Virus record (IMG/VR): IMGVR_UViG_3300036861_000469
Span: 1-50,033 of that record
Source: a virus
DNA length: 50,033 nucleotides
Strand: one strand, 5' to 3'
Position 1 is the first letter of the stretch. Every line of letters begins with the position of its first letter. Shown piece after piece: positions 1 to 50,033 of the stretch. A program made the translations under genes and the position numbers. Under the pieces are notes generated by a model. That model was not told the origin of the DNA, did not search any database, and worked only from the letters and a program-made list of their open reading frames with translations.

Positions 1-111
1 CCGAGGAGCAGATGGCGAACACGGACGCCGCGGCCAATGCGGTCTCCGTGGCATCGATCGAAGACCCGATCGACCACGACGCATCTCGCCAGCTAGAGGA
101 GGTCATCCCGT
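1..111. repeat. Terminal overlap, left copy
   Basis: Bases 1-111 match 49923-50033 except at 91 (A here, G there) and 99 (G here, A there). Both differences change an amino acid in the sigma factor (Gln/Arg and Glu/Lys). The overlap shows a circular or circularly permuted unit of about 49,922 bp; the mismatches suggest two variants in the source population or an error at a contig end. Confidence 0.95.
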
Positions 112-530
112 CCCCCGAGCCCGAAGACTCCGAGTTCGACCTGGCCCAGATCGCGATGGTTCCATACGCGCTCCGGATGCTGAAGCCGACTGAGGAGATG
201 GTCCTCCGGCTGCGCTACCGGATCGGGCTCACTGGGGAGGCGCTGCGCTACCGGGAGATCGGAGCGCTCTTCGGGCTGACGAAGGCCCGGGCGCTCATGG
301 TCGCGCAGGAAGGCATCGCTACCCTCCGACGGCTGCTCGACCAGACGACGGTCCGACGCTTCGGCCGCACCCGACCCTCCCTGGAAGCCTGGCTGGGGCT
401 GGTCTGCGGGCGCTGCGATCGCGCGGTGGCCACGAGCGAGGCTTTCTGCAGCCCCGCGTGCGCGCAGGCATGGTGGGGCGCCTGGGTTCATGGGTGTGAC
501 GAAAAGCGTCAGAGTGACACTGCACATTGA
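1..530 (+). CDS. Phage sigma-70-family factor, C-terminal part (gene crosses the circular junction)
   Basis: This is the 3' part of the gene starting at GTG 49391; joined across the 111-base overlap it encodes about 353 residues. Here lie region 3 remnants and a region-4 helix-turn-helix (about 237-290), with a stretch LKPTEEMVLRLRYRIGL followed by YREIGALFGLTKARA, the usual -35-binding segment. After region 4 comes a Cys cluster, CGRCDRAV then FCSPAC (about 312-335), which canonical sigma factors lack; it could bind zinc. Role: redirecting host RNA polymerase to phage promoters (family knowledge). The ATG at base 12 is internal, not the start. Stop TGA 528-530. Confidence 0.85.
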   Translation, partial: EEQMANTDAAANAVSVASIEDPIDHDASRQLEEVIPSPEPEDSEFDLAQIAMVPYALRMLKPTEEMVLRLRYRIGLTGEALRYREIGALFGLTKARALMVAQEGIATLRRLLDQTTVRRFGRTRPSLEAWLGLVCGRCDRAVATSEAFCSPACAQAWWGAWVHGCDEKRQSDTAH

Positions 531-556
531 CACTCTGTGGCACCCCGGGGCGCCCG

Positions 557-585
557 GACCCCAAAGATGGCCGGAATGTGGGGTC
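557..585 (+). terminator. Hairpin after the sigma gene, possible terminator
   Basis: GACCCCA (557-563) pairs perfectly with TGGGGTC (579-585) around a 15-base loop. A second 7-base inverted repeat, CAGAGTG/CACTCTG (510-516/531-537), spans the sigma stop codon. Neither is followed by a T tract, so intrinsic termination is uncertain. Confidence 0.3.
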
Positions 586-593
586 GGAGGTCC

Positions 594-609
594 TGGCACA
601 GGGCTTGCT
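594..609 (+). promoter_or_regulatory. Sigma-54-like -24/-12 element
   Basis: TGGCAC (594-599), five bases, then TTGCT (605-609). The GG and GC doublets (595-596, 607-608) are exactly 12 bases apart, which matches the sigma-54 consensus. It lies about 27 bases before the start at 636, the right distance for a -12 element. No enhancer-binding protein or IHF site is recognised nearby, so a chance match is possible. No convincing -35/-10 pair is visible in the same gap. Confidence 0.4.
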
Positions 610-635
610 ACATAAAGGCGCAGGAGGTGGACGAA

Positions 636-902
636 ATGGAAACCCTGGTGAACGGCGGACGGTGGGCGCAGGTGAGTTACGAGACGGGCAGCCTTCGGGT
701 GCGGGTGGTGGCGAAGGCGCTGCGGCAGGCGGGATACAAGGTGAGCAGCAGCCCGCTGGGGATGCAGGTCACCGATCTGGGCAAGATGCGGCTGACGATC
801 CTCTCGATCGCGCCGGGCAGCAACCCCGACACGGCCGAGGTGCAGCCGGTGATCACGCGGGCGCTGCGGACCCTCCCTGGCGCCGGCCTGGAGCGGTCAT
901 GA
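636..902 (+). CDS. Hypothetical protein, 88 aa
   Basis: I do not recognise a family. The start at ATG 636 is set by a strong ribosome site (CAGGAGGTGG, 621-630) and by the sigma-54-like element upstream. The same GCAGGAGGTGGAC leader precedes the genes at 19513 and 43329. The product is mildly basic, with no membrane segment or Cys motif. The stop TGA overlaps the next start in ATGA (899-902). Confidence 0.75.
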   Translation: METLVNGGRWAQVSYETGSLRVRVVAKALRQAGYKVSSSPLGMQVTDLGKMRLTILSIAPGSNPDTAEVQPVITRALRTLPGAGLERS

Positions 903-1075
903 AGCCGATCGCACCAGCGATCTACCGCGGACCGCAGAAGGACCTGGCCGGGAAGATCCGGTTCCACTGGTGGGATCTGACCGCTGGGATCCCTGGCCAC
1001 CCGGCTGGGTCGACGGTCAGCGACCGGACGCTCCTGGACGCGGGCTTCAGCCTGCCGGAGGGGGGTGCCCGGTGA
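899..1075 (+). CDS. Hypothetical protein, 58 aa
   Basis: A small Pro/Trp-containing protein (KIRFHWWDLTAG). The start overlaps the previous stop as ATGA and its own stop overlaps the next start as GTGA (1072-1075). This coupling is the main support. No function assigned. Confidence 0.6.
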   Translation: MKPIAPAIYRGPQKDLAGKIRFHWWDLTAGIPGHPAGSTVSDRTLLDAGFSLPEGGAR

Positions 1076-1770
1076 CGCACATCTTCTGCCGCTGCGGCTA
1101 CCTCCCGCGGACCTGGAGGGTGGACCGCGACACCCCGCGGGTGGGGTCGGTCTACGTGCGAGGTCCCGCCAGCAACCCCCCGTCACCCTTCTACCTCACG
1201 ACCTGCCAGGCGGTCGGCTTCCGGTGGGGCTGGGACCCGACGGTCTGCGGGGCGGACGTGGATCGAACGGTCATCGGCATCCCGATGTGCAAGCGCCACG
1301 CGCGCGTCGCGGAGTGCCCGCTCTCGCACTACGATCGCGACGTCGAGCAGCGCTGGAGGGAGCGGACCGAGCGCTACGAGAAGATGCCCGTCATCCTCAC
1401 GGACGGCGGACGCAAGGACGCCGGCTTCGGGCACGCGCGCGGGGACTGCGTCTACCGCGCCATCGCGATCGCGAACCGGATCCCATACAAGCACGTCGCG
1501 GAGTCGCTCTTCCGTATGGGTGCAGACAAGCGGATGAATGGGGTTCCGGGCTTCGTCTACGAACCCTTCCTGCAGAGACTCGGCTGGATCAAGACGCGAC
1601 CGAAGGGGATCTTCCTCCGCAAGGGGATGCTCCCGATGGGCAGGCTCATTGTCCTCGTCTCCAAGCACATGCTGACGGTGATCGACGGGACGATCTACGA
1701 CACCTACGATTCGTCGCAGCGCGGGACGCGAAGGGTGCAGGCGTACTACACGAAGGAGGTGCCCGCATGA
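1072..1770 (+). CDS. Cysteine-peptidase-like protein with N-terminal Cys motifs
   Basis: 232 residues from GTG 1072 (GTGA overlap). The C-terminal half resembles phage papain-fold proteins: a nucleophile-type Cys in GDCVYRAIAIA (Cys126), then His199 in SKHMLTVIDG and an Asp near 210-213 in YDTYDSS, in the order Cys-His-Asp expected for a papain-like peptidase or transglutaminase fold. The N-terminal half has Cys residues (CRCGYLP, VCGADV, MCKRHARVAEC) that could bind metal. The family assignment is inference; it could act on host proteins early or be a non-peptidase relative. Ends in ATGA overlap with the next gene. Confidence 0.65.
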   Translation: MTHIFCRCGYLPRTWRVDRDTPRVGSVYVRGPASNPPSPFYLTTCQAVGFRWGWDPTVCGADVDRTVIGIPMCKRHARVAECPLSHYDRDVEQRWRERTERYEKMPVILTDGGRKDAGFGHARGDCVYRAIAIANRIPYKHVAESLFRMGADKRMNGVPGFVYEPFLQRLGWIKTRPKGIFLRKGMLPMGRLIVLVSKHMLTVIDGTIYDTYDSSQRGTRRVQAYYTKEVPA

Positions 1771-2201
1771 GCCCGACCCCGGTAGTCGAGCGCGTCATCA
1801 CCGTCCTCGGTGACAGCCGGCCGGTGACGCGGACTTACGGTGACGGGTCGGTGGACTGCCCGTACTGCGTCGCTGCGATCATCTACCCCGCAACGGAGTG
1901 CAGCAACCCCGCCTGCGACTCGTCGAAGTACTGGACCCCCGCGGCGCTGCAGGAGCGTCGCGACCGCGAGGCTGCCAGGCTGGCGGAGGAGGCGCGACGC
2001 AAGCGCGACCACGCCTGGGCAATGCAGCGCGCAGAGGAGGACCGCATCCTCCACGAGCAGTGGCGGAAGGATCAGGTCGCCGAAGCAATCAAGCGCGGCG
2101 CTTGCTTGCTGTGTCTCTTCCTGCCAGGGTGGGACAGGGTGAAGTTCGTGAAGCACCGGAAGCCGTGCCCGAAGCGAAACCGGACACCAGGAGGACGCTG
2201 A
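1767..2201 (+). CDS. Hypothetical zinc-finger-like protein, 144 aa
   Basis: An N-terminal CPYC and C-x4-C pair (VDCPYCVAAI then ECSNPAC) looks like a treble-clef or zinc ribbon. The middle (about 60-105) is a long Arg/Glu-rich helix, probably a coiled coil (RRDREAARLAEEARRK). The tail is basic with CLLCLF. Start ATG 1767 overlaps the previous stop; its stop TGA 2199-2201 overlaps the next ATG as TGATG. Function unknown. Confidence 0.7.
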   Translation: MSPTPVVERVITVLGDSRPVTRTYGDGSVDCPYCVAAIIYPATECSNPACDSSKYWTPAALQERRDREAARLAEEARRKRDHAWAMQRAEEDRILHEQWRKDQVAEAIKRGACLLCLFLPGWDRVKFVKHRKPCPKRNRTPGGR

Positions 2202-2581
2202 TGCTCAAGGCCAACGCAGTCGCATACATCGTCGACGATCTTGAGACGGCACGTGCGGAGATCAAGAAGCAGATCCCGCCTTCTGGTCATCGAGAGCCGA
2301 CGGTCATCGTGCCAACACCAGATCTGAAGAAATTGGATCCGGTCCACCGCTCAACGCGGGTCCTCATCGAGGTCGTCTCCTGGGGACTCTGGCTGGCGAT
2401 GACGGTGCATCCGGAGAGGGTGATCCGCGCGCCGCTTCGACACTTCGAGTCGAAGCAAGGCGTGAAGACTTCCTTCGTCGAGAATGCGACGTGCGTCCTT
2501 ATCACCAAGGCTGAGTACCTCCGCGAGGTCAGCCGGCAGATGGCGAACCTGGCGAGCGTGATGGCGAGTTTCCTACATTGA
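2201..2581 (+). CDS. Hypothetical protein, 126 aa
   Basis: Starts at ATG 2201, sharing one base with the previous stop. Mixed alpha/beta composition with no recognised motif; one hydrophobic stretch (VLIEVVSWGLWLAMTV) may be a buried helix rather than a membrane segment. Slightly AT-richer than its neighbours. Function unknown. Confidence 0.65.
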   Translation: MLKANAVAYIVDDLETARAEIKKQIPPSGHREPTVIVPTPDLKKLDPVHRSTRVLIEVVSWGLWLAMTVHPERVIRAPLRHFESKQGVKTSFVENATCVLITKAEYLREVSRQMANLASVMASFLH

Positions 2582-2778
2582 GTCGCTCCCGCATGATGGA
2601 CCTCTTCGGTCTCGGCACCCTCACCCCGCGCATCGTCTACCGTCCCGCGATCTACGAAGCGCTGCAGCGCCCCGGGACACCCACGACGCGTCAGGCGCTT
2701 GTGAATGACTTCCTCTCTGCCGAGGTCCTGCTCCCGCTGGAGGAATGTCTCCCCGGTGGGAAACTCGGTCACGCATAG
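2578..2778 (+). CDS. Hypothetical protein, 66 aa (TTG start)
   Basis: Proposed start TTG 2578 overlaps the previous stop as TTGA, matching the coupling used throughout; ATG 2593 or 2596 are alternatives. No motif recognised. Ends at TAG just before a strong promoter, so it is probably the last gene of this group. Confidence 0.5.
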   Translation: MSRSRMMDLFGLGTLTPRIVYRPAIYEALQRPGTPTTRQALVNDFLSAEVLLPLEECLPGGKLGHA

Positions 2779-2781
2779 GAC

Positions 2782-2811
2782 TTGACAACCCCCGGGGTGC
2801 GACCGTATACT
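2782..2811 (+). promoter_or_regulatory. Sigma-70-type promoter (conserved phage promoter 1)
   Basis: TTGACA (2782-2787), 18-base spacer, TATACT (2806-2811). The flanks TTGACAAC and CGTATACTCC are shared with the promoters at 4923 and 35606. The predicted start near 2818 leaves a leader of about 11 bases before the ATG at 2829. Confidence 0.85.
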
Positions 2812-2828
2812 CCGGACCGGAGGTGCCG

Positions 2829-3281
2829 ATGAACGCCTGGCAGTCACGGATCGACTCGATCAAATCCACGATTGAGATGTATCGTCGGGAACTCGAAGTG
2901 CTCGAAGCGCTCGGGGATATCCCGGCGGCATATGTCTACCCGAACTTCTTCGGCAAGGACATCGACATCACCCCACCGCAGGGAACCACCGCTCGGGACC
3001 TGGCGCTGAAGGTTATCGCCCGCCTGCGCGAGAAGGGGCAGGCGCCTCCGATCGCGACGAAGAAACTCGAAGCCTCGACTGGGAAGATCACCTACGAGGT
3101 CCCCGGGCCGATGGAAGGGTGGACGCTGAAGGTCTCCGGAGGGGACCCACGCTGCAGGGTCGTGCCAGTGACGAAGACCCGGACGGTAGCAGCGAAGCCC
3201 GCGGTCGCAGCGGTGGAGGCGCACGAGGAGGAGTACACGGAGTACGTGATCGAAAATCCCGAGGAGTGTGGCGCATCATGA
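2829..3281 (+). CDS. Hypothetical protein, 150 aa
   Basis: First gene behind promoter 1; start ATG 2829 follows CCGGAGGTGCCG. The N-terminus is an amphipathic helix (WQSRIDSIKSTIEMYRREL) of the sort used for oligomerisation; the C-terminus is acidic. No catalytic motif recognised. Being promoter-proximal suggests early, abundant expression. Ends in ATGA overlap with the next gene. Confidence 0.7.
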   Translation: MNAWQSRIDSIKSTIEMYRRELEVLEALGDIPAAYVYPNFFGKDIDITPPQGTTARDLALKVIARLREKGQAPPIATKKLEASTGKITYEVPGPMEGWTLKVSGGDPRCRVVPVTKTRTVAAKPAVAAVEAHEEEYTEYVIENPEECGAS

Positions 3282-3994
3282 AGCGCAGCCCGGACGAAGA
3301 GATCTACGCCGCGATGGATCATATCGAGGAGATGCGCGAACGCTTCAGCGCAGACACCTGCGGCGAAGCCTGGCGCAGGCTGGGCGGACAGGCTGGAGTC
3401 GAAGAGTGGCGGAAGCGGACGAAGCCGATGCCGAACATCGTGATGGAGATCAACGCAGGATTGGTCGAGTCATCGCTGAAGACCGCGGCGGAGAAACTCC
3501 GCGACGCGACGAAGGCATTCATCCAGAAGGAGTTCTACAGCAGTGGGGTGCCATCGGTCACTGGTGATCTGGCGCATCGCTACGTCCCCTCCGCGGCCGA
3601 GGACTACGCACTCTTGCGTGAGAAGCCGGCCGTCCAGACGATCGTCAAGAATCTCCGCCACTACGACCCTGCCGACATCGTCCGTGGGATCAACGTCCTC
3701 GCAGGCGCCACACCCGGAAGCCGATGTGCCTTCTGTGGCGTGGCAGGGATCGGCGCGGTGCATATCCCCGGGTGCGCGTTCTCGACGGTGCCGGCACCCC
3801 CGCAGCCGGTGAAGACCTACGGTGGGATGGGCGCACTCCCCGGCTCCCCTATCCCGCCCGCGCCCGTGAAGGCAACGCTCTCCGCCGGCAAGGACCGTCC
3901 CTTCGTGGTGAAGAAGGACAGCCTCCTGAACCCCGCGCCGAAGGGGTTCTCGGGCGCCGGGAGCCTGCCGTACGATTCGGACTACGACGGCTGA
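3278..3994 (+). CDS. Hypothetical protein with C-terminal Cys/His cluster, 238 aa
   Basis: The N-terminal two thirds are helical. Around 145-165 there is a possible zinc site: SRCAFCGVAG, then HIPGCAF (C-x2-C ... H-x3-C). The C-terminus is Pro/Gly-rich and probably disordered. Start ATG 3278 overlaps the previous stop; stop TGA 3992-3994 overlaps the next ATG. Function unknown. Confidence 0.65.
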   Translation: MKRSPDEEIYAAMDHIEEMRERFSADTCGEAWRRLGGQAGVEEWRKRTKPMPNIVMEINAGLVESSLKTAAEKLRDATKAFIQKEFYSSGVPSVTGDLAHRYVPSAAEDYALLREKPAVQTIVKNLRHYDPADIVRGINVLAGATPGSRCAFCGVAGIGAVHIPGCAFSTVPAPPQPVKTYGGMGALPGSPIPPAPVKATLSAGKDRPFVVKKDSLLNPAPKGFSGAGSLPYDSDYDG

Positions 3995-4212
3995 TGCGAT
4001 ACTACATCGGTGCTGCGGCGCTCGGGTTGCTGATCTTCATCATCGCAAGCGTCGCATGCAAGCCTACGCCGTGGACGACGAAGCGCGTCGCGGGTTACAC
4101 CTCGGAGTGCAACCTGCTGGCGGAAGACGGAAGCATCTGTCGCATGGTTGCCTACTGCCGATCCGTCTTCGCGATCGAGGTCGGCACTCCGTTCCTGTGT
4201 CGGTGGCGATAG
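3994..4212 (+). CDS. Small probable lipoprotein, 72 aa
   Basis: The N-terminus is a hydrophobic signal segment (AALGLLIFIIASVAC) ending in a lipobox-like SVAC at about residue 22, so signal peptidase II processing and membrane anchoring are likely. The mature part has four Cys, enough for two disulfides in the periplasm. Possible roles include superinfection exclusion or lysis, but nothing shows which. Confidence 0.6.
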   Translation: MRYYIGAAALGLLIFIIASVACKPTPWTTKRVAGYTSECNLLAEDGSICRMVAYCRSVFAIEVGTPFLCRWR

Positions 4213-4350
4213 GCGATCCGAGCCGGCGCGGTTGACTCCGGCCCTCCCTCCCAGGATCGGTAAACTAGTGCCGTGAGGGGTAGCATCAAAGGGGAGGCTG
4301 AGCGGGGCGGGCATACGCGCGCTGAGCGGTGGAGCCCCGACCATCCTTGC
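4213..4350. other. Intergenic region before the tRNA
   Basis: 138 bases without a gene. It contains TTGACT (4232-4237) and TAAACT (4261-4266), but the spacer is 23 bases, too long for a normal promoter. It may still drive the tRNA; no hairpin terminator is evident. Confidence 0.3.
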
Positions 4351-4420
4351 GGTGGCGTTGGTGTAACGGTAGCACCCAAGGTCGTGACCCTTGAGGAGGG
4401 GTTCAACTCCCCACGCCACA
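4351..4420 (+). tRNA. Probable tRNA-His (GTG)
   Basis: A cloverleaf folds here: acceptor GTGGCG/CGCCAC, D stem GGTG/CACC, anticodon stem CAAGG/CCTTG enclosing loop TCGTGAC (anticodon GTG), and T arm GGGG-TTCAACT-CCCC. Oddities are C rather than U at position 33, a weak fifth T-stem pair, and no encoded CCA. The reading frame that crosses it is incidental. Confidence 0.75.
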
Positions 4421-4432
4421 CAGGACCGAACG

Positions 4433-4648
4433 ATGACCTGTAGATACTGTGGCAAGCCTCGGCACCGGAAGCCGAACGGCCAATTCGATTCCCGGCAAGT
4501 GTGCGTGTGGTATCGATACCTGGTCGCGGACTTCTACGACACACTGGAGCGCTGGACCGAGGCGCTGCGCTTCTTCCGTGACGACACCGGCCGGCTCGTG
4601 AACGAGCAGCCTGGTCCGCTCTATGGTGGTGGAGGGTGTATCGCATGA
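4433..4648 (+). CDS. Small zinc-ribbon-like protein, 71 aa
   Basis: Starts at ATG 4433, just after the tRNA; an upstream in-frame ATG lies inside the tRNA and is unlikely. The N-terminal TCRYCGKPR is a zinc knuckle; the rest is helical. Its stop overlaps the next start as ATGA (4645-4648). The next gene also begins MTC-x2-C, suggesting a tandem pair. Function unknown. Confidence 0.6.
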   Translation: MTCRYCGKPRHRKPNGQFDSRQVCVWYRYLVADFYDTLERWTEALRFFRDDTGRLVNEQPGPLYGGGGCIA

Positions 4649-4917
4649 CCTGTCCTCGATGCCAAAGCGAGATCTGTCCTTCGACCTGGAGCGGAATGCA
4701 ATCCGAGGCGTTCTGGGCTTCTGCGATGCAGACCTGTGCGCTCACGCGTATCGCGAACCTGCTTGAGTCGCGCATCGTCGTCGATGTCGCGCCTGACCCA
4801 TTCGGTTGCTATCGTATCAGCATCCATCTCGGACCTGCGGGACCCTCGTCCAACGGCAAGACGCCTGGCCTGCAACCAGGAGATCCGGGTTCGATTCCCG
4901 GGGGCTCCACCACCTAA
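4645..4917 (+). CDS. Small zinc-knuckle protein whose 3' end runs into a tRNA gene
   Basis: Starts ATG 4645 with MTCPRCQSE. The reading frame continues through the whole downstream tRNA (4840-4912); its last 25 or so residues (SSNGKTPGLQPGDPG...) are the typical translation of a tRNA. Either the protein really overlaps the tRNA or the gene lost its own stop. About 65 N-terminal residues look like genuine protein. Confidence 0.5.
   Translation: MTCPRCQSEICPSTWSGMQSEAFWASAMQTCALTRIANLLESRIVVDVAPDPFGCYRISIHLGPAGPSSNGKTPGLQPGDPGSIPGGSTT
4840..4912 (+). tRNA. tRNA, anticodon TGC (Ala) by loop position; Cys (GCA) possible
   Basis: Acceptor GGACCCT/GGGCTCC (one mismatch, one G-U), D stem GTC/GAC, anticodon stem CCTGG/CCAGG with 7-base loop CCTGCAA, T arm CCGGG-TTCGATT-CCCGG, discriminator A and an encoded CCA (4910-4912). 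Centring the loop gives TGC, but position 33 is then C; reading the T of CTGCAA as U33 would give GCA (Cys). Isotype is therefore uncertain, the gene itself is not. Confidence 0.85.
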
Positions 4918-4922
4918 ACCTC

Positions 4923-4952
4923 TTGACAACCGTTCGTGGCTGATCGTATACT
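4923..4952 (+). promoter_or_regulatory. Sigma-70-type promoter (conserved phage promoter 2)
   Basis: TTGACA (4923-4928), 18-base spacer, TATACT (4947-4952), with the same TTGACAAC and CGTATACTCC flanks as promoters 1 and 3. It drives the recombination/replication operon beginning at 4983; the leader would be about 24 bases. Confidence 0.85.
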
Positions 4953-4982
4953 CCCCCGCGACAAGGAACCCCTGGAGACCAC

Positions 4983-5855
4983 ATGGGACTGAAACTTCTC
5001 GACTACGGACTATTCGGATGCGGCAAGACAAACTTCGCCGCGACCATGGCGGAGGTCTGCGACATCGGAGTCATCGACACCGAGTCGCGGTGGCAGTACT
5101 ACACCGATCCGCATCCCACCGTGAAACCGAAGCGCCCGAGCGACGAAGCCGTCAAGCGCGGGGTCCCACCGCTGATCTACGCGAACCCCCGCCGGCTGCG
5201 TCAGGACATCGCCTGGCTTCCGAAGTCGGAACACGTCATCTGGCTCGTGCAGACGATGGACCCCACCGAGGCGTGGGAGTGCAGGAAGATCTGGGGAACG
5301 GATCCTTCCATCGGTGGCCAGGTCTGCGACAGCGCCTCGGTGATCTGGGACATGCTCCAGGACTCCCGCGAGACCCACTCCGCGAACGGGAAGGAACTCG
5401 GCGGGCTCTCCTGGGCGCCGGTGAAGCGCGTCGACCGCAGGATGACCTACACCATCCTGGAGGTCGGGCAGCACTTCATCGCGAACTGCCACAAGCAGGA
5501 GATCATGAACAAGGAGATGCAGGTCACCGGGTCACGGCCGTGGGCTGAGAAGCGCATGGCACACTGGTTCGACCTCGTTCTCCAGTTCGCCTTCGGCTCC
5601 GAGGACGCCGCGCCCAAGGCCCGCATCGAGGAGGAGAAGATCCTCGGCGGGATGGGTGGCGCGCTGAAGAAGGGAACGGTGCTGGCCGCGCCGACCTTCA
5701 AGCAGATCCTCACCCTCGCGGGAGGGGAGCGCAAGGTCCTCACGGACGTTCTACCGCAGTCGACCATCGACGAGCGGACGCAGCAGTTAGTCAACCAGGT
5801 GGCGGCTATGCCACCGATTCCCGGGGTCGATAGCCCCACAGGAGGTCAGCAGTGA
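4983..5855 (+). CDS. RecA-like/AAA ATPase, probable Sak4-type recombinase
   Basis: 290 residues. A P-loop GLFGCGKT occupies residues 9-16 near the extreme N-terminus, then VIDTESR (Walker-B-like strand). Size, very early P-loop and context (a companion protein next, a RecB-like nuclease and dUTPase following) fit the phage AAA_24/Sak4 group of single-strand annealing ATPases. It would assist recombination or replication by loading on ssDNA. First gene after promoter 2, with site CTGGAG upstream; stop overlaps the next GTG (GTGA). A general phage NTP-binding protein is the alternative. Confidence 0.7.
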   Translation: MGLKLLDYGLFGCGKTNFAATMAEVCDIGVIDTESRWQYYTDPHPTVKPKRPSDEAVKRGVPPLIYANPRRLRQDIAWLPKSEHVIWLVQTMDPTEAWECRKIWGTDPSIGGQVCDSASVIWDMLQDSRETHSANGKELGGLSWAPVKRVDRRMTYTILEVGQHFIANCHKQEIMNKEMQVTGSRPWAEKRMAHWFDLVLQFAFGSEDAAPKARIEEEKILGGMGGALKKGTVLAAPTFKQILTLAGGERKVLTDVLPQSTIDERTQQLVNQVAAMPPIPGVDSPTGGQQ

Positions 5856-6574
5856 CAGACACTGCTTTCGCTGGTGGTCCGCAGGCCGGATCGACGTTCG
5901 ATCCGATCTACGACAACTACCAGGCCGCGCCCCTTCAGGACGCGCAGGACCAGGAGGACGCGCTTCCCCGCGGCTACTACCTGGTGCAGTTCGATGGCGG
6001 GAAGGGTTCCTTCACGAAGGACGAGAACATTCCGCAGGTCCGTCTCGGCGCCGAGGTCATCCTGGGCATCGAGGGTACGGTCGGGCGGAAGGTCTTCGGC
6101 TCGATCAAGTACGGGGTCAGCAAGTTCGACTACCAGAACAACGAGCAGGGAGTCCGGGTGAAGGTCCAACTCACCAACGAGAAGTGGCAGGAGAAGGGGA
6201 AGGCAGAGGTCGTCGACCTGAAGCGCGTCGCCACGGTCCTCGGCTTCCTGCAGCCCCTCCCGAACCGCCCGCACACGGCGGAGAGCCTCTCGCAGTTCGC
6301 CGGGCAGTTCGCCGGCAAGCGAGCGGTCCTCTTCATCGGGTCGCTGCCCGGCCGCGACGACTTCGGTCCCAGCAACTTCTTCAAGTGGGATTCGATCCGT
6401 GCGGTGAACGAGGAGGTCCGTGACAAGACCGGCGCGATCGTCGCGAAGACGGCCACCGAGTTCTGCCAGAAGAAGATCGAGATGGCAGCCACTCGGGCAC
6501 GCAACAAGGCAGGCAAGGCTGCGCCGACGGCCACGCCCACCGCGCCCGCAGGGAGTGCCGCGGACTTCTCCTAG
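5852..6574 (+). CDS. Possible ssDNA-binding/recombination accessory protein
   Basis: 240 residues from GTG 5852. A beta-rich middle (GYYLVQFDGGKGSF, VRVKVQLTNEKW) is followed by a flexible Ala/Pro/Thr tail ending in DFS, reminiscent of the acidic tips of SSB proteins. Translational coupling to the ATPase supports a shared role on ssDNA, but I cannot place it in a family with certainty. A strong hairpin terminator lies 40 bases downstream. Confidence 0.5.
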   Translation: MTDTAFAGGPQAGSTFDPIYDNYQAAPLQDAQDQEDALPRGYYLVQFDGGKGSFTKDENIPQVRLGAEVILGIEGTVGRKVFGSIKYGVSKFDYQNNEQGVRVKVQLTNEKWQEKGKAEVVDLKRVATVLGFLQPLPNRPHTAESLSQFAGQFAGKRAVLFIGSLPGRDDFGPSNFFKWDSIRAVNEEVRDKTGAIVAKTATEFCQKKIEMAATRARNKAGKAAPTATPTAPAGSAADFS

Positions 6575-6612
6575 CACGTAGGAAGTCCCGTCGCTCAGTC
6601 CGCTCGACCCAG

Positions 6613-6651
6613 GGGTGCGTGGTAGACCCTCTCTACCACGCACCCTTCCTT
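6613..6651 (+). terminator. Intrinsic terminator
   Basis: A perfect 14-bp stem, GGGTGCGTGGTAGA (6613-6626) with TCTACCACGCACCC (6632-6645), 5-base loop, followed by TTCCTT. It closes the operon started at promoter 2. Confidence 0.85.
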
Positions 6652-6653
6652 GT

Positions 6654-6784
6654 GGAGATGAACGCTGCAGCACCCGGACGAGCCCCGAGCCAGGGGTCGG
6701 GTGGCACCTACCTAGTGGCACCGGGAAAGGATCCATTCTCCGGAAACTAGGATCGCATAGAGGGGTGCTGCAGCGTCCATCTCC
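6654..6784 (+). ncRNA. Long inverted repeat, candidate structured RNA/leader
   Basis: Bases 6654-6675 pair with 6763-6784 over 22 positions with a single A-C mismatch, enclosing 87 bases that contain smaller hairpins (CCGA/TCGG) and a direct repeat GTGGCACC (about 6701 and 6715). There is no reading frame inside. It sits between a terminator and the dUTPase ribosome site (AAGAGG, about 6785), so it could be a free small RNA, a processed leader controlling dUTPase, or a DNA-level site. It matches no RNA family I recognise. Confidence 0.5.
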
Positions 6785-6796
6785 AAGAGGTCTCAA

Positions 6797-7252
6797 GTGT
6801 ACGAAGTCCTGATCCGTCACAGCGACGAACGCGAACGCATGGAGCGTGGACGCGTCCCGACGCTCCTCCGCTCGAACCCTACCGACGCCGGCTGGGATCT
6901 CGAAGCCTGGCTGCCGCACGGTCCGTACGGTGTCGACCCCGGGGAGCGCTTCGCCGTCCCCACGGGGATCTGTATCTGCCCGCCACCGGGTGTGGGATTC
7001 CGCATCGTCGGACGGTCCTCGACGTACTTCAAGCACGGCCTGGAGATCTCGGAGAGCATCGTCGACCCGGGGTACCAAGGCGCACTGATGATCATGCTGC
7101 TGAACCGCACCGCGCGACAGGTCGTGATCCAGAACGGGCAGCGCCTCGCACAGGTGATCTTCTTCCCGATCGTCCCGGTCACCTTGACGCCGGTCGCGGA
7201 GTTTCCAAGGACCCCCCGCGGCACCCGCGGGCTGGGGTCCACGGGGGAGTGA
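6797..7252 (+). CDS. dut: Trimeric dUTPase
   Basis: 151 residues from GTG 6797. All five dUTPase motifs are present: DAGWDL (30-35), GRSS (72-75), a third motif with VDPGYQG including the uracil-stacking Tyr93, NGQRLAQ (113-119) and a C-terminal RGTRGLGSTG. It hydrolyses dUTP to dUMP and pyrophosphate, keeping uracil out of phage DNA and supplying dUMP. It forms a set with the UDG-like protein at 8736. Stop TGA 7250-7252 overlaps ATG 7252. Confidence 0.93.
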   Translation: MYEVLIRHSDERERMERGRVPTLLRSNPTDAGWDLEAWLPHGPYGVDPGERFAVPTGICICPPPGVGFRIVGRSSTYFKHGLEISESIVDPGYQGALMIMLLNRTARQVVIQNGQRLAQVIFFPIVPVTLTPVAEFPRTPRGTRGLGSTGE

Positions 7253-8046
7253 TGAGCGACTACGCATCCGAGTCCGGACACTGGTACAAGCCTGACGGGT
7301 CTCCGTGCTACACCATCCGCGGGAAGAACGGTCGCGAACGCAACACCACCTTGCGCGACGCGCGGACGATGAACCTCTTCCCGTCCGTCACGACCGTCAC
7401 CGGCCAGGCTGCGGCGCCTGCGCTGGAACTCTGGAAGATCAAGCAAGCCGTCCTGGCCGCGCTCACGCTCCCGCGCGTGGAGGGGGAGTCCTCCGAGATG
7501 CTCGTGGAGCGGATCCTCACCGACAGCCGCACCGAGGCGAAGGCAGCCGCAGACCGCGGGACCCTCATCCACGGCGCGATCGAGCAGAAGATGCTACACC
7601 AGGCACCGGCCGCGGACCTGGTCCCGTTCGCCGACGCTGCGATGCTCGCGCTGGACGACCGCTTCCCTGGCGCCACGTGGTCGATGGAGAAGTCCTTCGC
7701 ATCACCGATAGGCTTCGGCGGGAAGGTGGACCTCCACTCCATGGCAGGCTTCGGATCCCCCGACGGGATCGTCGTCGACTACAAGACCAAGGACATCTCC
7801 GCGATGCAGAACGTGAAGTGCTACGACAACCACTTCATGCAGATCGCTGCCTACCGTGCCGGCCTGGGGATCCCGAACGCCCGCGGAGCGAACATGTTCG
7901 TCGCGAGGCAGCGCGGACCGTTCGACCCCGTCTCGGTCGTGCTGATCGAACACGACCCCGAGGACCTGGCGCGTGGGTGGAGGATGTTCGAGGCACTCCT
8001 CGCGTACTTCTACGCCCGCACGGGACTGGTGCAGGTGCCCGCGTGA
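7252..8046 (+). CDS. RecB-like PD-(D/E)XK nuclease
   Basis: 264 residues; ATG 7252 preferred over GTG 7249. The order of motifs fits the Cas4/RecB-like superfamily: a His in GTLIHGAIE, Asp in GGKVDLHS, DYKTK with catalytic Asp and Lys, then QIAAYRAG (the QxxxY motif). Likely a dsDNA exonuclease that produces single-stranded ends for the ATPase encoded at 4983, or that degrades host DNA. No Cys cluster is seen, so an Fe-S-free type. Stop overlaps the next GTG. Confidence 0.8.
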   Translation: MSDYASESGHWYKPDGSPCYTIRGKNGRERNTTLRDARTMNLFPSVTTVTGQAAAPALELWKIKQAVLAALTLPRVEGESSEMLVERILTDSRTEAKAAADRGTLIHGAIEQKMLHQAPAADLVPFADAAMLALDDRFPGATWSMEKSFASPIGFGGKVDLHSMAGFGSPDGIVVDYKTKDISAMQNVKCYDNHFMQIAAYRAGLGIPNARGANMFVARQRGPFDPVSVVLIEHDPEDLARGWRMFEALLAYFYARTGLVQVPA

Positions 8047-8303
8047 ACGAGCCCGCATCGCCGATCCGGAAGCCGTGGATCACCCTCGCGTTCTACGACG
8101 ACGGCGCGGTGACCAGCGTGGCCGGTCCTGGGAGGTTCCCTGCGGAGCCGATCGACATCAACCGGACCCTCGGTGCGGTGCTGGTGATTCTCTACCAGGT
8201 CGCGCAGGCAGGGTACGAGCGGATGCTGCAGAAGGCGCATCACGAGTACAGCATCCAGGAGCATCTGCGCGCGATGGTCCCGGCTTCGGACAAGGAGATG
8301 TGA
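8043..8303 (+). CDS. Hypothetical protein, 86 aa
   Basis: GTG 8043 overlaps the nuclease stop (GTGA) and TGA 8301-8303 overlaps the next ATG. Predicted beta strand plus helix (GAVLVILYQVAQAGYERML). No recognised family; probably an accessory replication gene by position. Confidence 0.65.
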   Translation: MNEPASPIRKPWITLAFYDDGAVTSVAGPGRFPAEPIDINRTLGAVLVILYQVAQAGYERMLQKAHHEYSIQEHLRAMVPASDKEM

Positions 8304-8554
8304 TGAAGTCGATCTGCCCGTGCGCGGACTGTAATCCAGCCACTGGCAGCGGTGGTCTGCCGGTACGATATATCCACGTCCAGGCAGCCTTCGACTCGAA
8401 CGGGAACATCGTCGGGTTCGATCTACCGGCACACATGGTCGGAGACGATCTTCGGAAGGTCGTCGCAGAGATGGTTCGGGTGCTGGGGACGGGACCGAAG
8501 ACTGCGAAGCCCGCGGCGCCTGGGAAGAAGATCAAGTGGAGGGAGTTCCTGTGA
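8303..8554 (+). CDS. Hypothetical protein, 83 aa, N-terminal Cys motif
   Basis: Begins MKSICPCADC, a possible metal site, followed by a small alpha/beta domain and a basic Lys-rich tail (GKKIKWREF). Coupled on both sides. Function unknown. Confidence 0.6.
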   Translation: MKSICPCADCNPATGSGGLPVRYIHVQAAFDSNGNIVGFDLPAHMVGDDLRKVVAEMVRVLGTGPKTAKPAAPGKKIKWREFL

Positions 8555-8739
8555 AGCGGGTGGAGCGCGAGACCATCGTCGGCAGGAAGGTGACGTCAAC
8601 TTCGGATGGCTACTTCCCTGTCGTCCCCGGACCGATGTGGATCTGCATCCTCTGCTGGGCGATCACCCTCAACGAGACCCGTGAGGACCACCGGAAGGTC
8701 TGTCGAGAACGATACACCGAGTTCGGTCCGACGTCATGA
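8551..8739 (+). CDS. Small zinc-finger-like protein, 62 aa
   Basis: GTG 8551 (GTGA overlap). Contains ICILCW followed by H-x3-C (EDHRKVCRER), a C-x2-C...H-x3-C arrangement able to bind zinc. Its stop overlaps the next ATG (8736-8739). Function unknown. Confidence 0.6.
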   Translation: MKRVERETIVGRKVTSTSDGYFPVVPGPMWICILCWAITLNETREDHRKVCRERYTEFGPTS

Positions 8740-9941
8740 TCCTCGTCCCCCCCGACGGTCCTCTGGACGCTCGCTTCATCCCGATCGGTGAAGCCCCGGG
8801 TCCCGAGGAGGAGAAGCGCGGGATCCCGTTCGTCCCGACCGCTCCGTCCGGGAAGATCCTGAAGGAAGGCGCGCTCTCCGGCAGCGTCCCGCGCGACAAG
8901 ATGCGAATCCTCAACGTGAGCCCGTACCGCGTCGAGTGGGAGGACGGTCCGCTGCACCTCATGCGGATCCGCGACCAGGTCGCCGCGCTCCAGGCCGAGA
9001 TCGATCGCTGCACCGAGGCGCGCACACTCCTGCTCATCGGCGCCGACGCAGCCGAAGCCGTCCTGGGGATCTGCGGTCCGCAGCGCGACCCGGACAACCC
9101 GAAGAAGCGCCTGACCCCATCGATCCAGGACTACCACGGATCCACCTTCACGCGCGCGGAGGCGCTCGCGCTACAAGCCTGGGCGCGCGAGAACGGCATC
9201 CCCACCGTGCAGGGGCTCCCGCCGAAGGTCCACAGCGTCTGCGTCACCCTCCACCCCGCGTTCGCGCTGCACGGGAACATGCCGCGATTCAAACTCGCGA
9301 TCAAGATGGCGATCGGTCGTGCGGCGCTTCTCAGCCAGTCTGCGGTCGCGCCGTCGCGTCCCGGGGCGGAGGTCTTCGATCTCTACGCGACACCCGAGGC
9401 ACTCACCGGGTGGCTAGGCGCCTGGGGACCCGTGGACGTCACGTCCGACGTGGAGACCCCGCGGGACAACCCGAAGCGGATCCTCCTCTGCGGCGTAGGT
9501 ATCGCCACGGAGAAGATCCTCGTCTTCGACTGGACCGCGGCGCACGTGGAGATTATGCGTCGGTGGTTCCGCATGGCTGGCGCGACGGTCGGGCACAACT
9601 TCCTCTACGATCTCCGGGCGTTCGCAGCGTACGACGTCCGGCCGGTGAAGCCGCGGTCGATCTATGACACCATCGCTGCCTGCGCTCGGCTGCAGCCCGT
9701 GGACGACGAGGTGCGGGACTTCCCGTGGCTCTCCCTCACGACGTGCGTGGCCAGGCACCGCCCGGGGTTCTACTACTGGAAGGAAGCGGAGCGGACGTGT
9801 CAGCAGGCGCTCTACCAGGCTTCGTTCCCGTGGTGCGCGCCGGAGGACTTCGACAGGCTCTACAACGGAGTGGACGTGTACCAGAACAGCGCGCTGTGGA
9901 TGGTGGTGAAGCCGCTGCTGCAGAGAGAGGGGATGCTGTGA
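8736..9941 (+). CDS. UDG-like domain fused to 3'-5' exonuclease (N-terminal half of a split DNA polymerase)
   Basis: 401 residues. N-terminal 1-190 resembles the family 4/5 uracil-DNA glycosylase fold: GEAPGPEEEKRG near the start, PFVPTA, and a late HPAFAL. Residues 215-401 are a DnaQ/Pol I proofreading domain with all three motifs: ExoI DVE, ExoII VGHNFLYDL and ExoIII YNGVD. The protein ends at LLQREGML, where undivided phage family A polymerases go on into the helix leading to the polymerase domain; that continuation appears at 11866. UDG-exo-polymerase order is known from SPO1-type polymerases. Glycosylase activity is not assured. Confidence 0.85.
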   Translation: MILVPPDGPLDARFIPIGEAPGPEEEKRGIPFVPTAPSGKILKEGALSGSVPRDKMRILNVSPYRVEWEDGPLHLMRIRDQVAALQAEIDRCTEARTLLLIGADAAEAVLGICGPQRDPDNPKKRLTPSIQDYHGSTFTRAEALALQAWARENGIPTVQGLPPKVHSVCVTLHPAFALHGNMPRFKLAIKMAIGRAALLSQSAVAPSRPGAEVFDLYATPEALTGWLGAWGPVDVTSDVETPRDNPKRILLCGVGIATEKILVFDWTAAHVEIMRRWFRMAGATVGHNFLYDLRAFAAYDVRPVKPRSIYDTIAACARLQPVDDEVRDFPWLSLTTCVARHRPGFYYWKEAERTCQQALYQASFPWCAPEDFDRLYNGVDVYQNSALWMVVKPLLQREGML

Positions 9942-10432
9942 AGATCTGTCAAGGACCGGGATGCGAGGCAATAATCCCGGAGGGAGCAAGACCTGACAAG
10001 ATCTACTGCGCACCAAAGTGTCGTCGCGCACGTTCGATAGCAAGATATCCGGAAAGGTATCGTGCCCGACGACTTGCATGGTTGGCTCAAAATTACAATA
10101 GAATTCGATCTGCCGATCAAATTTACATGAGACGATTAAAGGATGCCTTCCATGCTGTCTATGGATCAGAGTGCATCTGCTGTGGAGAATCTGAACCAAG
10201 GTTCTTGACTATCGCACACCTCAATCACGACGGCGGAATGCGTCGGAAACAATTGGGTGGCATCGGTACTCGTGGGGCGGGCAGATGCGGTAAAGCCACA
10301 CTCATCGTTGATCTGAAGCGCCGTGGATGGCCAAAGGATGAAGGGATTGCCGTGCAGTGCTTCAACTGTAACTGTGCGACTTCGCTTCCCGGTAGTGTCT
10401 GTCCGCATGAGATCCAAAGGAAAAGTCTATGA
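9938..10432 (+). CDS. HNH-type endonuclease, probable mobile gene
   Basis: 164 residues from GTG 9938 (GTGA overlap). The N-terminus has a Cys cluster (CQGPGC, then YCAPKC). The core shows ECICCGE, HLNHDGG and CFNCNC, the Cys-paired beta-beta-alpha metal layout of HNH endonucleases. The DNA from about 9950 to 10520 is clearly AT-richer than both sides and uses unlike codons (ATA, AGA), a sign of transfer. Such free-standing HNH enzymes drive the spread of DNA into polymerase genes. The stop overlaps the methyltransferase ATG (10429-10432). Confidence 0.75.
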   Translation: MKICQGPGCEAIIPEGARPDKIYCAPKCRRARSIARYPERYRARRLAWLAQNYNRIRSADQIYMRRLKDAFHAVYGSECICCGESEPRFLTIAHLNHDGGMRRKQLGGIGTRGAGRCGKATLIVDLKRRGWPKDEGIAVQCFNCNCATSLPGSVCPHEIQRKSL

Positions 10433-11307
10433 TCGCACAAGATCGATGGCGTCTTCATCTCGCAGATATCACCCAGAAGATCAACTTTCCACTTGTGAGT
10501 AATCAGGCGGATGCAATAGTGACTGATCCTCCCTACGAGATCGACATCCACGGGCTGGAGTGGGACGGCAGCGGAGTCGCGTTCGACGTCCGTACATGGC
10601 GCAGGGTCTTCGAGGTCGCGAAGCCCGGGGCGTATATGGTCGCGTTCGGATCCCCCCGGCGCTGCCACCGGATGATCTGCGCGGTCGAGGACGCCGGCTG
10701 GGAGATCATGGACACGATCTTCTGGCTGCACGCCCAAGGCTTCCCGCGGGTCCAGACCGTCCTCAAGCCTGCCCAGGAGACCATCGTCCTCGCGCGCAAG
10801 CCCGCGAAGGGTCGCAGCCTGAAGCAGAACCTCGGGGAGCGCGGGGTGGGGGCGCTGCAGATCGAGCGCTGCAGAGTGAACGGGCTCTGGCCGGCGAACG
10901 TCATGGTCGACGAGACCGCGAAGGCACTGCTGCCGAAGTCGGAGTACGGAGACCTGCGAAGGTTCCTCTTCGTCTCGAAGCCGTCCACCGCGGAGCGGGA
11001 CCTGGGCTGCGACGCGCTGCCGATGAGCAAGAAGCACGTCGTGATGAAGGACAAGGACGCCTCCGTGGGTAGGAACTTCCATCCCACCGTGAAGCCTGTC
11101 GATCTCATGGAGTGGCTCTGCCGGCTCGTCACCCCACCGCGCGGGCTTGTCTACGATCCGTTCACCGGCTCCGGGACCACCGGGGTAGCCGCGCTGCGGA
11201 TGGGGTTCAGGTTCGTGGGTACCGAGAAGAACAAGGAGTACATCCCGATCGCGCGGGCACGCATGTCCCGGGCAGCGGTCAGCAAGGAAGCGAGGGTGAA
11301 CTGGTGA
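10429..11307 (+). CDS. DNA methyltransferase (N6-adenine/N4-cytosine, beta-type order)
   Basis: 292 residues. The catalytic DPPY is at 33-36 and the SAM-binding DPFTGSGTTG at 243-252 near the C-terminus; motif IV before motif I is the beta arrangement. It methylates DNA, perhaps protecting the phage from host restriction or from its own HNH enzyme. No cognate restriction gene is seen. The first 90 bases share the AT-rich composition of the HNH gene, then GC rises sharply, so the transfer boundary lies inside the gene's 5' end. Stop overlaps the next GTG. Confidence 0.88.
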   Translation: MIAQDRWRLHLADITQKINFPLVSNQADAIVTDPPYEIDIHGLEWDGSGVAFDVRTWRRVFEVAKPGAYMVAFGSPRRCHRMICAVEDAGWEIMDTIFWLHAQGFPRVQTVLKPAQETIVLARKPAKGRSLKQNLGERGVGALQIERCRVNGLWPANVMVDETAKALLPKSEYGDLRRFLFVSKPSTAERDLGCDALPMSKKHVVMKDKDASVGRNFHPTVKPVDLMEWLCRLVTPPRGLVYDPFTGSGTTGVAALRMGFRFVGTEKNKEYIPIARARMSRAAVSKEARVNW

Positions 11308-11537
11308 CGCTCACAGACGCAGGACGCATCCGAGTCAGGTCCCTAGCGGACGCGCTCGAAGCCTTCATCGCGAAGGAACTCGGCCCGGTCCTCGAAGGGG
11401 ACAAGACCCTCACGACCTACGAGGTCCGCCTGGACATGCCGGCGCGGCTGCTCTACAACGAAGTGAAGACCCCCGACACCGCGAAGGTCACGATCTGCCT
11501 GAACTTCTTCCTGCCGACGGATGGGATCGATCTGTGA
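11304..11537 (+). CDS. Hypothetical protein, 77 aa (paralogue of next gene)
   Basis: GTG 11304. Contains TYEVRLDMPARLLYNE ... KVTICLNFFLP, closely paralleling TFDLELECPADLLYKE ... KVKLNLTFFAP in the next gene. This looks like a tandem duplication. Beta-rich, no catalytic residues recognised. Part of the segment separating the two polymerase halves. Confidence 0.65.
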   Translation: MTLTDAGRIRVRSLADALEAFIAKELGPVLEGDKTLTTYEVRLDMPARLLYNEVKTPDTAKVTICLNFFLPTDGIDL

Positions 11538-11866
11538 CCGTCACCCCCGAAGCGAAGGAGAAGATCAAAGAGATGCTGCAGATGTGCTACGCCTTCATCC
11601 TGCACCAGATGCCGGAGATCCTCATGGACGGGAAGACGCAGCAGACCTTCGATCTCGAACTGGAGTGCCCGGCGGACCTCCTGTACAAGGAATGCAAACT
11701 CCGCACGGCCGACATCGGGAAGGTGAAACTCAACCTCACCTTCTTCGCGCCGGAGAGGAAGTCGATGATCCTGTTTCCGTTCGGAAGACCGCAGCCGCTG
11801 GGGGTGCCGGAGAAGCCCGAGCCAGTGAAGCCACCGACGATCCCCGAGCCCGACCCGGAGGACTGA
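11534..11866 (+). CDS. Hypothetical protein, 110 aa (paralogue of previous gene)
   Basis: GTG 11534 (GTGA overlap). Shares the TF-x-LEL-x-C-PADLLYKE core with the gene before it, then adds a Pro-rich C-terminal tail (PEKPEPVKPPTIPEPD). Stop TGA 11864-11866 overlaps the polymerase ATG. Function unknown; position suggests a polymerase accessory, or passenger cargo. Confidence 0.65.
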   Translation: MTVTPEAKEKIKEMLQMCYAFILHQMPEILMDGKTQQTFDLELECPADLLYKECKLRTADIGKVKLNLTFFAPERKSMILFPFGRPQPLGVPEKPEPVKPPTIPEPDPED

Positions 11867-13551
11867 TGGGGCTCTTCCTGGACGTCCTCTCCCCCGCGAT
11901 CCCCGTCCTCGCGCGCCTTGAGGAGCGTGGGATCCCGCTGGACGTCCGCGTGCGCGACGACCTCCGCGAGAAGACCCAGGCCAGGCTGGACGCTGCGTGC
12001 GCGAAGATCATCCCCCTCGCGCAGCAGTACCACACCCGCCGGCTCGCGAGGATCCAGCAGGCCATCGACCGGCTCTACCAGGACGCCTCCGACGCAATCG
12101 CTGCGATCCCAGCGTGCCCGGAGCATCCGGAGTACTTCGGGAAGATCGCACGCAAGAAGTCCATGTGCTGCATGAAGCACTTCGACGACATGAAGCCTGC
12201 CTGGGCGAAGGTCCGGGACCTCAAGGCACGCATCGTGAAGGGGCGCGGGAAACTCGACCAGGTCGGCGACGCGTTCGATCCCAAGAACCCCACGCACTGG
12301 CGCTTCCTCCTCTTCGACGAACTCGGGCTGAACCTCCAGCCGACATCCTACACCGACAAGATGACCCCGCAGGTGAACGAACACGCCTTCGACCTCCTAC
12401 GGCGCCGGAACCCGCACATCGAACTCCTGGCGATGCAGGTCGACATCCAGGAGACCAAGACCCGGCTCACCACCCGCCTGGCCGTGGAGCCCGAAGGCGA
12501 CGGCCGGGTCCACACCCCGTACTCGATCCACCGCACGTGGAACCTCCGCGTCTCCAGCGGCAGCGACGCCTCCGAGGCGGAGGAGATCCGCGAGGGGGTC
12601 GGCAACATGCAGAACGTCCCGAAGCGCGACCGGATCATGTACCGCGCCGAGCCCGGGAAGGTCTTCATCCAGCCCGACCTCTCCCAGGTCGAAGCCCGCG
12701 TGCAAGCCTGGCTCGCGAAGGACATCAAGATGCTCACCGCCTGGCGGGACGGCATGGACATCCATGCGATGACTGCTGCAGCGATCTATGGCATAGACCG
12801 CGTCGGGGACTGGGTCGAGGAGACGAAGCGCCGGCTGGTACGCATCGCCGGGATCATGCAGCCGATCCGTCAGATGGGGAAGAAGCGTCGCCACGGTGGG
12901 AACTACGGCATGGGGGATTCCAAGTTCGCGGACATGACCGGCATCACCCTGCAGGAGGCACGGCACATCTCCGCGGCGGACAGGGTCGAGTGGCCGAGGC
13001 TCTATGCCTTCCAGAAGGAGGAGATCGAGCAAGCGTCGCGGGATCGATTCCTGCGGAACCCATTCGGGGCGCTGGTGCGGTTCTACTCCTTCCGGCAGCG
13101 CGATGGCGTCTGGGAGATCTGCGCCCGAGAGGAGGCACTGTCCTTCCGGCCGGCTTCCACCGTCGCGTGCATGATCATCATGATGCTGGATCCCGTGGAC
13201 GAGGTCCCCGGTGGGGAACTCCTCACCACGACGCACGATTCCTATCTCTCTCAGGTTGACAACGACCCCATAGCGATCGTAAACTATGTCCAAGCGGTTC
13301 GTGAGATCATGTCGAGGGAGTGGCCACAACTTGGTGCGATCGAAGGCTTCGGATACTTCAAATGCCCGGTGGACTTCAAGGTCGGGTTCAACTGGGGCGA
13401 TCGCCACGACTGCAAACCGACATGCCAGAACCGCCGGCCGGAATCTCCGAACGAGCCTTGCGACGATCACAACCCCGATGGCCTGGAGGACTTCGACAAA
13501 TGGATGAAGCAATACACACCCGCCGCATGCTCGCCCGCCTCCGCGGTGTGA
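11866..13551 (+). CDS. polA: Family A DNA polymerase, polymerase domain only
   Basis: 561 residues, without an exonuclease domain. It opens GLFLDVLSPAIPVLARLEERGIPLD, the segment that in intact phage Pol I proteins links exonuclease and thumb, directly continuing the end of the protein at 8736. Motif A is DLSQVEARV, motif B carries K-x-x-R...NYGMG, and motif C is THDSYL: the catalytic Asp is kept but the usual HDE is HDS. A 60-residue Cys-containing insertion (ACPEHPEYF ... SMCCMKHF) lies in the thumb region and the C-terminal tail has CKPTCQNR. It replicates phage DNA, presumably with the exonuclease part as a second chain. Confidence 0.9.
   Translation: MGLFLDVLSPAIPVLARLEERGIPLDVRVRDDLREKTQARLDAACAKIIPLAQQYHTRRLARIQQAIDRLYQDASDAIAAIPACPEHPEYFGKIARKKSMCCMKHFDDMKPAWAKVRDLKARIVKGRGKLDQVGDAFDPKNPTHWRFLLFDELGLNLQPTSYTDKMTPQVNEHAFDLLRRRNPHIELLAMQVDIQETKTRLTTRLAVEPEGDGRVHTPYSIHRTWNLRVSSGSDASEAEEIREGVGNMQNVPKRDRIMYRAEPGKVFIQPDLSQVEARVQAWLAKDIKMLTAWRDGMDIHAMTAAAIYGIDRVGDWVEETKRRLVRIAGIMQPIRQMGKKRRHGGNYGMGDSKFADMTGITLQEARHISAADRVEWPRLYAFQKEEIEQASRDRFLRNPFGALVRFYSFRQRDGVWEICAREEALSFRPASTVACMIIMMLDPVDEVPGGELLTTTHDSYLSQVDNDPIAIVNYVQAVREIMSREWPQLGAIEGFGYFKCPVDFKVGFNWGDRHDCKPTCQNRRPESPNEPCDDHNPDGLEDFDKWMKQYTPAACSPASAV
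13256..13285 (+). promoter_or_regulatory. Promoter-like site inside the polymerase gene
   Basis: TTGACA (13256-13261), 18-base spacer, TAAACT (13280-13285). The match extends to the shared flanks TTGACAAC and CGTAAACT, so it belongs with the phage promoter group, and could raise transcription of the nucleotide and lysis genes downstream of 13548. Confidence 0.55.
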
Positions 13552-13877
13552 ACCTCCGGCGCCACCAGGAGAACCCGGTGCGCCAGCAGGACGACGCGAA
13601 CATGGCCGCGCGCGAGGCGACCTTCTCCTGCGGGATCTGTCAGCATGGGGGTGGGACCCTCGTGTCAACGCGGAAGGATATCCCTGCGCCGGAGTTCCCG
13701 TATCGGCACGCGCACCCGAGGTTCTGCGTGCAGTACCACTTCCCGCGCAGAGTCTTCGCGCCGTTCGCCAGGCACATCAAGCAGGCGAACAGCAGGGTGA
13801 AGCAGCGCTTCAACGCCATCGGCCGGACCGAGGTGGCTCCGCGGCGCACGGCACCTCGACCGCAGAAAGCCGGGTGA
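13548..13877 (+). CDS. Hypothetical Cys-containing protein, 109 aa
   Basis: GTG 13548 is chosen because it overlaps the polymerase stop (GTGA); in-frame ATG 13500 and 13527 would overlap more. FSCGICQHGG, then Cys near FCVQYHFP, could form a metal site; the C-terminus is strongly basic (NSRVKQRF, RRTAPRPQKAG), suggesting nucleic acid binding. Family unknown. Confidence 0.6.
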   Translation: MNLRRHQENPVRQQDDANMAAREATFSCGICQHGGGTLVSTRKDIPAPEFPYRHAHPRFCVQYHFPRRVFAPFARHIKQANSRVKQRFNAIGRTEVAPRRTAPRPQKAG

Positions 13878-13880
13878 TGC

Positions 13881-14045
13881 GTGAGCGGCTGGAAGAACCC
13901 CCTCTGGAAGAAGCCGTCGGAGTGGATGGTGATCGGGAAGACAAGCAAGTCCCGCAGCGCACGGAAGAACGACACCCTGATCGCAGCGCTACTGACGCAG
14001 GCGCAACGGAAGGTCCGTCGCGAACTCGCAAGGAGGCGGTACTAG
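13881..14045 (+). CDS. Small basic protein, 54 aa
   Basis: GTG 13881, three bases after the previous stop, to TAG 14043-14045, abutting the next ATG. The product is Lys/Arg/Trp-rich (SGWKNPLWKKPSEW ... VRRELARRRY). An alternative frame from ATG 13877 is open further, but its translation is of the low-complexity shadow type. Function unknown. Confidence 0.5.
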   Translation: MSGWKNPLWKKPSEWMVIGKTSKSRSARKNDTLIAALLTQAQRKVRRELARRRY

Positions 14046-14312
14046 ATGCCGTACGTGGAGTCCGACAAGCGTGCTACGAAGCCTTGCGGGTGCTTGGCGA
14101 CGCCACCGCAGGACGCGGGCACGCTCGCGTACGAGGTCACCAGGACCTGCACGGCCTGGCTGGACCGGCAGCCTACGAGGGGCTTCTTGGCGTTCGCTAC
14201 CTGCATCGGGGTTCTGATCTGCGTCGTGCTGGAGATCTACCGACGGATCGTGGCGCCGTACGAGGACCTGGCGAGGGTCCGGAACGGGGACGTGGGAGGG
14301 ATGGGAAGATGA
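14046..14312 (+). CDS. Single-span membrane protein, 88 aa
   Basis: ATG 14046 follows the previous TAG with no gap. One membrane segment, FLAFATCIGVLICVVLEI, lies at about 46-64, and the N-terminal half contains three Cys. Stop overlaps the next ATG (ATGA). Unknown role, possibly membrane attachment or host takeover. Confidence 0.6.
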   Translation: MPYVESDKRATKPCGCLATPPQDAGTLAYEVTRTCTAWLDRQPTRGFLAFATCIGVLICVVLEIYRRIVAPYEDLARVRNGDVGGMGR

Positions 14313-14776
14313 ACGACAAGTTCTTGGTGCTACCGAAGGGAGCGACGCCTGTGGTCCCACCGAAGGCAGTGAAACACGACGACGGCAAACTCCGCTACGA
14401 TCTCATCCCAGCGGAGCCATTCGAGGAGGTCGTCCTCGTCTACACCAACGGGGCGCTGACCTACGCCGACCGGAACTGGGAACTCGGCATGACCTGGGGA
14501 CGCGTCTTCGGCGCGATGCTACGCCATGCCTGGGCGTTCTGGCGCGGGGAGCGCTACGACCGGGAGTGCCGAAACAAGGAGTGCATGGTCGACGGCCGGC
14601 GCACCATCCTCCCGATGGCTGCGGCGCACGACAGGTTCGTGCCGTGTCCGAAGTGCGGGCTCGTAGCGAAGCGCCAGGAGCATCTCGCGGCCGTGGTCTG
14701 GTGCGCGCTCGGACTGATGGAGTACGAGAACACGCACCCCGAACTCGACGACCGGCCGCGGAAGGTGTCCGCGTGA
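14309..14776 (+). CDS. dATP/dGTP diphosphohydrolase-like (MazZ-type) protein with zinc-ribbon insert
   Basis: 155 residues. The pattern HDDGKLRYDLIPAEPFEEVV ... GALTYADRNWELGM...RHAWAFWRGE and, later, EHLAAVVWCALGLMEYE is that of the dATP/dGTP diphosphohydrolase N-terminal family, a MazG-fold group that includes MazZ of 2-aminoadenine phages. Between WRGE and EHL there is an insert with C-x4-C (about 90-95) and C-x2-C (VPCPKCG), a likely zinc ribbon. It would remove pyrophosphate from purine dNTPs. The domain is also common in phages with ordinary DNA. Confidence 0.75.
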   Translation: MNDKFLVLPKGATPVVPPKAVKHDDGKLRYDLIPAEPFEEVVLVYTNGALTYADRNWELGMTWGRVFGAMLRHAWAFWRGERYDRECRNKECMVDGRRTILPMAAAHDRFVPCPKCGLVAKRQEHLAAVVWCALGLMEYENTHPELDDRPRKVSA

Positions 14777-15057
14777 CGCAATCCTATCTCGTCGGATGCA
14801 CCGACGAAGCGCTCACCAAGGTCCTCAACAAGGTCCTGAAGGAACTCGAACGCGCGGAGGCACTCTTCCCGACCTTCCCAGACGACGTCGTCTACCAGGC
14901 CGCGATCGTCGGGGAGGAAGCCGGGGAGGCACTGCAGGCCGCGCTGGACATGCGTCCCGATGATCCCCATCAGGGAACGCGAGAGCAGTACAAGATCGAA
15001 CTCGTACAGACCGCGGCTATGGCGATCAGAGCCTTGCTGCATCCGGAGAACGCATGA
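14773..15057 (+). CDS. MazG-like nucleotide pyrophosphohydrolase
   Basis: 94 residues from GTG 14773. GEEAGEALQAAL followed by ELVQTAAMAIRALL matches the helical E-x2-E...E/D-x3-A core of MazG-like enzymes, which coordinate Mg and hydrolyse NTPs to NMPs. It directly follows a related-fold enzyme and precedes a deoxyribosyltransferase-like gene, which points to a dNTP-pool or base-handling group. Confidence 0.65.
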   Translation: MTQSYLVGCTDEALTKVLNKVLKELERAEALFPTFPDDVVYQAAIVGEEAGEALQAALDMRPDDPHQGTREQYKIELVQTAAMAIRALLHPENA

Positions 15058-15476
15058 TCGTCTACCTCGCAGGCTACATGTCCGCAGAGAACTGGACCCG
15101 GGAGTGGAGGCTCGAAGCAGCCCGCCGGCTCAACATCATCGGGGTGCAGACCCTCGACCCCTTCCGCGGGAAGCAGGAACTCTCCGAGACGGGGCTGAAG
15201 TGTTCCCACCCCACGTCCCTGCTCACCGCCCGGGACAAGATGGACATCAAGCGCAGCGACGTGATGATCCTCAACGCGCTCAACATCGAACGCCTCCCGC
15301 GGCAGAGCATCGGGACGTGGTCGGAGTACGGCTACGCTGCGATGTCCCGGGACATCCCGATCATCATCATCGGTGACAACGAGAGCCTGAAGTCGCACCC
15401 CTTCATCGAGAAGTGGGCGTCGCTCGTCGTGCCGAACCTCGACGAGGCGATCGCGGCGGTGCTATGGCTGCGGTGA
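15054..15476 (+). CDS. Nucleoside 2-deoxyribosyltransferase-like protein
   Basis: 140 residues. The N-terminal strand plus AGYMS, the ARDKMDIKRSDVMILN strand-helix, and SIGTWSEYGYA with the likely catalytic Glu91 fit the nucleoside 2-deoxyribosyltransferase family. Such enzymes exchange the base on a deoxyribose or hydrolyse dNMPs. In context it may salvage nucleotides or help make an unusual one. The endolysin start lies 13 bases before its stop. Confidence 0.75.
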   Translation: MIVYLAGYMSAENWTREWRLEAARRLNIIGVQTLDPFRGKQELSETGLKCSHPTSLLTARDKMDIKRSDVMILNALNIERLPRQSIGTWSEYGYAAMSRDIPIIIIGDNESLKSHPFIEKWASLVVPNLDEAIAAVLWLR

Positions 15477-15892
15477 AGACCCGGGACATCAACCTGCTGA
15501 ACGGGAAGTTCCTGATCGTCGTCCAGCAGATCCTGGCCGAGGCACGCAGGCTCGGGATCGATCTCCGGATCGTCGAGACGCTGCGGGACCTGGCTCGGCA
15601 GGTCGCGCTCCTCGCATCCGGGGACACGACCGTCAAGGTCGGGTGGCACCAGTACGGTCTCGCGTTCGACTTCCTGATCTTCGAGGACGGCGCCCCGGTG
15701 CAGAACGGCAAGGATCCGCGCTACACCCAGATCGGTGAGTACGCCGAGAGCCTCGGATGCATCTGGGGCGGACGCTTCGATATCAAACCACAGATCCCCG
15801 GGCAGCAGCCGGACTCGGGACACATCGAATTCCATCCCGGCTTCACGATGACGCAGTACCAGGCCGTTCTTCGGATCCAGGAGCAAGCATGA
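15464..15892 (+). CDS. Endolysin, M15-type peptidase
   Basis: 142 residues from ATG 15464. Metal-binding pattern H62-x6-D69 (GWHQYGLAFDF) and HIEFH (H120/H124, E122) fit M15 L-Ala-D-Glu/DD-peptidase endolysins such as that of phage T5. Length is normal and no signal peptide is present, so it would need a holin. It opens a lysis/envelope region with membrane proteins at 15889 and 18207-19190. A cell-wall-processing tail enzyme is less likely given the position. Confidence 0.82.
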   Translation: MAAVKTRDINLLNGKFLIVVQQILAEARRLGIDLRIVETLRDLARQVALLASGDTTVKVGWHQYGLAFDFLIFEDGAPVQNGKDPRYTQIGEYAESLGCIWGGRFDIKPQIPGQQPDSGHIEFHPGFTMTQYQAVLRIQEQA

Positions 15893-16428
15893 CCCTCCGC
15901 AGTCGTAGGCTCGTCACGATCTCGTCCCTGCTTCTCATCCTCACCGCTGGCATGGTCGGGATGTCTCTCGTCGCCACGGCGCGGCTGCAGAAGCCTGCAG
16001 CGAAGCCCGTCCCGGTCAACATCCTCCCCGTCCCTGCGACGGAGGTCGACAAGGCCAACGCCTGGACCGAGGCATGCCGCCTCTCCAGCGCGACCGCGAA
16101 GGAGCAGCAGTCCTGGACCCGCCCGGACACGATCATCATCCCACGCGCGCGATGGATGATCCTCGGCAACCGCCTGCCGAACCGGCTCTGCGGACAGATG
16201 TCGGTGTACTACGAGGAGCCCGACGTCACCGGGGACAATATCGCCCAGTACATCGAGGTCTACGTCCGCCCCCAGGAGCGGACCCTTCTCGCGAACGTCC
16301 TGACGCACGAGTACCTGCACGCGATCTGGTTCAACCGTGCGTTCTACGACATGGTGTTTCTTCAAGCGAACCCCGACAGCGAAGCGTTCGTCGTGAACCT
16401 GCTGCCGAACATCTGCCCAGCCATCTGA
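15889..16428 (+). CDS. Membrane-anchored/exported HExxH protein (zincin-like)
   Basis: 179 residues. An N-terminal hydrophobic segment (SSLLLILTAGMVGMSLVA, about 10-29) is a signal anchor or signal peptide. HEYLH at 140-144 is a zincin motif; several downstream acidic residues could be the third ligand. It might cut periplasmic proteins or peptidoglycan cross-bridges during lysis or exclusion. A second exported HExxH protein is at 43601. Catalysis is inferred from the motif only. Confidence 0.6.
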   Translation: MTLRSRRLVTISSLLLILTAGMVGMSLVATARLQKPAAKPVPVNILPVPATEVDKANAWTEACRLSSATAKEQQSWTRPDTIIIPRARWMILGNRLPNRLCGQMSVYYEEPDVTGDNIAQYIEVYVRPQERTLLANVLTHEYLHAIWFNRAFYDMVFLQANPDSEAFVVNLLPNICPAI

Positions 16429-16437
16429 GGAGGATCC

Positions 16438-16656
16438 ATGTACACAGCCGAAGAGATCGCTGAAGTTCTCGTCGAAGCCAACGCCGCGCTGATCCTGGCG
16501 CGTGAGCGAACGGACCTTCCGGTCGACATCCGGAACAACCTCGTCGCTGCGGTGCTGTCGATCCTGGTCCTCGAAGGGCGCCGGCCACAGGATAACCACG
16601 TGCCGCAGACCAATCCGCAGCCGGTCATGCCGGAGCCCCTGCCGGTCGAGGTGTAG
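16438..16656 (+). CDS. Hypothetical protein, 72 aa
   Basis: Has its own ribosome site (TGAGGAGGATCC) before ATG 16438. N-terminal half is helical (EEIAEVLVEANAALILARER), C-terminal half Pro-rich. Unknown function. Confidence 0.65.
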   Translation: MYTAEEIAEVLVEANAALILARERTDLPVDIRNNLVAAVLSILVLEGRRPQDNHVPQTNPQPVMPEPLPVEV

Positions 16657-16658
16657 CA

Positions 16659-17594
16659 GTGGAATTCATTCAGCGCAGGATCCGTGCGTCGAGCAGCCGC
16701 GCGGAAACGAAGGTCGTCGCGATGGGTTGCATCCATCACGGCGCCGCGGGGTGCGACGAGCGCCTGGCGGACTTCTGGTACAACTACATCCTGAAGACCC
16801 CGGACACCTACGTCATCCTCGGCGGGGATCTCGTGGACTCCATCCACGAGAAGGACAAGCGCTACCTCGACGAGGAGGTCGCGACGTGGTGCTTCGGGAA
16901 GAAGTGGGGCGGCACGGTCATCGACCGGCAGTACAACTACGCTCTCGCGAAGTGGCGCCCCCTCGCGGAGGCTGGGAAGATCCTCTGGATCCACGCAGGG
17001 AACCACGAGTGGAAACTCAAGACCACCGCGTCGCGAGATCTCACGCTCGACTGGTCCCGGGCGCTGTCGGAGTACGCGCGCGCGAAGGGACACGACCCGG
17101 TGCCCTACGCCGGCCTGAGCGCGCTCTCGAACCTCATCGTCGACTCCGGAGACGCGCGGAAGAAGAACCATGGATCCTTCCTCGTGAAGTTCTTCACCAC
17201 CCACGGCGGAGGCGGTGCCCAGTCTACCGGCTCGGTGATCAACAAGGCGGACTCGATGCTGAACTCCTACAAGGTCGACGTCGCGCTGATGTGGCATCTC
17301 CACCGGAAGCAGCATGTCGAGCAGCCGCTGCTTGGGATCACCGACTCCGGCAAGCGTACCGTAGCGAGTCGCATCGCTGCGGTCTGCGGGACGTTCCTGG
17401 ACGGGAACATCGAAGGCGTCACCGGCTACGGGGAACTCAAGCAGTACCGCCCGTCATCCCTGGGTCCGCAGGTGATCCATCTGAAGAGCAAGACCCTTCC
17501 CAAGGACTCCGAGGAGAAGCACGCTCGGTCCTACATCCACATCTGGCTGAGTGATGCGATCGAGCATCACGGCAGCGAGGAGGAGACGAAGTGA
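16659..17594 (+). CDS. Calcineurin-like metallophosphoesterase
   Basis: 311 residues from GTG 16659. The family blocks appear in order: MGCIHHG (the usual D-x-H is C-I-H here), GGDLVDS, GNHEWK, a TTHGGGG strand and WHLHRKQ (the GHxH block as WHLH). It probably hydrolyses a phosphodiester in nucleic acid or a small molecule. The change of the first metal-binding Asp to Cys is unusual and could alter metal choice. Stop overlaps the GroES-like start (GTGA). Confidence 0.75.
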   Translation: MEFIQRRIRASSSRAETKVVAMGCIHHGAAGCDERLADFWYNYILKTPDTYVILGGDLVDSIHEKDKRYLDEEVATWCFGKKWGGTVIDRQYNYALAKWRPLAEAGKILWIHAGNHEWKLKTTASRDLTLDWSRALSEYARAKGHDPVPYAGLSALSNLIVDSGDARKKNHGSFLVKFFTTHGGGGAQSTGSVINKADSMLNSYKVDVALMWHLHRKQHVEQPLLGITDSGKRTVASRIAAVCGTFLDGNIEGVTGYGELKQYRPSSLGPQVIHLKSKTLPKDSEEKHARSYIHIWLSDAIEHHGSEEETK

Positions 17595-17938
17595 ACCGTC
17601 AAGAAGTCGAACAGGCTCTCCAGGCATCGGGGAAGCCTCCCGTGGTCATGCGCGGGTGCCGGGTCCTGGTCAAGCGCCTCACCGCCAGCAAGATGTCCGC
17701 CTCCGGGGCGCTGCACGTCGTCCGCCGGGACGACAAGTCCAACGAGGGAGTGGTCGTCGCGGTCGGTCCGGGGAGGTTCGATCCGGACGCTCCGAACTAC
17801 CGTATCCCGATGTCCTGCGAGATCGGGGACCATGTGATCTTCGGGCAGTACGCCGGTTTCGAGTGGTACTACAAGGACGAGGCGTACATGGTCTGCCTGG
17901 ATGAGGACATCTGCATGGTCCTCCGGGAGCCTCGCTGA
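17591..17938 (+). CDS. GroES-like co-chaperonin
   Basis: 115 residues from GTG 17591. It follows the Cpn10 plan: RVLVKRL at the first strand, a mobile-loop region (SASGALHVV), NEGVVVAVGPGR, then CEIGDHVIFGQYAG and DEDICMVL at the end. It would form a heptameric lid on host GroEL, as T4 gp31 does, to fold phage proteins such as the capsid. The mobile-loop tripeptide ALH differs from GroES IVL, so GroEL affinity may differ. About 15-20 residues longer than host GroES. Confidence 0.8.
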   Translation: MNRQEVEQALQASGKPPVVMRGCRVLVKRLTASKMSASGALHVVRRDDKSNEGVVVAVGPGRFDPDAPNYRIPMSCEIGDHVIFGQYAGFEWYYKDEAYMVCLDEDICMVLREPR

Positions 17939-18207
17939 TGCCGACACCCAGAACGCTCACCATCACTCAGGCGGCAACGGCGGTTCGTGCCAAGGTGAAT
18001 CTCGCGCTCGTCTCGCTCGACGAAGGCGGAGACACCGAAGCATCGCGTCAGCAGATGACGCGCTACTTCTCTCGGACCCGTGCAGCATCGATGATGTCCA
18101 ACATCCTCGCTGACGCGACAACCGAGACCCCCACGGACGTCCGCGCCACCTTCGAATCCCAGGCACAGACAATCCTGGAGAACGCGATCTATCAGGCAGC
18201 GCTCTGA
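17938..18207 (+). CDS. Hypothetical protein, 89 aa
   Basis: ATG 17938 shares one base with the previous stop (TGATG). Helical, Ala/Thr-rich, with no signal or motif; stop shares a base with the next ATG. Between a co-chaperonin and membrane proteins, so possibly morphogenesis-related. Unknown. Confidence 0.6.
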   Translation: MPTPRTLTITQAATAVRAKVNLALVSLDEGGDTEASRQQMTRYFSRTRAASMMSNILADATTETPTDVRATFESQAQTILENAIYQAAL

Positions 18208-18458
18208 TGACCATCCGCGAGACGGTCCTACGCTGCGTCCAGCAGTTCGGCAAGAGCCCGGGGTTCCTGGCGTTCGGGTTCGCGTGCCTTCTGGCGCTCT
18301 CGTTCGCGTCCTACCGAAACCGGGAGCCAGTCGCGTCCGCGGTGGGGGTCGTGGCCATCGCGGTCTTCGGCGGAGGGGCGTGGAAGAATCACTCCGACCA
18401 GGCTGCCGCGGTGAAGAACGGCAACGGGAACGGCGCCCCGAAGGTGACGGGATCTTGA
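18207..18458 (+). CDS. Two-span membrane protein, candidate holin
   Basis: 83 residues. Two hydrophobic segments, about 20-38 (FLAFGFACLLALSFASY) and 42-60 (VASAVGVVAIAVFGGGAW), with short loops and a polar C-terminus, the class II holin layout. It lies 2.3 kb after the endolysin in a run of envelope genes. No sequence-level match to a known holin is claimed. Confidence 0.55.
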   Translation: MTIRETVLRCVQQFGKSPGFLAFGFACLLALSFASYRNREPVASAVGVVAIAVFGGGAWKNHSDQAAAVKNGNGNGAPKVTGS

Positions 18459-18658
18459 CGCTCCCGCTTCCCGTGATAGGATTCATCTTGACTTCCGTCG
18501 TCCTGGGCGCATACTATCTCTGCGCGAGGATCCAGGCTCGACGCATCGTCCGGCAAGCCCGGAAGGAGACCCACTGCTCATGCCCGCATGGCTCAAGACG
18601 ATCGTACGGTACATCACGCTCGGTGCGACCGCGGCGCTCACGTTCGTCGTCGCTCTGA
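18455..18658 (+). CDS. Small membrane protein, 67 aa (TTG start), uncertain
   Basis: TTG 18455 overlaps the previous stop as TTGA. N-terminal membrane segment VIGFILTSVVLGAYYLCA, then an Arg-rich tail. It overlaps the next gene by 79 bases, and the tail beyond 18580 resembles shadow coding, so the true product may be shorter or absent. TTGACT (18488) and TACTAT (18512) inside it form a weak promoter-like pair. Confidence 0.35.
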   Translation: MTLPLPVIGFILTSVVLGAYYLCARIQARRIVRQARKETHCSCPHGSRRSYGTSRSVRPRRSRSSSL

Positions 18659-18789
18659 TCCTCGCACGGAAGAAAGGTTCGGACGATGCCGAAGCCCGAC
18701 TGGAGAAGGAAACTCGCCTCAAGCGGATCGAAGAAGCGGGCGCGCGTGGTGACACGGACGCGCTCGACGAAGAGTGGAGGGAGCGATGA
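18580..18789 (+). CDS. Membrane protein with charged helix, spanin-like
   Basis: 69 residues: one N-terminal membrane segment (YITLGATAALTFVVALILA) and then a charged helical tail (DDAEARLEKETRLKRIEE). This is the plan of an inner-membrane spanin or a small holin partner. It is followed at once by an exported gene with an embedded frame, reminiscent of Rz/Rz1 arrangement. Inference by layout only. Confidence 0.5.
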   Translation: MPAWLKTIVRYITLGATAALTFVVALILARKKGSDDAEARLEKETRLKRIEEAGARGDTDALDEEWRER

Positions 18790-19190
18790 GCCTGTCATGG
18801 TTCCCGGACGCGTCAGCGAGGAGCGCTTCGGCTACCTCCTCCGCCGCGGGGCGTTCCGCAAGGGTGAGAAGGTCTGGGGGGATCGTTGTCCTGTTCATCC
18901 TGTCTCAGGTACTCTCGCTGAGTGCCGCCGGTGCAGACTGGAAGCCGGCGCCGAACCCAAGTAACTGCCCGGCTGGGTACCGCTGCCTGACCGTCGAGGA
19001 CTACACTCGGATGACGTCCATCAAGGCAGCGCTGGAGGAGGACCTGAAAGCCGAGCGCCGGAAGCGGAAGCACTTCGGCATCGGAGCGACCCTGGGTCCG
19101 AGCCTGGGGCTCGTGGTGGACGAGGATCTGAAGACCCGGATCGTCCCGAGCGCGGCATCGATCGCGGTCGGGCTCACGATCAAATTCTAG
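18786..19190 (+). CDS. Exported coiled-coil protein ending in a beta strand (outer-membrane/spanin-like)
   Basis: From ATG 18786 (ATGA overlap) 134 residues; GTG 18864 is an alternative that puts the signal peptide (GGIVVLFILSQVLSLSAAGA) at the N-terminus and seems more natural. The mature part has a Cys pair (NCPAGYRC), a charged helix (LEEDLKAERRKRKHF) and a Gly/hydrophobic C-terminus finishing SIAVGLTIKF, like an outer-membrane beta-signal. This suggests a Gram-negative envelope. Possibly part of the lysis apparatus. Confidence 0.6.
   Translation: MSLSWFPDASARSASATSSAAGRSARVRRSGGIVVLFILSQVLSLSAAGADWKPAPNPSNCPAGYRCLTVEDYTRMTSIKAALEEDLKAERRKRKHFGIGATLGPSLGLVVDEDLKTRIVPSAASIAVGLTIKF
18797..18964 (+). 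CDS. Small zinc-finger-like protein in an embedded frame, 55 aa
   Basis: ATG 18797 to TAA 18962-18964, fully inside the 5' part of the gene at 18786 in another frame. The product (ERFGYLLRRGAF ... DRCPVHP ... AECRRCRLEAG) reads like a real protein, with a C-x2-H...C-x2-C metal site, whereas the same DNA in the other frame gives Ser/Ala-rich filler. This supports GTG 18864 as the start of the exported protein. Confidence 0.5.
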   Translation: MVPGRVSEERFGYLLRRGAFRKGEKVWGDRCPVHPVSGTLAECRRCRLEAGAEPK

Positions 19191-19200
19191 GAGGAGAGCG

Positions 19201-19398
19201 ATGGGGAACCCACTCAACCGTCCGATCGCAAAGGTCCCGCTCAAGTGCGAGTACGAAGGAACGAAGTGTCCCGAGCCCGGCAAGAACATCTGGCGCACGG
19301 CTGGGGGTGCGACGCGGGTCCTCTGCGATCCCCACGACGTCGAGGCAGAGCGCTTCGTCCGGAGTGGGGAGGCGATCCCGGCACGGCGCGGGCAGTAG
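19201..19398 (+). CDS. Hypothetical Cys-containing protein, 65 aa
   Basis: ATG 19201 with its own ribosome site (AGGAGGAGAGCG). Three Cys and a CDPH near the middle could bind a metal. Last gene before the 114-base promoter region. Unknown. Confidence 0.6.
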   Translation: MGNPLNRPIAKVPLKCEYEGTKCPEPGKNIWRTAGGATRVLCDPHDVEAERFVRSGEAIPARRGQ

Positions 19399-19426
19399 GG
19401 GGTCCCCCCCCCCCTGACCCCCCGGA

Positions 19427-19494
19427 TTGGCCGGAAACAGGCCGATACCAAGTTCGGTATTCGGCTTGACTTCCGGTCCGGGGCGTGGCATATT
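19427..19494 (+). promoter_or_regulatory. Promoter with upstream inverted repeats (possible operator)
   Basis: TTGACT (19466-19471), 17-base spacer, CATATT (19489-19494). Immediately upstream is an imperfect inverted repeat CCGATACC-aagttc-GGTATTCGG (about 19443-19465), abutting the -35 box, and before it GGCC-x7-GGCC. Position suggests a repressor or activator site. The -10 and leader CAT-ATTGTG...GCAGGAGGTGGACAATG nearly repeat those before 43329. Confidence 0.55.
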
Positions 19495-19512
19495 GTGTGC
19501 AGGAGGTGGACA

Positions 19513-19581
19513 ATGAGCAACGCAGGCAGGCAGGCGATGGAACGGACCCTGGCGAAGAACGTGCAGGCGGTGCGCGCGTGA
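19513..19581 (+). CDS. 22-residue leader ORF before the helicase
   Basis: ATG 19513 directly follows the strong site GCAGGAGGTGGAC; 22 codons, ending in TGA that overlaps the helicase GTG (GTGA 19578-19581). The helicase start itself has no good ribosome site, so translation of this short peptide (SNAGRQAMERTLAKN...) likely couples helicase expression. The peptide may have no function of its own. Confidence 0.55.
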   Translation: MSNAGRQAMERTLAKNVQAVRA

Positions 19582-21296
19582 GCCTCCGCGACTTCTTCCC
19601 CTTCAAGACCATCCGCCCCAGCCAGGAGCGCGCGCTCCAGACCATCGAGGACGCGGTCGCTGCCGGCAAGCGGTACATCGTCATCGAGGCACCCACGGGG
19701 GTTGGCAAGTCCGGCATCGCGGAAGCCGTGGCGCGGTGGGCTGCGGCCGGCTACGCTGCTCGCCTCGGCTGCGAGGACCAGGCCGGTGCGTACATCCTCT
19801 CGACGCAGAAGTCCCTGACCGAGCAGTACATGAAAGACTTCGGTGCGGGCGCCTGGTGCGACCAGGGGCTCGTCGAGATGCGCGGCCGAGCGAACTTCAC
19901 CTGCATCGAGGGTGCCGGGGACTGCGCCTCCGGGAAACTCCTCGGCTGCGAGGAGTCGGAGAAGCCCCTGGCCGGCAACGGTGACTGCGATCCCACGCAG
20001 TGCCCGTACAAACTCGCGCGCAAGGAGTTCATGCTCACCCCCACCGGGGTGACGAACTTCGCGTACTTCCTTGCCTCCACCGCCTACGCCGGGGACTCCT
20101 TCCCGCGCAGGACCTTCCTGATCGTCGACGAGTGCCACAACGCGGAGAAGGAACTCCTCGGGTTCTTCGAGGTCGAACTCAACACCCGCCGGACGCAGGA
20201 ACTCGGCATCGCGTCCTTCCCCGACATCAAGCCGAACGAGAAGCCTCCGGTGCGCGCCTGGCTGGAGGAAGTCTTCCTCCCCATGGCTGCTGAGAAGATC
20301 CGCGAGTACCTCGGCGAGGCGATGAAGTGGAAGACCCTGGACATGGATCAAGCGCTCCGGTACCGTCGGCGCGCGTCGGGGCTGGAGGAGACCGTCGACA
20401 AGATGGTCGGGTTCCTGAGCGCCCCGGAGACGGACTGGTTCGTCTACGTCGACAAGGACCGCGACGGGGTGCCGGAGAGAATGATCTTCAAGCGCCTCTC
20501 GGCCGCGGACATCGCGGAGCCACTCCTGTTCAAGAAGGGTTCCTTCGTCCTCCTGATGAGCGCGACGATCCTGGACACAACGACCTTCCTCCGCAACCTC
20601 GGTGTGCGCGCTGCGGACGCGGTGGTCCTCCGGCTCGACTCAGAGTTCCCGATCGCGAACCGCCCGGTCTTCTACTGGGGCGCCGGGGACATGCGCCATG
20701 CCTGCATCGAGAAGAGTCTCCCGAAGGTCGTCCAGCGCGTCGCAGACATCCTGGACCGCTGCCCGACGGTGAAGGGGATCATCCACACCCACTCGTACAA
20801 GATCACCCAGGCAGTGGTCGCGGGACTGCAGCGGACCCCCCACGCACGACGCGTCATCACTCACACCAACGAGAAGGGTGCCCGGGAGGCAGCGATCCTC
20901 CGGCACCGGACGTCCCCCGAGCCCACGGTCCTGGTGAGCCCGTCGATGTACGAGGGGCTCGACCTGAAGGGTGATCTGAGCCGGTTCCAGATAATCTGCA
21001 AGGTCCCCTACCCAGCCTTGGACCCGTACATCAAGGCCCGCATGGAGCGCGACGCGCAGTGGTACACCCTCCAGGCCGGCCTGTCGCTGATCCAGGCTAC
21101 CGGCCGCAGCGTCCGCACCTCCGACGACTGGGCGTACACCTTCATCCTAGACGGAGGGTTCGCCAGGTTCTTCACCCAGAACTCCTACCTCCTCTCCCCC
21201 TGGTGGACGAACTCCGTAGCCTTCGTGCGGGAGCCGGCTACCATCGAAGCCGCCTTCGCGGGACTCCTCCGCAGGCAGCAAGTCGCGGTCGCGTGA
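19578..21296 (+). CDS. Rad3/XPD-DinG-like superfamily 2 helicase
   Basis: 572 residues from GTG 19578. Walker A APTGVGKS (about 36-43), a Cys-rich insert (FTCIEGAGDC ... GCEESE ... CDPTQCPYK, about 107-143) in the place of the Fe-S domain, DECHN (Walker B/DEAH box, about 184), LLMSATI, a late GLDLKGD, and QATGRSVRTSDDW (motif VI). This is a 5'-3' DNA helicase of the XPD/DinG family, ATP-driven and probably carrying a 4Fe-4S cluster. Likely role: replication or recombination of phage DNA, with the SF3-type helicase at 35662. Confidence 0.88.
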   Translation: MSLRDFFPFKTIRPSQERALQTIEDAVAAGKRYIVIEAPTGVGKSGIAEAVARWAAAGYAARLGCEDQAGAYILSTQKSLTEQYMKDFGAGAWCDQGLVEMRGRANFTCIEGAGDCASGKLLGCEESEKPLAGNGDCDPTQCPYKLARKEFMLTPTGVTNFAYFLASTAYAGDSFPRRTFLIVDECHNAEKELLGFFEVELNTRRTQELGIASFPDIKPNEKPPVRAWLEEVFLPMAAEKIREYLGEAMKWKTLDMDQALRYRRRASGLEETVDKMVGFLSAPETDWFVYVDKDRDGVPERMIFKRLSAADIAEPLLFKKGSFVLLMSATILDTTTFLRNLGVRAADAVVLRLDSEFPIANRPVFYWGAGDMRHACIEKSLPKVVQRVADILDRCPTVKGIIHTHSYKITQAVVAGLQRTPHARRVITHTNEKGAREAAILRHRTSPEPTVLVSPSMYEGLDLKGDLSRFQIICKVPYPALDPYIKARMERDAQWYTLQAGLSLIQATGRSVRTSDDWAYTFILDGGFARFFTQNSYLLSPWWTNSVAFVREPATIEAAFAGLLRRQQVAVA

Positions 21297-21556
21297 TCCC
21301 TCCCAGGCTCCGCGCCGGCTGCGTGGAGTGCGACGACCGCCCCCTCTGCCCGCCCCCAGGCTGCGGACGACCCCTACAACTCGGTGAGCCCGTGGGGTTC
21401 CTGCGCCCCTGCCCGGAACCCTACCGCCGCGGGCTGATCTGGGCCTTCGACACCGAGGAGGAACTAGCCGCCTGGCTGGCCGGCCACCCGCCCGGACACG
21501 CGGGCTTCTGGGTCCTGCGGGTCCTCCAGGCCACCCCCCCTCCCCCCGCAGCGTAG
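21293..21556 (+). CDS. Cys-rich small protein, 87 aa
   Basis: GTG 21293 (GTGA overlap). N-terminal Cys cluster GCVECDDRPLCPPPGCG is a probable zinc site; the C-terminal half is a small alpha/beta unit (FDTEEELAAWLAGHP). Ends before a hairpin. Unknown function. Confidence 0.55.
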   Translation: MIPPRLRAGCVECDDRPLCPPPGCGRPLQLGEPVGFLRPCPEPYRRGLIWAFDTEEELAAWLAGHPPGHAGFWVLRVLQATPPPPAA

Positions 21557-21560
21557 CGCC

Positions 21561-21580
21561 TTCGTCAGAATCCTGACGAA
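21561..21580 (+). terminator. Perfect 8-bp hairpin between helicase and structural operons
   Basis: TTCGTCAG-aatc-CTGACGAA. It lies after the stop at 21556 and five bases before the -35 box at 21586. There is no T tract, so it could equally be a regulator-binding palindrome for the structural-operon promoter. Confidence 0.5.
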
Positions 21581-21585
21581 ACCCC

Positions 21586-21615
21586 TTGACACTGAGTGTC
21601 CATTGAGCGTATGCT
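21586..21615 (+). promoter_or_regulatory. Sigma-70-type promoter of the structural operon
   Basis: TTGACA (21586-21591), 18-base spacer, TATGCT (21610-21615), with the CGTAT core of the other phage promoters. The -10 overlaps the most likely ATG of the next gene (21611), so either translation starts further down or the promoter is not used as drawn. Confidence 0.55.
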
Positions 21616-22114
21616 TCTATGCGACACCAACTCGGGGTCCGCTCCGCCTTTGCCTGGCAAACCACCCCTCGGCTCGGCTGCTGCTGCAATCACCACCACG
21701 GCGCTCGATGCACGAGTCAAGATCGACCTGGAGGAACTCTCCAGCCGGCTGCTGAACGAGACGCACCGGCTGCTTGTAGATTTCGCCCAGCAGCCGCTGA
21801 CCAACGCGGAACTCGCTGAGAAGGTTGGCGCGGGGCTGGAGGCGCTCGGGACCACGGTGATCTCCCAGGCCGGCCGCGGCGCCACGGCGGAAGCCTTCAA
21901 CCTCGGCCGCAACCTTGCCGCGCAGGACGTCCTGAAGCAGATCGACGAGGTCGTTCGTGTGGAGATCCTGGACAGCCACACCTGCCCCCCCTGCAAGAAG
22001 TTCGATGGCAAGATCTACAAGATGAACTCCCCCGAGTACTTCCAGGACATGCCCCCCAACGGCTGCGACGGGGGAGACTTCTGCCGCGGCTTCTTCATGT
22101 ACCGCGCTGCATAG
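21611..22114 (+). CDS. MuF-like head morphogenesis protein (short)
   Basis: About 167 residues from ATG 21611 (GTG 21596 also in frame). The C-terminal block with DSHTCPPCKKFDGKIYK ... NGCDGGDFCRGFF is the Cys/His core of the Mu gpF family that follows portal genes in Mu-type heads. It is shorter than typical MuF proteins and lies about 30 kb from the portal (40104). It probably is a minor head protein injected with or lining the portal. Start unsettled because of the overlapping promoter. Confidence 0.75.
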   Translation: MLLCDTNSGSAPPLPGKPPLGSAAAAITTTALDARVKIDLEELSSRLLNETHRLLVDFAQQPLTNAELAEKVGAGLEALGTTVISQAGRGATAEAFNLGRNLAAQDVLKQIDEVVRVEILDSHTCPPCKKFDGKIYKMNSPEYFQDMPPNGCDGGDFCRGFFMYRAA

Positions 22115-22122
22115 GAGAGCCC

Positions 22123-23499
22123 GTGCCTGCCGTCCTTGAATCCTGTGTCATGAAGGTCCGCGAGAAGGGTCACGACGAATCCAGCGCCTACGCAATCTGC
22201 CGAGACAGCCTGGGGCTGAAGGCGGACGACGACGGCGCCTCGCTGCAGATGACCGACGAGGAACTCGACAAGAAGATCAAGGACGTTCCCCCGTACGCCA
22301 AGCCCGATCCCGCCAAGCCTGCCGAGTCCCCGGTGAAGGAGGAGGCAGCAGCCGTCGAGGATCCAGCGAAGGCCGCGGCCATGCTGGAGCCGGCGCCGTC
22401 CTTCGTCAAGGACATCGTCGTCGCACGGGCCGGGAAGAACTTCGTCAACGGGAAGCAAGCGTTCGATCTCAAACCCTCCGAGATCGACGAGATCATCAAG
22501 AACTTCACCCTCCTCGGGAAGCAGGTCCCTCTGCTCCTGACCGAGGACCACATCTTCGGCGGACGCAAGAGTGCGATCCCTGCCGCAGGATGGGTCGAGA
22601 AGATGTACCGCGACGGAGGCGACTGGCACTGCGTGTGCAAGTTCGTCGGCGAAGCGGCAGTCCTTGTTTCCAACGATCAATTCCGAGGGGTGTCGATCGG
22701 GACCGTTATGGCCCGCGACGTCCACGGCCGCGAAGTCGGGGAGGCTATGGATCATCTCCTGATCACGAACGCCCCGTTCTTCAACAACCTGAACATCGCC
22801 GCATCTGAGTCCGCAACAAGCGCCGGCCGTGTTCGTTACATCTGCGCCACCGAAGCGCAGGAGAAGGAGCCAGCAATGGCCGATCCGGTCATCACTCCCG
22901 AGGCGATCGAGGCTGCCGTCAAGGCTGCCACCGAGTCCCGGGATGGGGACATCGTTCGCATGACGCGAGAGAACCTCGAACTCGTGGAAGAGAACGGTCG
23001 TCTCAAGTCCCAACTGAAGGACTACACCTCCCCCGCGGAGAAGAAGGAACTCGTCGAGAAGATCCTCGAACTCAAGGAGATCGCCTTCGTCGCGCAGGTG
23101 CGCTCGATCGTCCACCGTGGTCTGAGCGAGGGTCGCTTCGCTCCGGTCTGGTGCAAGGGGTACGACGGGAAGGACGCTCTCGACAACGCCGGGACCATGA
23201 GATGGTTCCGTGCGTCGAAGTTCTACAACGAGAACCTCCCCAATCCGGACCAGCAGGCCTTCCACTTCCTGCGGTTCGCGTCCGAGACCTATCCGGTGAT
23301 GTACCGGATGGGACAGATCCACTCGTCCGGTACGCCCCTGCCTGGCGTCGGCCGGATGTTCGCGATGTCCACCGAAGAGAAGCAGGCGCTGCGGGCAAAG
23401 GGTTTCGACCCTGCGCGGCTGGCTGCAATCAACCCCGATGACATGACCTACGAGGAGTGGCAGTCCCAGGTCGGCATCGCAGGGAAGGAGCAGAAGTAA
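22123..23499 (+). CDS. Mu I-type head maturation protease with C-terminal scaffold
   Basis: 458 residues from GTG 22123. The first 40 residues resemble the small domain preceding phage proteases (SCVMKVREKGHDESSAYAIC). The block QVPLLLTEDHIFGG ... AAGWVEKM ... GVSIGTVMARD fits the Mu I-protein protease group. From about 250 the protein is a charged helical scaffold (RMTRENLELVEENGRLKSQL). An internal start at 22876 yields scaffold alone, the I/Z arrangement of Mu. It directs capsid assembly and cleavage. Confidence 0.75.
   Translation: MPAVLESCVMKVREKGHDESSAYAICRDSLGLKADDDGASLQMTDEELDKKIKDVPPYAKPDPAKPAESPVKEEAAAVEDPAKAAAMLEPAPSFVKDIVVARAGKNFVNGKQAFDLKPSEIDEIIKNFTLLGKQVPLLLTEDHIFGGRKSAIPAAGWVEKMYRDGGDWHCVCKFVGEAAVLVSNDQFRGVSIGTVMARDVHGREVGEAMDHLLITNAPFFNNLNIAASESATSAGRVRYICATEAQEKEPAMADPVITPEAIEAAVKAATESRDGDIVRMTRENLELVEENGRLKSQLKDYTSPAEKKELVEKILELKEIAFVAQVRSIVHRGLSEGRFAPVWCKGYDGKDALDNAGTMRWFRASKFYNENLPNPDQQAFHFLRFASETYPVMYRMGQIHSSGTPLPGVGRMFAMSTEEKQALRAKGFDPARLAAINPDDMTYEEWQSQVGIAGKEQK
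22876..23499 (+). CDS. Nested scaffold protein (internal start)
   Basis: ATG 22876 in frame within the protease gene, preceded by a strong site (AGGAGAAGGAG) six bases upstream. It gives 207 residues beginning MADPVITPEAIEAAV, i.e. the scaffold without the protease, as in Mu gpZ. Supported by the ribosome site and by family precedent; not directly proven. Confidence 0.65.
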   Translation: MADPVITPEAIEAAVKAATESRDGDIVRMTRENLELVEENGRLKSQLKDYTSPAEKKELVEKILELKEIAFVAQVRSIVHRGLSEGRFAPVWCKGYDGKDALDNAGTMRWFRASKFYNENLPNPDQQAFHFLRFASETYPVMYRMGQIHSSGTPLPGVGRMFAMSTEEKQALRAKGFDPARLAAINPDDMTYEEWQSQVGIAGKEQK

Positions 23500-23502
23500 C
23501 CC

Positions 23503-23946
23503 ATGGCCGCTCTCACCAACAACGTCGAAGTCCGCTTCGATGCCAACCACCCTCCGACGCTGATCCAGATGACGTCGGCCGGGACACTCACCTTCTTCCG
23601 CGGCGGGCTCGTACATGCCGGCGCGGGTCTCGCGAAGGTCATCCCCGTGGCCACCGACCTTTTCGTCGGTGTCTGCTGGCAGAAGATCGTGGCGACGTCC
23701 GCGGACCTCGTCACCCTGGCCATCACCGGCAGGTTCAAGTTCGCCAACGCCAACTTCACCAACGCGAACTACGGTCTGGCATTCGCCCAGCCTGCAGCCG
23801 CGCTCACCGACAACCCGGCCGATCTCACCGTCTCGACGACCGGCTCAGCGGGTGCCGTCGGCACACTCGACCAGGTCACGCAGCCCACGGGAACCGTGGA
23901 AGGCTACCTGAACATCGAGCGTCGCTCGGCGCCTGAGAACCTGTAG
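23503..23946 (+). CDS. Capsid decoration/head-associated protein
   Basis: 147 residues, beta-rich, Ala/Thr-rich, between scaffold and major capsid genes, the usual place of a head decoration protein or DUF2190-type capsid cement. Begins NNVEVRFDANHPPTLIQ; a similar opening occurs in the gene at 35181 (SDVRFDWDATVPPSLAQ ... TFYRGALV). Confidence 0.6.
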   Translation: MAALTNNVEVRFDANHPPTLIQMTSAGTLTFFRGGLVHAGAGLAKVIPVATDLFVGVCWQKIVATSADLVTLAITGRFKFANANFTNANYGLAFAQPAAALTDNPADLTVSTTGSAGAVGTLDQVTQPTGTVEGYLNIERRSAPENL

Positions 23947-23975
23947 TCGTCCCACTCCAAAGGAGACACTGAAAC

Positions 23976-24908
23976 ATGGCCGGACTGATCAATCTCGAAA
24001 TGACGAAGCGGATCGTCATGGACTCGTTCTACTCCGAGATCGCTGCTGCTCAGAACGAGCGGCTGTATCCGCTGATCTCGGAGAACATCCCGCAGGAGGT
24101 CACCTCGGTGACCCGCCCCGGATTCGGTTCGGTGCCCAAGCCGACCCAGATCTCAGGGACCACGGCAGGTACGAACGCCGCGCAGGCACGCTCGATCAAG
24201 GACTACCAGTTCACGACCACGGTCGTGGAGTGGGACCTCACGATCGACTTCCCTCGCTCGACGGTCGAGGATCTCCCTGACGAGGCTGCTGCCAAGGCTC
24301 GCGATCTCGCGAACTCGGGCGCCGTCTTCTTCGACGAGCGTGCCGTCCAGCAACTGGACGGCTCCACCGTCGGCTACGACGGGAAGGCGCTCTACTCGAC
24401 GACCCACGACGAGTCGGGTTCCAACCAGGACAACACCGCAACCGGCACCGTCGCAACGCCGGCCGCATCCGACATCGAGGCTCGTATCGGTGCCGCGATC
24501 GTGAAACTGCGGAACTTCCGCGACGATCAGAACCGCCCGGTGAACGAGGGTACCACCCGGTACCTCCTGCTCGTCGGACCGGATCTGGAGAGGGTGGCGA
24601 ACATCGCCCTCAATCCCACGATGTCCCAGCAGGCAGTGGACTCCTCGGGCGTGACCGGGGTCTACCGCGGCCAGTTCGACATCCGCACCTCGGCCTACGT
24701 GCCCACGAAGAAGATGTACCTCTTCGCCACGAACCGGCTGAGGAAGGCACTGGGGTTCTACACCAAGACGGCCTGGTCCTTCACGAACAACATCGGGACC
24801 GCTTCCGATGAGTGGAACTTCGGCCGCACCGCGCTCTTCTCGGGGTACGCAAGGTTCGAACTCCTGCCCCGGGACTGGAAGGTCACCGTCCGCTGCGACT
24901 TCAACTAG
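23976..24908 (+). CDS. Major capsid protein, Mu gpT-like
   Basis: 310 residues with strong ribosome site (AAAGGAGACACT). Opening LINLEMTKRIVMDSFYSEIAAA, then a central LPDEAAAKARDLANSGA ... YDGKALYSTTH, matches Mu-type head subunits of the HK97 fold. A terminator directly downstream fits high expression of this gene. Forms the icosahedral shell. Confidence 0.85.
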   Translation: MAGLINLEMTKRIVMDSFYSEIAAAQNERLYPLISENIPQEVTSVTRPGFGSVPKPTQISGTTAGTNAAQARSIKDYQFTTTVVEWDLTIDFPRSTVEDLPDEAAAKARDLANSGAVFFDERAVQQLDGSTVGYDGKALYSTTHDESGSNQDNTATGTVATPAASDIEARIGAAIVKLRNFRDDQNRPVNEGTTRYLLLVGPDLERVANIALNPTMSQQAVDSSGVTGVYRGQFDIRTSAYVPTKKMYLFATNRLRKALGFYTKTAWSFTNNIGTASDEWNFGRTALFSGYARFELLPRDWKVTVRCDFN

Positions 24909-24942
24909 AGGTCGCGTAGGTCGGCAGTTCGTACTACGAACC

Positions 24943-25004
24943 CGCGGGGGTTGGGATTGGTTGGCCACCTCCTCCAACCGCCTGACCCCCGCGGATTCTT
25001 CTTC
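24943..25004 (+). terminator. Terminator after the major capsid gene
   Basis: CCGCGGGGGT (24943-24952) pairs with ACCCCCGCGG (24985-24994); an inner GGTTGG/CCAACC stem extends it. The 3' side runs into ATTCTTCTTCC, a T-rich tract. Confidence 0.75.
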
Positions 25005-25015
25005 CAGGGGTCCTG

Positions 25016-25486
25016 ATGGCTACGTCCTTCTGCGCGGTGTCCGACATCGCGCGCTACACTCAGACCGTCATCGACGGGTCGTCGAAGCCCACGTCGACCG
25101 AGACGCAGTCGTTTGCTGACGAGCGCGCAGCGGTCATCGTCGCGCTTTGCTTCCGGCTCGGTACCGCGGTCGACCCCAATACCTTCGACGTAGCGACGCC
25201 CCTGGGCCGGCTCCTGCGCGCTGCCAATGCCATCGGCGCCGCGCTGGACTGGATCGAGGCGAACACCCTGGCGCAGAGCCCCCAGGCGATCGAGCGCATC
25301 CCGCTGCTGCAGAAACTCTGGCAGCAGTACACCGGCCTGTGGGACGGGGTGAGCCCGCAGTGGATCCGCGGGGAGGGGTTCATCTCCCTGCTGATCAAGG
25401 GTAGCCTGGCGGTGACGCACATCACCTCCGGCGCGGAGAGCGAAGACGTCGACGTGCCTGGCATCACCTTCGACGAGAAACTGTAG
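25016..25486 (+). CDS. Head-tail connector-like protein
   Basis: 156 residues, mostly helical (AANAIGAALDWIEANTL), located right after the capsid gene where a gp6/neck-type adaptor is expected. Identity rests mainly on position. Stop TAG overlaps the next GTG (TAGTG). Confidence 0.55.
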   Translation: MATSFCAVSDIARYTQTVIDGSSKPTSTETQSFADERAAVIVALCFRLGTAVDPNTFDVATPLGRLLRAANAIGAALDWIEANTLAQSPQAIERIPLLQKLWQQYTGLWDGVSPQWIRGEGFISLLIKGSLAVTHITSGAESEDVDVPGITFDEKL

Positions 25487-25725
25487 TGTTCGCCTCCTTC
25501 ACTCCCGCGATGTGGTTGGCGCTCATCCTGTTCACGGTGAACGCCATCTTCATGGCTGGGGGATTCTGCTGGCTGGCGATGAACCACTTCCGTAGCATGG
25601 GGAAGCGCATGATCGGCCTGGAGTCTGAGATGAAGTTCGTCCGCCGGACTCTGGCCTGGCTGAAGGGTCGCGCGTCGGTCGGGCAGCCAGTGCCTGTGCC
25701 GGTGCCTGTGCGGAGGAAGCGCTAG
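25486..25725 (+). CDS. Single-span membrane protein, 79 aa
   Basis: GTG 25486. Membrane segment MWLALILFTVNAIFMAGGFCW at about 9-29, then a basic helical tail with PVPVPVPV near the end. A membrane protein inside a head-tail cluster is unusual; a holin-like or signalling role is possible. Overlaps both neighbours by one base. Confidence 0.6.
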   Translation: MFASFTPAMWLALILFTVNAIFMAGGFCWLAMNHFRSMGKRMIGLESEMKFVRRTLAWLKGRASVGQPVPVPVPVRRKR

Positions 25726-26240
25726 TGGCGACGCCGCGGATCCGCTACCGCAAGGGTCCGGCTCTGGAGCGCCTCCGTGAGATGAACAAGGCTTTCACCA
25801 TGACCGAGGCTGAGAAGGCCGGACCTGTCCTCGCCGTGCTGGCGACGCCGCACGTCGCGCAGGTCAAGCGCGCCTTCTCCTCGGAGGGTGCCACAACGGG
25901 ACAGGGTGCGTGGGCGCCCCTGAGCCCGAAGTACGCTGCTTGGAAGCGGAAGAAGGTGGGCGCTCTCGGGATGCTGATCTTCAGCGGGCAGTTCAAGACC
26001 GCTGCCACGACCCTGGGGCTGATTATCCGGGAGTACACCGCGCCGAACGTCTACGGTCTCGGCTTCGAGAACGAGAAGGGCGCCCGGCACGAGCGCGGAA
26101 CGGACCACATACCTCTGCGCACGGTGCTGCAGAAGACCCCGCAGGACCTGCACGAGATGTCGGTGGCGTACATGCGGTTCTGGATCGACCGCGCGAAGGC
26201 GATCATCCGCAATGGCGGACGACCGGCCACGAGGTCCTAG
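25725..26240 (+). CDS. Virion morphogenesis protein, Mu gpG-like
   Basis: 171 residues from GTG 25725. The segment with RAFSSEGATTGQGAW, PLSPKYAAWKRKK and a following LIFSGQFKT matches the phage virion morphogenesis family (Mu gpG, P2 gpS), which completes the head-tail joint. Good fit in position. Confidence 0.75.
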   Translation: MATPRIRYRKGPALERLREMNKAFTMTEAEKAGPVLAVLATPHVAQVKRAFSSEGATTGQGAWAPLSPKYAAWKRKKVGALGMLIFSGQFKTAATTLGLIIREYTAPNVYGLGFENEKGARHERGTDHIPLRTVLQKTPQDLHEMSVAYMRFWIDRAKAIIRNGGRPATRS

Positions 26241-26242
26241 CG

Positions 26243-26770
26243 ATGCCGCTGACGCTGATGGCCAGGCTACCGGCGAGGGTGATCCAGGTCCTCAAGGATT
26301 ACCTGCCGGCGGAACTCGACCTCGTCGACGCGAACGTCGGAGACGGCATCGTCACGCCGGACATCGATACCTCGCGTGGGTACTTCGAACTCGACAAGCG
26401 GGTGCTGGACGTGATCCCGTCGCTGTGTATCCACACGCTCTCGTCCGAGCCGGTGGAGGTCAAGCCGATCACCTTCGGGTCCCGGGCATACGCGATCCAC
26501 AACCTGGAGATCCTCGTCACGGTGTCGTCTCAACTCGGTGACGCGCTGCTGATGGAGAAACTCCTTCACCGCTACGCCGCGGCGATCATCCGTGTGCTGT
26601 GCATTCAGAAACTGAACCTTGAGACCGCTGCCGACCCGGTGCCGTTCGCCGAGATCGTCCAGTGGCTTGGGACGATTGATTACCGTCCGCTGCCTGAGCA
26701 GCAGGACGGGAAGATCGTTCGAACCGTATCCATCCCGATCGCTGTTCGGCTTCGGGAAGTGAGGAGTTAG
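26243..26770 (+). CDS. Probable tail terminator/neck protein
   Basis: 175 residues, ATG 26243. Mixed alpha/beta with LDLVDANVGDGIV and a C-terminal IVRTVSIPIAVRLREV strand. Between the gpG-like and tail-tube genes, where a tail terminator normally sits. No signature motif. Confidence 0.5.
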   Translation: MPLTLMARLPARVIQVLKDYLPAELDLVDANVGDGIVTPDIDTSRGYFELDKRVLDVIPSLCIHTLSSEPVEVKPITFGSRAYAIHNLEILVTVSSQLGDALLMEKLLHRYAAAIIRVLCIQKLNLETAADPVPFAEIVQWLGTIDYRPLPEQQDGKIVRTVSIPIAVRLREVRS

Positions 26771-26771
26771 C

Positions 26772-27734
26772 ATGCCCATCTTCGCCGACAAGTCCCAGGT
26801 GGCGATCAAACTCGAAGCCGTGCCCGGGACGGCCGAGACCCTGACCAACACCGAAGTCGTTCTGACTACGGACATCCCGACGTACGAAGCCACCCCGGAT
26901 GTCATCGAGCGCAACGCGACCTCTGCGTCCCACGACTCCCGCGGCGTGGTGATCGGCAAGCGGAGCGCGAAGATCTCGTTCAAGATGTGGATCCGTGGGC
27001 TGTCCGCGGCTTCGGGTGGCGGCAACCCGAACGACTTCGGCGCCGCACTCCGTGCATGCAGCGTGACCGTGGCATACTCCGGCACCACGCCGAACGAGAT
27101 CGCGACCTATACCCCGAACTCTTCGGCGCTGGATTACGCCACCATTGCGATCTACCGCGACGGGAAGCGGTACATGATCCACGGCGCCCAGGGGAACTGC
27201 GTCCTGACCTTCCGGACTGGAGCCCCGACCCTGGCGGAGTTCACCTTCACCGGGATCTACAACGCCCCGACGACCGCAGCGCTGCTGACTCCGACCTACT
27301 CCGCGATCGTGGAACCGCCGTTCCTGTCTGCGTCTCTGTCCATCCTGGGCTTCGGCACAGCGAAGATCGACTCGCTCACGCTGGACCTCGGGAACGAGGT
27401 TGTGATCCGGCCGTATCCGAACACGACCACAGGGATCTTCACCGCGCAGATCGTCTCGCGGAAGCCGAAGTTCACCATCGACCCCGAGGAGGAGGTCGTG
27501 GCGACGAAGGACTTCTGGGCAGAGTTCATCGCCGGGACGCTGGGGTCCATCACCACTGGGCTCTTCCCGTCCAACGGGACGAACTACAACCAGTTCACCT
27601 TCACCATGCCGAACGCACAGTACTCGGGACTCAAACTCGACGCCAGGGATGGCATCGCCATCGTCGGTATCGAGGGGATCCCCCGCGCGAACGCATCAGC
27701 CGGCGATGATTCATGGTCGCTGGTCTCAACCTAG
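26772..27734 (+). CDS. Tail tube (major tail) protein
   Basis: 320 residues, nearly all beta, opening ADKSQVAIKLEAVPGTAE, a frequent N-terminus of phage tail tube proteins. It precedes the tail assembly chaperone pair and the tape measure gene, the standard siphovirus order. Forms the tail tube by hexamer stacking. Confidence 0.7.
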   Translation: MPIFADKSQVAIKLEAVPGTAETLTNTEVVLTTDIPTYEATPDVIERNATSASHDSRGVVIGKRSAKISFKMWIRGLSAASGGGNPNDFGAALRACSVTVAYSGTTPNEIATYTPNSSALDYATIAIYRDGKRYMIHGAQGNCVLTFRTGAPTLAEFTFTGIYNAPTTAALLTPTYSAIVEPPFLSASLSILGFGTAKIDSLTLDLGNEVVIRPYPNTTTGIFTAQIVSRKPKFTIDPEEEVVATKDFWAEFIAGTLGSITTGLFPSNGTNYNQFTFTMPNAQYSGLKLDARDGIAIVGIEGIPRANASAGDDSWSLVST

Positions 27735-27755
27735 TACCCTCAAGGAGGCTCCACG

Positions 27756-28148
27756 ATGTTCAACCTCGACATGCTCGACCAGACCCGCGAGCACTGGTTC
27801 TCCCTCTCCGGACCCGCGCAGGGGGTCGAACTCCTCTGCCGCTACGCCTCGCCGGCCTATGGTGAGAAGTTCCGTCGGACGCTGCTCCAGAAGCAGATCC
27901 ACATCATGGTCGGGGACAAGACCATCCTCGCCACCGGCCGGGACGCGGACTACGTCCTGGAGTTCTGCCGGCATTACATCGCCGACTGGAAGGGTGTCAG
28001 CCGCGGCAGCGATGGGAAGGCGGAGCCGTACTCGCCCGAGGCATGCACCCGGCTGCTGCTCGCGCTGCGGTCGGCGTTCGAGTCCGTGGCGGGGTTCATC
28101 GCACAGGAGGAGATGTATTTCTCCTCGAACGGGAGCGGTCCGAAGTAA
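27756..28148 (+). CDS. Tail assembly chaperone, short product (G-like)
   Basis: 130 residues with good ribosome site (CAAGGAGGCTCC). It lies between tail tube and tape measure genes. The next frame (-1) stays open across its 3' end and encodes the C-terminal extension at 28121-28486, as in lambda G/GT. Confidence 0.65.
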   Translation: MFNLDMLDQTREHWFSLSGPAQGVELLCRYASPAYGEKFRRTLLQKQIHIMVGDKTILATGRDADYVLEFCRHYIADWKGVSRGSDGKAEPYSPEACTRLLLALRSAFESVAGFIAQEEMYFSSNGSGPK

Positions 28149-28486
28149 ACCTCCTGGAGATCGTCCCCTTCTGGCTCTCGGAAGGTGAGGTCGTCGCGGT
28201 TGAGATGCGACGCAGAGCCGAGGGGGCTCCCCCCAGGGACCTCGGAATGTACAGTGCATGGCGCTGTACTGCCCGGGAGGAGAACCTTGATCTCCTGCAG
28301 TTCTACGAGGACTACCATCTCTTCTCGCAGTTCACCGGGATGAGCGACGCGATCAGCCTGGACGGGATCCGCATCGCGCTGGACACCGAGGGAGTACCGA
28401 AGCAGTACTGGCCGCACATCATGAAGCGGACGCTCCGGCTTCACGGGATCGTCATGAGAGTCACGAAGAAGACGAAGGGTAAGTAG
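28121..28486 (+). CDS. Tail assembly chaperone, -1 frameshift extension (T-like)
   Basis: The open -1 frame has no good start before ATG 28204, yet its protein-like coding (EVNLLEIVPFWL...) begins around 28140. An internal AGGAGGAG (28105-28112) lies 7 bases before TAT-TTC; tRNA-Phe slipping from TTC to the overlapping TTT would join the frames at about 28121. No classical X-XXY-YYZ heptamer is present, so the exact site is inference. Product ends in a basic tail (VTKKTKGK). Confidence 0.5.
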   Translation, partial: LLERERSEVNLLEIVPFWLSEGEVVAVEMRRRAEGAPPRDLGMYSAWRCTAREENLDLLQFYEDYHLFSQFTGMSDAISLDGIRIALDTEGVPKQYWPHIMKRTLRLHGIVMRVTKKTKGK

Positions 28487-28488
28487 GT

Positions 28489-29808
28489 ATGGCTGAGAGA
28501 CTGGTCCTCGCACAACTTGTCATCGACGAAGCCGGCGTAGTCACCGGCCTTGCGAAGGTCGACGAGTCGCTGAAGAAGACCGGGCAGCAGTCCGACCAGA
28601 CCGGACAGAAGGTCACCAGGCTCGGTGGGTTCCTCGGCCAACTCGAAGGGAACCTCTTCTCGCTGCGGAAGATCGCCAACGCGGTCATGGGTGGGTTCAC
28701 CGTCGGGGCAGCGATCATCGGGATCAAGAACCTCATCACCGAGGTCGCGCAGGCTGACACCGGCTTCGCGCTGCTCCAGGCGACCGCGAAGGGGTTCTAC
28801 GAGTCCATCGTCGGGGACGGGACCAAGCACGTCACGATCTTCCACGACGTCATCGTCCGGCTCACCCAGGCAGTCACCATCCTCCAGATCGCGTTCGAGG
28901 AACTCTCCAACCCCCAGGGTCCCGTGGGGAAGGCTCTCCAACTCATGCTGAAGTTCTCCGTCGGCGGACTCGTCGTGCAGGGGATGAGTCTCATCGCGGA
29001 GCAGACGGAGAAGATCTTCGGGAAACTCTCCGAGCCCGGGGGACCGCTGGAACGCTTCGCGAAGCGCTTCGACGAGATCCAGGCGAAGGCGAAGGCTGTC
29101 GCGGAGACGGTCAAGGCGGTGAAGATTGCCGAGAAGACTGGACTCGAATCCGAGACGGTGCGTGGGAGCGAGTTCAACCCCTTCACGGCGAAGCGCCTCA
29201 CCGAGGGGGACGCAGCGAACACCATCACCGTCCTTCCGGATCCGCAGGTCATCTCGAACTTCCGCAACGCGATCCAGAGCGTCCTCGGGTCCCTGGAGAG
29301 CCTGCACGAGAGGCTCACCGGCGTCCAGTTCGCTGCCCAAGCCACCGCCGAAGCATTCATCCAGGCCGGCAGTGCGATCGGCGCAGCGCTCGCGGGCGAA
29401 GCGGTCAGCGGGGCGCAGGTACTCAAGAGCATCCTCTCCTCGATCGCGAAGCAGGCTGCGGTGGAGGGGCTGTTCGAACTCGCGAAGGGGTTCGCAAGCC
29501 TCTTCAGCCCCGGTGGCCAGGCCGCGGCTGCGTCGCACTTCAAGTCCTCGGCGCTGTTCTTCGCTACTGCTGCGCTTGCTGGTGGCGGAGCGCGTGCCAT
29601 CGGTGGTGGTGCCTCCGGGGCGCCTGGTGGAGGTCCGTCCGGATCCCGCGGCTTCGGGCAGGAGGTCGGTCAGCAGCCTCGCCAGGAGCGGAACGAACTC
29701 ACGGTGATCATCCAGGGGAACGTCATCGGCCAGGAGCAGTACGTACGCAAACTCGTCGTGGACGTACAGAACGCGATGCGTGCCGGTGCCGGCGGAGGGA
29801 GACTCTAG
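28489..29808 (+). CDS. Tape measure protein
   Basis: 439 residues: helical throughout with hydrophobic stretches (AVMGGFTVGAAIIGI, ALFFATAALAGGGA) and a Gly-rich region before the C-terminal strand IIQGNVIGQEQYVRKLV. Position after the chaperones confirms the role. At roughly 1.5 angstrom per residue the length predicts a tail near 65 nm, short for a siphovirus. Confidence 0.8.
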   Translation: MAERLVLAQLVIDEAGVVTGLAKVDESLKKTGQQSDQTGQKVTRLGGFLGQLEGNLFSLRKIANAVMGGFTVGAAIIGIKNLITEVAQADTGFALLQATAKGFYESIVGDGTKHVTIFHDVIVRLTQAVTILQIAFEELSNPQGPVGKALQLMLKFSVGGLVVQGMSLIAEQTEKIFGKLSEPGGPLERFAKRFDEIQAKAKAVAETVKAVKIAEKTGLESETVRGSEFNPFTAKRLTEGDAANTITVLPDPQVISNFRNAIQSVLGSLESLHERLTGVQFAAQATAEAFIQAGSAIGAALAGEAVSGAQVLKSILSSIAKQAAVEGLFELAKGFASLFSPGGQAAAASHFKSSALFFATAALAGGGARAIGGGASGAPGGGPSGSRGFGQEVGQQPRQERNELTVIIQGNVIGQEQYVRKLVVDVQNAMRAGAGGGRL

Positions 29809-30626
29809 TGGCCTTCCCGGTCATCTTCTGGCGGAACCTCCTGCAGAACACCGGCGCGGTGATCACCGCTTCGTCCGAGACCGATGGCTTCGCTGCGTCG
29901 AACCTCTCCAAGTCCCGTCCGTGGGCGCCGTGGAAGAGCGCGGTCCTCACCACAGGGATCACGATCGACATCGACCTCGGAGTCTCCGGGGACACCGCCG
30001 CGGACACCATCGCGCTGGTGAACACGAACCTCGCCTCCATGGCTGGAACCATCGAGGTCCGTGCGGACGCGTCCTTCCCACCGACCACGGTGAAGAAGGC
30101 TGCGTATACTCCCGCGAGCGACGAGGTCTCCATGGCGACGTTCACCGGCACCGCGGCGCTGCGGTACTGGCGCATCGTCCTGGGCGGGCCTGGCGGTGGG
30201 TCGTTCCCATCGCTGCCGTTCATCGGCGACCTGGCGATCGGGCTCCGCACGACCATGCCGGAGTATCTCGACGCCGGCCTGGATCCGTACATGACCCAGC
30301 GCGAGGCGATCTCCCAGCGCTCGAAGATCGGGCACTATCTCGGCTCGGTTCTACGTGGCAAGCAGCACCGCGAGGACCTGTCCTTCGGCGGACCCGCAGG
30401 GATCGTACGCACATTCTTCACGTCCGACCTCGACGCGTTCATCGACTACGCACAGAACCGCAAGCCGTTCTACTTCCAGATCGACTCCGACGACGCGAAG
30501 TTCCTCACCCCGATGTTCGTGAAACTCCCCGAGGGTGGGGAGGTCGCAAGGGTCCCGGTGTCGGGGACCTACACCCGCATCAAGATGACGCTCCCGGTTG
30601 AGGAAGCCTGGTCGGAGCGAGCCTAG
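29808..30626 (+). CDS. Distal tail/baseplate protein
   Basis: 272 residues from GTG 29808 (TAGTG overlap). Beta-rich, with an N-terminal sandwich-like section (FAASNLSKSRPWAPWKS) and a C-terminal half (RSKIGHYLGSVLRGKQHRED) that resembles phage distal-tail proteins. Located between tape measure and tail hub. Confidence 0.6.
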   Translation: MAFPVIFWRNLLQNTGAVITASSETDGFAASNLSKSRPWAPWKSAVLTTGITIDIDLGVSGDTAADTIALVNTNLASMAGTIEVRADASFPPTTVKKAAYTPASDEVSMATFTGTAALRYWRIVLGGPGGGSFPSLPFIGDLAIGLRTTMPEYLDAGLDPYMTQREAISQRSKIGHYLGSVLRGKQHREDLSFGGPAGIVRTFFTSDLDAFIDYAQNRKPFYFQIDSDDAKFLTPMFVKLPEGGEVARVPVSGTYTRIKMTLPVEEAWSERA

Positions 30627-33600
30627 TGGCCATCTCCCGGAACGGCGAGACCGCTTCACTCACCACCACCTTCACCCACACCCCGGTCATCTCCACCACG
30701 ACCAAGGGCGCAGTCGTGATGGTGAGCGAGATCGGGGTGGCTGGCTCCCTGGTCACCGGCGTGACCTACGGTGGCGCAGCGATGACTCTCATCGACTCCG
30801 AGTTCCACAGCGGAGCGCAGGGGGTCGCGGTCTCGACGTGGTTCCTAGGCGTGGGACTGGGACAGGGGAACCAGTCCGTAGTGGTCAGCGTCAGCGGCGC
30901 ACCGAGCGTCGGACGGCTGATCGTCTGCGCGACGATGGCTGCCCTGGCCGACACCGTCCTGGTGACGAACGCGAACTCCAATGGCTCCGGGGTGCAGGCT
31001 GCGCTCGCGCAGGACTCTGCCTCCGTCGTCGCACAGCGATACAGCGTCATCGCCTCCGACACCAACACCGACCTCGCGATCCTCACCGGCTGCAGCGGCA
31101 TCGGCTTCCACCAGTTCCCGATCGGCGGACCGTTCGACTCGCGCAGCGGGATGCTTGCCCAGACGTCCCCCGCGAGCGGGAACTTCACCATCGGCTATAG
31201 CGGCACGACCCCCGGGTTCGCCTTCGCAGCGCTGACGATCAAGGAGGGGACTATCCCTCCTCCCGCGCTCAACATCGCTCACGACGCCATCACGACGAGC
31301 GGTGAGAAGCCGACCAGCATCCCGTTTAACTTCACCCACACCCCGGTGAACACCCCGCGCGGGGTGGTTGTGATGTGTACCGTCTACGAGTATGGTGCCT
31401 CGGGTCGTACCGTCCAGGCGGTGAGTTACGGTGGCGTCCCTCTGACTCGCGTCTCGCATGCCGAGGACGTCACGACCGAGTTCTGCATGAGCGAGATCTG
31501 GTTCCTCGGGAGCGGGGTTCCCACCGGGGCGCAGACGGTCACCGTCACCCCGGGTGGTGCTGCGCTCGGGACCACCATCGTCGCGGTAGCAGCGACCATC
31601 ACTGCCACCACCAATGTCGAGGTCGTGGCTCAGGGTGTCGTCCAGGACAACATCGCCGACCCGAGCGTCGCGCTGGACTCCGGGTCCTCGCTCGCGATCC
31701 GCTACGCCGTGCTGACCTCGGGGAACCGCACTGCGACCCCGACTGTCCTCACGGGGATGACTGCGGGTCCGAGTGGGCAGTTCATCACCAACGTCGACAC
31801 CACCCGATACAACACCGGCTACCAGACCACCGCTTCGAGTGGGGTGTTCTCCATCGGCTGGATCGTGTCTATCGACGACGTGGCTCTGGCTGCGGTTGCG
31901 ATCCGCGAGATCCCCACACCTCCGGTGCCGATCCCTCCGCCGGTACCGAGCGCGCAGTTCCTGTCACAGCGCGACACCGTCTCCCGGTTCCATCAACTCG
32001 TGATGGAACTGAACCTCATCTCGTGCCAGAACGCCTACGCGCAGCCTGTCAGCCAGTGGCTGACCTTCACCGACGCGTTCGACAATGCCGCATGGACGAA
32101 GTCCGGCGGCACGACGGTGCTCGCGAACTCCTTCGTGGGTCCGGATCCGGACGACACCGTTGCCGAGGCAGACAAGATCGTGTTCGCTGCGGCCGGGGAT
32201 ACGATCAAGCAGACCACCACCGGCAGCGTGGTCACGAGCAAGACCTTCACCGGCTCGGTGTGGCTGCGGGACGATGCTGGTGGGACACTCACGCTCACGC
32301 TCCGCAACGCAGGGAACACCGAGAGCAAGACCCTCGTCGTGACGGTCACGTCGACGTGGAAGCGCTTCGCGATCTTCATGCAGTTCAGCGGTACCCCGGT
32401 GGACGCGGTGGAGTTCGAGATCAAGCGCGACACCGCGGACATCGCTCAGGTCGGTGCCTGGCGCGCGAACGTCTCCCAGAACCCCTCGAACAACAACCGC
32501 GTCGACCTCTTCCCGACGGTCAAGCGCACCAGCGAAGCGGTCTCCGTCGTGGCGGTGCAAGCCTCCCGCTGCCAGGCTGCGGACGCAGGAGTCGGGAAGC
32601 GGTGTTGGTACTCCCCTCCGACGTGCCAGGACTCCGCGAACTTCAACTCCGGACACTCGTACGAGGACGCACCTCTGGACGGGTTCCGACGCTTCACCTT
32701 CTGTCGCACCGACGTCCCGCTGCCCGTGGCCGGCGAAGAGTTCCTCCCGATGATCGAGGACGCCTCGTTCGCCGGGCAGGAGATCTTCAACGACAAGGCT
32801 GTGACGGTGAAGTCCGAGACGACCGTCACCCTCGGAGACGACACCCCCCGCAGCGTGTGGAACGATGTCGAGCAGCAGCGCGGTCACCTGGTCAACTCCG
32901 GGATCCCCTCCGGCTCATTCTGGAAGCGGTTCCGCACGATCTACCGGAACTTCTCGAACCCGAAGAACTTCGCGCGCCTGCTGGAAGGCTTCGTCTCCGC
33001 CGGTGCTACCGTGGCGGACCTCTTCCAGAAGGGGACCTACAGTATCAGCACCATGGTGATCACCCCCCGTGGAGCCACAATCAAACTCCTCGACCCCCTG
33101 GACCTCCTGATTACCAAGGCTCCGGCCACGATCAACGACGACAACGTCCTGATCGGTGGGCTCTCTGCCGGCACGACGAGCGTGACCGTGACGAACTCGC
33201 TTCAACTCACCCCGCTGCCGCGCGCAGGATCCCTCTACCCCTACCCCGTGGTGATCGAGATCGACTTCGGCACTGGCTCGGCGGAGTTCTGCACCGTCAC
33301 CGCCAACGACACCGTCACCAACACCATCTCTGTCCTCCGCGGGCGATGGGGAACCACCGCCGTGACGCACGCCCCTGGGGCGAAGTGGCGCGAGGTCCTT
33401 ATGCTTGGCACGGAGAACGCCACGCCCGCGTCCCCACCGACCGGGAAGAACGCCGTGACCTGCGTGCTTGAACTCCTGCACCGTGGGTTCGGGGATCTCG
33501 ATGGCGTGGACATCGTGTCCTTCGAGCAGGACCGCGACCTCTACGTCCCCGACATACTCTTCAAGCGTGCGGGTCCCACGATCGGCAGCGCGAACGCTGG

Positions 33601-34357
33601 GATCGCGGACAGCCAGGACATCGAGAAACTCCTGAACTCCATTCGCGAAGTTGCGCAGATCGACATCTGGACGTCCGCGGCGCAGGTCCTGAAGGGGAGC
33701 GTCTTCGGTCCGATCCGCCCGACGACCGACTTCGCTTCGCTCAACGACACCAGCGGGCTGATCGCAGACAGTATCACCGTGGACGAGAACGAGATCACCC
33801 GCATCAACAAGGTCATCATCCACTACGGTCTCCGCACCGACAAGGCCGGTACCGAGGTCATCGACTTCACCTCGCACCTGGCATACCTGGACGCGGACTC
33901 CCTGCGGGAAGACTTCGACGGCAAGGCGCGGACCCTGTCTATCTTCTGCCCGTGGATCATCGCGAACGACACCGCGACCGCGACGACTCTGGCAGCCCGG
34001 CTCTTCACCCGCTTCCGCAAGCCGCTGCGCAAGGTCCTCACCGACGTGGAACTCAAGGACGACGAGATCTCGGTGGGGGACTACGTCCTCTTCAGCAGCG
34101 ACGAGATCCAGAACCCCGATGGGACCGGCGTAACGAACCGCAAGTCCCGGGTCCTCCGCAAGGAGTACCACAACGACTCCAACGCGATCTCGATGCTGCT
34201 GCAGGACGAAGACCTCCTGCAGAAGTTCTCGTTCATCTCTGGCGACGCAGACACCACCTACGACGCAGCGACCACTACGCAGCGTCTCTACGCCTTCGTC
34301 GCAGACGACTTCGGCCTGGTCGGGAGCGACCGCGTGCCGGGAAACTACATCTGGTAG
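30626..34357 (+). CDS. Large tail hub/tip protein with N-terminal repeats and carbohydrate-binding-like module
   Basis: 1243 residues. Two tandem repeats of about 200 residues (about 1-205 and 206-425) share THTPV, VSYGG/VTYGG and WFLG-x-G, likely surface beta domains. About 470-615 (FTDAFDNAAWTKSGGT ... FTGSVWLRDD) matches the jelly-roll carbohydrate-binding module seen in phage tail proteins. The rest (from about 690) is a hub-like region with an Ig-like insert (VLRGRWGTTAVTHAPG). It probably closes the tail tip and binds the host surface. Confidence 0.75.
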   Translation: MAISRNGETASLTTTFTHTPVISTTTKGAVVMVSEIGVAGSLVTGVTYGGAAMTLIDSEFHSGAQGVAVSTWFLGVGLGQGNQSVVVSVSGAPSVGRLIVCATMAALADTVLVTNANSNGSGVQAALAQDSASVVAQRYSVIASDTNTDLAILTGCSGIGFHQFPIGGPFDSRSGMLAQTSPASGNFTIGYSGTTPGFAFAALTIKEGTIPPPALNIAHDAITTSGEKPTSIPFNFTHTPVNTPRGVVVMCTVYEYGASGRTVQAVSYGGVPLTRVSHAEDVTTEFCMSEIWFLGSGVPTGAQTVTVTPGGAALGTTIVAVAATITATTNVEVVAQGVVQDNIADPSVALDSGSSLAIRYAVLTSGNRTATPTVLTGMTAGPSGQFITNVDTTRYNTGYQTTASSGVFSIGWIVSIDDVALAAVAIREIPTPPVPIPPPVPSAQFLSQRDTVSRFHQLVMELNLISCQNAYAQPVSQWLTFTDAFDNAAWTKSGGTTVLANSFVGPDPDDTVAEADKIVFAAAGDTIKQTTTGSVVTSKTFTGSVWLRDDAGGTLTLTLRNAGNTESKTLVVTVTSTWKRFAIFMQFSGTPVDAVEFEIKRDTADIAQVGAWRANVSQNPSNNNRVDLFPTVKRTSEAVSVVAVQASRCQAADAGVGKRCWYSPPTCQDSANFNSGHSYEDAPLDGFRRFTFCRTDVPLPVAGEEFLPMIEDASFAGQEIFNDKAVTVKSETTVTLGDDTPRSVWNDVEQQRGHLVNSGIPSGSFWKRFRTIYRNFSNPKNFARLLEGFVSAGATVADLFQKGTYSISTMVITPRGATIKLLDPLDLLITKAPATINDDNVLIGGLSAGTTSVTVTNSLQLTPLPRAGSLYPYPVVIEIDFGTGSAEFCTVTANDTVTNTISVLRGRWGTTAVTHAPGAKWREVLMLGTENATPASPPTGKNAVTCVLELLHRGFGDLDGVDIVSFEQDRDLYVPDILFKRAGPTIGSANAGIADSQDIEKLLNSIREVAQIDIWTSAAQVLKGSVFGPIRPTTDFASLNDTSGLIADSITVDENEITRINKVIIHYGLRTDKAGTEVIDFTSHLAYLDADSLREDFDGKARTLSIFCPWIIANDTATATTLAARLFTRFRKPLRKVLTDVELKDDEISVGDYVLFSSDEIQNPDGTGVTNRKSRVLRKEYHNDSNAISMLLQDEDLLQKFSFISGDADTTYDAATTTQRLYAFVADDFGLVGSDRVPGNYIW

Positions 34358-34369
34358 CAGGAGCCACCC

Positions 34370-35179
34370 ATGGCAGCACTGGTCTACACGAACCCCTCCT
34401 CGGCGCAGGTCGCAGCCAACGCGCTGATCACCACCGCGCTCATGCGCGACTCGATCAAGCGGAACTTCGACCTCATCGACGGGGTGTGGGACGACTTCAC
34501 ACACTTCTTCACCACCGCGACGAACTCGTACAAGGGTCTGGAGGACTTCACCTCCGCCGCAGCGAACAACGTCGCTCACGGGCGCCTGTGGTCCTTCGTC
34601 TCGGACACCGGCGTGGCGCCGTCCACCCGGGTGGCGGTGAAGACCGCACCTTCGGTCTGCCGGCTGGCGCTGTCCGCAACGGCTGCGGAGCAGATCAGCG
34701 TCTTCTCGCGACGCACCATCCAGCCCGACCAGGTCGTCCTCCCGCTGATCTACGAAACGAGGGTGAAGTTCTCCCAGAACGACCGTGGGTACTGGTTCGG
34801 TCCCCGGGATCCCTCCACGGCGAACATCAACGAGTCCCCTGCCACGGTGCGGAAGGGGGTGCAGATCCTCCGCTCCTCCGCCACGCAGGGGGTCTTCCGC
34901 TGCGTCGGTACCGGCACGCAGACCGGGACGGCGTTCACCATCCCCACCGCGGGGACGTGGTTCACCATCACCATCATCATCAACTCCGCCACGTCGGCGC
35001 TGTGCTACGTCGACGAGGTGCTGAAGGAGACCTTCAGCAGCGACGTCCCCGGGTTCGCTGCCACGACCGCTGTCCCGCTGGCTGCACACTTCGCCTGCGG
35101 GATCACCACTGCCACCGCGCTCAACCTCGACGTCGACTACGTCGCGATGATCGCTGGGCTCGCTTCTCGGGCTGCGTAG
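34370..35179 (+). CDS. Tail fibre/receptor-binding-like protein
   Basis: 269 residues. Short helical N-terminus (DSIKRNFDLIDGVW) for attachment, then a beta-rich domain of lectin-like (concanavalin-type) character (GYWFGPRDPSTANINES ... FTITIIINSATSALCYVD). Follows the hub gene, the normal place for receptor-binding proteins. Inference by composition and position. Confidence 0.55.
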   Translation: MAALVYTNPSSAQVAANALITTALMRDSIKRNFDLIDGVWDDFTHFFTTATNSYKGLEDFTSAAANNVAHGRLWSFVSDTGVAPSTRVAVKTAPSVCRLALSATAAEQISVFSRRTIQPDQVVLPLIYETRVKFSQNDRGYWFGPRDPSTANINESPATVRKGVQILRSSATQGVFRCVGTGTQTGTAFTIPTAGTWFTITIIINSATSALCYVDEVLKETFSSDVPGFAATTAVPLAAHFACGITTATALNLDVDYVAMIAGLASRAA

Positions 35180-35180
35180 C

Positions 35181-35441
35181 ATGTCGGCGCTCCTCTCCGA
35201 TGTTCGCTTCGACTGGGACGCCACGGTCCCACCGTCCCTCGCGCAGATTCGCTCCGACATCGCGACGACGTTCTACCGTGGCGCGCTCGTCTGCGATCGT
35301 GCGCCTCTCCCTCATCCCCCCTCCGGTGTGCCCGAGGTTGAGGTCGAGTACGAATGCATCTCGTGCCGATACCACTTCGTTGACTTTGTCCTTCGTCCCT
35401 GTCCCGCTTGTGCGGGCAGGGTTCACCGCGTCGAGAGGTAG
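35181..35441 (+). CDS. Small protein with zinc ribbon, 86 aa
   Basis: N-terminus SDVRFDWDATVPPSLAQ echoes the head protein at 23503, while the C-terminal half has CISC and CPAC separated by 14 residues, a zinc ribbon. It looks like a chimera of a structural opening and a zinc module. Unknown function. Confidence 0.6.
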   Translation: MSALLSDVRFDWDATVPPSLAQIRSDIATTFYRGALVCDRAPLPHPPSGVPEVEVEYECISCRYHFVDFVLRPCPACAGRVHRVER

Positions 35442-35452
35442 GGTGATGGTCC

Positions 35453-35665
35453 GTGAGCGCCTGGGATCCGCCGTGCGTGTGTGGGCACGCCTTCACCATG
35501 CACCCCATTCTCTCGTGCATGGAGTGGGGGTGTAGGTGTCCGCGCTACCGCCCATCACCGAAGAACCCCTGGCGCCTGCGCGTGGCGCTCCGGGCTGCTT
35601 TCCTCTTGACAACGCTCTGTCACCGACCGTATACTCCCAGCCGAACACTAGCGAGGTCACTCTGA
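35453..35665 (+). CDS. Cys/His-rich small protein, 70 aa
   Basis: GTG 35453. CVCGHAFTMHPILSC ... CRCPRY is a compact metal-binding knuckle seen in many phage small proteins. The 3' half contains the promoter at 35606, and its TGA overlaps the CTG proposed as the next start (CTGA 35662-35665). Confidence 0.5.
   Translation: MSAWDPPCVCGHAFTMHPILSCMEWGCRCPRYRPSPKNPWRLRVALRAAFLLTTLCHRPYTPSRTLARSL
35606..35635 (+). promoter_or_regulatory. Sigma-70-type promoter (conserved phage promoter 3)
   Basis: TTGACA (35606-35611), 18-base spacer, TATACT (35630-35635), identical in both boxes, spacing and flanks (TTGACAAC, CGTATACTCC) to promoters 1 and 2. It starts transcription of the helicase operon. Confidence 0.85.
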
Positions 35666-37152
35666 ACACCGCTCCTCCGACGGAGGCTGAGTATGAAGCG
35701 CTTCTGAAGGCCGACGCGCGCAGCAGGCTACTCCGGCTCGTCCCCGACTCTGATCTGACGAACGCGGAGGCGCTTGCTGCGCGCTACGGGGAGGACATTC
35801 GCTACGTCCCGGGCAAGGGGTTCTTCGTCTACCGCGATGGTCGCTTCTGCCGAGACCCCGAGGGGCTGCAGGTTACGCACCTCGCCGGCCAGCACGCCAA
35901 GGCGGTCGTGGAGATGGCGCAGGAGGGGGTGTCCCACGACGACGCCCGGGTGAAGGTCGCGAAGCGCCTCCTCAACGAGAAGATCATCCGCAGCACGGTG
36001 AGTCTCCTCAAGACCCTGCCCGACATCCACTGCGCGGCCACGGACCTGAACAAGGACCCGTACCTCTTCAACGTCCGCAACGGGACGATCGACCTCCGCA
36101 CCGGGGCGCTACACCCGCACAGCAGAAACGACTTCATAACGCAGATTTCTCCAGTCGTGTTCGACCCCACCGCCGAGTGCCCGCGGTGGAAGGAGTTCAT
36201 CACCAAGATCTGCTGCGACCGCTTCGACGGAGATCGCAGGCCGGCACTGGAGGCGCTACTGCAGCGTATCGCAGGCTACCTCCTCACCGGGTCCTGCAGC
36301 GAGCAGGTCATCTTCTTCTTCCTGGGGGACGGCGCGAACGGCAAGACCACCTGGGTCGAGACCATCAGCGCGCTCCTCGGGGAGTACGCCACCACGACCG
36401 GCTCCGAGACCTTCATGCACACCCGCAGCGACCAGCACCCCACGGCCGTGGCTGACCTCGCCGAGTCCCGCTTCGTCTACTGCGGGGAACTTGCCGAGAG
36501 TGCGAAGATCAACGAGGAGCGCATGAAGGCCATGACCGGGGAGGAACGCCGCAAGGCACGCTTCATGCACCAGAACTTCTTCGAGTTCATACCGAAGTTC
36601 AAGATCATCTTCGGCACGAACCACCTCCCCGAGGTCCCCACGACGGACCGTGCGACCTGGCGCAGGATCATCCCGGTGCCGTTCAGTGTCACCATCCCCC
36701 CTCACGCGCGGGACCTCCGCATCCAGCAGAAACTCCGCTTCGAACTCCCGGGGATCCTCAACTGGGCGATCGACGGGTGCCGGATGTGGCAGGGGCAGCG
36801 CCTGGACCCCAACGCCGTGCCGTGCGTGGAGATGCTCAGGGTGGAGTATCACGAGGAGGAGGACCACGTCACCGCAGCGCTCAACGCACTGTGTGAATTC
36901 TCGTCCACGTACTGGATCTACGCCACGGACCTCTACCGCGTCTACCGCAAGCACGTCCTGTCCACCGGGGGATCCCCCCTCACCCCGAACATGCTGGGTC
37001 GACGCCTGAAACTCCGCTTCAAGTCCGGCCACACCCGGGACGGGCGCCTGTGGCACGGGCTGCGGCTGCGGGATGACGTCGTTGTGCCGGCGCTGGGGTC
37101 GCAAGGCGACTTCGACGACCCGGTGGACGGGTTTGAAGGGGACGAAGCGTGA
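35662..37152 (+). CDS. SF3/D5-type replicative helicase (phage/plasmid primase-helicase C-terminal type), apparent CTG start
   Basis: About 496 residues. A D5-N-like section (KDPYLFNVRNGTIDLRTG ... FDPTAECPRWKEF) precedes the helicase core: Walker A GDGANGKTT (about 222-230), LAESRFVYCGEL (Walker B/motif), and FGTNHLPEVPTTDRATWRR (sensor and Arg region). No primase domain is present. In this frame there is no ATG/GTG/TTG between promoter 3 and the first conserved block; CTG 35662 follows GAGGTCACT and overlaps the previous stop as CTGA. It unwinds DNA at the replication origin, perhaps in the repeat region just downstream. Confidence 0.85.
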   Translation: MNTAPPTEAEYEALLKADARSRLLRLVPDSDLTNAEALAARYGEDIRYVPGKGFFVYRDGRFCRDPEGLQVTHLAGQHAKAVVEMAQEGVSHDDARVKVAKRLLNEKIIRSTVSLLKTLPDIHCAATDLNKDPYLFNVRNGTIDLRTGALHPHSRNDFITQISPVVFDPTAECPRWKEFITKICCDRFDGDRRPALEALLQRIAGYLLTGSCSEQVIFFFLGDGANGKTTWVETISALLGEYATTTGSETFMHTRSDQHPTAVADLAESRFVYCGELAESAKINEERMKAMTGEERRKARFMHQNFFEFIPKFKIIFGTNHLPEVPTTDRATWRRIIPVPFSVTIPPHARDLRIQQKLRFELPGILNWAIDGCRMWQGQRLDPNAVPCVEMLRVEYHEEEDHVTAALNALCEFSSTYWIYATDLYRVYRKHVLSTGGSPLTPNMLGRRLKLRFKSGHTRDGRLWHGLRLRDDVVVPALGSQGDFDDPVDGFEGDEA

Positions 37153-37182
37153 CGCATTCTGGGGGGTCGAAGAATGCGTCAC
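37149..37182. repeat. 12-bp perfect inverted repeat at the helicase stop
   Basis: GTGACGCATTCT (37149-37160) with AGAATGCGTCAC (37171-37182), 10-base loop. The helicase TGA is inside the left arm. The 8-mer TGCGTCAC of the right arm recurs at 37307-37314. It is followed by ATTTGCG, not a T tract, so a protein-binding site or origin element is as likely as a terminator. Confidence 0.6.
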
Positions 37183-37333
37183 ATTTGCGTACACCACTGA
37201 CAACACTGGGGGTTACGGTGTTGGTTACTCATTATTCCTCTAGAGCAAGAGTAGGTAAAGGAAACCCACAGTACAGGGAGTTCCTGACGGGCCAAACTCG
37301 CGACATTGCGTCACGCCCCTCCCAGGCACGGCC
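37183..37333. other. AT-richer non-coding region, possible replication origin or control region
   Basis: About 150 bases, clearly less GC-rich than the rest (GTTACTCATTATTCCTCTAG). It holds an inverted repeat AACAC/GTGTT (around 37202-37222) and a further TGCGTCAC copy (37307-37314). A frame through it (37149-37337) gives a protein-unlike product. Position beside the replicative helicase makes an origin possible. Confidence 0.4.
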
Positions 37334-37642
37334 GTGATCACCATTCCCCTCCCCCGTCCGCGGGTGGAGTCCGAGAACCCGGACGTGGCACGTGCCGTGG
37401 GCTGCCTGCAGGCACTTCTCACGAACCTGGGGCGTGTGCCCACTCTGGACTTCATGCTGATCCTGAAGGCCTGGTGCGGGGAGATGCACGTCGCTGCGTG
37501 CGTCTGCATGGACGAGTGTCCCGCGGCCGGCACCGATGCTTGCAAATGTGGTGGCGAGTCGTCCTACGACCCAGACTGCATGATCCTACGTATCCGGCTG
37601 GAGGAGACCCTCACTCCAGCGCTTGAAGCAGCAGGAGGATAG
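37334..37642 (+). CDS. Cys-rich hypothetical protein, 102 aa
   Basis: GTG 37334. Eight Cys in the centre (WCGEMHVAACVCMDEC ... CKCGG ... DC) suggest a metal site or disulfide-rich core; helical ends. The start has no strong ribosome site. Unknown. Confidence 0.55.
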   Translation: MITIPLPRPRVESENPDVARAVGCLQALLTNLGRVPTLDFMLILKAWCGEMHVAACVCMDECPAAGTDACKCGGESSYDPDCMILRIRLEETLTPALEAAGG

Positions 37643-37646
37643 CGCG

Positions 37647-38225
37647 ATGCCGATCTACTACTGGAAGCGGATCAACCCGGCGAAGATCCTCGTCCCGGCC
37701 TACCGTGACTCCGAATACCTCGACGACGATCTGAAGGACATCGCCGGCTGCCTCCTGCGTCGGGCTCGGTACCTCACTGATCGCGACTTCAACGTCTTCC
37801 GTGCAGCCGAACTCTTCCAGAAGATCGTCGCGTGGCTGCAGTACCTTCGTTGCGCCGAACTCCTCGTCGCCTCGCCTCCGGGATCCGAACAGTATGCCCG
37901 CCTGCAGGCCGCTACCGTGGAGTGGCAACGGGCCTACAGCGCCATCGACGTAGGAGATGCGTGGGAGAGGCTCATGTCGGCAGCACGCAGCAGCAGGACG
38001 GTGCGCACACAGGAGGGTGTGGCGAAACCACCCACCCTGGACGAGGTGCGCCAACGCCTTGACACCCCCGTGCCCACAACCCCCACACCACCCACCCCGC
38101 TACATGACACGCTGGTGTCACCGGCGGGGACCCCCATGGGTGGGGCGCATCGCGACGCACCGCAAGGGGTGGTGGTCGAGGATCCGGTGTGGGGAAAGCC
38201 CCCCGAAGGGGGGGAGGGGCGCTAG
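37647..38225 (+). CDS. Hypothetical protein upstream of terminase, 192 aa
   Basis: ATG 37647 after GGAGGATAGCG. The first 110 residues are helical (ELFQKIVAWLQYLRCAELL); the remainder is Thr/Pro-rich and probably unstructured, ending Gly-rich. Its place before the large terminase would suit a small terminase subunit, but no helix-turn-helix is evident. Confidence 0.55.
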   Translation: MPIYYWKRINPAKILVPAYRDSEYLDDDLKDIAGCLLRRARYLTDRDFNVFRAAELFQKIVAWLQYLRCAELLVASPPGSEQYARLQAATVEWQRAYSAIDVGDAWERLMSAARSSRTVRTQEGVAKPPTLDEVRQRLDTPVPTTPTPPTPLHDTLVSPAGTPMGGAHRDAPQGVVVEDPVWGKPPEGGEGR

Positions 38226-38433
38226 AACGGCGCGGTGTGGCAGAATGCCACACCCACCCCACGACTCGTATGCAAACCCCGTGCCACGTAGCAGCAGAAT
38301 CACGAACGCGCAACGAATACGATTGCGTGCTTCGAGTGTCAGCGCGCCGTCGCAGCGTCAGAGTTCTGTCAGTCTACAGGCGCCGAGGAGCCCCCCAGGG
38401 GACCTCGCTCATTATTTCCGTGGTGAAAATCCT
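38226..38433. other. Intergenic region upstream of terminase with hairpin
   Basis: 208 bases with no convincing gene. A perfect stem GGTGTGGCA (38234-38242) / TGCCACACC (38246-38254) with a 3-base loop lies at its start, which may be a terminator without a T tract. The rest includes scattered short inverted segments (CGAATACGATTGCG). Packaging sites often occur beside terminase genes, so a pac-like site is possible. Confidence 0.4.
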
Positions 38434-40092
38434 GTGAAGACCCAGTGTGATTTCGTCTCCTCCGGTGGCCACCACTCCTGGCCACCCACGATCGAGACGT
38501 TCGTCCGCGACGACTGCTTCCTCGGGGACGAGAACATCAGCGTCGTGCAGATGGCCATTCTGAAGTCGATCTTCGGGGAGGCGCTGACGGAGGAGGAGAT
38601 GAAGGCGTTCCTGGAGGTCTCCGAAGGGCGCCCGCCGCGGAAGGGTGGGTACAGCGAGGCGACGCTGCTGTGCGGGATCCGCAGCGGGAAGACGGACAAG
38701 ATCGCAGCGAACGCAGCGACGTACCTTGCGTACACGTTCGACCCGAAGATCCTCGCGCCCGGGGAACGCGCGTACCTCCCGATCATCGCCCAGAACGTGG
38801 AGGGTGCCCGGGTCGCGTGGGGGTATGTAGAGGGGAAGGCCCGGCTGCTGGAGGAGAAGGGACGGAAATTCCCCCCCGCGGAGTGGAACGGGAACCAGGG
38901 TGCCACGCTGCTGGAGCCTGGCACCGGGCAGATGAAGAGCATCACCGGGAAGGAGATCCGGTTCTCGAACCGCGTGATTGTCGCGTGCTTCCCTTGCAAC
39001 AAGAGCGCGATCCGCGGGAAGACCTGCATCGGCGGCATCGGCGACGAGTTTGCCGTCTGGGACACCCAGGAGTCGGCGCACAGCAGCGACCTGGAGATCT
39101 TCCGAGCGCTGCGCGGCAGGGTTGCGACAATGCGCGGGCGCGCGAAGATCATCAAGATCACGAGCCCCTTCGTCGAGGTCGGCGTCGCGTACGACGACTG
39201 GAAGGAGCGCCGGCACTCGAAGCAGCTGTTCGTCCAGGCGCCGTCGTGGGTCCTCAACCCGAGCCTGTCGCAGACGTTCCTGGATGAGGAGCGGGACAAG
39301 GATCCCGAGGGGTTCAACCGGGAATACGGCGCCCAGTTCGGCCGTGGAGGGGGGACGTACCTCATCCCGGGGAGGGTCGACGAGGCGATGGAGGACCGTC
39401 CGCAGGTCCTGGCACCGCAGCGTGGGCAGCGATACTGCGGCTGGATCGACGTGGGGTTCAAGCACGACCTCTACGCGTTCGGGATCGCTCACCGCGACGA
39501 GGTCCTGGGAGTGATCTTCGACGTGCTGCTCTTCTGGCAGGGGACGAAGAAGGAGCCCCTGGACTCGAAGGCGATCGCCCAGGAGGTCGCGAGGCTGCTG
39601 AAAGGCTTCGGACTCGACACGGTGCATGGGGATCAGTACTCCTCGGTGCCGGTGGCGGGGGATTACAAAGAGTGCGATATCTTCTTCAAGGAGATCCCAG
39701 GGAACCCCGCTGACAACTGGGCTGCCTACGAGGGACTGAAGAGTTCCATGCGCCGGGGACGGGTGCATCTCCCGCGGCACGAGATCATCCGTCGGGACCT
39801 CCTGAGCCTCGTGAAGACCAAGACCGGGCGGAACGGCGTCCCGCTGGTGGCCGCACCGGAGCGCGCGGGGTTCCACGACGACATCAGCAAGGTCGTCTCC
39901 CAACTGGTGCACTACTTCGAGCCGATGCAACAGCCGCTTGACATCTCCCAGTGGAACAAACCCGTGGAGACGTCGATGAAGGATATCGTGAAGGTAACCC
40001 CCGGGGGGTACAAGGACCGTCCCTGGGCAGACAAGGTAGACGAAGCGGACGAAATGATCATCAACACGAACATCTGGGACCTGCAGAACTAG
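38434..40092 (+). CDS. Terminase large subunit
   Basis: 552 residues from GTG 38434, the first start in frame after the intergenic region. ATPase: Walker A-like CGIRSGKTDK (about 80-89) and Walker B IGDEF (about 202). Nuclease (RNase H-like): CGWIDVGFKHD (about 336), VHGDQYSS (about 396) and FHDDISK (about 480) supply the Asp residues. It cuts and packages DNA through the portal encoded 12 bases downstream. Note the ATPase P-loop is of the GxRSGKT form. Confidence 0.9.
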   Translation: MKTQCDFVSSGGHHSWPPTIETFVRDDCFLGDENISVVQMAILKSIFGEALTEEEMKAFLEVSEGRPPRKGGYSEATLLCGIRSGKTDKIAANAATYLAYTFDPKILAPGERAYLPIIAQNVEGARVAWGYVEGKARLLEEKGRKFPPAEWNGNQGATLLEPGTGQMKSITGKEIRFSNRVIVACFPCNKSAIRGKTCIGGIGDEFAVWDTQESAHSSDLEIFRALRGRVATMRGRAKIIKITSPFVEVGVAYDDWKERRHSKQLFVQAPSWVLNPSLSQTFLDEERDKDPEGFNREYGAQFGRGGGTYLIPGRVDEAMEDRPQVLAPQRGQRYCGWIDVGFKHDLYAFGIAHRDEVLGVIFDVLLFWQGTKKEPLDSKAIAQEVARLLKGFGLDTVHGDQYSSVPVAGDYKECDIFFKEIPGNPADNWAAYEGLKSSMRRGRVHLPRHEIIRRDLLSLVKTKTGRNGVPLVAAPERAGFHDDISKVVSQLVHYFEPMQQPLDISQWNKPVETSMKDIVKVTPGGYKDRPWADKVDEADEMIINTNIWDLQN

Positions 40093-40103
40093 AGGCGAGG
40101 ACA

Positions 40104-41954
40104 ATGGCCAAGAAGAATCGTAGTGCCAGGCTCTCCCGCGAAGAGATGGTGGCGAACGAAGTCCGCCGGCTCCGGGGAGAGATCGGAATCGAACTCGCGA
40201 AGCGTTCCGCAGCGAGCGGGATGAACGTCTCGCTCGGGGACATCGACGAGGAGTACAACCCCGAACTCAAGACGATCCGTGGCCGGACGAGCCAGTACGA
40301 GCGGATGATCAACGACCCGTTCGTGCGTGGGCAACTTCGGAACATCGAAATGACGCTGGTCTCGGGCGTGCGATGGAACATGGTCGACGGGACCCAGGAG
40401 CAGCAGGACCTGGTGGGTGGGAACATCCTCCGCCAAGGTCCGCCGAAGTACTGGTGCCAGCAGTCGTGGTATGACTTCCTCCACGAGGGGCTGGGGATGC
40501 TGATCTACGGGTGGAGCATGTTCGGGCTCACCCGCGGCATCGTCGACAACAAGATGGTGTACACGAACCGGAAGTGGCTGCACCCGCGTAGTGTGGACGA
40601 GGACGGGTGGGTCATGGACGAGGACGACAACCTCATCGCGGTGCGGAGGTCGTTCACCGACGCGACCGGGAGAGCGTTCGCGCGCCAGGCCACTAGCGCC
40701 CAGGATCTCTTCATGATGTGCTGGGACCGCAGGGGTCCGAACTGGGAAGGTACCGCGCTCATCCGGCCGATGTTCAAGAACTGGAAGATCGGCGAGATCG
40801 CGGAGAAGATCGACATCATCGACCTGCAGAACCGCGGCATCGCGATCCCGGTGGCGAAACTCAGCGGCGCAGGGGGACCGAAGGAGCGGGACACGCTCGT
40901 GGAGATCCTCCGGACGCTCCGCGGCGGGAACAAGGACAAGGCGTTCCTCGTGCTGGAGAAGGACGAGAGCCTGGAGTTCCTGACCACGCAGGGTACGGCG
41001 AAGGACGCTTCGCGGATCATCGACTCCCAGCACATCGGGATCTCGAAGGTCGGCGGAGGGGAGTACGCGGAGATCTCCGGGATGGCCGGCGGACGGGCGT
41101 CTACGAGCGTGCTGGCGACGGGGTTCTTCATCAACACCGACGCGATCAGGATCTTCTTCGAGGACAAGATCAACTTCGGCGAAGGCCAGATGCCCGGGGT
41201 GTGCGAGAGCCTGCAGAACGGGAACTTCGATATCAACGCGCCGGGGTTCAAGTATTCGCGCGTGAGCGGGAGCAGGGTCAGCCCGACGGAGCAGTTCGAC
41301 AACATCCCGCTGATCCAGGACAGCGTCAAGGCTGGGCTGGTGCCGACGACGCTGAAACTCTGCAACGAAACGCTGCGCAGGCTCGGCTGGCCGGAGATGA
41401 CCGAGCAGGAGTACAACGAGGGGATGCTGCGCGCCGGCAAGGGTCCGCAGCCGATGGGTCGACCGTCAGAGGCAGGCCCCGACGCGAACCCCTCCCGCGG
41501 GGACGCGCAGAGCAACGCAGCCCCGGAGCCGAGCCGGACCCCGCCGGCCGAACCGAGCCCCGCACCGAAGAACGCAACGGAGGTGCCGAGTGATGCGGCC
41601 GAGCCCGTTGCTCGGAGGTCTCTTCAGCAATCCGGCTTCGGACGACAGCCGACCGACGAGGAAAGTCACGTCCTGGCCCTGGCTCAAATAGACGCGGAGA
41701 ACCGTAGCGCGGAGCAGAAGTACGTCGCGCGCATCCACGCCTGGCAGCGACGGGAGATCGACCAGATCGTCGCGGGCATCAGGAGTGGAAGGATCAAGCC
41801 CGGGACGCTGATGAAGGACAACGCCGAGGCGGGGTTGCTCAAGTTCACAGGCCAACTCGCGAACGAGCTGAAGAACATCCTCACGCAGGTGAAGAACTTC
41901 GGTGGTGCGCAGGTGCGGGATGAGATGAAGCGCCAGGAGTCCGAGGAGGAGTAG
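40104..41954 (+). CDS. Portal protein, DUF935/Mu gp29-like, with long C-terminal extension
   Basis: 616 residues. The core (MINDPFVRGQLRNIEMTLVSG, GMLIYGWSMFGL, WDRRGPNWEGTALIRP, FFEDKINFGEG) fits DUF935 portals of Mu-like heads. After about 470 a Pro/Ala-rich linker leads to a helical extension (IHAWQRREIDQIVAGIRSG ... LTQVKNFGGAQVRDEMKRQ) of the kind that in related phages leads into the fused or adjacent MuF. Here no MuF follows; it is at 21611. Forms the dodecameric head vertex. Confidence 0.85.
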   Translation: MAKKNRSARLSREEMVANEVRRLRGEIGIELAKRSAASGMNVSLGDIDEEYNPELKTIRGRTSQYERMINDPFVRGQLRNIEMTLVSGVRWNMVDGTQEQQDLVGGNILRQGPPKYWCQQSWYDFLHEGLGMLIYGWSMFGLTRGIVDNKMVYTNRKWLHPRSVDEDGWVMDEDDNLIAVRRSFTDATGRAFARQATSAQDLFMMCWDRRGPNWEGTALIRPMFKNWKIGEIAEKIDIIDLQNRGIAIPVAKLSGAGGPKERDTLVEILRTLRGGNKDKAFLVLEKDESLEFLTTQGTAKDASRIIDSQHIGISKVGGGEYAEISGMAGGRASTSVLATGFFINTDAIRIFFEDKINFGEGQMPGVCESLQNGNFDINAPGFKYSRVSGSRVSPTEQFDNIPLIQDSVKAGLVPTTLKLCNETLRRLGWPEMTEQEYNEGMLRAGKGPQPMGRPSEAGPDANPSRGDAQSNAAPEPSRTPPAEPSPAPKNATEVPSDAAEPVARRSLQQSGFGRQPTDEESHVLALAQIDAENRSAEQKYVARIHAWQRREIDQIVAGIRSGRIKPGTLMKDNAEAGLLKFTGQLANELKNILTQVKNFGGAQVRDEMKRQESEEE

Positions 41955-41957
41955 CGT

Positions 41958-42677
41958 GTGGCCGCTCCGGTAGAAGTCTTCGTCCCGCCTACGTCCGACG
42001 TCGGACCTAACACGATGACCGGAGCCTCACCGCATTTTTCGAAGGTGGATGAGAACCCCGCGAACGGGGATACCGACTTCATCTCCTTCAACGGGAACGG
42101 ATCCGAAGCCTATGGGATGAACGCATCGGCGATTCCACAGGGCTCGATGGTCCTCTCAGTTCGGATCCGCGTGAACGCGAAAGGGTCAACCGGCGGAGCG
42201 CGGACGCTACAGTTCGGCTACCGCTTCAATGGGGTTGACTATTGGCTGGGGAGTATCACCCCTCCGCCGTCGTCCTATGGGAGCGCGCAGGCAATCCTGA
42301 CTGAGAACCTCGCTACCGCCGCGCTGTTCGAAGAGCAGCATATCCGGACGTCTTCGATCATGGCGCTACGGGCGGAGTGGCTCACAGATGGGCTCGCCTT
42401 CCCGGCTCCGCGCATGACGCAGTGCGTGATGTTCGCGACGATCCCGGATCCTGCGTCGGCGCTGACCGACCTGGAGATCGCGGAGTTCTGGAGGATCCAC
42501 AGACTGGTGCGTCGGAAGGAGATGAACCCTCCGCAGACTCCGACGACGATCTTGGTCACGCGGTACAAGTATCTGCGTGACCGAGCGAATGCGAATGCTC
42601 AGACCCTGCTCCCGCCGCAGGATCTGATCGACAGCGACTACCTTGCGGGGCTGCACGCAGCGAAGAGGAGGTTCTAG
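41958..42677 (+). CDS. Jelly-roll-like structural protein, 239 aa
   Basis: GTG 41958. Beta-rich N-terminal 150 residues (MVLSVRIRVNAKGSTGGARTLQFGYRFNGVDYW) resemble small surface sandwich domains in phage virions; the C-terminus is helical and ends in an Arg-rich AKRRF. It follows the portal, so a virion decoration or tail spike role is plausible. Stop TAG overlaps the next GTG. Confidence 0.5.
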   Translation: MAAPVEVFVPPTSDVGPNTMTGASPHFSKVDENPANGDTDFISFNGNGSEAYGMNASAIPQGSMVLSVRIRVNAKGSTGGARTLQFGYRFNGVDYWLGSITPPPSSYGSAQAILTENLATAALFEEQHIRTSSIMALRAEWLTDGLAFPAPRMTQCVMFATIPDPASALTDLEIAEFWRIHRLVRRKEMNPPQTPTTILVTRYKYLRDRANANAQTLLPPQDLIDSDYLAGLHAAKRRF

Positions 42678-42946
42678 TGGCACGAGGACGATGGGCACTC
42701 CGGATGAGCGACGACGAACAATGCGAGCGGGGGTACTTCGAACTCGACGACCCCAGAGGGAACCTGCCGACGAAGTGTTCGTACTGCGGCCGGACCGGGA
42801 GTGTGGTGAATCCTCTGAGGTTCGATCCCGTGTCGCGGGATGGGAAGAACCTGGCGCGGCAGTATCTCTACCGCTCGAAGTGCCGGTACTGCGAAGAGTT
42901 CGGTCCGCACCACTCCCGCGCGCTCCTGGAAGCCACAGGACAATGA
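42677..42946 (+). CDS. Zinc-ribbon protein, 89 aa
   Basis: GTG 42677 (TAGTG overlap). CSYCGRTG ... CRYCEEFG with 33 residues between forms a clear zinc-ribbon pair. Overlaps the next gene as ATGA (42943-42946). Function unknown. Confidence 0.6.
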   Translation: MARGRWALRMSDDEQCERGYFELDDPRGNLPTKCSYCGRTGSVVNPLRFDPVSRDGKNLARQYLYRSKCRYCEEFGPHHSRALLEATGQ

Positions 42947-43092
42947 AGCGCTGCCGGCGGTGCGATGCAGACCTGATGCCACATGAGGATCGGTACTGCG
43001 ACGCCTGCCAAGCAGACCGCGACGACCGTGCGTTCCGGCGCCGGCTTCGCGCCTCCCACGAACGTTCCGAGACAATCCGCGATCAGACTTGA
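42943..43092 (+). CDS. Small zinc-ribbon protein, 49 aa
   Basis: ATG 42943. CRRCDADL ... YCDACQADRDD gives two CxxC knuckles 13 residues apart, then an Arg-rich tail. Its stop lies inside the -35 box of the next promoter. Unknown function, possibly nucleic acid binding. Confidence 0.55.
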   Translation: MKRCRRCDADLMPHEDRYCDACQADRDDRAFRRRLRASHERSETIRDQT

Positions 43093-43117
43093 CTTCATCG
43101 ACCGCCGGCCGTATGAT
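43089..43117 (+). promoter_or_regulatory. Sigma-70-type promoter upstream of structured RNA
   Basis: TTGACT (43089-43094), 17-base spacer, TATGAT (43112-43117), with the CGTAT core and trailing TCC of the phage promoter group. The predicted start near 43124 begins a 200-base stretch with no gene. Confidence 0.75.
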
Positions 43118-43123
43118 TCCCTG

Positions 43124-43233
43124 CAGCCGGAGCGGAGCAGGCTGCTATCCGCTCCCGCCCGGGGGATCTGCGGAGGCACGAAGCGTCCACTTCCCCTCCG
43201 CCCCCCGGGTGTCAGGGGTTTGACAGCCCCGGG
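43124..43233 (+). ncRNA. Candidate structured RNA with alternative hairpins
   Basis: Stem 1: GGAGCGGA (43129-43136) with TCCGCTCC (43148-43155). Stem 2: CCCGGGGG (43158-43165) with CCCCCGGG (43202-43209), an ATCT bulge, then GCGGAGG (43170-43176) with CCTCCGC (43195-43201) around an 18-base loop. Stem 3: TGTCA (43210-43214) with TGACA (43221-43225). The CCCGGG closing stem 2 can instead pair with CCCGGG at 43228-43233 to lengthen stem 3, so two folds exclude each other, as in attenuators or riboswitches. No coding frame fits. Confidence 0.55.
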
Positions 43234-43281
43234 CATGCAAGGCGTGGGCCAAGGTGGGCGCAGATTCTCAGATTCTTCTCC

Positions 43282-43310
43282 TGGACTTCGGCCTGGCTGG
43301 GTCCCATACT
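43282..43310 (+). promoter_or_regulatory. Weaker promoter before 43329
   Basis: TGGACT (43282-43287), 17-base spacer, CATACT (43305-43310). From the -10 to the ATG the sequence nearly repeats that before 19513 (both reach GCAGGAGGTGGACAATG). The -35 is imperfect. Confidence 0.45.
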
Positions 43311-43328
43311 GTGGGCAGGAGGTGGACA

Positions 43329-43604
43329 ATGCGGAACACGGTGAAGCGGATCAAGGTGGTGAGGGGGTACCAGGGGCTCGCGAACTTCCACGCGGAGGTC
43401 GACCAGATCCCGAACGGTGACGGGGACCTGCTGATCCTCGGCACGATCCCGCGGCGCCCCGAGATCCCCAGCCCCTACGCGTACGCCCCGGAGCATCAGG
43501 TCATGCGGTGGAATGCGAAGCCGATCATCATCGTGGAGACCGGGCACCGGCGCTTCGAGGTCTTCGAGGTCAGCGGAACGCTCGACCCCCTGGAGGTAGC
43601 GTGA
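43329..43604 (+). CDS. Hypothetical protein, 91 aa
   Basis: ATG 43329 behind the repeated leader. Small alpha/beta protein, no Cys or membrane segment (VKRIKVVRGYQGLANFHAE). Stop overlaps the next GTG (GTGA). Unknown; shared leader with genes at 636 and 19513 suggests common timing. Confidence 0.65.
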   Translation: MRNTVKRIKVVRGYQGLANFHAEVDQIPNGDGDLLILGTIPRRPEIPSPYAYAPEHQVMRWNAKPIIIVETGHRRFEVFEVSGTLDPLEVA

Positions 43605-44038
43605 AGACGAACCGCACGACCTGCACCCGCGCCCGCATCCTCGCGACCCTGGCGCTCACCCTGATCTGGGGCTTCACGCCCGCGCGCGCGAAGGACGCGA
43701 TGTGCATCCCCGAGACCGCGCTCGGGTTCGGCGAGATGCTCGACCGGGCCTGGGTGGATGCGCAGGCCGCAGCCGGCAGGACGACCACCGAGGCGCGCCC
43801 GACCTTCTGCTTCGGCTGGGAGCCCCGGGTCGTCGCGACGAGCCACGGACCCTCCCGCCTGCTGGGGACCTACGACTCCCGCACGAACCGCGCGGACGTC
43901 AGCCTGACGATGGAGGAACTCGCGGTGGACGGTGCCTGCGTGATCCGGCACGAGATGCTGCACGCGCTGCTGGGCAGCGACGAGGCTGCGGTCCGCGCGG
44001 CGCAGGGATGCACGGTCGCGGTGGGGGGTGGACTGTGA
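43601..44038 (+). CDS. Exported HExxH protein (zincin-like), 145 aa
   Basis: GTG 43601. Signal peptide ILATLALTLIWGFTPARA with Ala-x-Ala cleavage near 30. HEMLHALLG at 117-121 is the metal-binding motif; Asp/Glu after it (GSDEAA) may be the third ligand. Four Cys in the mature part. A periplasmic metalloprotease is plausible, paralleling the protein at 15889; the two share little beyond the motif. Confidence 0.6.
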   Translation: MKTNRTTCTRARILATLALTLIWGFTPARAKDAMCIPETALGFGEMLDRAWVDAQAAAGRTTTEARPTFCFGWEPRVVATSHGPSRLLGTYDSRTNRADVSLTMEELAVDGACVIRHEMLHALLGSDEAAVRAAQGCTVAVGGGL

Positions 44039-44178
44039 TCAAGGCGCTCGGCGCTCTGGCATCCGCGATCTCCGCGCTCCTCATCCTCATCCTCGCGATC
44101 GCGATGCAGTGGATCGGCGCGGGGATGCTCTTCGCGATCGGGATGGCGCTCGTGGCGCGCCTGCTGGGGGTCCTGTGA
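44035..44178 (+). CDS. Tiny membrane protein, 47 aa
   Basis: GTG 44035. Almost wholly hydrophobic: two short segments (ALASAISALLILILAIAM and GAGMLFAIGMALVARLL). Possible second holin or antiholin, located behind an exported protease-like gene. Coupled on both sides (GTGA). Confidence 0.6.
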   Translation: MIKALGALASAISALLILILAIAMQWIGAGMLFAIGMALVARLLGVL

Positions 44179-44846
44179 GTATCGCAGCGCTGCGCCCCGG
44201 GCAGATCCTCGTCAGCAAGGCCGGGTCGCGGGTCGTCTACGTCCGGACCGAGGCGCGGAGCGTCGTGGTCGGGGAGAGCGAGGCACGCGTCGGGGGGAGC
44301 AGGAAGCGTCTGCTCAAGGTCCCGGTGAAGGGTGGCGAGGAGGTCATCGTGGTGCGGACCCTCTTCCCTGTGCGCGACAACACCGGCCAGTGGCAGCCCG
44401 GGCAGGAACTCAACGGGCGGTACTCCCAGGCGGACCTGGACGCAGGGGTCCTCACGCCCACAGACGAATTCGCGACCGACGATGTACCAGACCCAGAACC
44501 CAGACCGAAGCGCGCCGGCCGAGCCGGCAAGGAGGCAGCAGTGGACGACAGCACGAAGGACCCGGCCGCGGGGGACGCAGCGGCAACGGTTGCCGGAGGG
44601 ACGGACGCTCCGGTGGTGGTGAAGGAGCGGAAGCCCCGAGCCCCCCAGGCGCCAGATGCGATGGTAGTCGGCACCTTCCGCGCCACCCAGGCACAGCGGG
44701 ATCAGATCAACGCTGCAGCCGAGGCTGCGATGGGGAAGGGGAACAGCGGCGCCTGGATCCTGAAGACGTTGCTGTCCGCTGCCTCGGTGCCGGCAACGGT
44801 TGCCGCGGCGCCGGTCCCGGTCGAGGAGGGGAGGAATCGCCCATGA
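44175..44846 (+). CDS. Protein with C-terminal ribbon-helix-helix-like domain
   Basis: 223 residues, GTG 44175. The N-terminal 100 residues are a beta-rich domain (LRPGQILVSKAGSRVVYV), followed by a Lys/Ala-rich linker and a C-terminal segment MVVGTFRATQAQRDQINAAAEA ... GNSGAWILKTLLSAA that fits a ribbon-helix-helix DNA-binding fold. The 15-base palindrome CGGCAACGGTTGCCG occurs twice within the gene (44581-44595, 44791-44805), a possible site for its own product. Confidence 0.55.
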   Translation: MSIAALRPGQILVSKAGSRVVYVRTEARSVVVGESEARVGGSRKRLLKVPVKGGEEVIVVRTLFPVRDNTGQWQPGQELNGRYSQADLDAGVLTPTDEFATDDVPDPEPRPKRAGRAGKEAAVDDSTKDPAAGDAAATVAGGTDAPVVVKERKPRAPQAPDAMVVGTFRATQAQRDQINAAAEAAMGKGNSGAWILKTLLSAASVPATVAAAPVPVEEGRNRP

Positions 44847-45067
44847 GACCCTCCTCCCTTGGCGCGCTCGGGACCCTCGCTCGTGTCTCCACCGAGATCG
44901 CTGACAAGGACGGCGTCCGCGCACGGTGGGATCTCAAGCGGAGACTCATCCGCGCGTACATGGATTGGCTGAAGACCTGGCCAGGGGTCGCGACGCAGGA
45001 GGGGGGACGGATGTTCAAGAGGGACGGGATGGTGCTGCGGGCGGTGCCGCGGAAGGAGGAGCGGTGA
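44843..45067 (+). CDS. Hypothetical basic protein, 74 aa
   Basis: ATG 44843 (ATGA overlap). Arg/Lys-rich helices (RARWDLKRRLIRAYMDWLK), suggestive of nucleic acid binding. No family recognised. Confidence 0.6.
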   Translation: MRPSSLGALGTLARVSTEIADKDGVRARWDLKRRLIRAYMDWLKTWPGVATQEGGRMFKRDGMVLRAVPRKEER

Positions 45068-45996
45068 TTGATCGCGCAACGAAGTATCGGCTTCTGACTC
45101 GACTCCTCGGTGGGTTGAGTGCCGAGATCATCGCCGAACTCGTTCGGATGCCCACCCCTACAAGGCCGGTCTACGTAACGACCCACTCCGGTGCTGATCC
45201 TCGATGCTGGCAGTGGAGCCGTGCCATGTGGCCGGCACCGATGTACGACCTCAAGTTTGCTGTCGCGAGTGGGGATCGACCGAGCGATCTTCCTCGATCG
45301 ATCTGCTATCACTATGGCACGCAACACAACGAGAACAATTACACTCGGCGCCTGCACCTCGAAAGCCTCTGGGAGCCTGGTGGCATTATCATCGCTGACG
45401 ATGATCCTGGCGAGATCGAACGCAGACCGCGAAACCAGTGGCCGCGCTATCTGCATCAGAAGTATCACTCGACTCCGCCGACAGCCTGCTTCAGAGCGCG
45501 CAATCGGACCGGGATCTCCCGACCCGTTCTGCCGCCCGACCAGGTTGCATTCCTCTGGAGTGTCCTGGAGCGTCTCGGGTCACGGATCGATACAGCCTAC
45601 GCAGGATTCTCAGCCTCGACCCAAAGCCAGAATCGGGATCGGGTCAATCGTCCGTATCTACTCGATGCGGTCGTCTCTGGCGCAGCGCTTGTGCTGGCTC
45701 CGATGCGGCATCTTGTCCCGAAACATCTACAGAAGAATTTCCAGGAGTGGGCGACCGCATCTGCTACGAGCATCGCGAACGGGAAGCGAACCCTGACGCT
45801 CCGATCGATGATTGCCAAGTTCGATGTCCAGCCGCCGAAGGAAGATCCGATGGTATCGATCCGTCGGATTCATGATGAGTGGCCGATGCTCATCCAACTC
45901 CGAAACTCCACACGCGTTCGGTCGAACCAGAAAACAGGATGCATCATGACTCTGGACACTCAAACGATCGTACGATCTCTAGAGGGGATCCGATGA
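45064..45996 (+). CDS. Unrecognised protein, 310 aa, in DNA of different composition
   Basis: GTG 45064 (GTGA overlap). I recognise no family. Features: an early strand VYVTTHSGAD, His/Asn-rich ICYHYGTQHNENNYT near 85, IIIADDD, Cys and Trp scattered, and a basic C-terminus. The DNA is visibly AT-richer than neighbours with more ATA/TCA-type codons, like the HNH gene at 9938, indicating recent acquisition. It is coupled to both neighbours despite that. Confidence 0.6.
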   Translation: MIDRATKYRLLTRLLGGLSAEIIAELVRMPTPTRPVYVTTHSGADPRCWQWSRAMWPAPMYDLKFAVASGDRPSDLPRSICYHYGTQHNENNYTRRLHLESLWEPGGIIIADDDPGEIERRPRNQWPRYLHQKYHSTPPTACFRARNRTGISRPVLPPDQVAFLWSVLERLGSRIDTAYAGFSASTQSQNRDRVNRPYLLDAVVSGAALVLAPMRHLVPKHLQKNFQEWATASATSIANGKRTLTLRSMIAKFDVQPPKEDPMVSIRRIHDEWPMLIQLRNSTRVRSNQKTGCIMTLDTQTIVRSLEGIR

Positions 45997-46187
45997 CCTG
46001 GGACTCCATCCCCACCCTCTGCTTCGTCTGCCACGCCCCGGACCCGGCGCACGTCGCGATCATCCGCGGGACGTCCAACGCGAAGCCCCGGCAGAAGCGT
46101 CCGCTCTGCGATCTGCACGCGGAGCAGGCACGTGGTCTGGGGTACAAGGTCGGACGCGTGCAGGAGCGCTGGGTGGAGCAGACATGA
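45993..46187 (+). CDS. Zinc-finger-like protein, 64 aa
   Basis: ATG 45993. CFVCHAPD ... CDLHAEQA is a C-x2-C(H)...C-x2-H knuckle; the linker is basic. Overlaps both neighbours (ATGA). Unknown. Confidence 0.6.
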   Translation: MTWDSIPTLCFVCHAPDPAHVAIIRGTSNAKPRQKRPLCDLHAEQARGLGYKVGRVQERWVEQT

Positions 46188-46483
46188 TCCTTCTCTGGGA
46201 CATCTGCCCGATCGGTGAGGTCCCGGTTGCCTACCGTGTCGAGTACGTCCACCGCGTGCGGATCGGTACGATGTTCGGGCTCGACGACCAGGGTAACGTC
46301 GTGGAGATGCCGATCTACTCCCCGTGGGTGCCGGTCCACGTACAGACGTCCCCCGAGCAGCAGGCGGACGTCCCGTGCGACCCCGCGCCCGGGGAGGTGT
46401 GTGTGGGGGTGGTGACAAGCCTCGACGAGTACGGGATGGAGGACGACGGAACGGAGTGCGAAACCCAAGGAGGGACACCGTGA
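46184..46483 (+). CDS. Hypothetical protein, 99 aa
   Basis: ATG 46184. Beta-rich with an acidic C-terminus (DEYGMEDDGTECETQ). No motif; stop overlaps the next GTG. Confidence 0.6.
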   Translation: MILLWDICPIGEVPVAYRVEYVHRVRIGTMFGLDDQGNVVEMPIYSPWVPVHVQTSPEQQADVPCDPAPGEVCVGVVTSLDEYGMEDDGTECETQGGTP

Positions 46484-46812
46484 GCAGGACGAAGAAGCGA
46501 CTTGCAAACCTGTTGAAGGATGCGCCGATCATTACGGCGAAGCCTCTCAGCCAGATCCGTGCCGAGATCGAATCCGAGCGCTCCCGCGTCCCCCTCGCGG
46601 ACGAGTACAAGTTCCAGCGCTCCGTCACCGACCCCCGGGACTACCTCGGCATGGTCGACGAGGTGGTCTTCACGAAGGGGGTCGCGCGCCTGCGCGTGCG
46701 CGTGAAGACCGGCTTCGCCAACGACCGCGGGCTCGATCCCAGCGTGTCGGTGACGCTCCCGGCTTCGGTGCTGAGGATGATCGCGGCGTTCATCGCCGAG
46801 CCGAAGGAGTAG
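46480..46812 (+). CDS. Hypothetical protein, 110 aa
   Basis: GTG 46480 (GTGA overlap). Helical basic N-terminus (SRTKKRLANLLKD) then a small alpha/beta unit (VSVTLPASVLRMIAAFIAEP). Unknown. Confidence 0.6.
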   Translation: MSRTKKRLANLLKDAPIITAKPLSQIRAEIESERSRVPLADEYKFQRSVTDPRDYLGMVDEVVFTKGVARLRVRVKTGFANDRGLDPSVSVTLPASVLRMIAAFIAEPKE

Positions 46813-46814
46813 CC

Positions 46815-46982
46815 ATGGCCGCAGCCGGGATCGCGATCGTGGTGTCGTGGCTGATCCTCGGGATCGTCTGCGCCCGGGTGAAGTTCCCTCCGCACGTCCG
46901 CTGCGTCTGGTGCGGGTAGGTCTTCCACGGACTGAAGAATCTCAGCGCGTGCCCGAAGTGCGGGCGGGAGGATCTACAGTGA
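46815..46982 (+). pseudogene. Membrane zinc-ribbon protein interrupted by TAG
   Basis: ATG 46815 encodes a membrane segment (GIAIVVSWLILGIVC) and CVWCG, then TAG (46917-46919), then in the same frame VFHGLKNLSACPKCG and a TGA at 46980-46982. Together the two CxxC pairs form a normal zinc ribbon, and the final TGA overlaps the next GTG as GTGA. CAG to TAG is one C-to-T change, and a Gln after the first CxxC-G is common. So this is a fresh nonsense mutation, a sequencing error, or a readthrough site. Confidence 0.7.
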
Positions 46983-47089
46983 AGCGACGCTACTGGGCGC
47001 CGCACTGGTTCCGCGACAAGGTCGACGTCTTCTGGATCGTGGGTTACGTCCTCCTCTGCTTCTGGCTCCTCCTGGAGATCGTGCAATGA
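46979..47089 (+). CDS. Small single-span membrane protein, 36 aa
   Basis: GTG 46979, coupled to the frame beyond the amber codon. A basic N-terminus (VKRRYWAPHWFRDK) and a membrane helix (VFWIVGYVLLCFWLLLEI). Stop overlaps the next ATG (ATGA). If the amber is a true stop, this gene loses its coupled start. Confidence 0.55.
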   Translation: MKRRYWAPHWFRDKVDVFWIVGYVLLCFWLLLEIVQ

Positions 47090-47379
47090 TCAAACTCTGG
47101 CTCGACGACTACCGCCTCCCGCCGGACGAGTCCTGGACCATCGCGACGACCGCGAAGGAAGCGATCGCGATCCTCGACTCCGTCGATGTCGACATCGTCT
47201 CGCTGGACTTCGATCTCGGGGACGAGGACCGCTGCGGCACGGGGCTCGACGTCGCGAGGCATCTCGTCGCGCTGACGAAGCGTGGCCGGCCGATGCCCAG
47301 GGTGGTCATGCTGCATACGCAGAACCCCGTCGGCAGGGAGCGCATGCTAGCGGAGATCGCAGGCGGAGGAGACCGATGA
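47086..47379 (+). CDS. Cyclic-phosphate-processing receiver-domain-like protein
   Basis: 97 residues. LWLDDYRLPPD at the N-terminus, IVSLDFDLGDEDRCGTGLD in the middle, and HTQNPVGRERM near the end fit the small receiver-like family suggested to process cyclic phosphates or act in signalling; the conserved Asp pairs are present. Biochemical activity is not established. Coupled to neighbours. Confidence 0.65.
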   Translation: MIKLWLDDYRLPPDESWTIATTAKEAIAILDSVDVDIVSLDFDLGDEDRCGTGLDVARHLVALTKRGRPMPRVVMLHTQNPVGRERMLAEIAGGGDR

Positions 47380-47537
47380 AGACCACCGGCCACATCTGGC
47401 GCATGTACATCCGCGGCTACGCGAAGCCGATCCTCGCGACGAGGGTGATCGCGGACACCTCGAAGCAGACGTACTGCATCGGCTGCGGGAAGGCACCGGC
47501 CGAGGCAGGAGCGTCGTGCGGGAAGGGGAAGGGGTAG
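47376..47537 (+). CDS. Small Cys-rich protein, 53 aa
   Basis: ATG 47376 (ATGA overlap) to TAG 47535-47537. C-terminal YCIGCGKAPAEAGASCGKG is a zinc knuckle with three Cys; N-terminus helical and basic. Unknown. Confidence 0.55.
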   Translation: MKTTGHIWRMYIRGYAKPILATRVIADTSKQTYCIGCGKAPAEAGASCGKGKG

Positions 47538-47538
47538 C

Positions 47539-47892
47539 GTGCTACCGATCGTGCGAGTCGACCCTGTCCTCCTGCGACAATTCTCGATCACAAGGAACTT
47601 CGTCGGCTACGTCGGTGATGACCAACTCGAACCTGGGATCCTCGTCTACGACGTCTCCTGCGGGAAGTGCCGGAAGACATTCGAAGGTCGGATCCGGCTC
47701 CATACCGAGATGGTGACGAAGTTCTTCGATCTGCTCTCTCAGCACTTCGACGCATGCGACCGTCTGCCGGTGATGTTCCGTCGGCGCCCCGAACCCACAC
47801 CTCCGTGGTGCCCGGCCTGTGGGAGGACCTACCAATCGGCAACCCCATTCGCAAGGTGTCCGCATGCGTGGCACAAGGTGGCACCGTGGTAA
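47539..47892 (+). CDS. Zinc-ribbon protein, 117 aa
   Basis: GTG 47539. CGKC (about 41-44) and WCPACGRTYQ (about 90) separated by a helical section, with further Cys/His near the end (ARCPHAWH). Domain order resembles a bipartite metal site. Unknown. Confidence 0.6.
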   Translation: MLPIVRVDPVLLRQFSITRNFVGYVGDDQLEPGILVYDVSCGKCRKTFEGRIRLHTEMVTKFFDLLSQHFDACDRLPVMFRRRPEPTPPWCPACGRTYQSATPFARCPHAWHKVAPW

Positions 47893-48071
47893 AGATCCCT
47901 CGCTCCATCGCAAAGTCCCTGAAGGACCTCGCCCAGATCAACCGCGGCTGCGGATGCTGCGCCTCCCCCCGCGAAGATCAGGTCGCGCAGATGAAGGCGA
48001 CCCGGAAGGTGATCGCCAAGGCGATTGATCGTGCATGTCGTCGTTACAAGGAAACCGACGTCTACTCATAG
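47886..48071 (+). CDS. Small basic Cys-containing protein, 61 aa
   Basis: GTG 47886, overlapping the previous stop by seven bases. CGCCASPRED in the middle and a Lys/Arg-rich helix (MKATRKVIAKAIDRACRRYK). Unknown. Confidence 0.55.
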   Translation: MVKIPRSIAKSLKDLAQINRGCGCCASPREDQVAQMKATRKVIAKAIDRACRRYKETDVYS

Positions 48072-48082
48072 GAGGAAGTCCG

Positions 48083-48721
48083 ATGAAGAAGATCCTGCTC
48101 GTCGCGCTGCTCATCCTCACCACCACCGCCTGCATCAGCAAGCAGGTCCGCCGTGGTCAACGCCTCTTCGCCGGCTGCCCACAGGGGGTCGACGACAAGG
48201 CAACCCTGCGAAGCGGAGAATTCGTCTGCAAGGGTGCGCCGGACCCCGCGCCGTTCGGTGGCAACGGACGCTCCTGCGGATCCTGCCACGTCCCGGGGGA
48301 TCGCTTCGGGATCTCGGTCACGCGCATCGCGACCCTCCCGCCGACGCACCCGTTCCTATTCCCCGGGCTCGACGAGGACCTCGTGCTGCTGCGTAGCCAC
48401 GGTCTCGTCCACGTCGTCGACGCAGACGAGGATGGACTGAACGAATTCCGCCAGACGCCGAAACTCGTTCAACTCCAGACCCTCTGCGGAGCCTTCGGTC
48501 ACTATGGGATCTGCGAGACCCTGGGGCTTCTCGGGGACCGCGAGAAGGACCTGTGCCAGTTCTCGCGCGAGGCGGTGGCGAACCACATGGCGAAGACCGT
48601 CGCACGCGTGCCCGGGGTGGACTTCAGGGTCCCGACGAGCGACGAGTGTGACGACCTCATCGCGTACATGCTCTCGGACCTGGTCGCGGATGTCGAAGAC
48701 CGGCTGGAGGATGCGAAGTGA
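48083..48721 (+). CDS. Lipoprotein with c-type cytochrome motif
   Basis: 212 residues, strong site (AGGAGGAAG) before ATG 48083. A lipoprotein signal MKKILLVALLILTTTAC ends in lipobox Cys17. FGGNGRSCGSCHVPGD (58-73) contains the covalent heme motif CxxCH at 65-69, in the sequence setting typical of c-type cytochromes of the peroxidase/MauG-like relatives. Other Cys (32, 49, about 135 and 145) may form disulfides. A distal Met or His ligand cannot be fixed by eye. It would lie in the periplasm, tethered to a membrane. Electron-transfer function in a phage is unexpected; a decoy or exclusion protein is possible. Confidence 0.7.
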   Translation: MKKILLVALLILTTTACISKQVRRGQRLFAGCPQGVDDKATLRSGEFVCKGAPDPAPFGGNGRSCGSCHVPGDRFGISVTRIATLPPTHPFLFPGLDEDLVLLRSHGLVHVVDADEDGLNEFRQTPKLVQLQTLCGAFGHYGICETLGLLGDREKDLCQFSREAVANHMAKTVARVPGVDFRVPTSDECDDLIAYMLSDLVADVEDRLEDAK

Positions 48722-49275
48722 GGTACACAATCGCCTGCGCCGAGCAGAAGTGCTACGCCTGGCAGACCAGCGGTCTCGTCGGTGCCGGCCTGGCCGCGGC
48801 GGATCACCTCCGGGCGTGCCCGACTCACGAAGTGCGAATCAAGAAGGAGTCTCGCGATGGCGAACGAGAAACCGCCGATCTCAACCCTACGCCGGCAGCC
48901 GGTGCAACCGTGGGAGGCAGCGATGACTCCGCGGCACGGGAAGAAGCGCAAGCCCCGGCCGTGGCTGATCCTCTCGAAGCACCGCGGGATCCAGTGGTGG
49001 TACAAGGACCCGAAGAAGCAGACGCCACAGTGGAGGGTCTACCGCCGGTACGCGACGGAGAAGTCCCGGGAGCAGGCGATGCAGGTTCTATCGAAGGACA
49101 AGTACCACACGAAGTGGTACGACTTCCGCCTGGCGAAGGACTGATCGCCATCTGCGGACAGTGCGGCGGACTCCCCGAAGACTACACCCTCGAAGAGGTT
49201 GACATCGGGGTGGGGATTCAGGCTCACCTCTGCGACGATCCATTCCACGACGCTGCGAAGGAGGCACGACGGTGA
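48718..49275 (+). CDS. Cys/His-containing ORF, possibly two small genes in one frame
   Basis: GTG 48718 overlaps the previous stop (GTGA). The first 45 residues (CAEQKCYAWQTSG ... HLRACPTH) form a zinc-finger-like unit. The middle, opposite the gene at 48857, is low-complexity and looks like shadow coding. The end (AICGQCGGLPEDY ... LCDD) is protein-like again and could be a separate gene starting at CTG 49141, which overlaps the previous stop as CTGA. No stop separates the parts. Confidence 0.45.
   Translation: MRYTIACAEQKCYAWQTSGLVGAGLAAADHLRACPTHEVRIKKESRDGERETADLNPTPAAGATVGGSDDSAAREEAQAPAVADPLEAPRDPVVVQGPEEADATVEGLPPVRDGEVPGAGDAGSIEGQVPHEVVRLPPGEGLIAICGQCGGLPEDYTLEEVDIGVGIQAHLCDDPFHDAAKEARR
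48857..49144 (+). CDS. Basic hypothetical protein, 95 aa
   Basis: ATG 48857 after AAGAAGGAGTCTCGCG, a good ribosome site; ATG 48923 is an alternative. Trp/Lys/Arg-rich (KRKPRPWLILSKHRGIQWWYKD ... WRVYRRYATEK), of a type that binds nucleic acid. It overlaps the open frame at 48718. Confidence 0.6.
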   Translation: MANEKPPISTLRRQPVQPWEAAMTPRHGKKRKPRPWLILSKHRGIQWWYKDPKKQTPQWRVYRRYATEKSREQAMQVLSKDKYHTKWYDFRLAKD

Positions 49276-49394
49276 AGTACTGCGACGACTGGCTTCAGAG
49301 CCGTACCCCCGGGATGCGATTCCTCCTCGGGATGATCTGCGGCGCGATCGCCGCGATGCTTCTCCGGCTCCTCGGACAACTGGTGTCGTCGTGA
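49272..49394 (+). CDS. Small membrane protein, 40 aa
   Basis: GTG 49272 (GTGA overlap) to TGA 49392-49394. One hydrophobic segment (MRFLLGMICGAIAAMLLRLLG). Directly coupled to the sigma factor by GTGA (49391-49394). A membrane partner of the sigma factor, such as an anti-sigma anchor, is conceivable but unsupported. Confidence 0.5.
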   Translation: MKYCDDWLQSRTPGMRFLLGMICGAIAAMLLRLLGQLVSS

Positions 49395-50033
49395 GAAACC
49401 GTATCCCGGGGGTGAAGAAATTCCGCGCCACCCTCTCCCCCACCGCGACCCTCTCCCCCGCGGACCTGGAGAACGAAACCCTCGTCCGCTACCTCGCGGA
49501 CATCCCACGTGAGACGACGCTGACCAACGAGCAGGTCGCCTCGCTCGTCGATCGCATGCGTGCGGGTGACGCCCAGGCACGCGAGGATCTCATCACCGCG
49601 AACCTCCCGCTCGTCGTCGCGGTCGCGATGTTCTACCGCGGCCGAGGGGTCGAAGTCAACGACCTGATCCAGGAGGGGAACATCGGTCTCATGAAGGCGG
49701 TCGAGAAGTACCTCCCCGAGAAGGCCTTCACGTTCTCTACCTACGCGATCTGGTGGATCCACCGCGAGATCTTCAACGCGCTCTCAGACCAAGCCGGCGC
49801 GATCTCGATCTCGGACCGACTCTACCGCCGGCTCCGAACGCGGGTCCGGATCATCAGTGAGATCCAGGCGGGCACTGGTCGGGCTGCGACGAAGGAAGAG
49901 ATCCAAGCCGCGATGGGTCTCACCGAGGAGCAGATGGCGAACACGGACGCCGCGGCCAATGCGGTCTCCGTGGCATCGATCGAAGACCCGATCGACCACG
50001 ACGCATCTCGCCGGCTAGAGAAGGTCATCCCGT
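49391..50033 (+). CDS. Phage sigma-70-family factor, N-terminal part (continues at base 1)
   Basis: GTG 49391 opens a frame that runs off the window and continues at bases 1-530 (181 residues here before the shared internal ATG). Region 2 is clear: ITANLPLVVAVAMFYRGRG, DLIQEGNIGLMKAVEKY and FSTYAIWWIHREI, the core-binding and -10-melting segment of group 1/2-type sigma factors; region 1.2-like sequence precedes it. Region 3 begins around ISISDRLYRRL. The factor probably recognises the shared phage promoters. It is translationally coupled to a small membrane protein. Confidence 0.88.
   Translation, partial: MRNRIPGVKKFRATLSPTATLSPADLENETLVRYLADIPRETTLTNEQVASLVDRMRAGDAQAREDLITANLPLVVAVAMFYRGRGVEVNDLIQEGNIGLMKAVEKYLPEKAFTFSTYAIWWIHREIFNALSDQAGAISISDRLYRRLRTRVRIISEIQAGTGRAATKEEIQAAMGLTEEQMANTDAAANAVSVASIEDPIDHDASRRLEKVIP
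49923..50033. repeat. Terminal overlap, right copy
   Basis: Second copy of bases 1-111, with G at 50013 and A at 50021 where the left copy has A and G. Marks where the circular map was opened. Confidence 0.95.

Follow-up and report, generated by a model that had tools for sequence, protein, structure and literature searches.

Is a phage DNA polymerase I gene that lies in two pieces, with an HNH endonuclease gene between them, the work of a homing element, and do the two products still act as one enzyme? This question is raised by an IMG/VR virus record of 50,033 bp, analysed over its whole length and called the window here, whose genes include those for a terminase, portal, head protease, major head protein, helicase and tail fibre. 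The gene order and coordinates given in an initial annotation of this DNA are confirmed (Table 1). The two polymerase genes, encoding chain 1 and chain 2, are separated by 1.9 kb and belong to one run of genes in which neighbours share either 4 nt (GTGA/ATGA) or 1 nt (TGATG), giving five consecutive stop/start overlaps. The GTG start codon of the HNH gene overlaps the stop codon of chain 1 by 4 nt. At the other end, a TGATG at 11864-11868 joins paralogue B to chain 2, and a GGAGG is present 5 to 9 bases upstream of the chain 2 ATG, inside the 3' end of paralogue B.

The intervening genes are of the kinds that the initial annotation had named. The HNH endonuclease is a genuine member of its family, with 34-38% identity to annotated phage HNHs and a PHROG HNH match of 1e-3, and its DNA is indeed AT-rich (51% GC vs 64-68% in both polymerase genes). 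The methyltransferase is recognized by Pfam, and the two small proteins that follow it are paralogues with 36% identity (E 2e-13). For paralogue B no match was found in phage records.

Table 1. Features of the split polymerase locus (positions in the window)
Feature	Coordinates	Strand	Evidence
Chain 1: uracil-DNA glycosylase (~1-181) and DEDDy 3'-5' exonuclease (~220-397), 401 aa	8736..9941	+	Pfam, residues, AlphaFold2, Foldseek
HNH endonuclease gene, foreign composition	9938..10432	+	PHROG, homologue identity, codon measures
Foreign AT-rich tract: HNH gene and initial ~120 bp of methyltransferase gene	9942..10550	.	60-base GC profile, GC3
N6/N4 DNA methyltransferase (DPPY), 292 aa	10429..11307	+	Pfam N6_N4_Mtase 8e-31
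Paralogue A, small protein, 77 aa, native composition	11304..11537	+	similarity to paralogue B; GC3 0.86
Paralogue B, small protein, 110 aa, native composition	11534..11866	+	similarity to paralogue A; GC3 0.89
GGAGG, probable ribosome-binding site of chain 2	11857..11861	+	sequence
Chain 2: family A polymerase domain (thumb, palm, fingers), 561 aa	11866..13551	+	Pfam, residues, AlphaFold2, Foldseek

Junction and catalytic residues of the two chains

Chain 1 ends in ...LLQREGML, followed by a TGA stop, and chain 2 begins with M-GLFLDVLSPAIPVL.... The initial annotation had read the joined products as an uninterrupted enzyme of the SPO1 type, with uracil-DNA glycosylase (UDG), exonuclease and polymerase domains, and this reading holds, since the two chains cover the whole with 0 residues missing. 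Pfam finds UDG on chain 1 (4e-11) and DNA_pol_A on chain 2 (1.5e-25). The match of chain 1 to PHROG 17, the phage UDG-exo-pol family, runs to column 829 and that of chain 2 starts at 837. In a profile that combines intact phage polymerases with the window protein in joined form, chain 1 occupies 1-342 and chain 2 341-787. Alignment to intact phage family A polymerases gives an exact junction: against the enzymes of Gordonia, Mycobacterium, Rhizobium and Microbacterium phages the join is gapless with the start Met counted, and with the nearest clade as comparison there is one surplus residue, the Met itself. The AlphaFold2 model of chain 1 (mean pLDDT 88.8) closes with a helix at 369-397 of 401 residues and that of chain 2 (mean pLDDT 82.9) opens with a helix at 3-21. 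In Foldseek, chain 1 matches UdgX/family 4 UDG and the phiLo and phiVC8 polymerases, and chain 2 matches Taq/Klenow/Bst with E ~1e-18. The exact join, the last and first helices of the two models and the Foldseek placements together locate the cut in the loop that joins the exonuclease and polymerase domains.

The window enzyme shares with PHROG 17 the domain order UDG, exonuclease, polymerase and the catalytic residues, with two palm positions altered. The same order and a residue-level alignment over the full length are found with the SPO1-type enzymes of Bacillus phage Goe25 and Microbacterium phage Triscuit and with the phiLo polymerase (9qhs), each of which is one polypeptide, whereas the window encodes two genes. 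The exonuclease residues D238, E240, N288, D292, Y376 and D380 are retained in chain 1. Chain 2 keeps the metal ligands D271 and D458, the fingers residues R335, K339 and Y347, and H457; its motif C reads HDS, which is common in the clade. The first altered palm position carries Ala in chain 2 and Gln in 66/66 clade 2 sequences (see below) and 188/189 others. The second, a nearby Arg position, carries Glu in an alignment that is less certain, as a one-residue shift could place a window Arg there. By our own mapping of the numbering, we take these two positions to be the equivalents of E. coli Q849 and R841. Together with the long branch of the window polymerase in the tree (1.48), the unusual palm substitutions suggest that this polymerase may be specialised or, alternatively, weakened or impaired.

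The insert might instead be an intron or intein whose splicing restores a full-length enzyme, and group I introns with HNH genes do occur in family A phage polymerases (refs 42-44 as cited in PMC10580990). Yet the region 8600-13600 has no Rfam match at E<=1, the insert is filled by four tightly overlapping ORFs, no additional intein-like sequence is present at the end of chain 1 or the start of chain 2, and chain 2 is provided with a separate GGAGG and ATG. We therefore regard splicing as extremely improbable.

Intact and split relatives

Relatives were collected from scans of viral contigs with polymerase alignments, yielding ~250 loci, some of them overlapping. A single-chain enzyme is encoded in 158 loci, ~110 of them distinct. 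The idea that an ancestral single gene has become two genes is borne out by these ~110 relatives, which include intact sisters of a second split locus. The relatives of the window that were recovered are all distant, at ~30% identity or less. Scans with chain 1, chain 2 or the helicase yielded no close relative of the window, and neither did a scan of GTDB species genomes; in wide alignments, no segment was sufficiently conserved to serve as a query. The helicase scan gave two matches, one in a record without a family A polymerase match and the other in a record with such a match only below the curated cut-off. As no close relative was found, the order of events in the window is read from composition only. 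Three loci with interrupted genes were left out of the split count: the breaks of L022 and L099 are made by overlapping frames elsewhere in the gene (exonuclease middle, polymerase C-terminus) and resemble frameshift errors, and the contig of L039 begins inside the gene, with its break before motif A.

The second split locus, L103 (IMGVR_UViG_3300037087_000168), encodes chain 1 at 5116-6246, an 89-aa gene and chain 2 at 6512-7816. Its cut falls at the alignment column of the window's cut, and an HNH gene is absent. The sister loci L084, L088 and L093 have the gene in one piece; where L088 reads KVDTFY, L103 has KV-stop and M-TFY. An intron search of L103 against Rfam at E<=0.1 gave no match, and nothing related to the 89-aa gene was present in the loci compared. 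When the window and L103 were constrained to form one clade, the topology was rejected (AU p 0.0102; log-likelihood 68.9 lower) in a test based on a quick tree and a homogeneous model. This rejection of a common origin indicates that the two splits arose separately. L103 also bears on the suspicion that the window arrangement is an assembly chimera or a sequencing artefact, which might be raised by a virus record without close relatives. An independent contig cut at the identical residue argues against such an origin, as do the five consecutive overlaps of 1-4 nt in the window and the native composition of both flanks and most of the insert, and an artefact is hardly credible.

A further group, clade 2, comprises 66 loci (56 clusters at 90% identity), in all of which the gene is cut just before the Exo III motif. 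Its members are the uncultivated L172, L180, L188, L192 and L199-L264 and one known isolate, the cultured Caulobacter phage Kuura. The sister group of clade 2, formed by L073, L055, L014 and L016, is intact (support 0.974), and the clade 2 split is independent of that in the window. Chain 1 of clade 2 carries Exo I/II (D in 66/66, E in 66/66 and D in 67/67 sequences) and chain 2 carries Exo III (Y and D in 68/68 each). Conservation of these residues across 56 diverged clusters would be hard to explain unless the two chains form one active site. The intergenic space ranges from an overlap to 2.3 kb, with a median of 385 bp and <=20 bp in 10/65 loci. Between the halves are nucleotide-metabolism genes, DUF7768 proteins and methyltransferases; HNH genes make up only a few of the 64 intervening ORFs. 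In Kuura (OQ067476.1), gene 029, annotated as hypothetical, matches the UDG-exonuclease chain (E 3e-89) and gene 026 the polymerase chain (E 2e-112), and two small genes separate them; the polymerase passages of the Kuura paper do not mention a split. Kuura and the rest of clade 2 thus resemble the window in that a UDG-exo-polymerase is encoded by a pair of nearby genes, the genes between them being variable, and differ from it in that the cut lies inside the exonuclease domain.

The HNH gene and the foreign tract

The initial annotation had attributed the split to a homing element. According to this scenario, the HNH element interrupted an intact gene and carried the other genes in with it, after which the halves became subunits, as for mobE and nrdA of phage Aeh1. 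The start of the HNH gene, overlapping the chain 1 stop, does adjoin the junction, so that, as in the Aeh1 type of split, an endonuclease gene directly follows the first half. There is also precedent in T4-like phages (PMC2988022). If the HNH gene had come in with everything else, the insert would be expected to be foreign from junction to junction. Instead, the foreign tract stops at ~10540, short of 11868. Against a background of 44 scored genes (GC3 median 0.87, minimum 0.75), the HNH gene has a GC3 of 0.46 and a codon index of 0.27, vs medians of 0.87 and 0.70. The initial 120 nt of the methyltransferase gene are similar (GC3 0.50, index 0.31), and its remainder has a GC3 of 0.90 and an index of 0.75. 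Both paralogues (Table 1) and chain 2 (GC3 0.87) are native as well. The 60-base GC profile runs at 0.42-0.62 to ~10540 and at 0.65-0.70 thereafter. An 8-nt direct repeat across the insert ends, GTGAAGCC, is not located at the junctions.

The end of the foreign tract inside the methyltransferase gene implies that this gene was already there, or that it arrived together with the tract from a donor with the same arrangement. Under either order of arrival, the tract has no contact with chain 2. A simple reading of the methyltransferase as homing cargo was rejected, because its homologues are regularly found on the upstream side of undivided polymerase genes, being located <2 kb upstream of the polymerase in 33/109 loci outside clade 2.

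The wider distribution of the HNH family gives little encouragement to the homing scenario either. Of 80 loci with HNH homologues, three have a family A polymerase gene nearby, which the HNH interrupts in no case. The residue preceding the catalytic His is Ala in the window vs Asp in 29/30 scored homologues, so the window HNH is perhaps catalytically dead. With the remainder of the insert native, the identical split in L103 and the splits in most of clade 2 free of HNH, and Ala in front of the catalytic His, a homing element was probably not the opener of the gene, and we consider the scenario as a whole quite unlikely. It is conceivable that an HNH gene did open the polymerase gene first and was overwritten or replaced afterwards.

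Instead, we propose that the gene underwent fission at a domain joint, that the chains reassociate as a replicase and that the HNH is a secondary passenger. Taken as a whole, this is our best explanation and one that we hold to be likely. Comparison with intact relatives shows a single-chain SPO1/PHROG 17 UDG-exonuclease-polymerase as ancestor, which was divided at the exonuclease/polymerase joint. The two genes stay within one overlapping run, which points to translational coupling. The methyltransferase and both paralogues, with the phage's own composition, would then have come between the halves, and the HNH tract would later have taken the place of the original 5' end of the methyltransferase gene. 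Its composition, the change from Asp to Ala and the two other split lineages make it a presumed passenger and not the cause of the split. The two products most likely reassociate non-covalently, chain 2 copying, and chain 1 proofreading and carrying the glycosylase domain.

Probable two-subunit replicases

Fission recurs in other lineages, in L103 at the same column and in the 66 clade 2 loci at a second site. The comparisons indicate that splits arose at least three times (window, L103, clade 2), once across the proofreading active site. Such recurrence, including a cut through an active site, suggests that the split enzymes probably function as two assembled subunits. For the window, this view, already put forward in the initial annotation, is plausible and indirectly supported, with association of the chains as a prediction: both catalytic cores are kept, and the exonuclease site of clade 2 is shared between chains. 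The case is weaker than for clade 2, since in the window each active site is on one chain and a lone polymerase domain can work.

The latter consideration leads to another scenario, in which chain 2 acts as a polymerase alone, without proofreading, and chain 1 has become a separate UDG and exonuclease repair protein or is being lost. The Klenow polymerase domain minus its exonuclease domain folds and has been studied catalytically as HoLaMa, although it needed stabilising mutations (PMC6457538), and the palm substitutions of chain 2 would fit a polymerase that has gone its own way. However, all exonuclease residues and the linkage of the genes are kept in the window, and the exonuclease site of clade 2, invariant in 66 to 68 sequences, needs both chains. 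Such an uncoupling is therefore considered unlikely. More generally, we think it on balance probable that UDG-exo-polymerases have repeatedly become obligate two-subunit replicases, with the proofreading site of clade 2 assembled in trans and the window as an independent case cut at the joint.

Split phage replicases as such are already known. In the Aeromonas phages 25 and 44RR, gp43 is divided into gp43A and gp43B, the split carrying a homing endonuclease gene in only one of the two phages, and the halves of the T4-like phage 25 co-purify with polymerase activity (PMC2988022). As in the window, a replicative phage polymerase is thus made as two chains, yet gp43A/gp43B is a family B enzyme without UDG whose activity was shown, whereas the window enzyme is of family A, has UDG and is a predicted two-chain complex. 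The nrdA of Aeh1, split by mobE, likewise is an essential enzyme whose coding sequence is in two parts where an HNH gene is located; in Aeh1 the insertion of the HNH is regarded as causal (PMC2988022), while the HNH of the window looks secondary. In the OM43 phages MEP401 and MEP402, a family A PolA is encoded by two ORFs with a small ORF of unknown function between them. The relevant passages of that paper (PMC10580990) place the cut within the polymerase domain, ORF 1 comprising the exonuclease and the N-terminal polymerase part, and make no mention of UDG, in contrast to the window, where the cut is at the exonuclease/polymerase boundary and chain 1 includes UDG. A partial literature search turned up no UDG-exo-polymerase reported to be cut at the exonuclease/polymerase joint or before Exo III.

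The locus also carries a caution, in that an HNH gene beside a broken gene need not have caused the break. Evolution has separated the two halves of a family A replicase, one for copying and one for proofreading, repeatedly, twice at the identical residue, with their linkage kept. For the second split site a cultured system exists in Kuura, whose hypothetical gene 029 gains a likely function. The split pairs make it accessible to experiment whether proofreading can be supplied in trans and what advantage this would bring, such as separate dosing of the chains or exchange of the exonuclease subunits.

Palm and HNH motif residues

The polymerase chain of the window carries an Ala at the palm position where Gln is kept in 254 of the 255 relatives scored, and a Glu is aligned at the nearby Arg position. 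Given these palm substitutions, the enzyme may be weakened or specialised. In the HNH product (gene at 9938-10432) the Asp directly before the catalytic His is replaced by Ala (IAHLNHDGG versus IDHINNDG), and this product may thus be a dead endonuclease. The adjoining methyltransferase gene shows a composition break within 10429-10550, its first ~120 bp being AT-rich and resembling the HNH gene, as if both had been co-converted.

Methyltransferase genes near other polymerases

Location of a methyltransferase upstream of the polymerase gene is a recurrent neighbourhood: outside clade 2, the large lineage that includes Caulobacter phage Kuura, 33 of 109 loci carry a relative of the window DNA methyltransferase no more than 2 kb before the start of their polymerase gene. 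At another locus, L349, an HNH homologue (2459-2950) is found in a different frame within a long ORF (1821-3812), both ends of which match the window methyltransferase; here the HNH gene was possibly inserted in a methyltransferase gene.

Features of the window and of compared viral loci
Feature	Location	Remark
tRNA-His (GTG)	window 4351-4421	upstream of replication genes
tRNA-Ala (TGC)	window 4839-4912	upstream of replication genes
Changed palm residues	window 13129-13242	spans roughly residues 422-459 of chain 2; alignment with relatives
Polymerase gene break	L022 5840-6017	overlapping frames
Polymerase gene break	L099 4668-4731	overlapping frames
Polymerase gene break	L039 816-1075	gap
Kuura split polymerase genes	029 and 026 of OQ067476.1 (= L266)	same lineage as L199-L264

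Other interrupted polymerase genes

The family A polymerase genes of L022, L099 and L039 are each broken at a different place, probably by frameshift or assembly errors. In the clade 2 loci (L172, L180, L188, L192, L199-L264) and in Kuura, whose gene 029 is currently annotated as hypothetical, the UDG-exo-polymerase is cut just before the exonuclease motif Exo III, so that the exonuclease active site is common to two genes.
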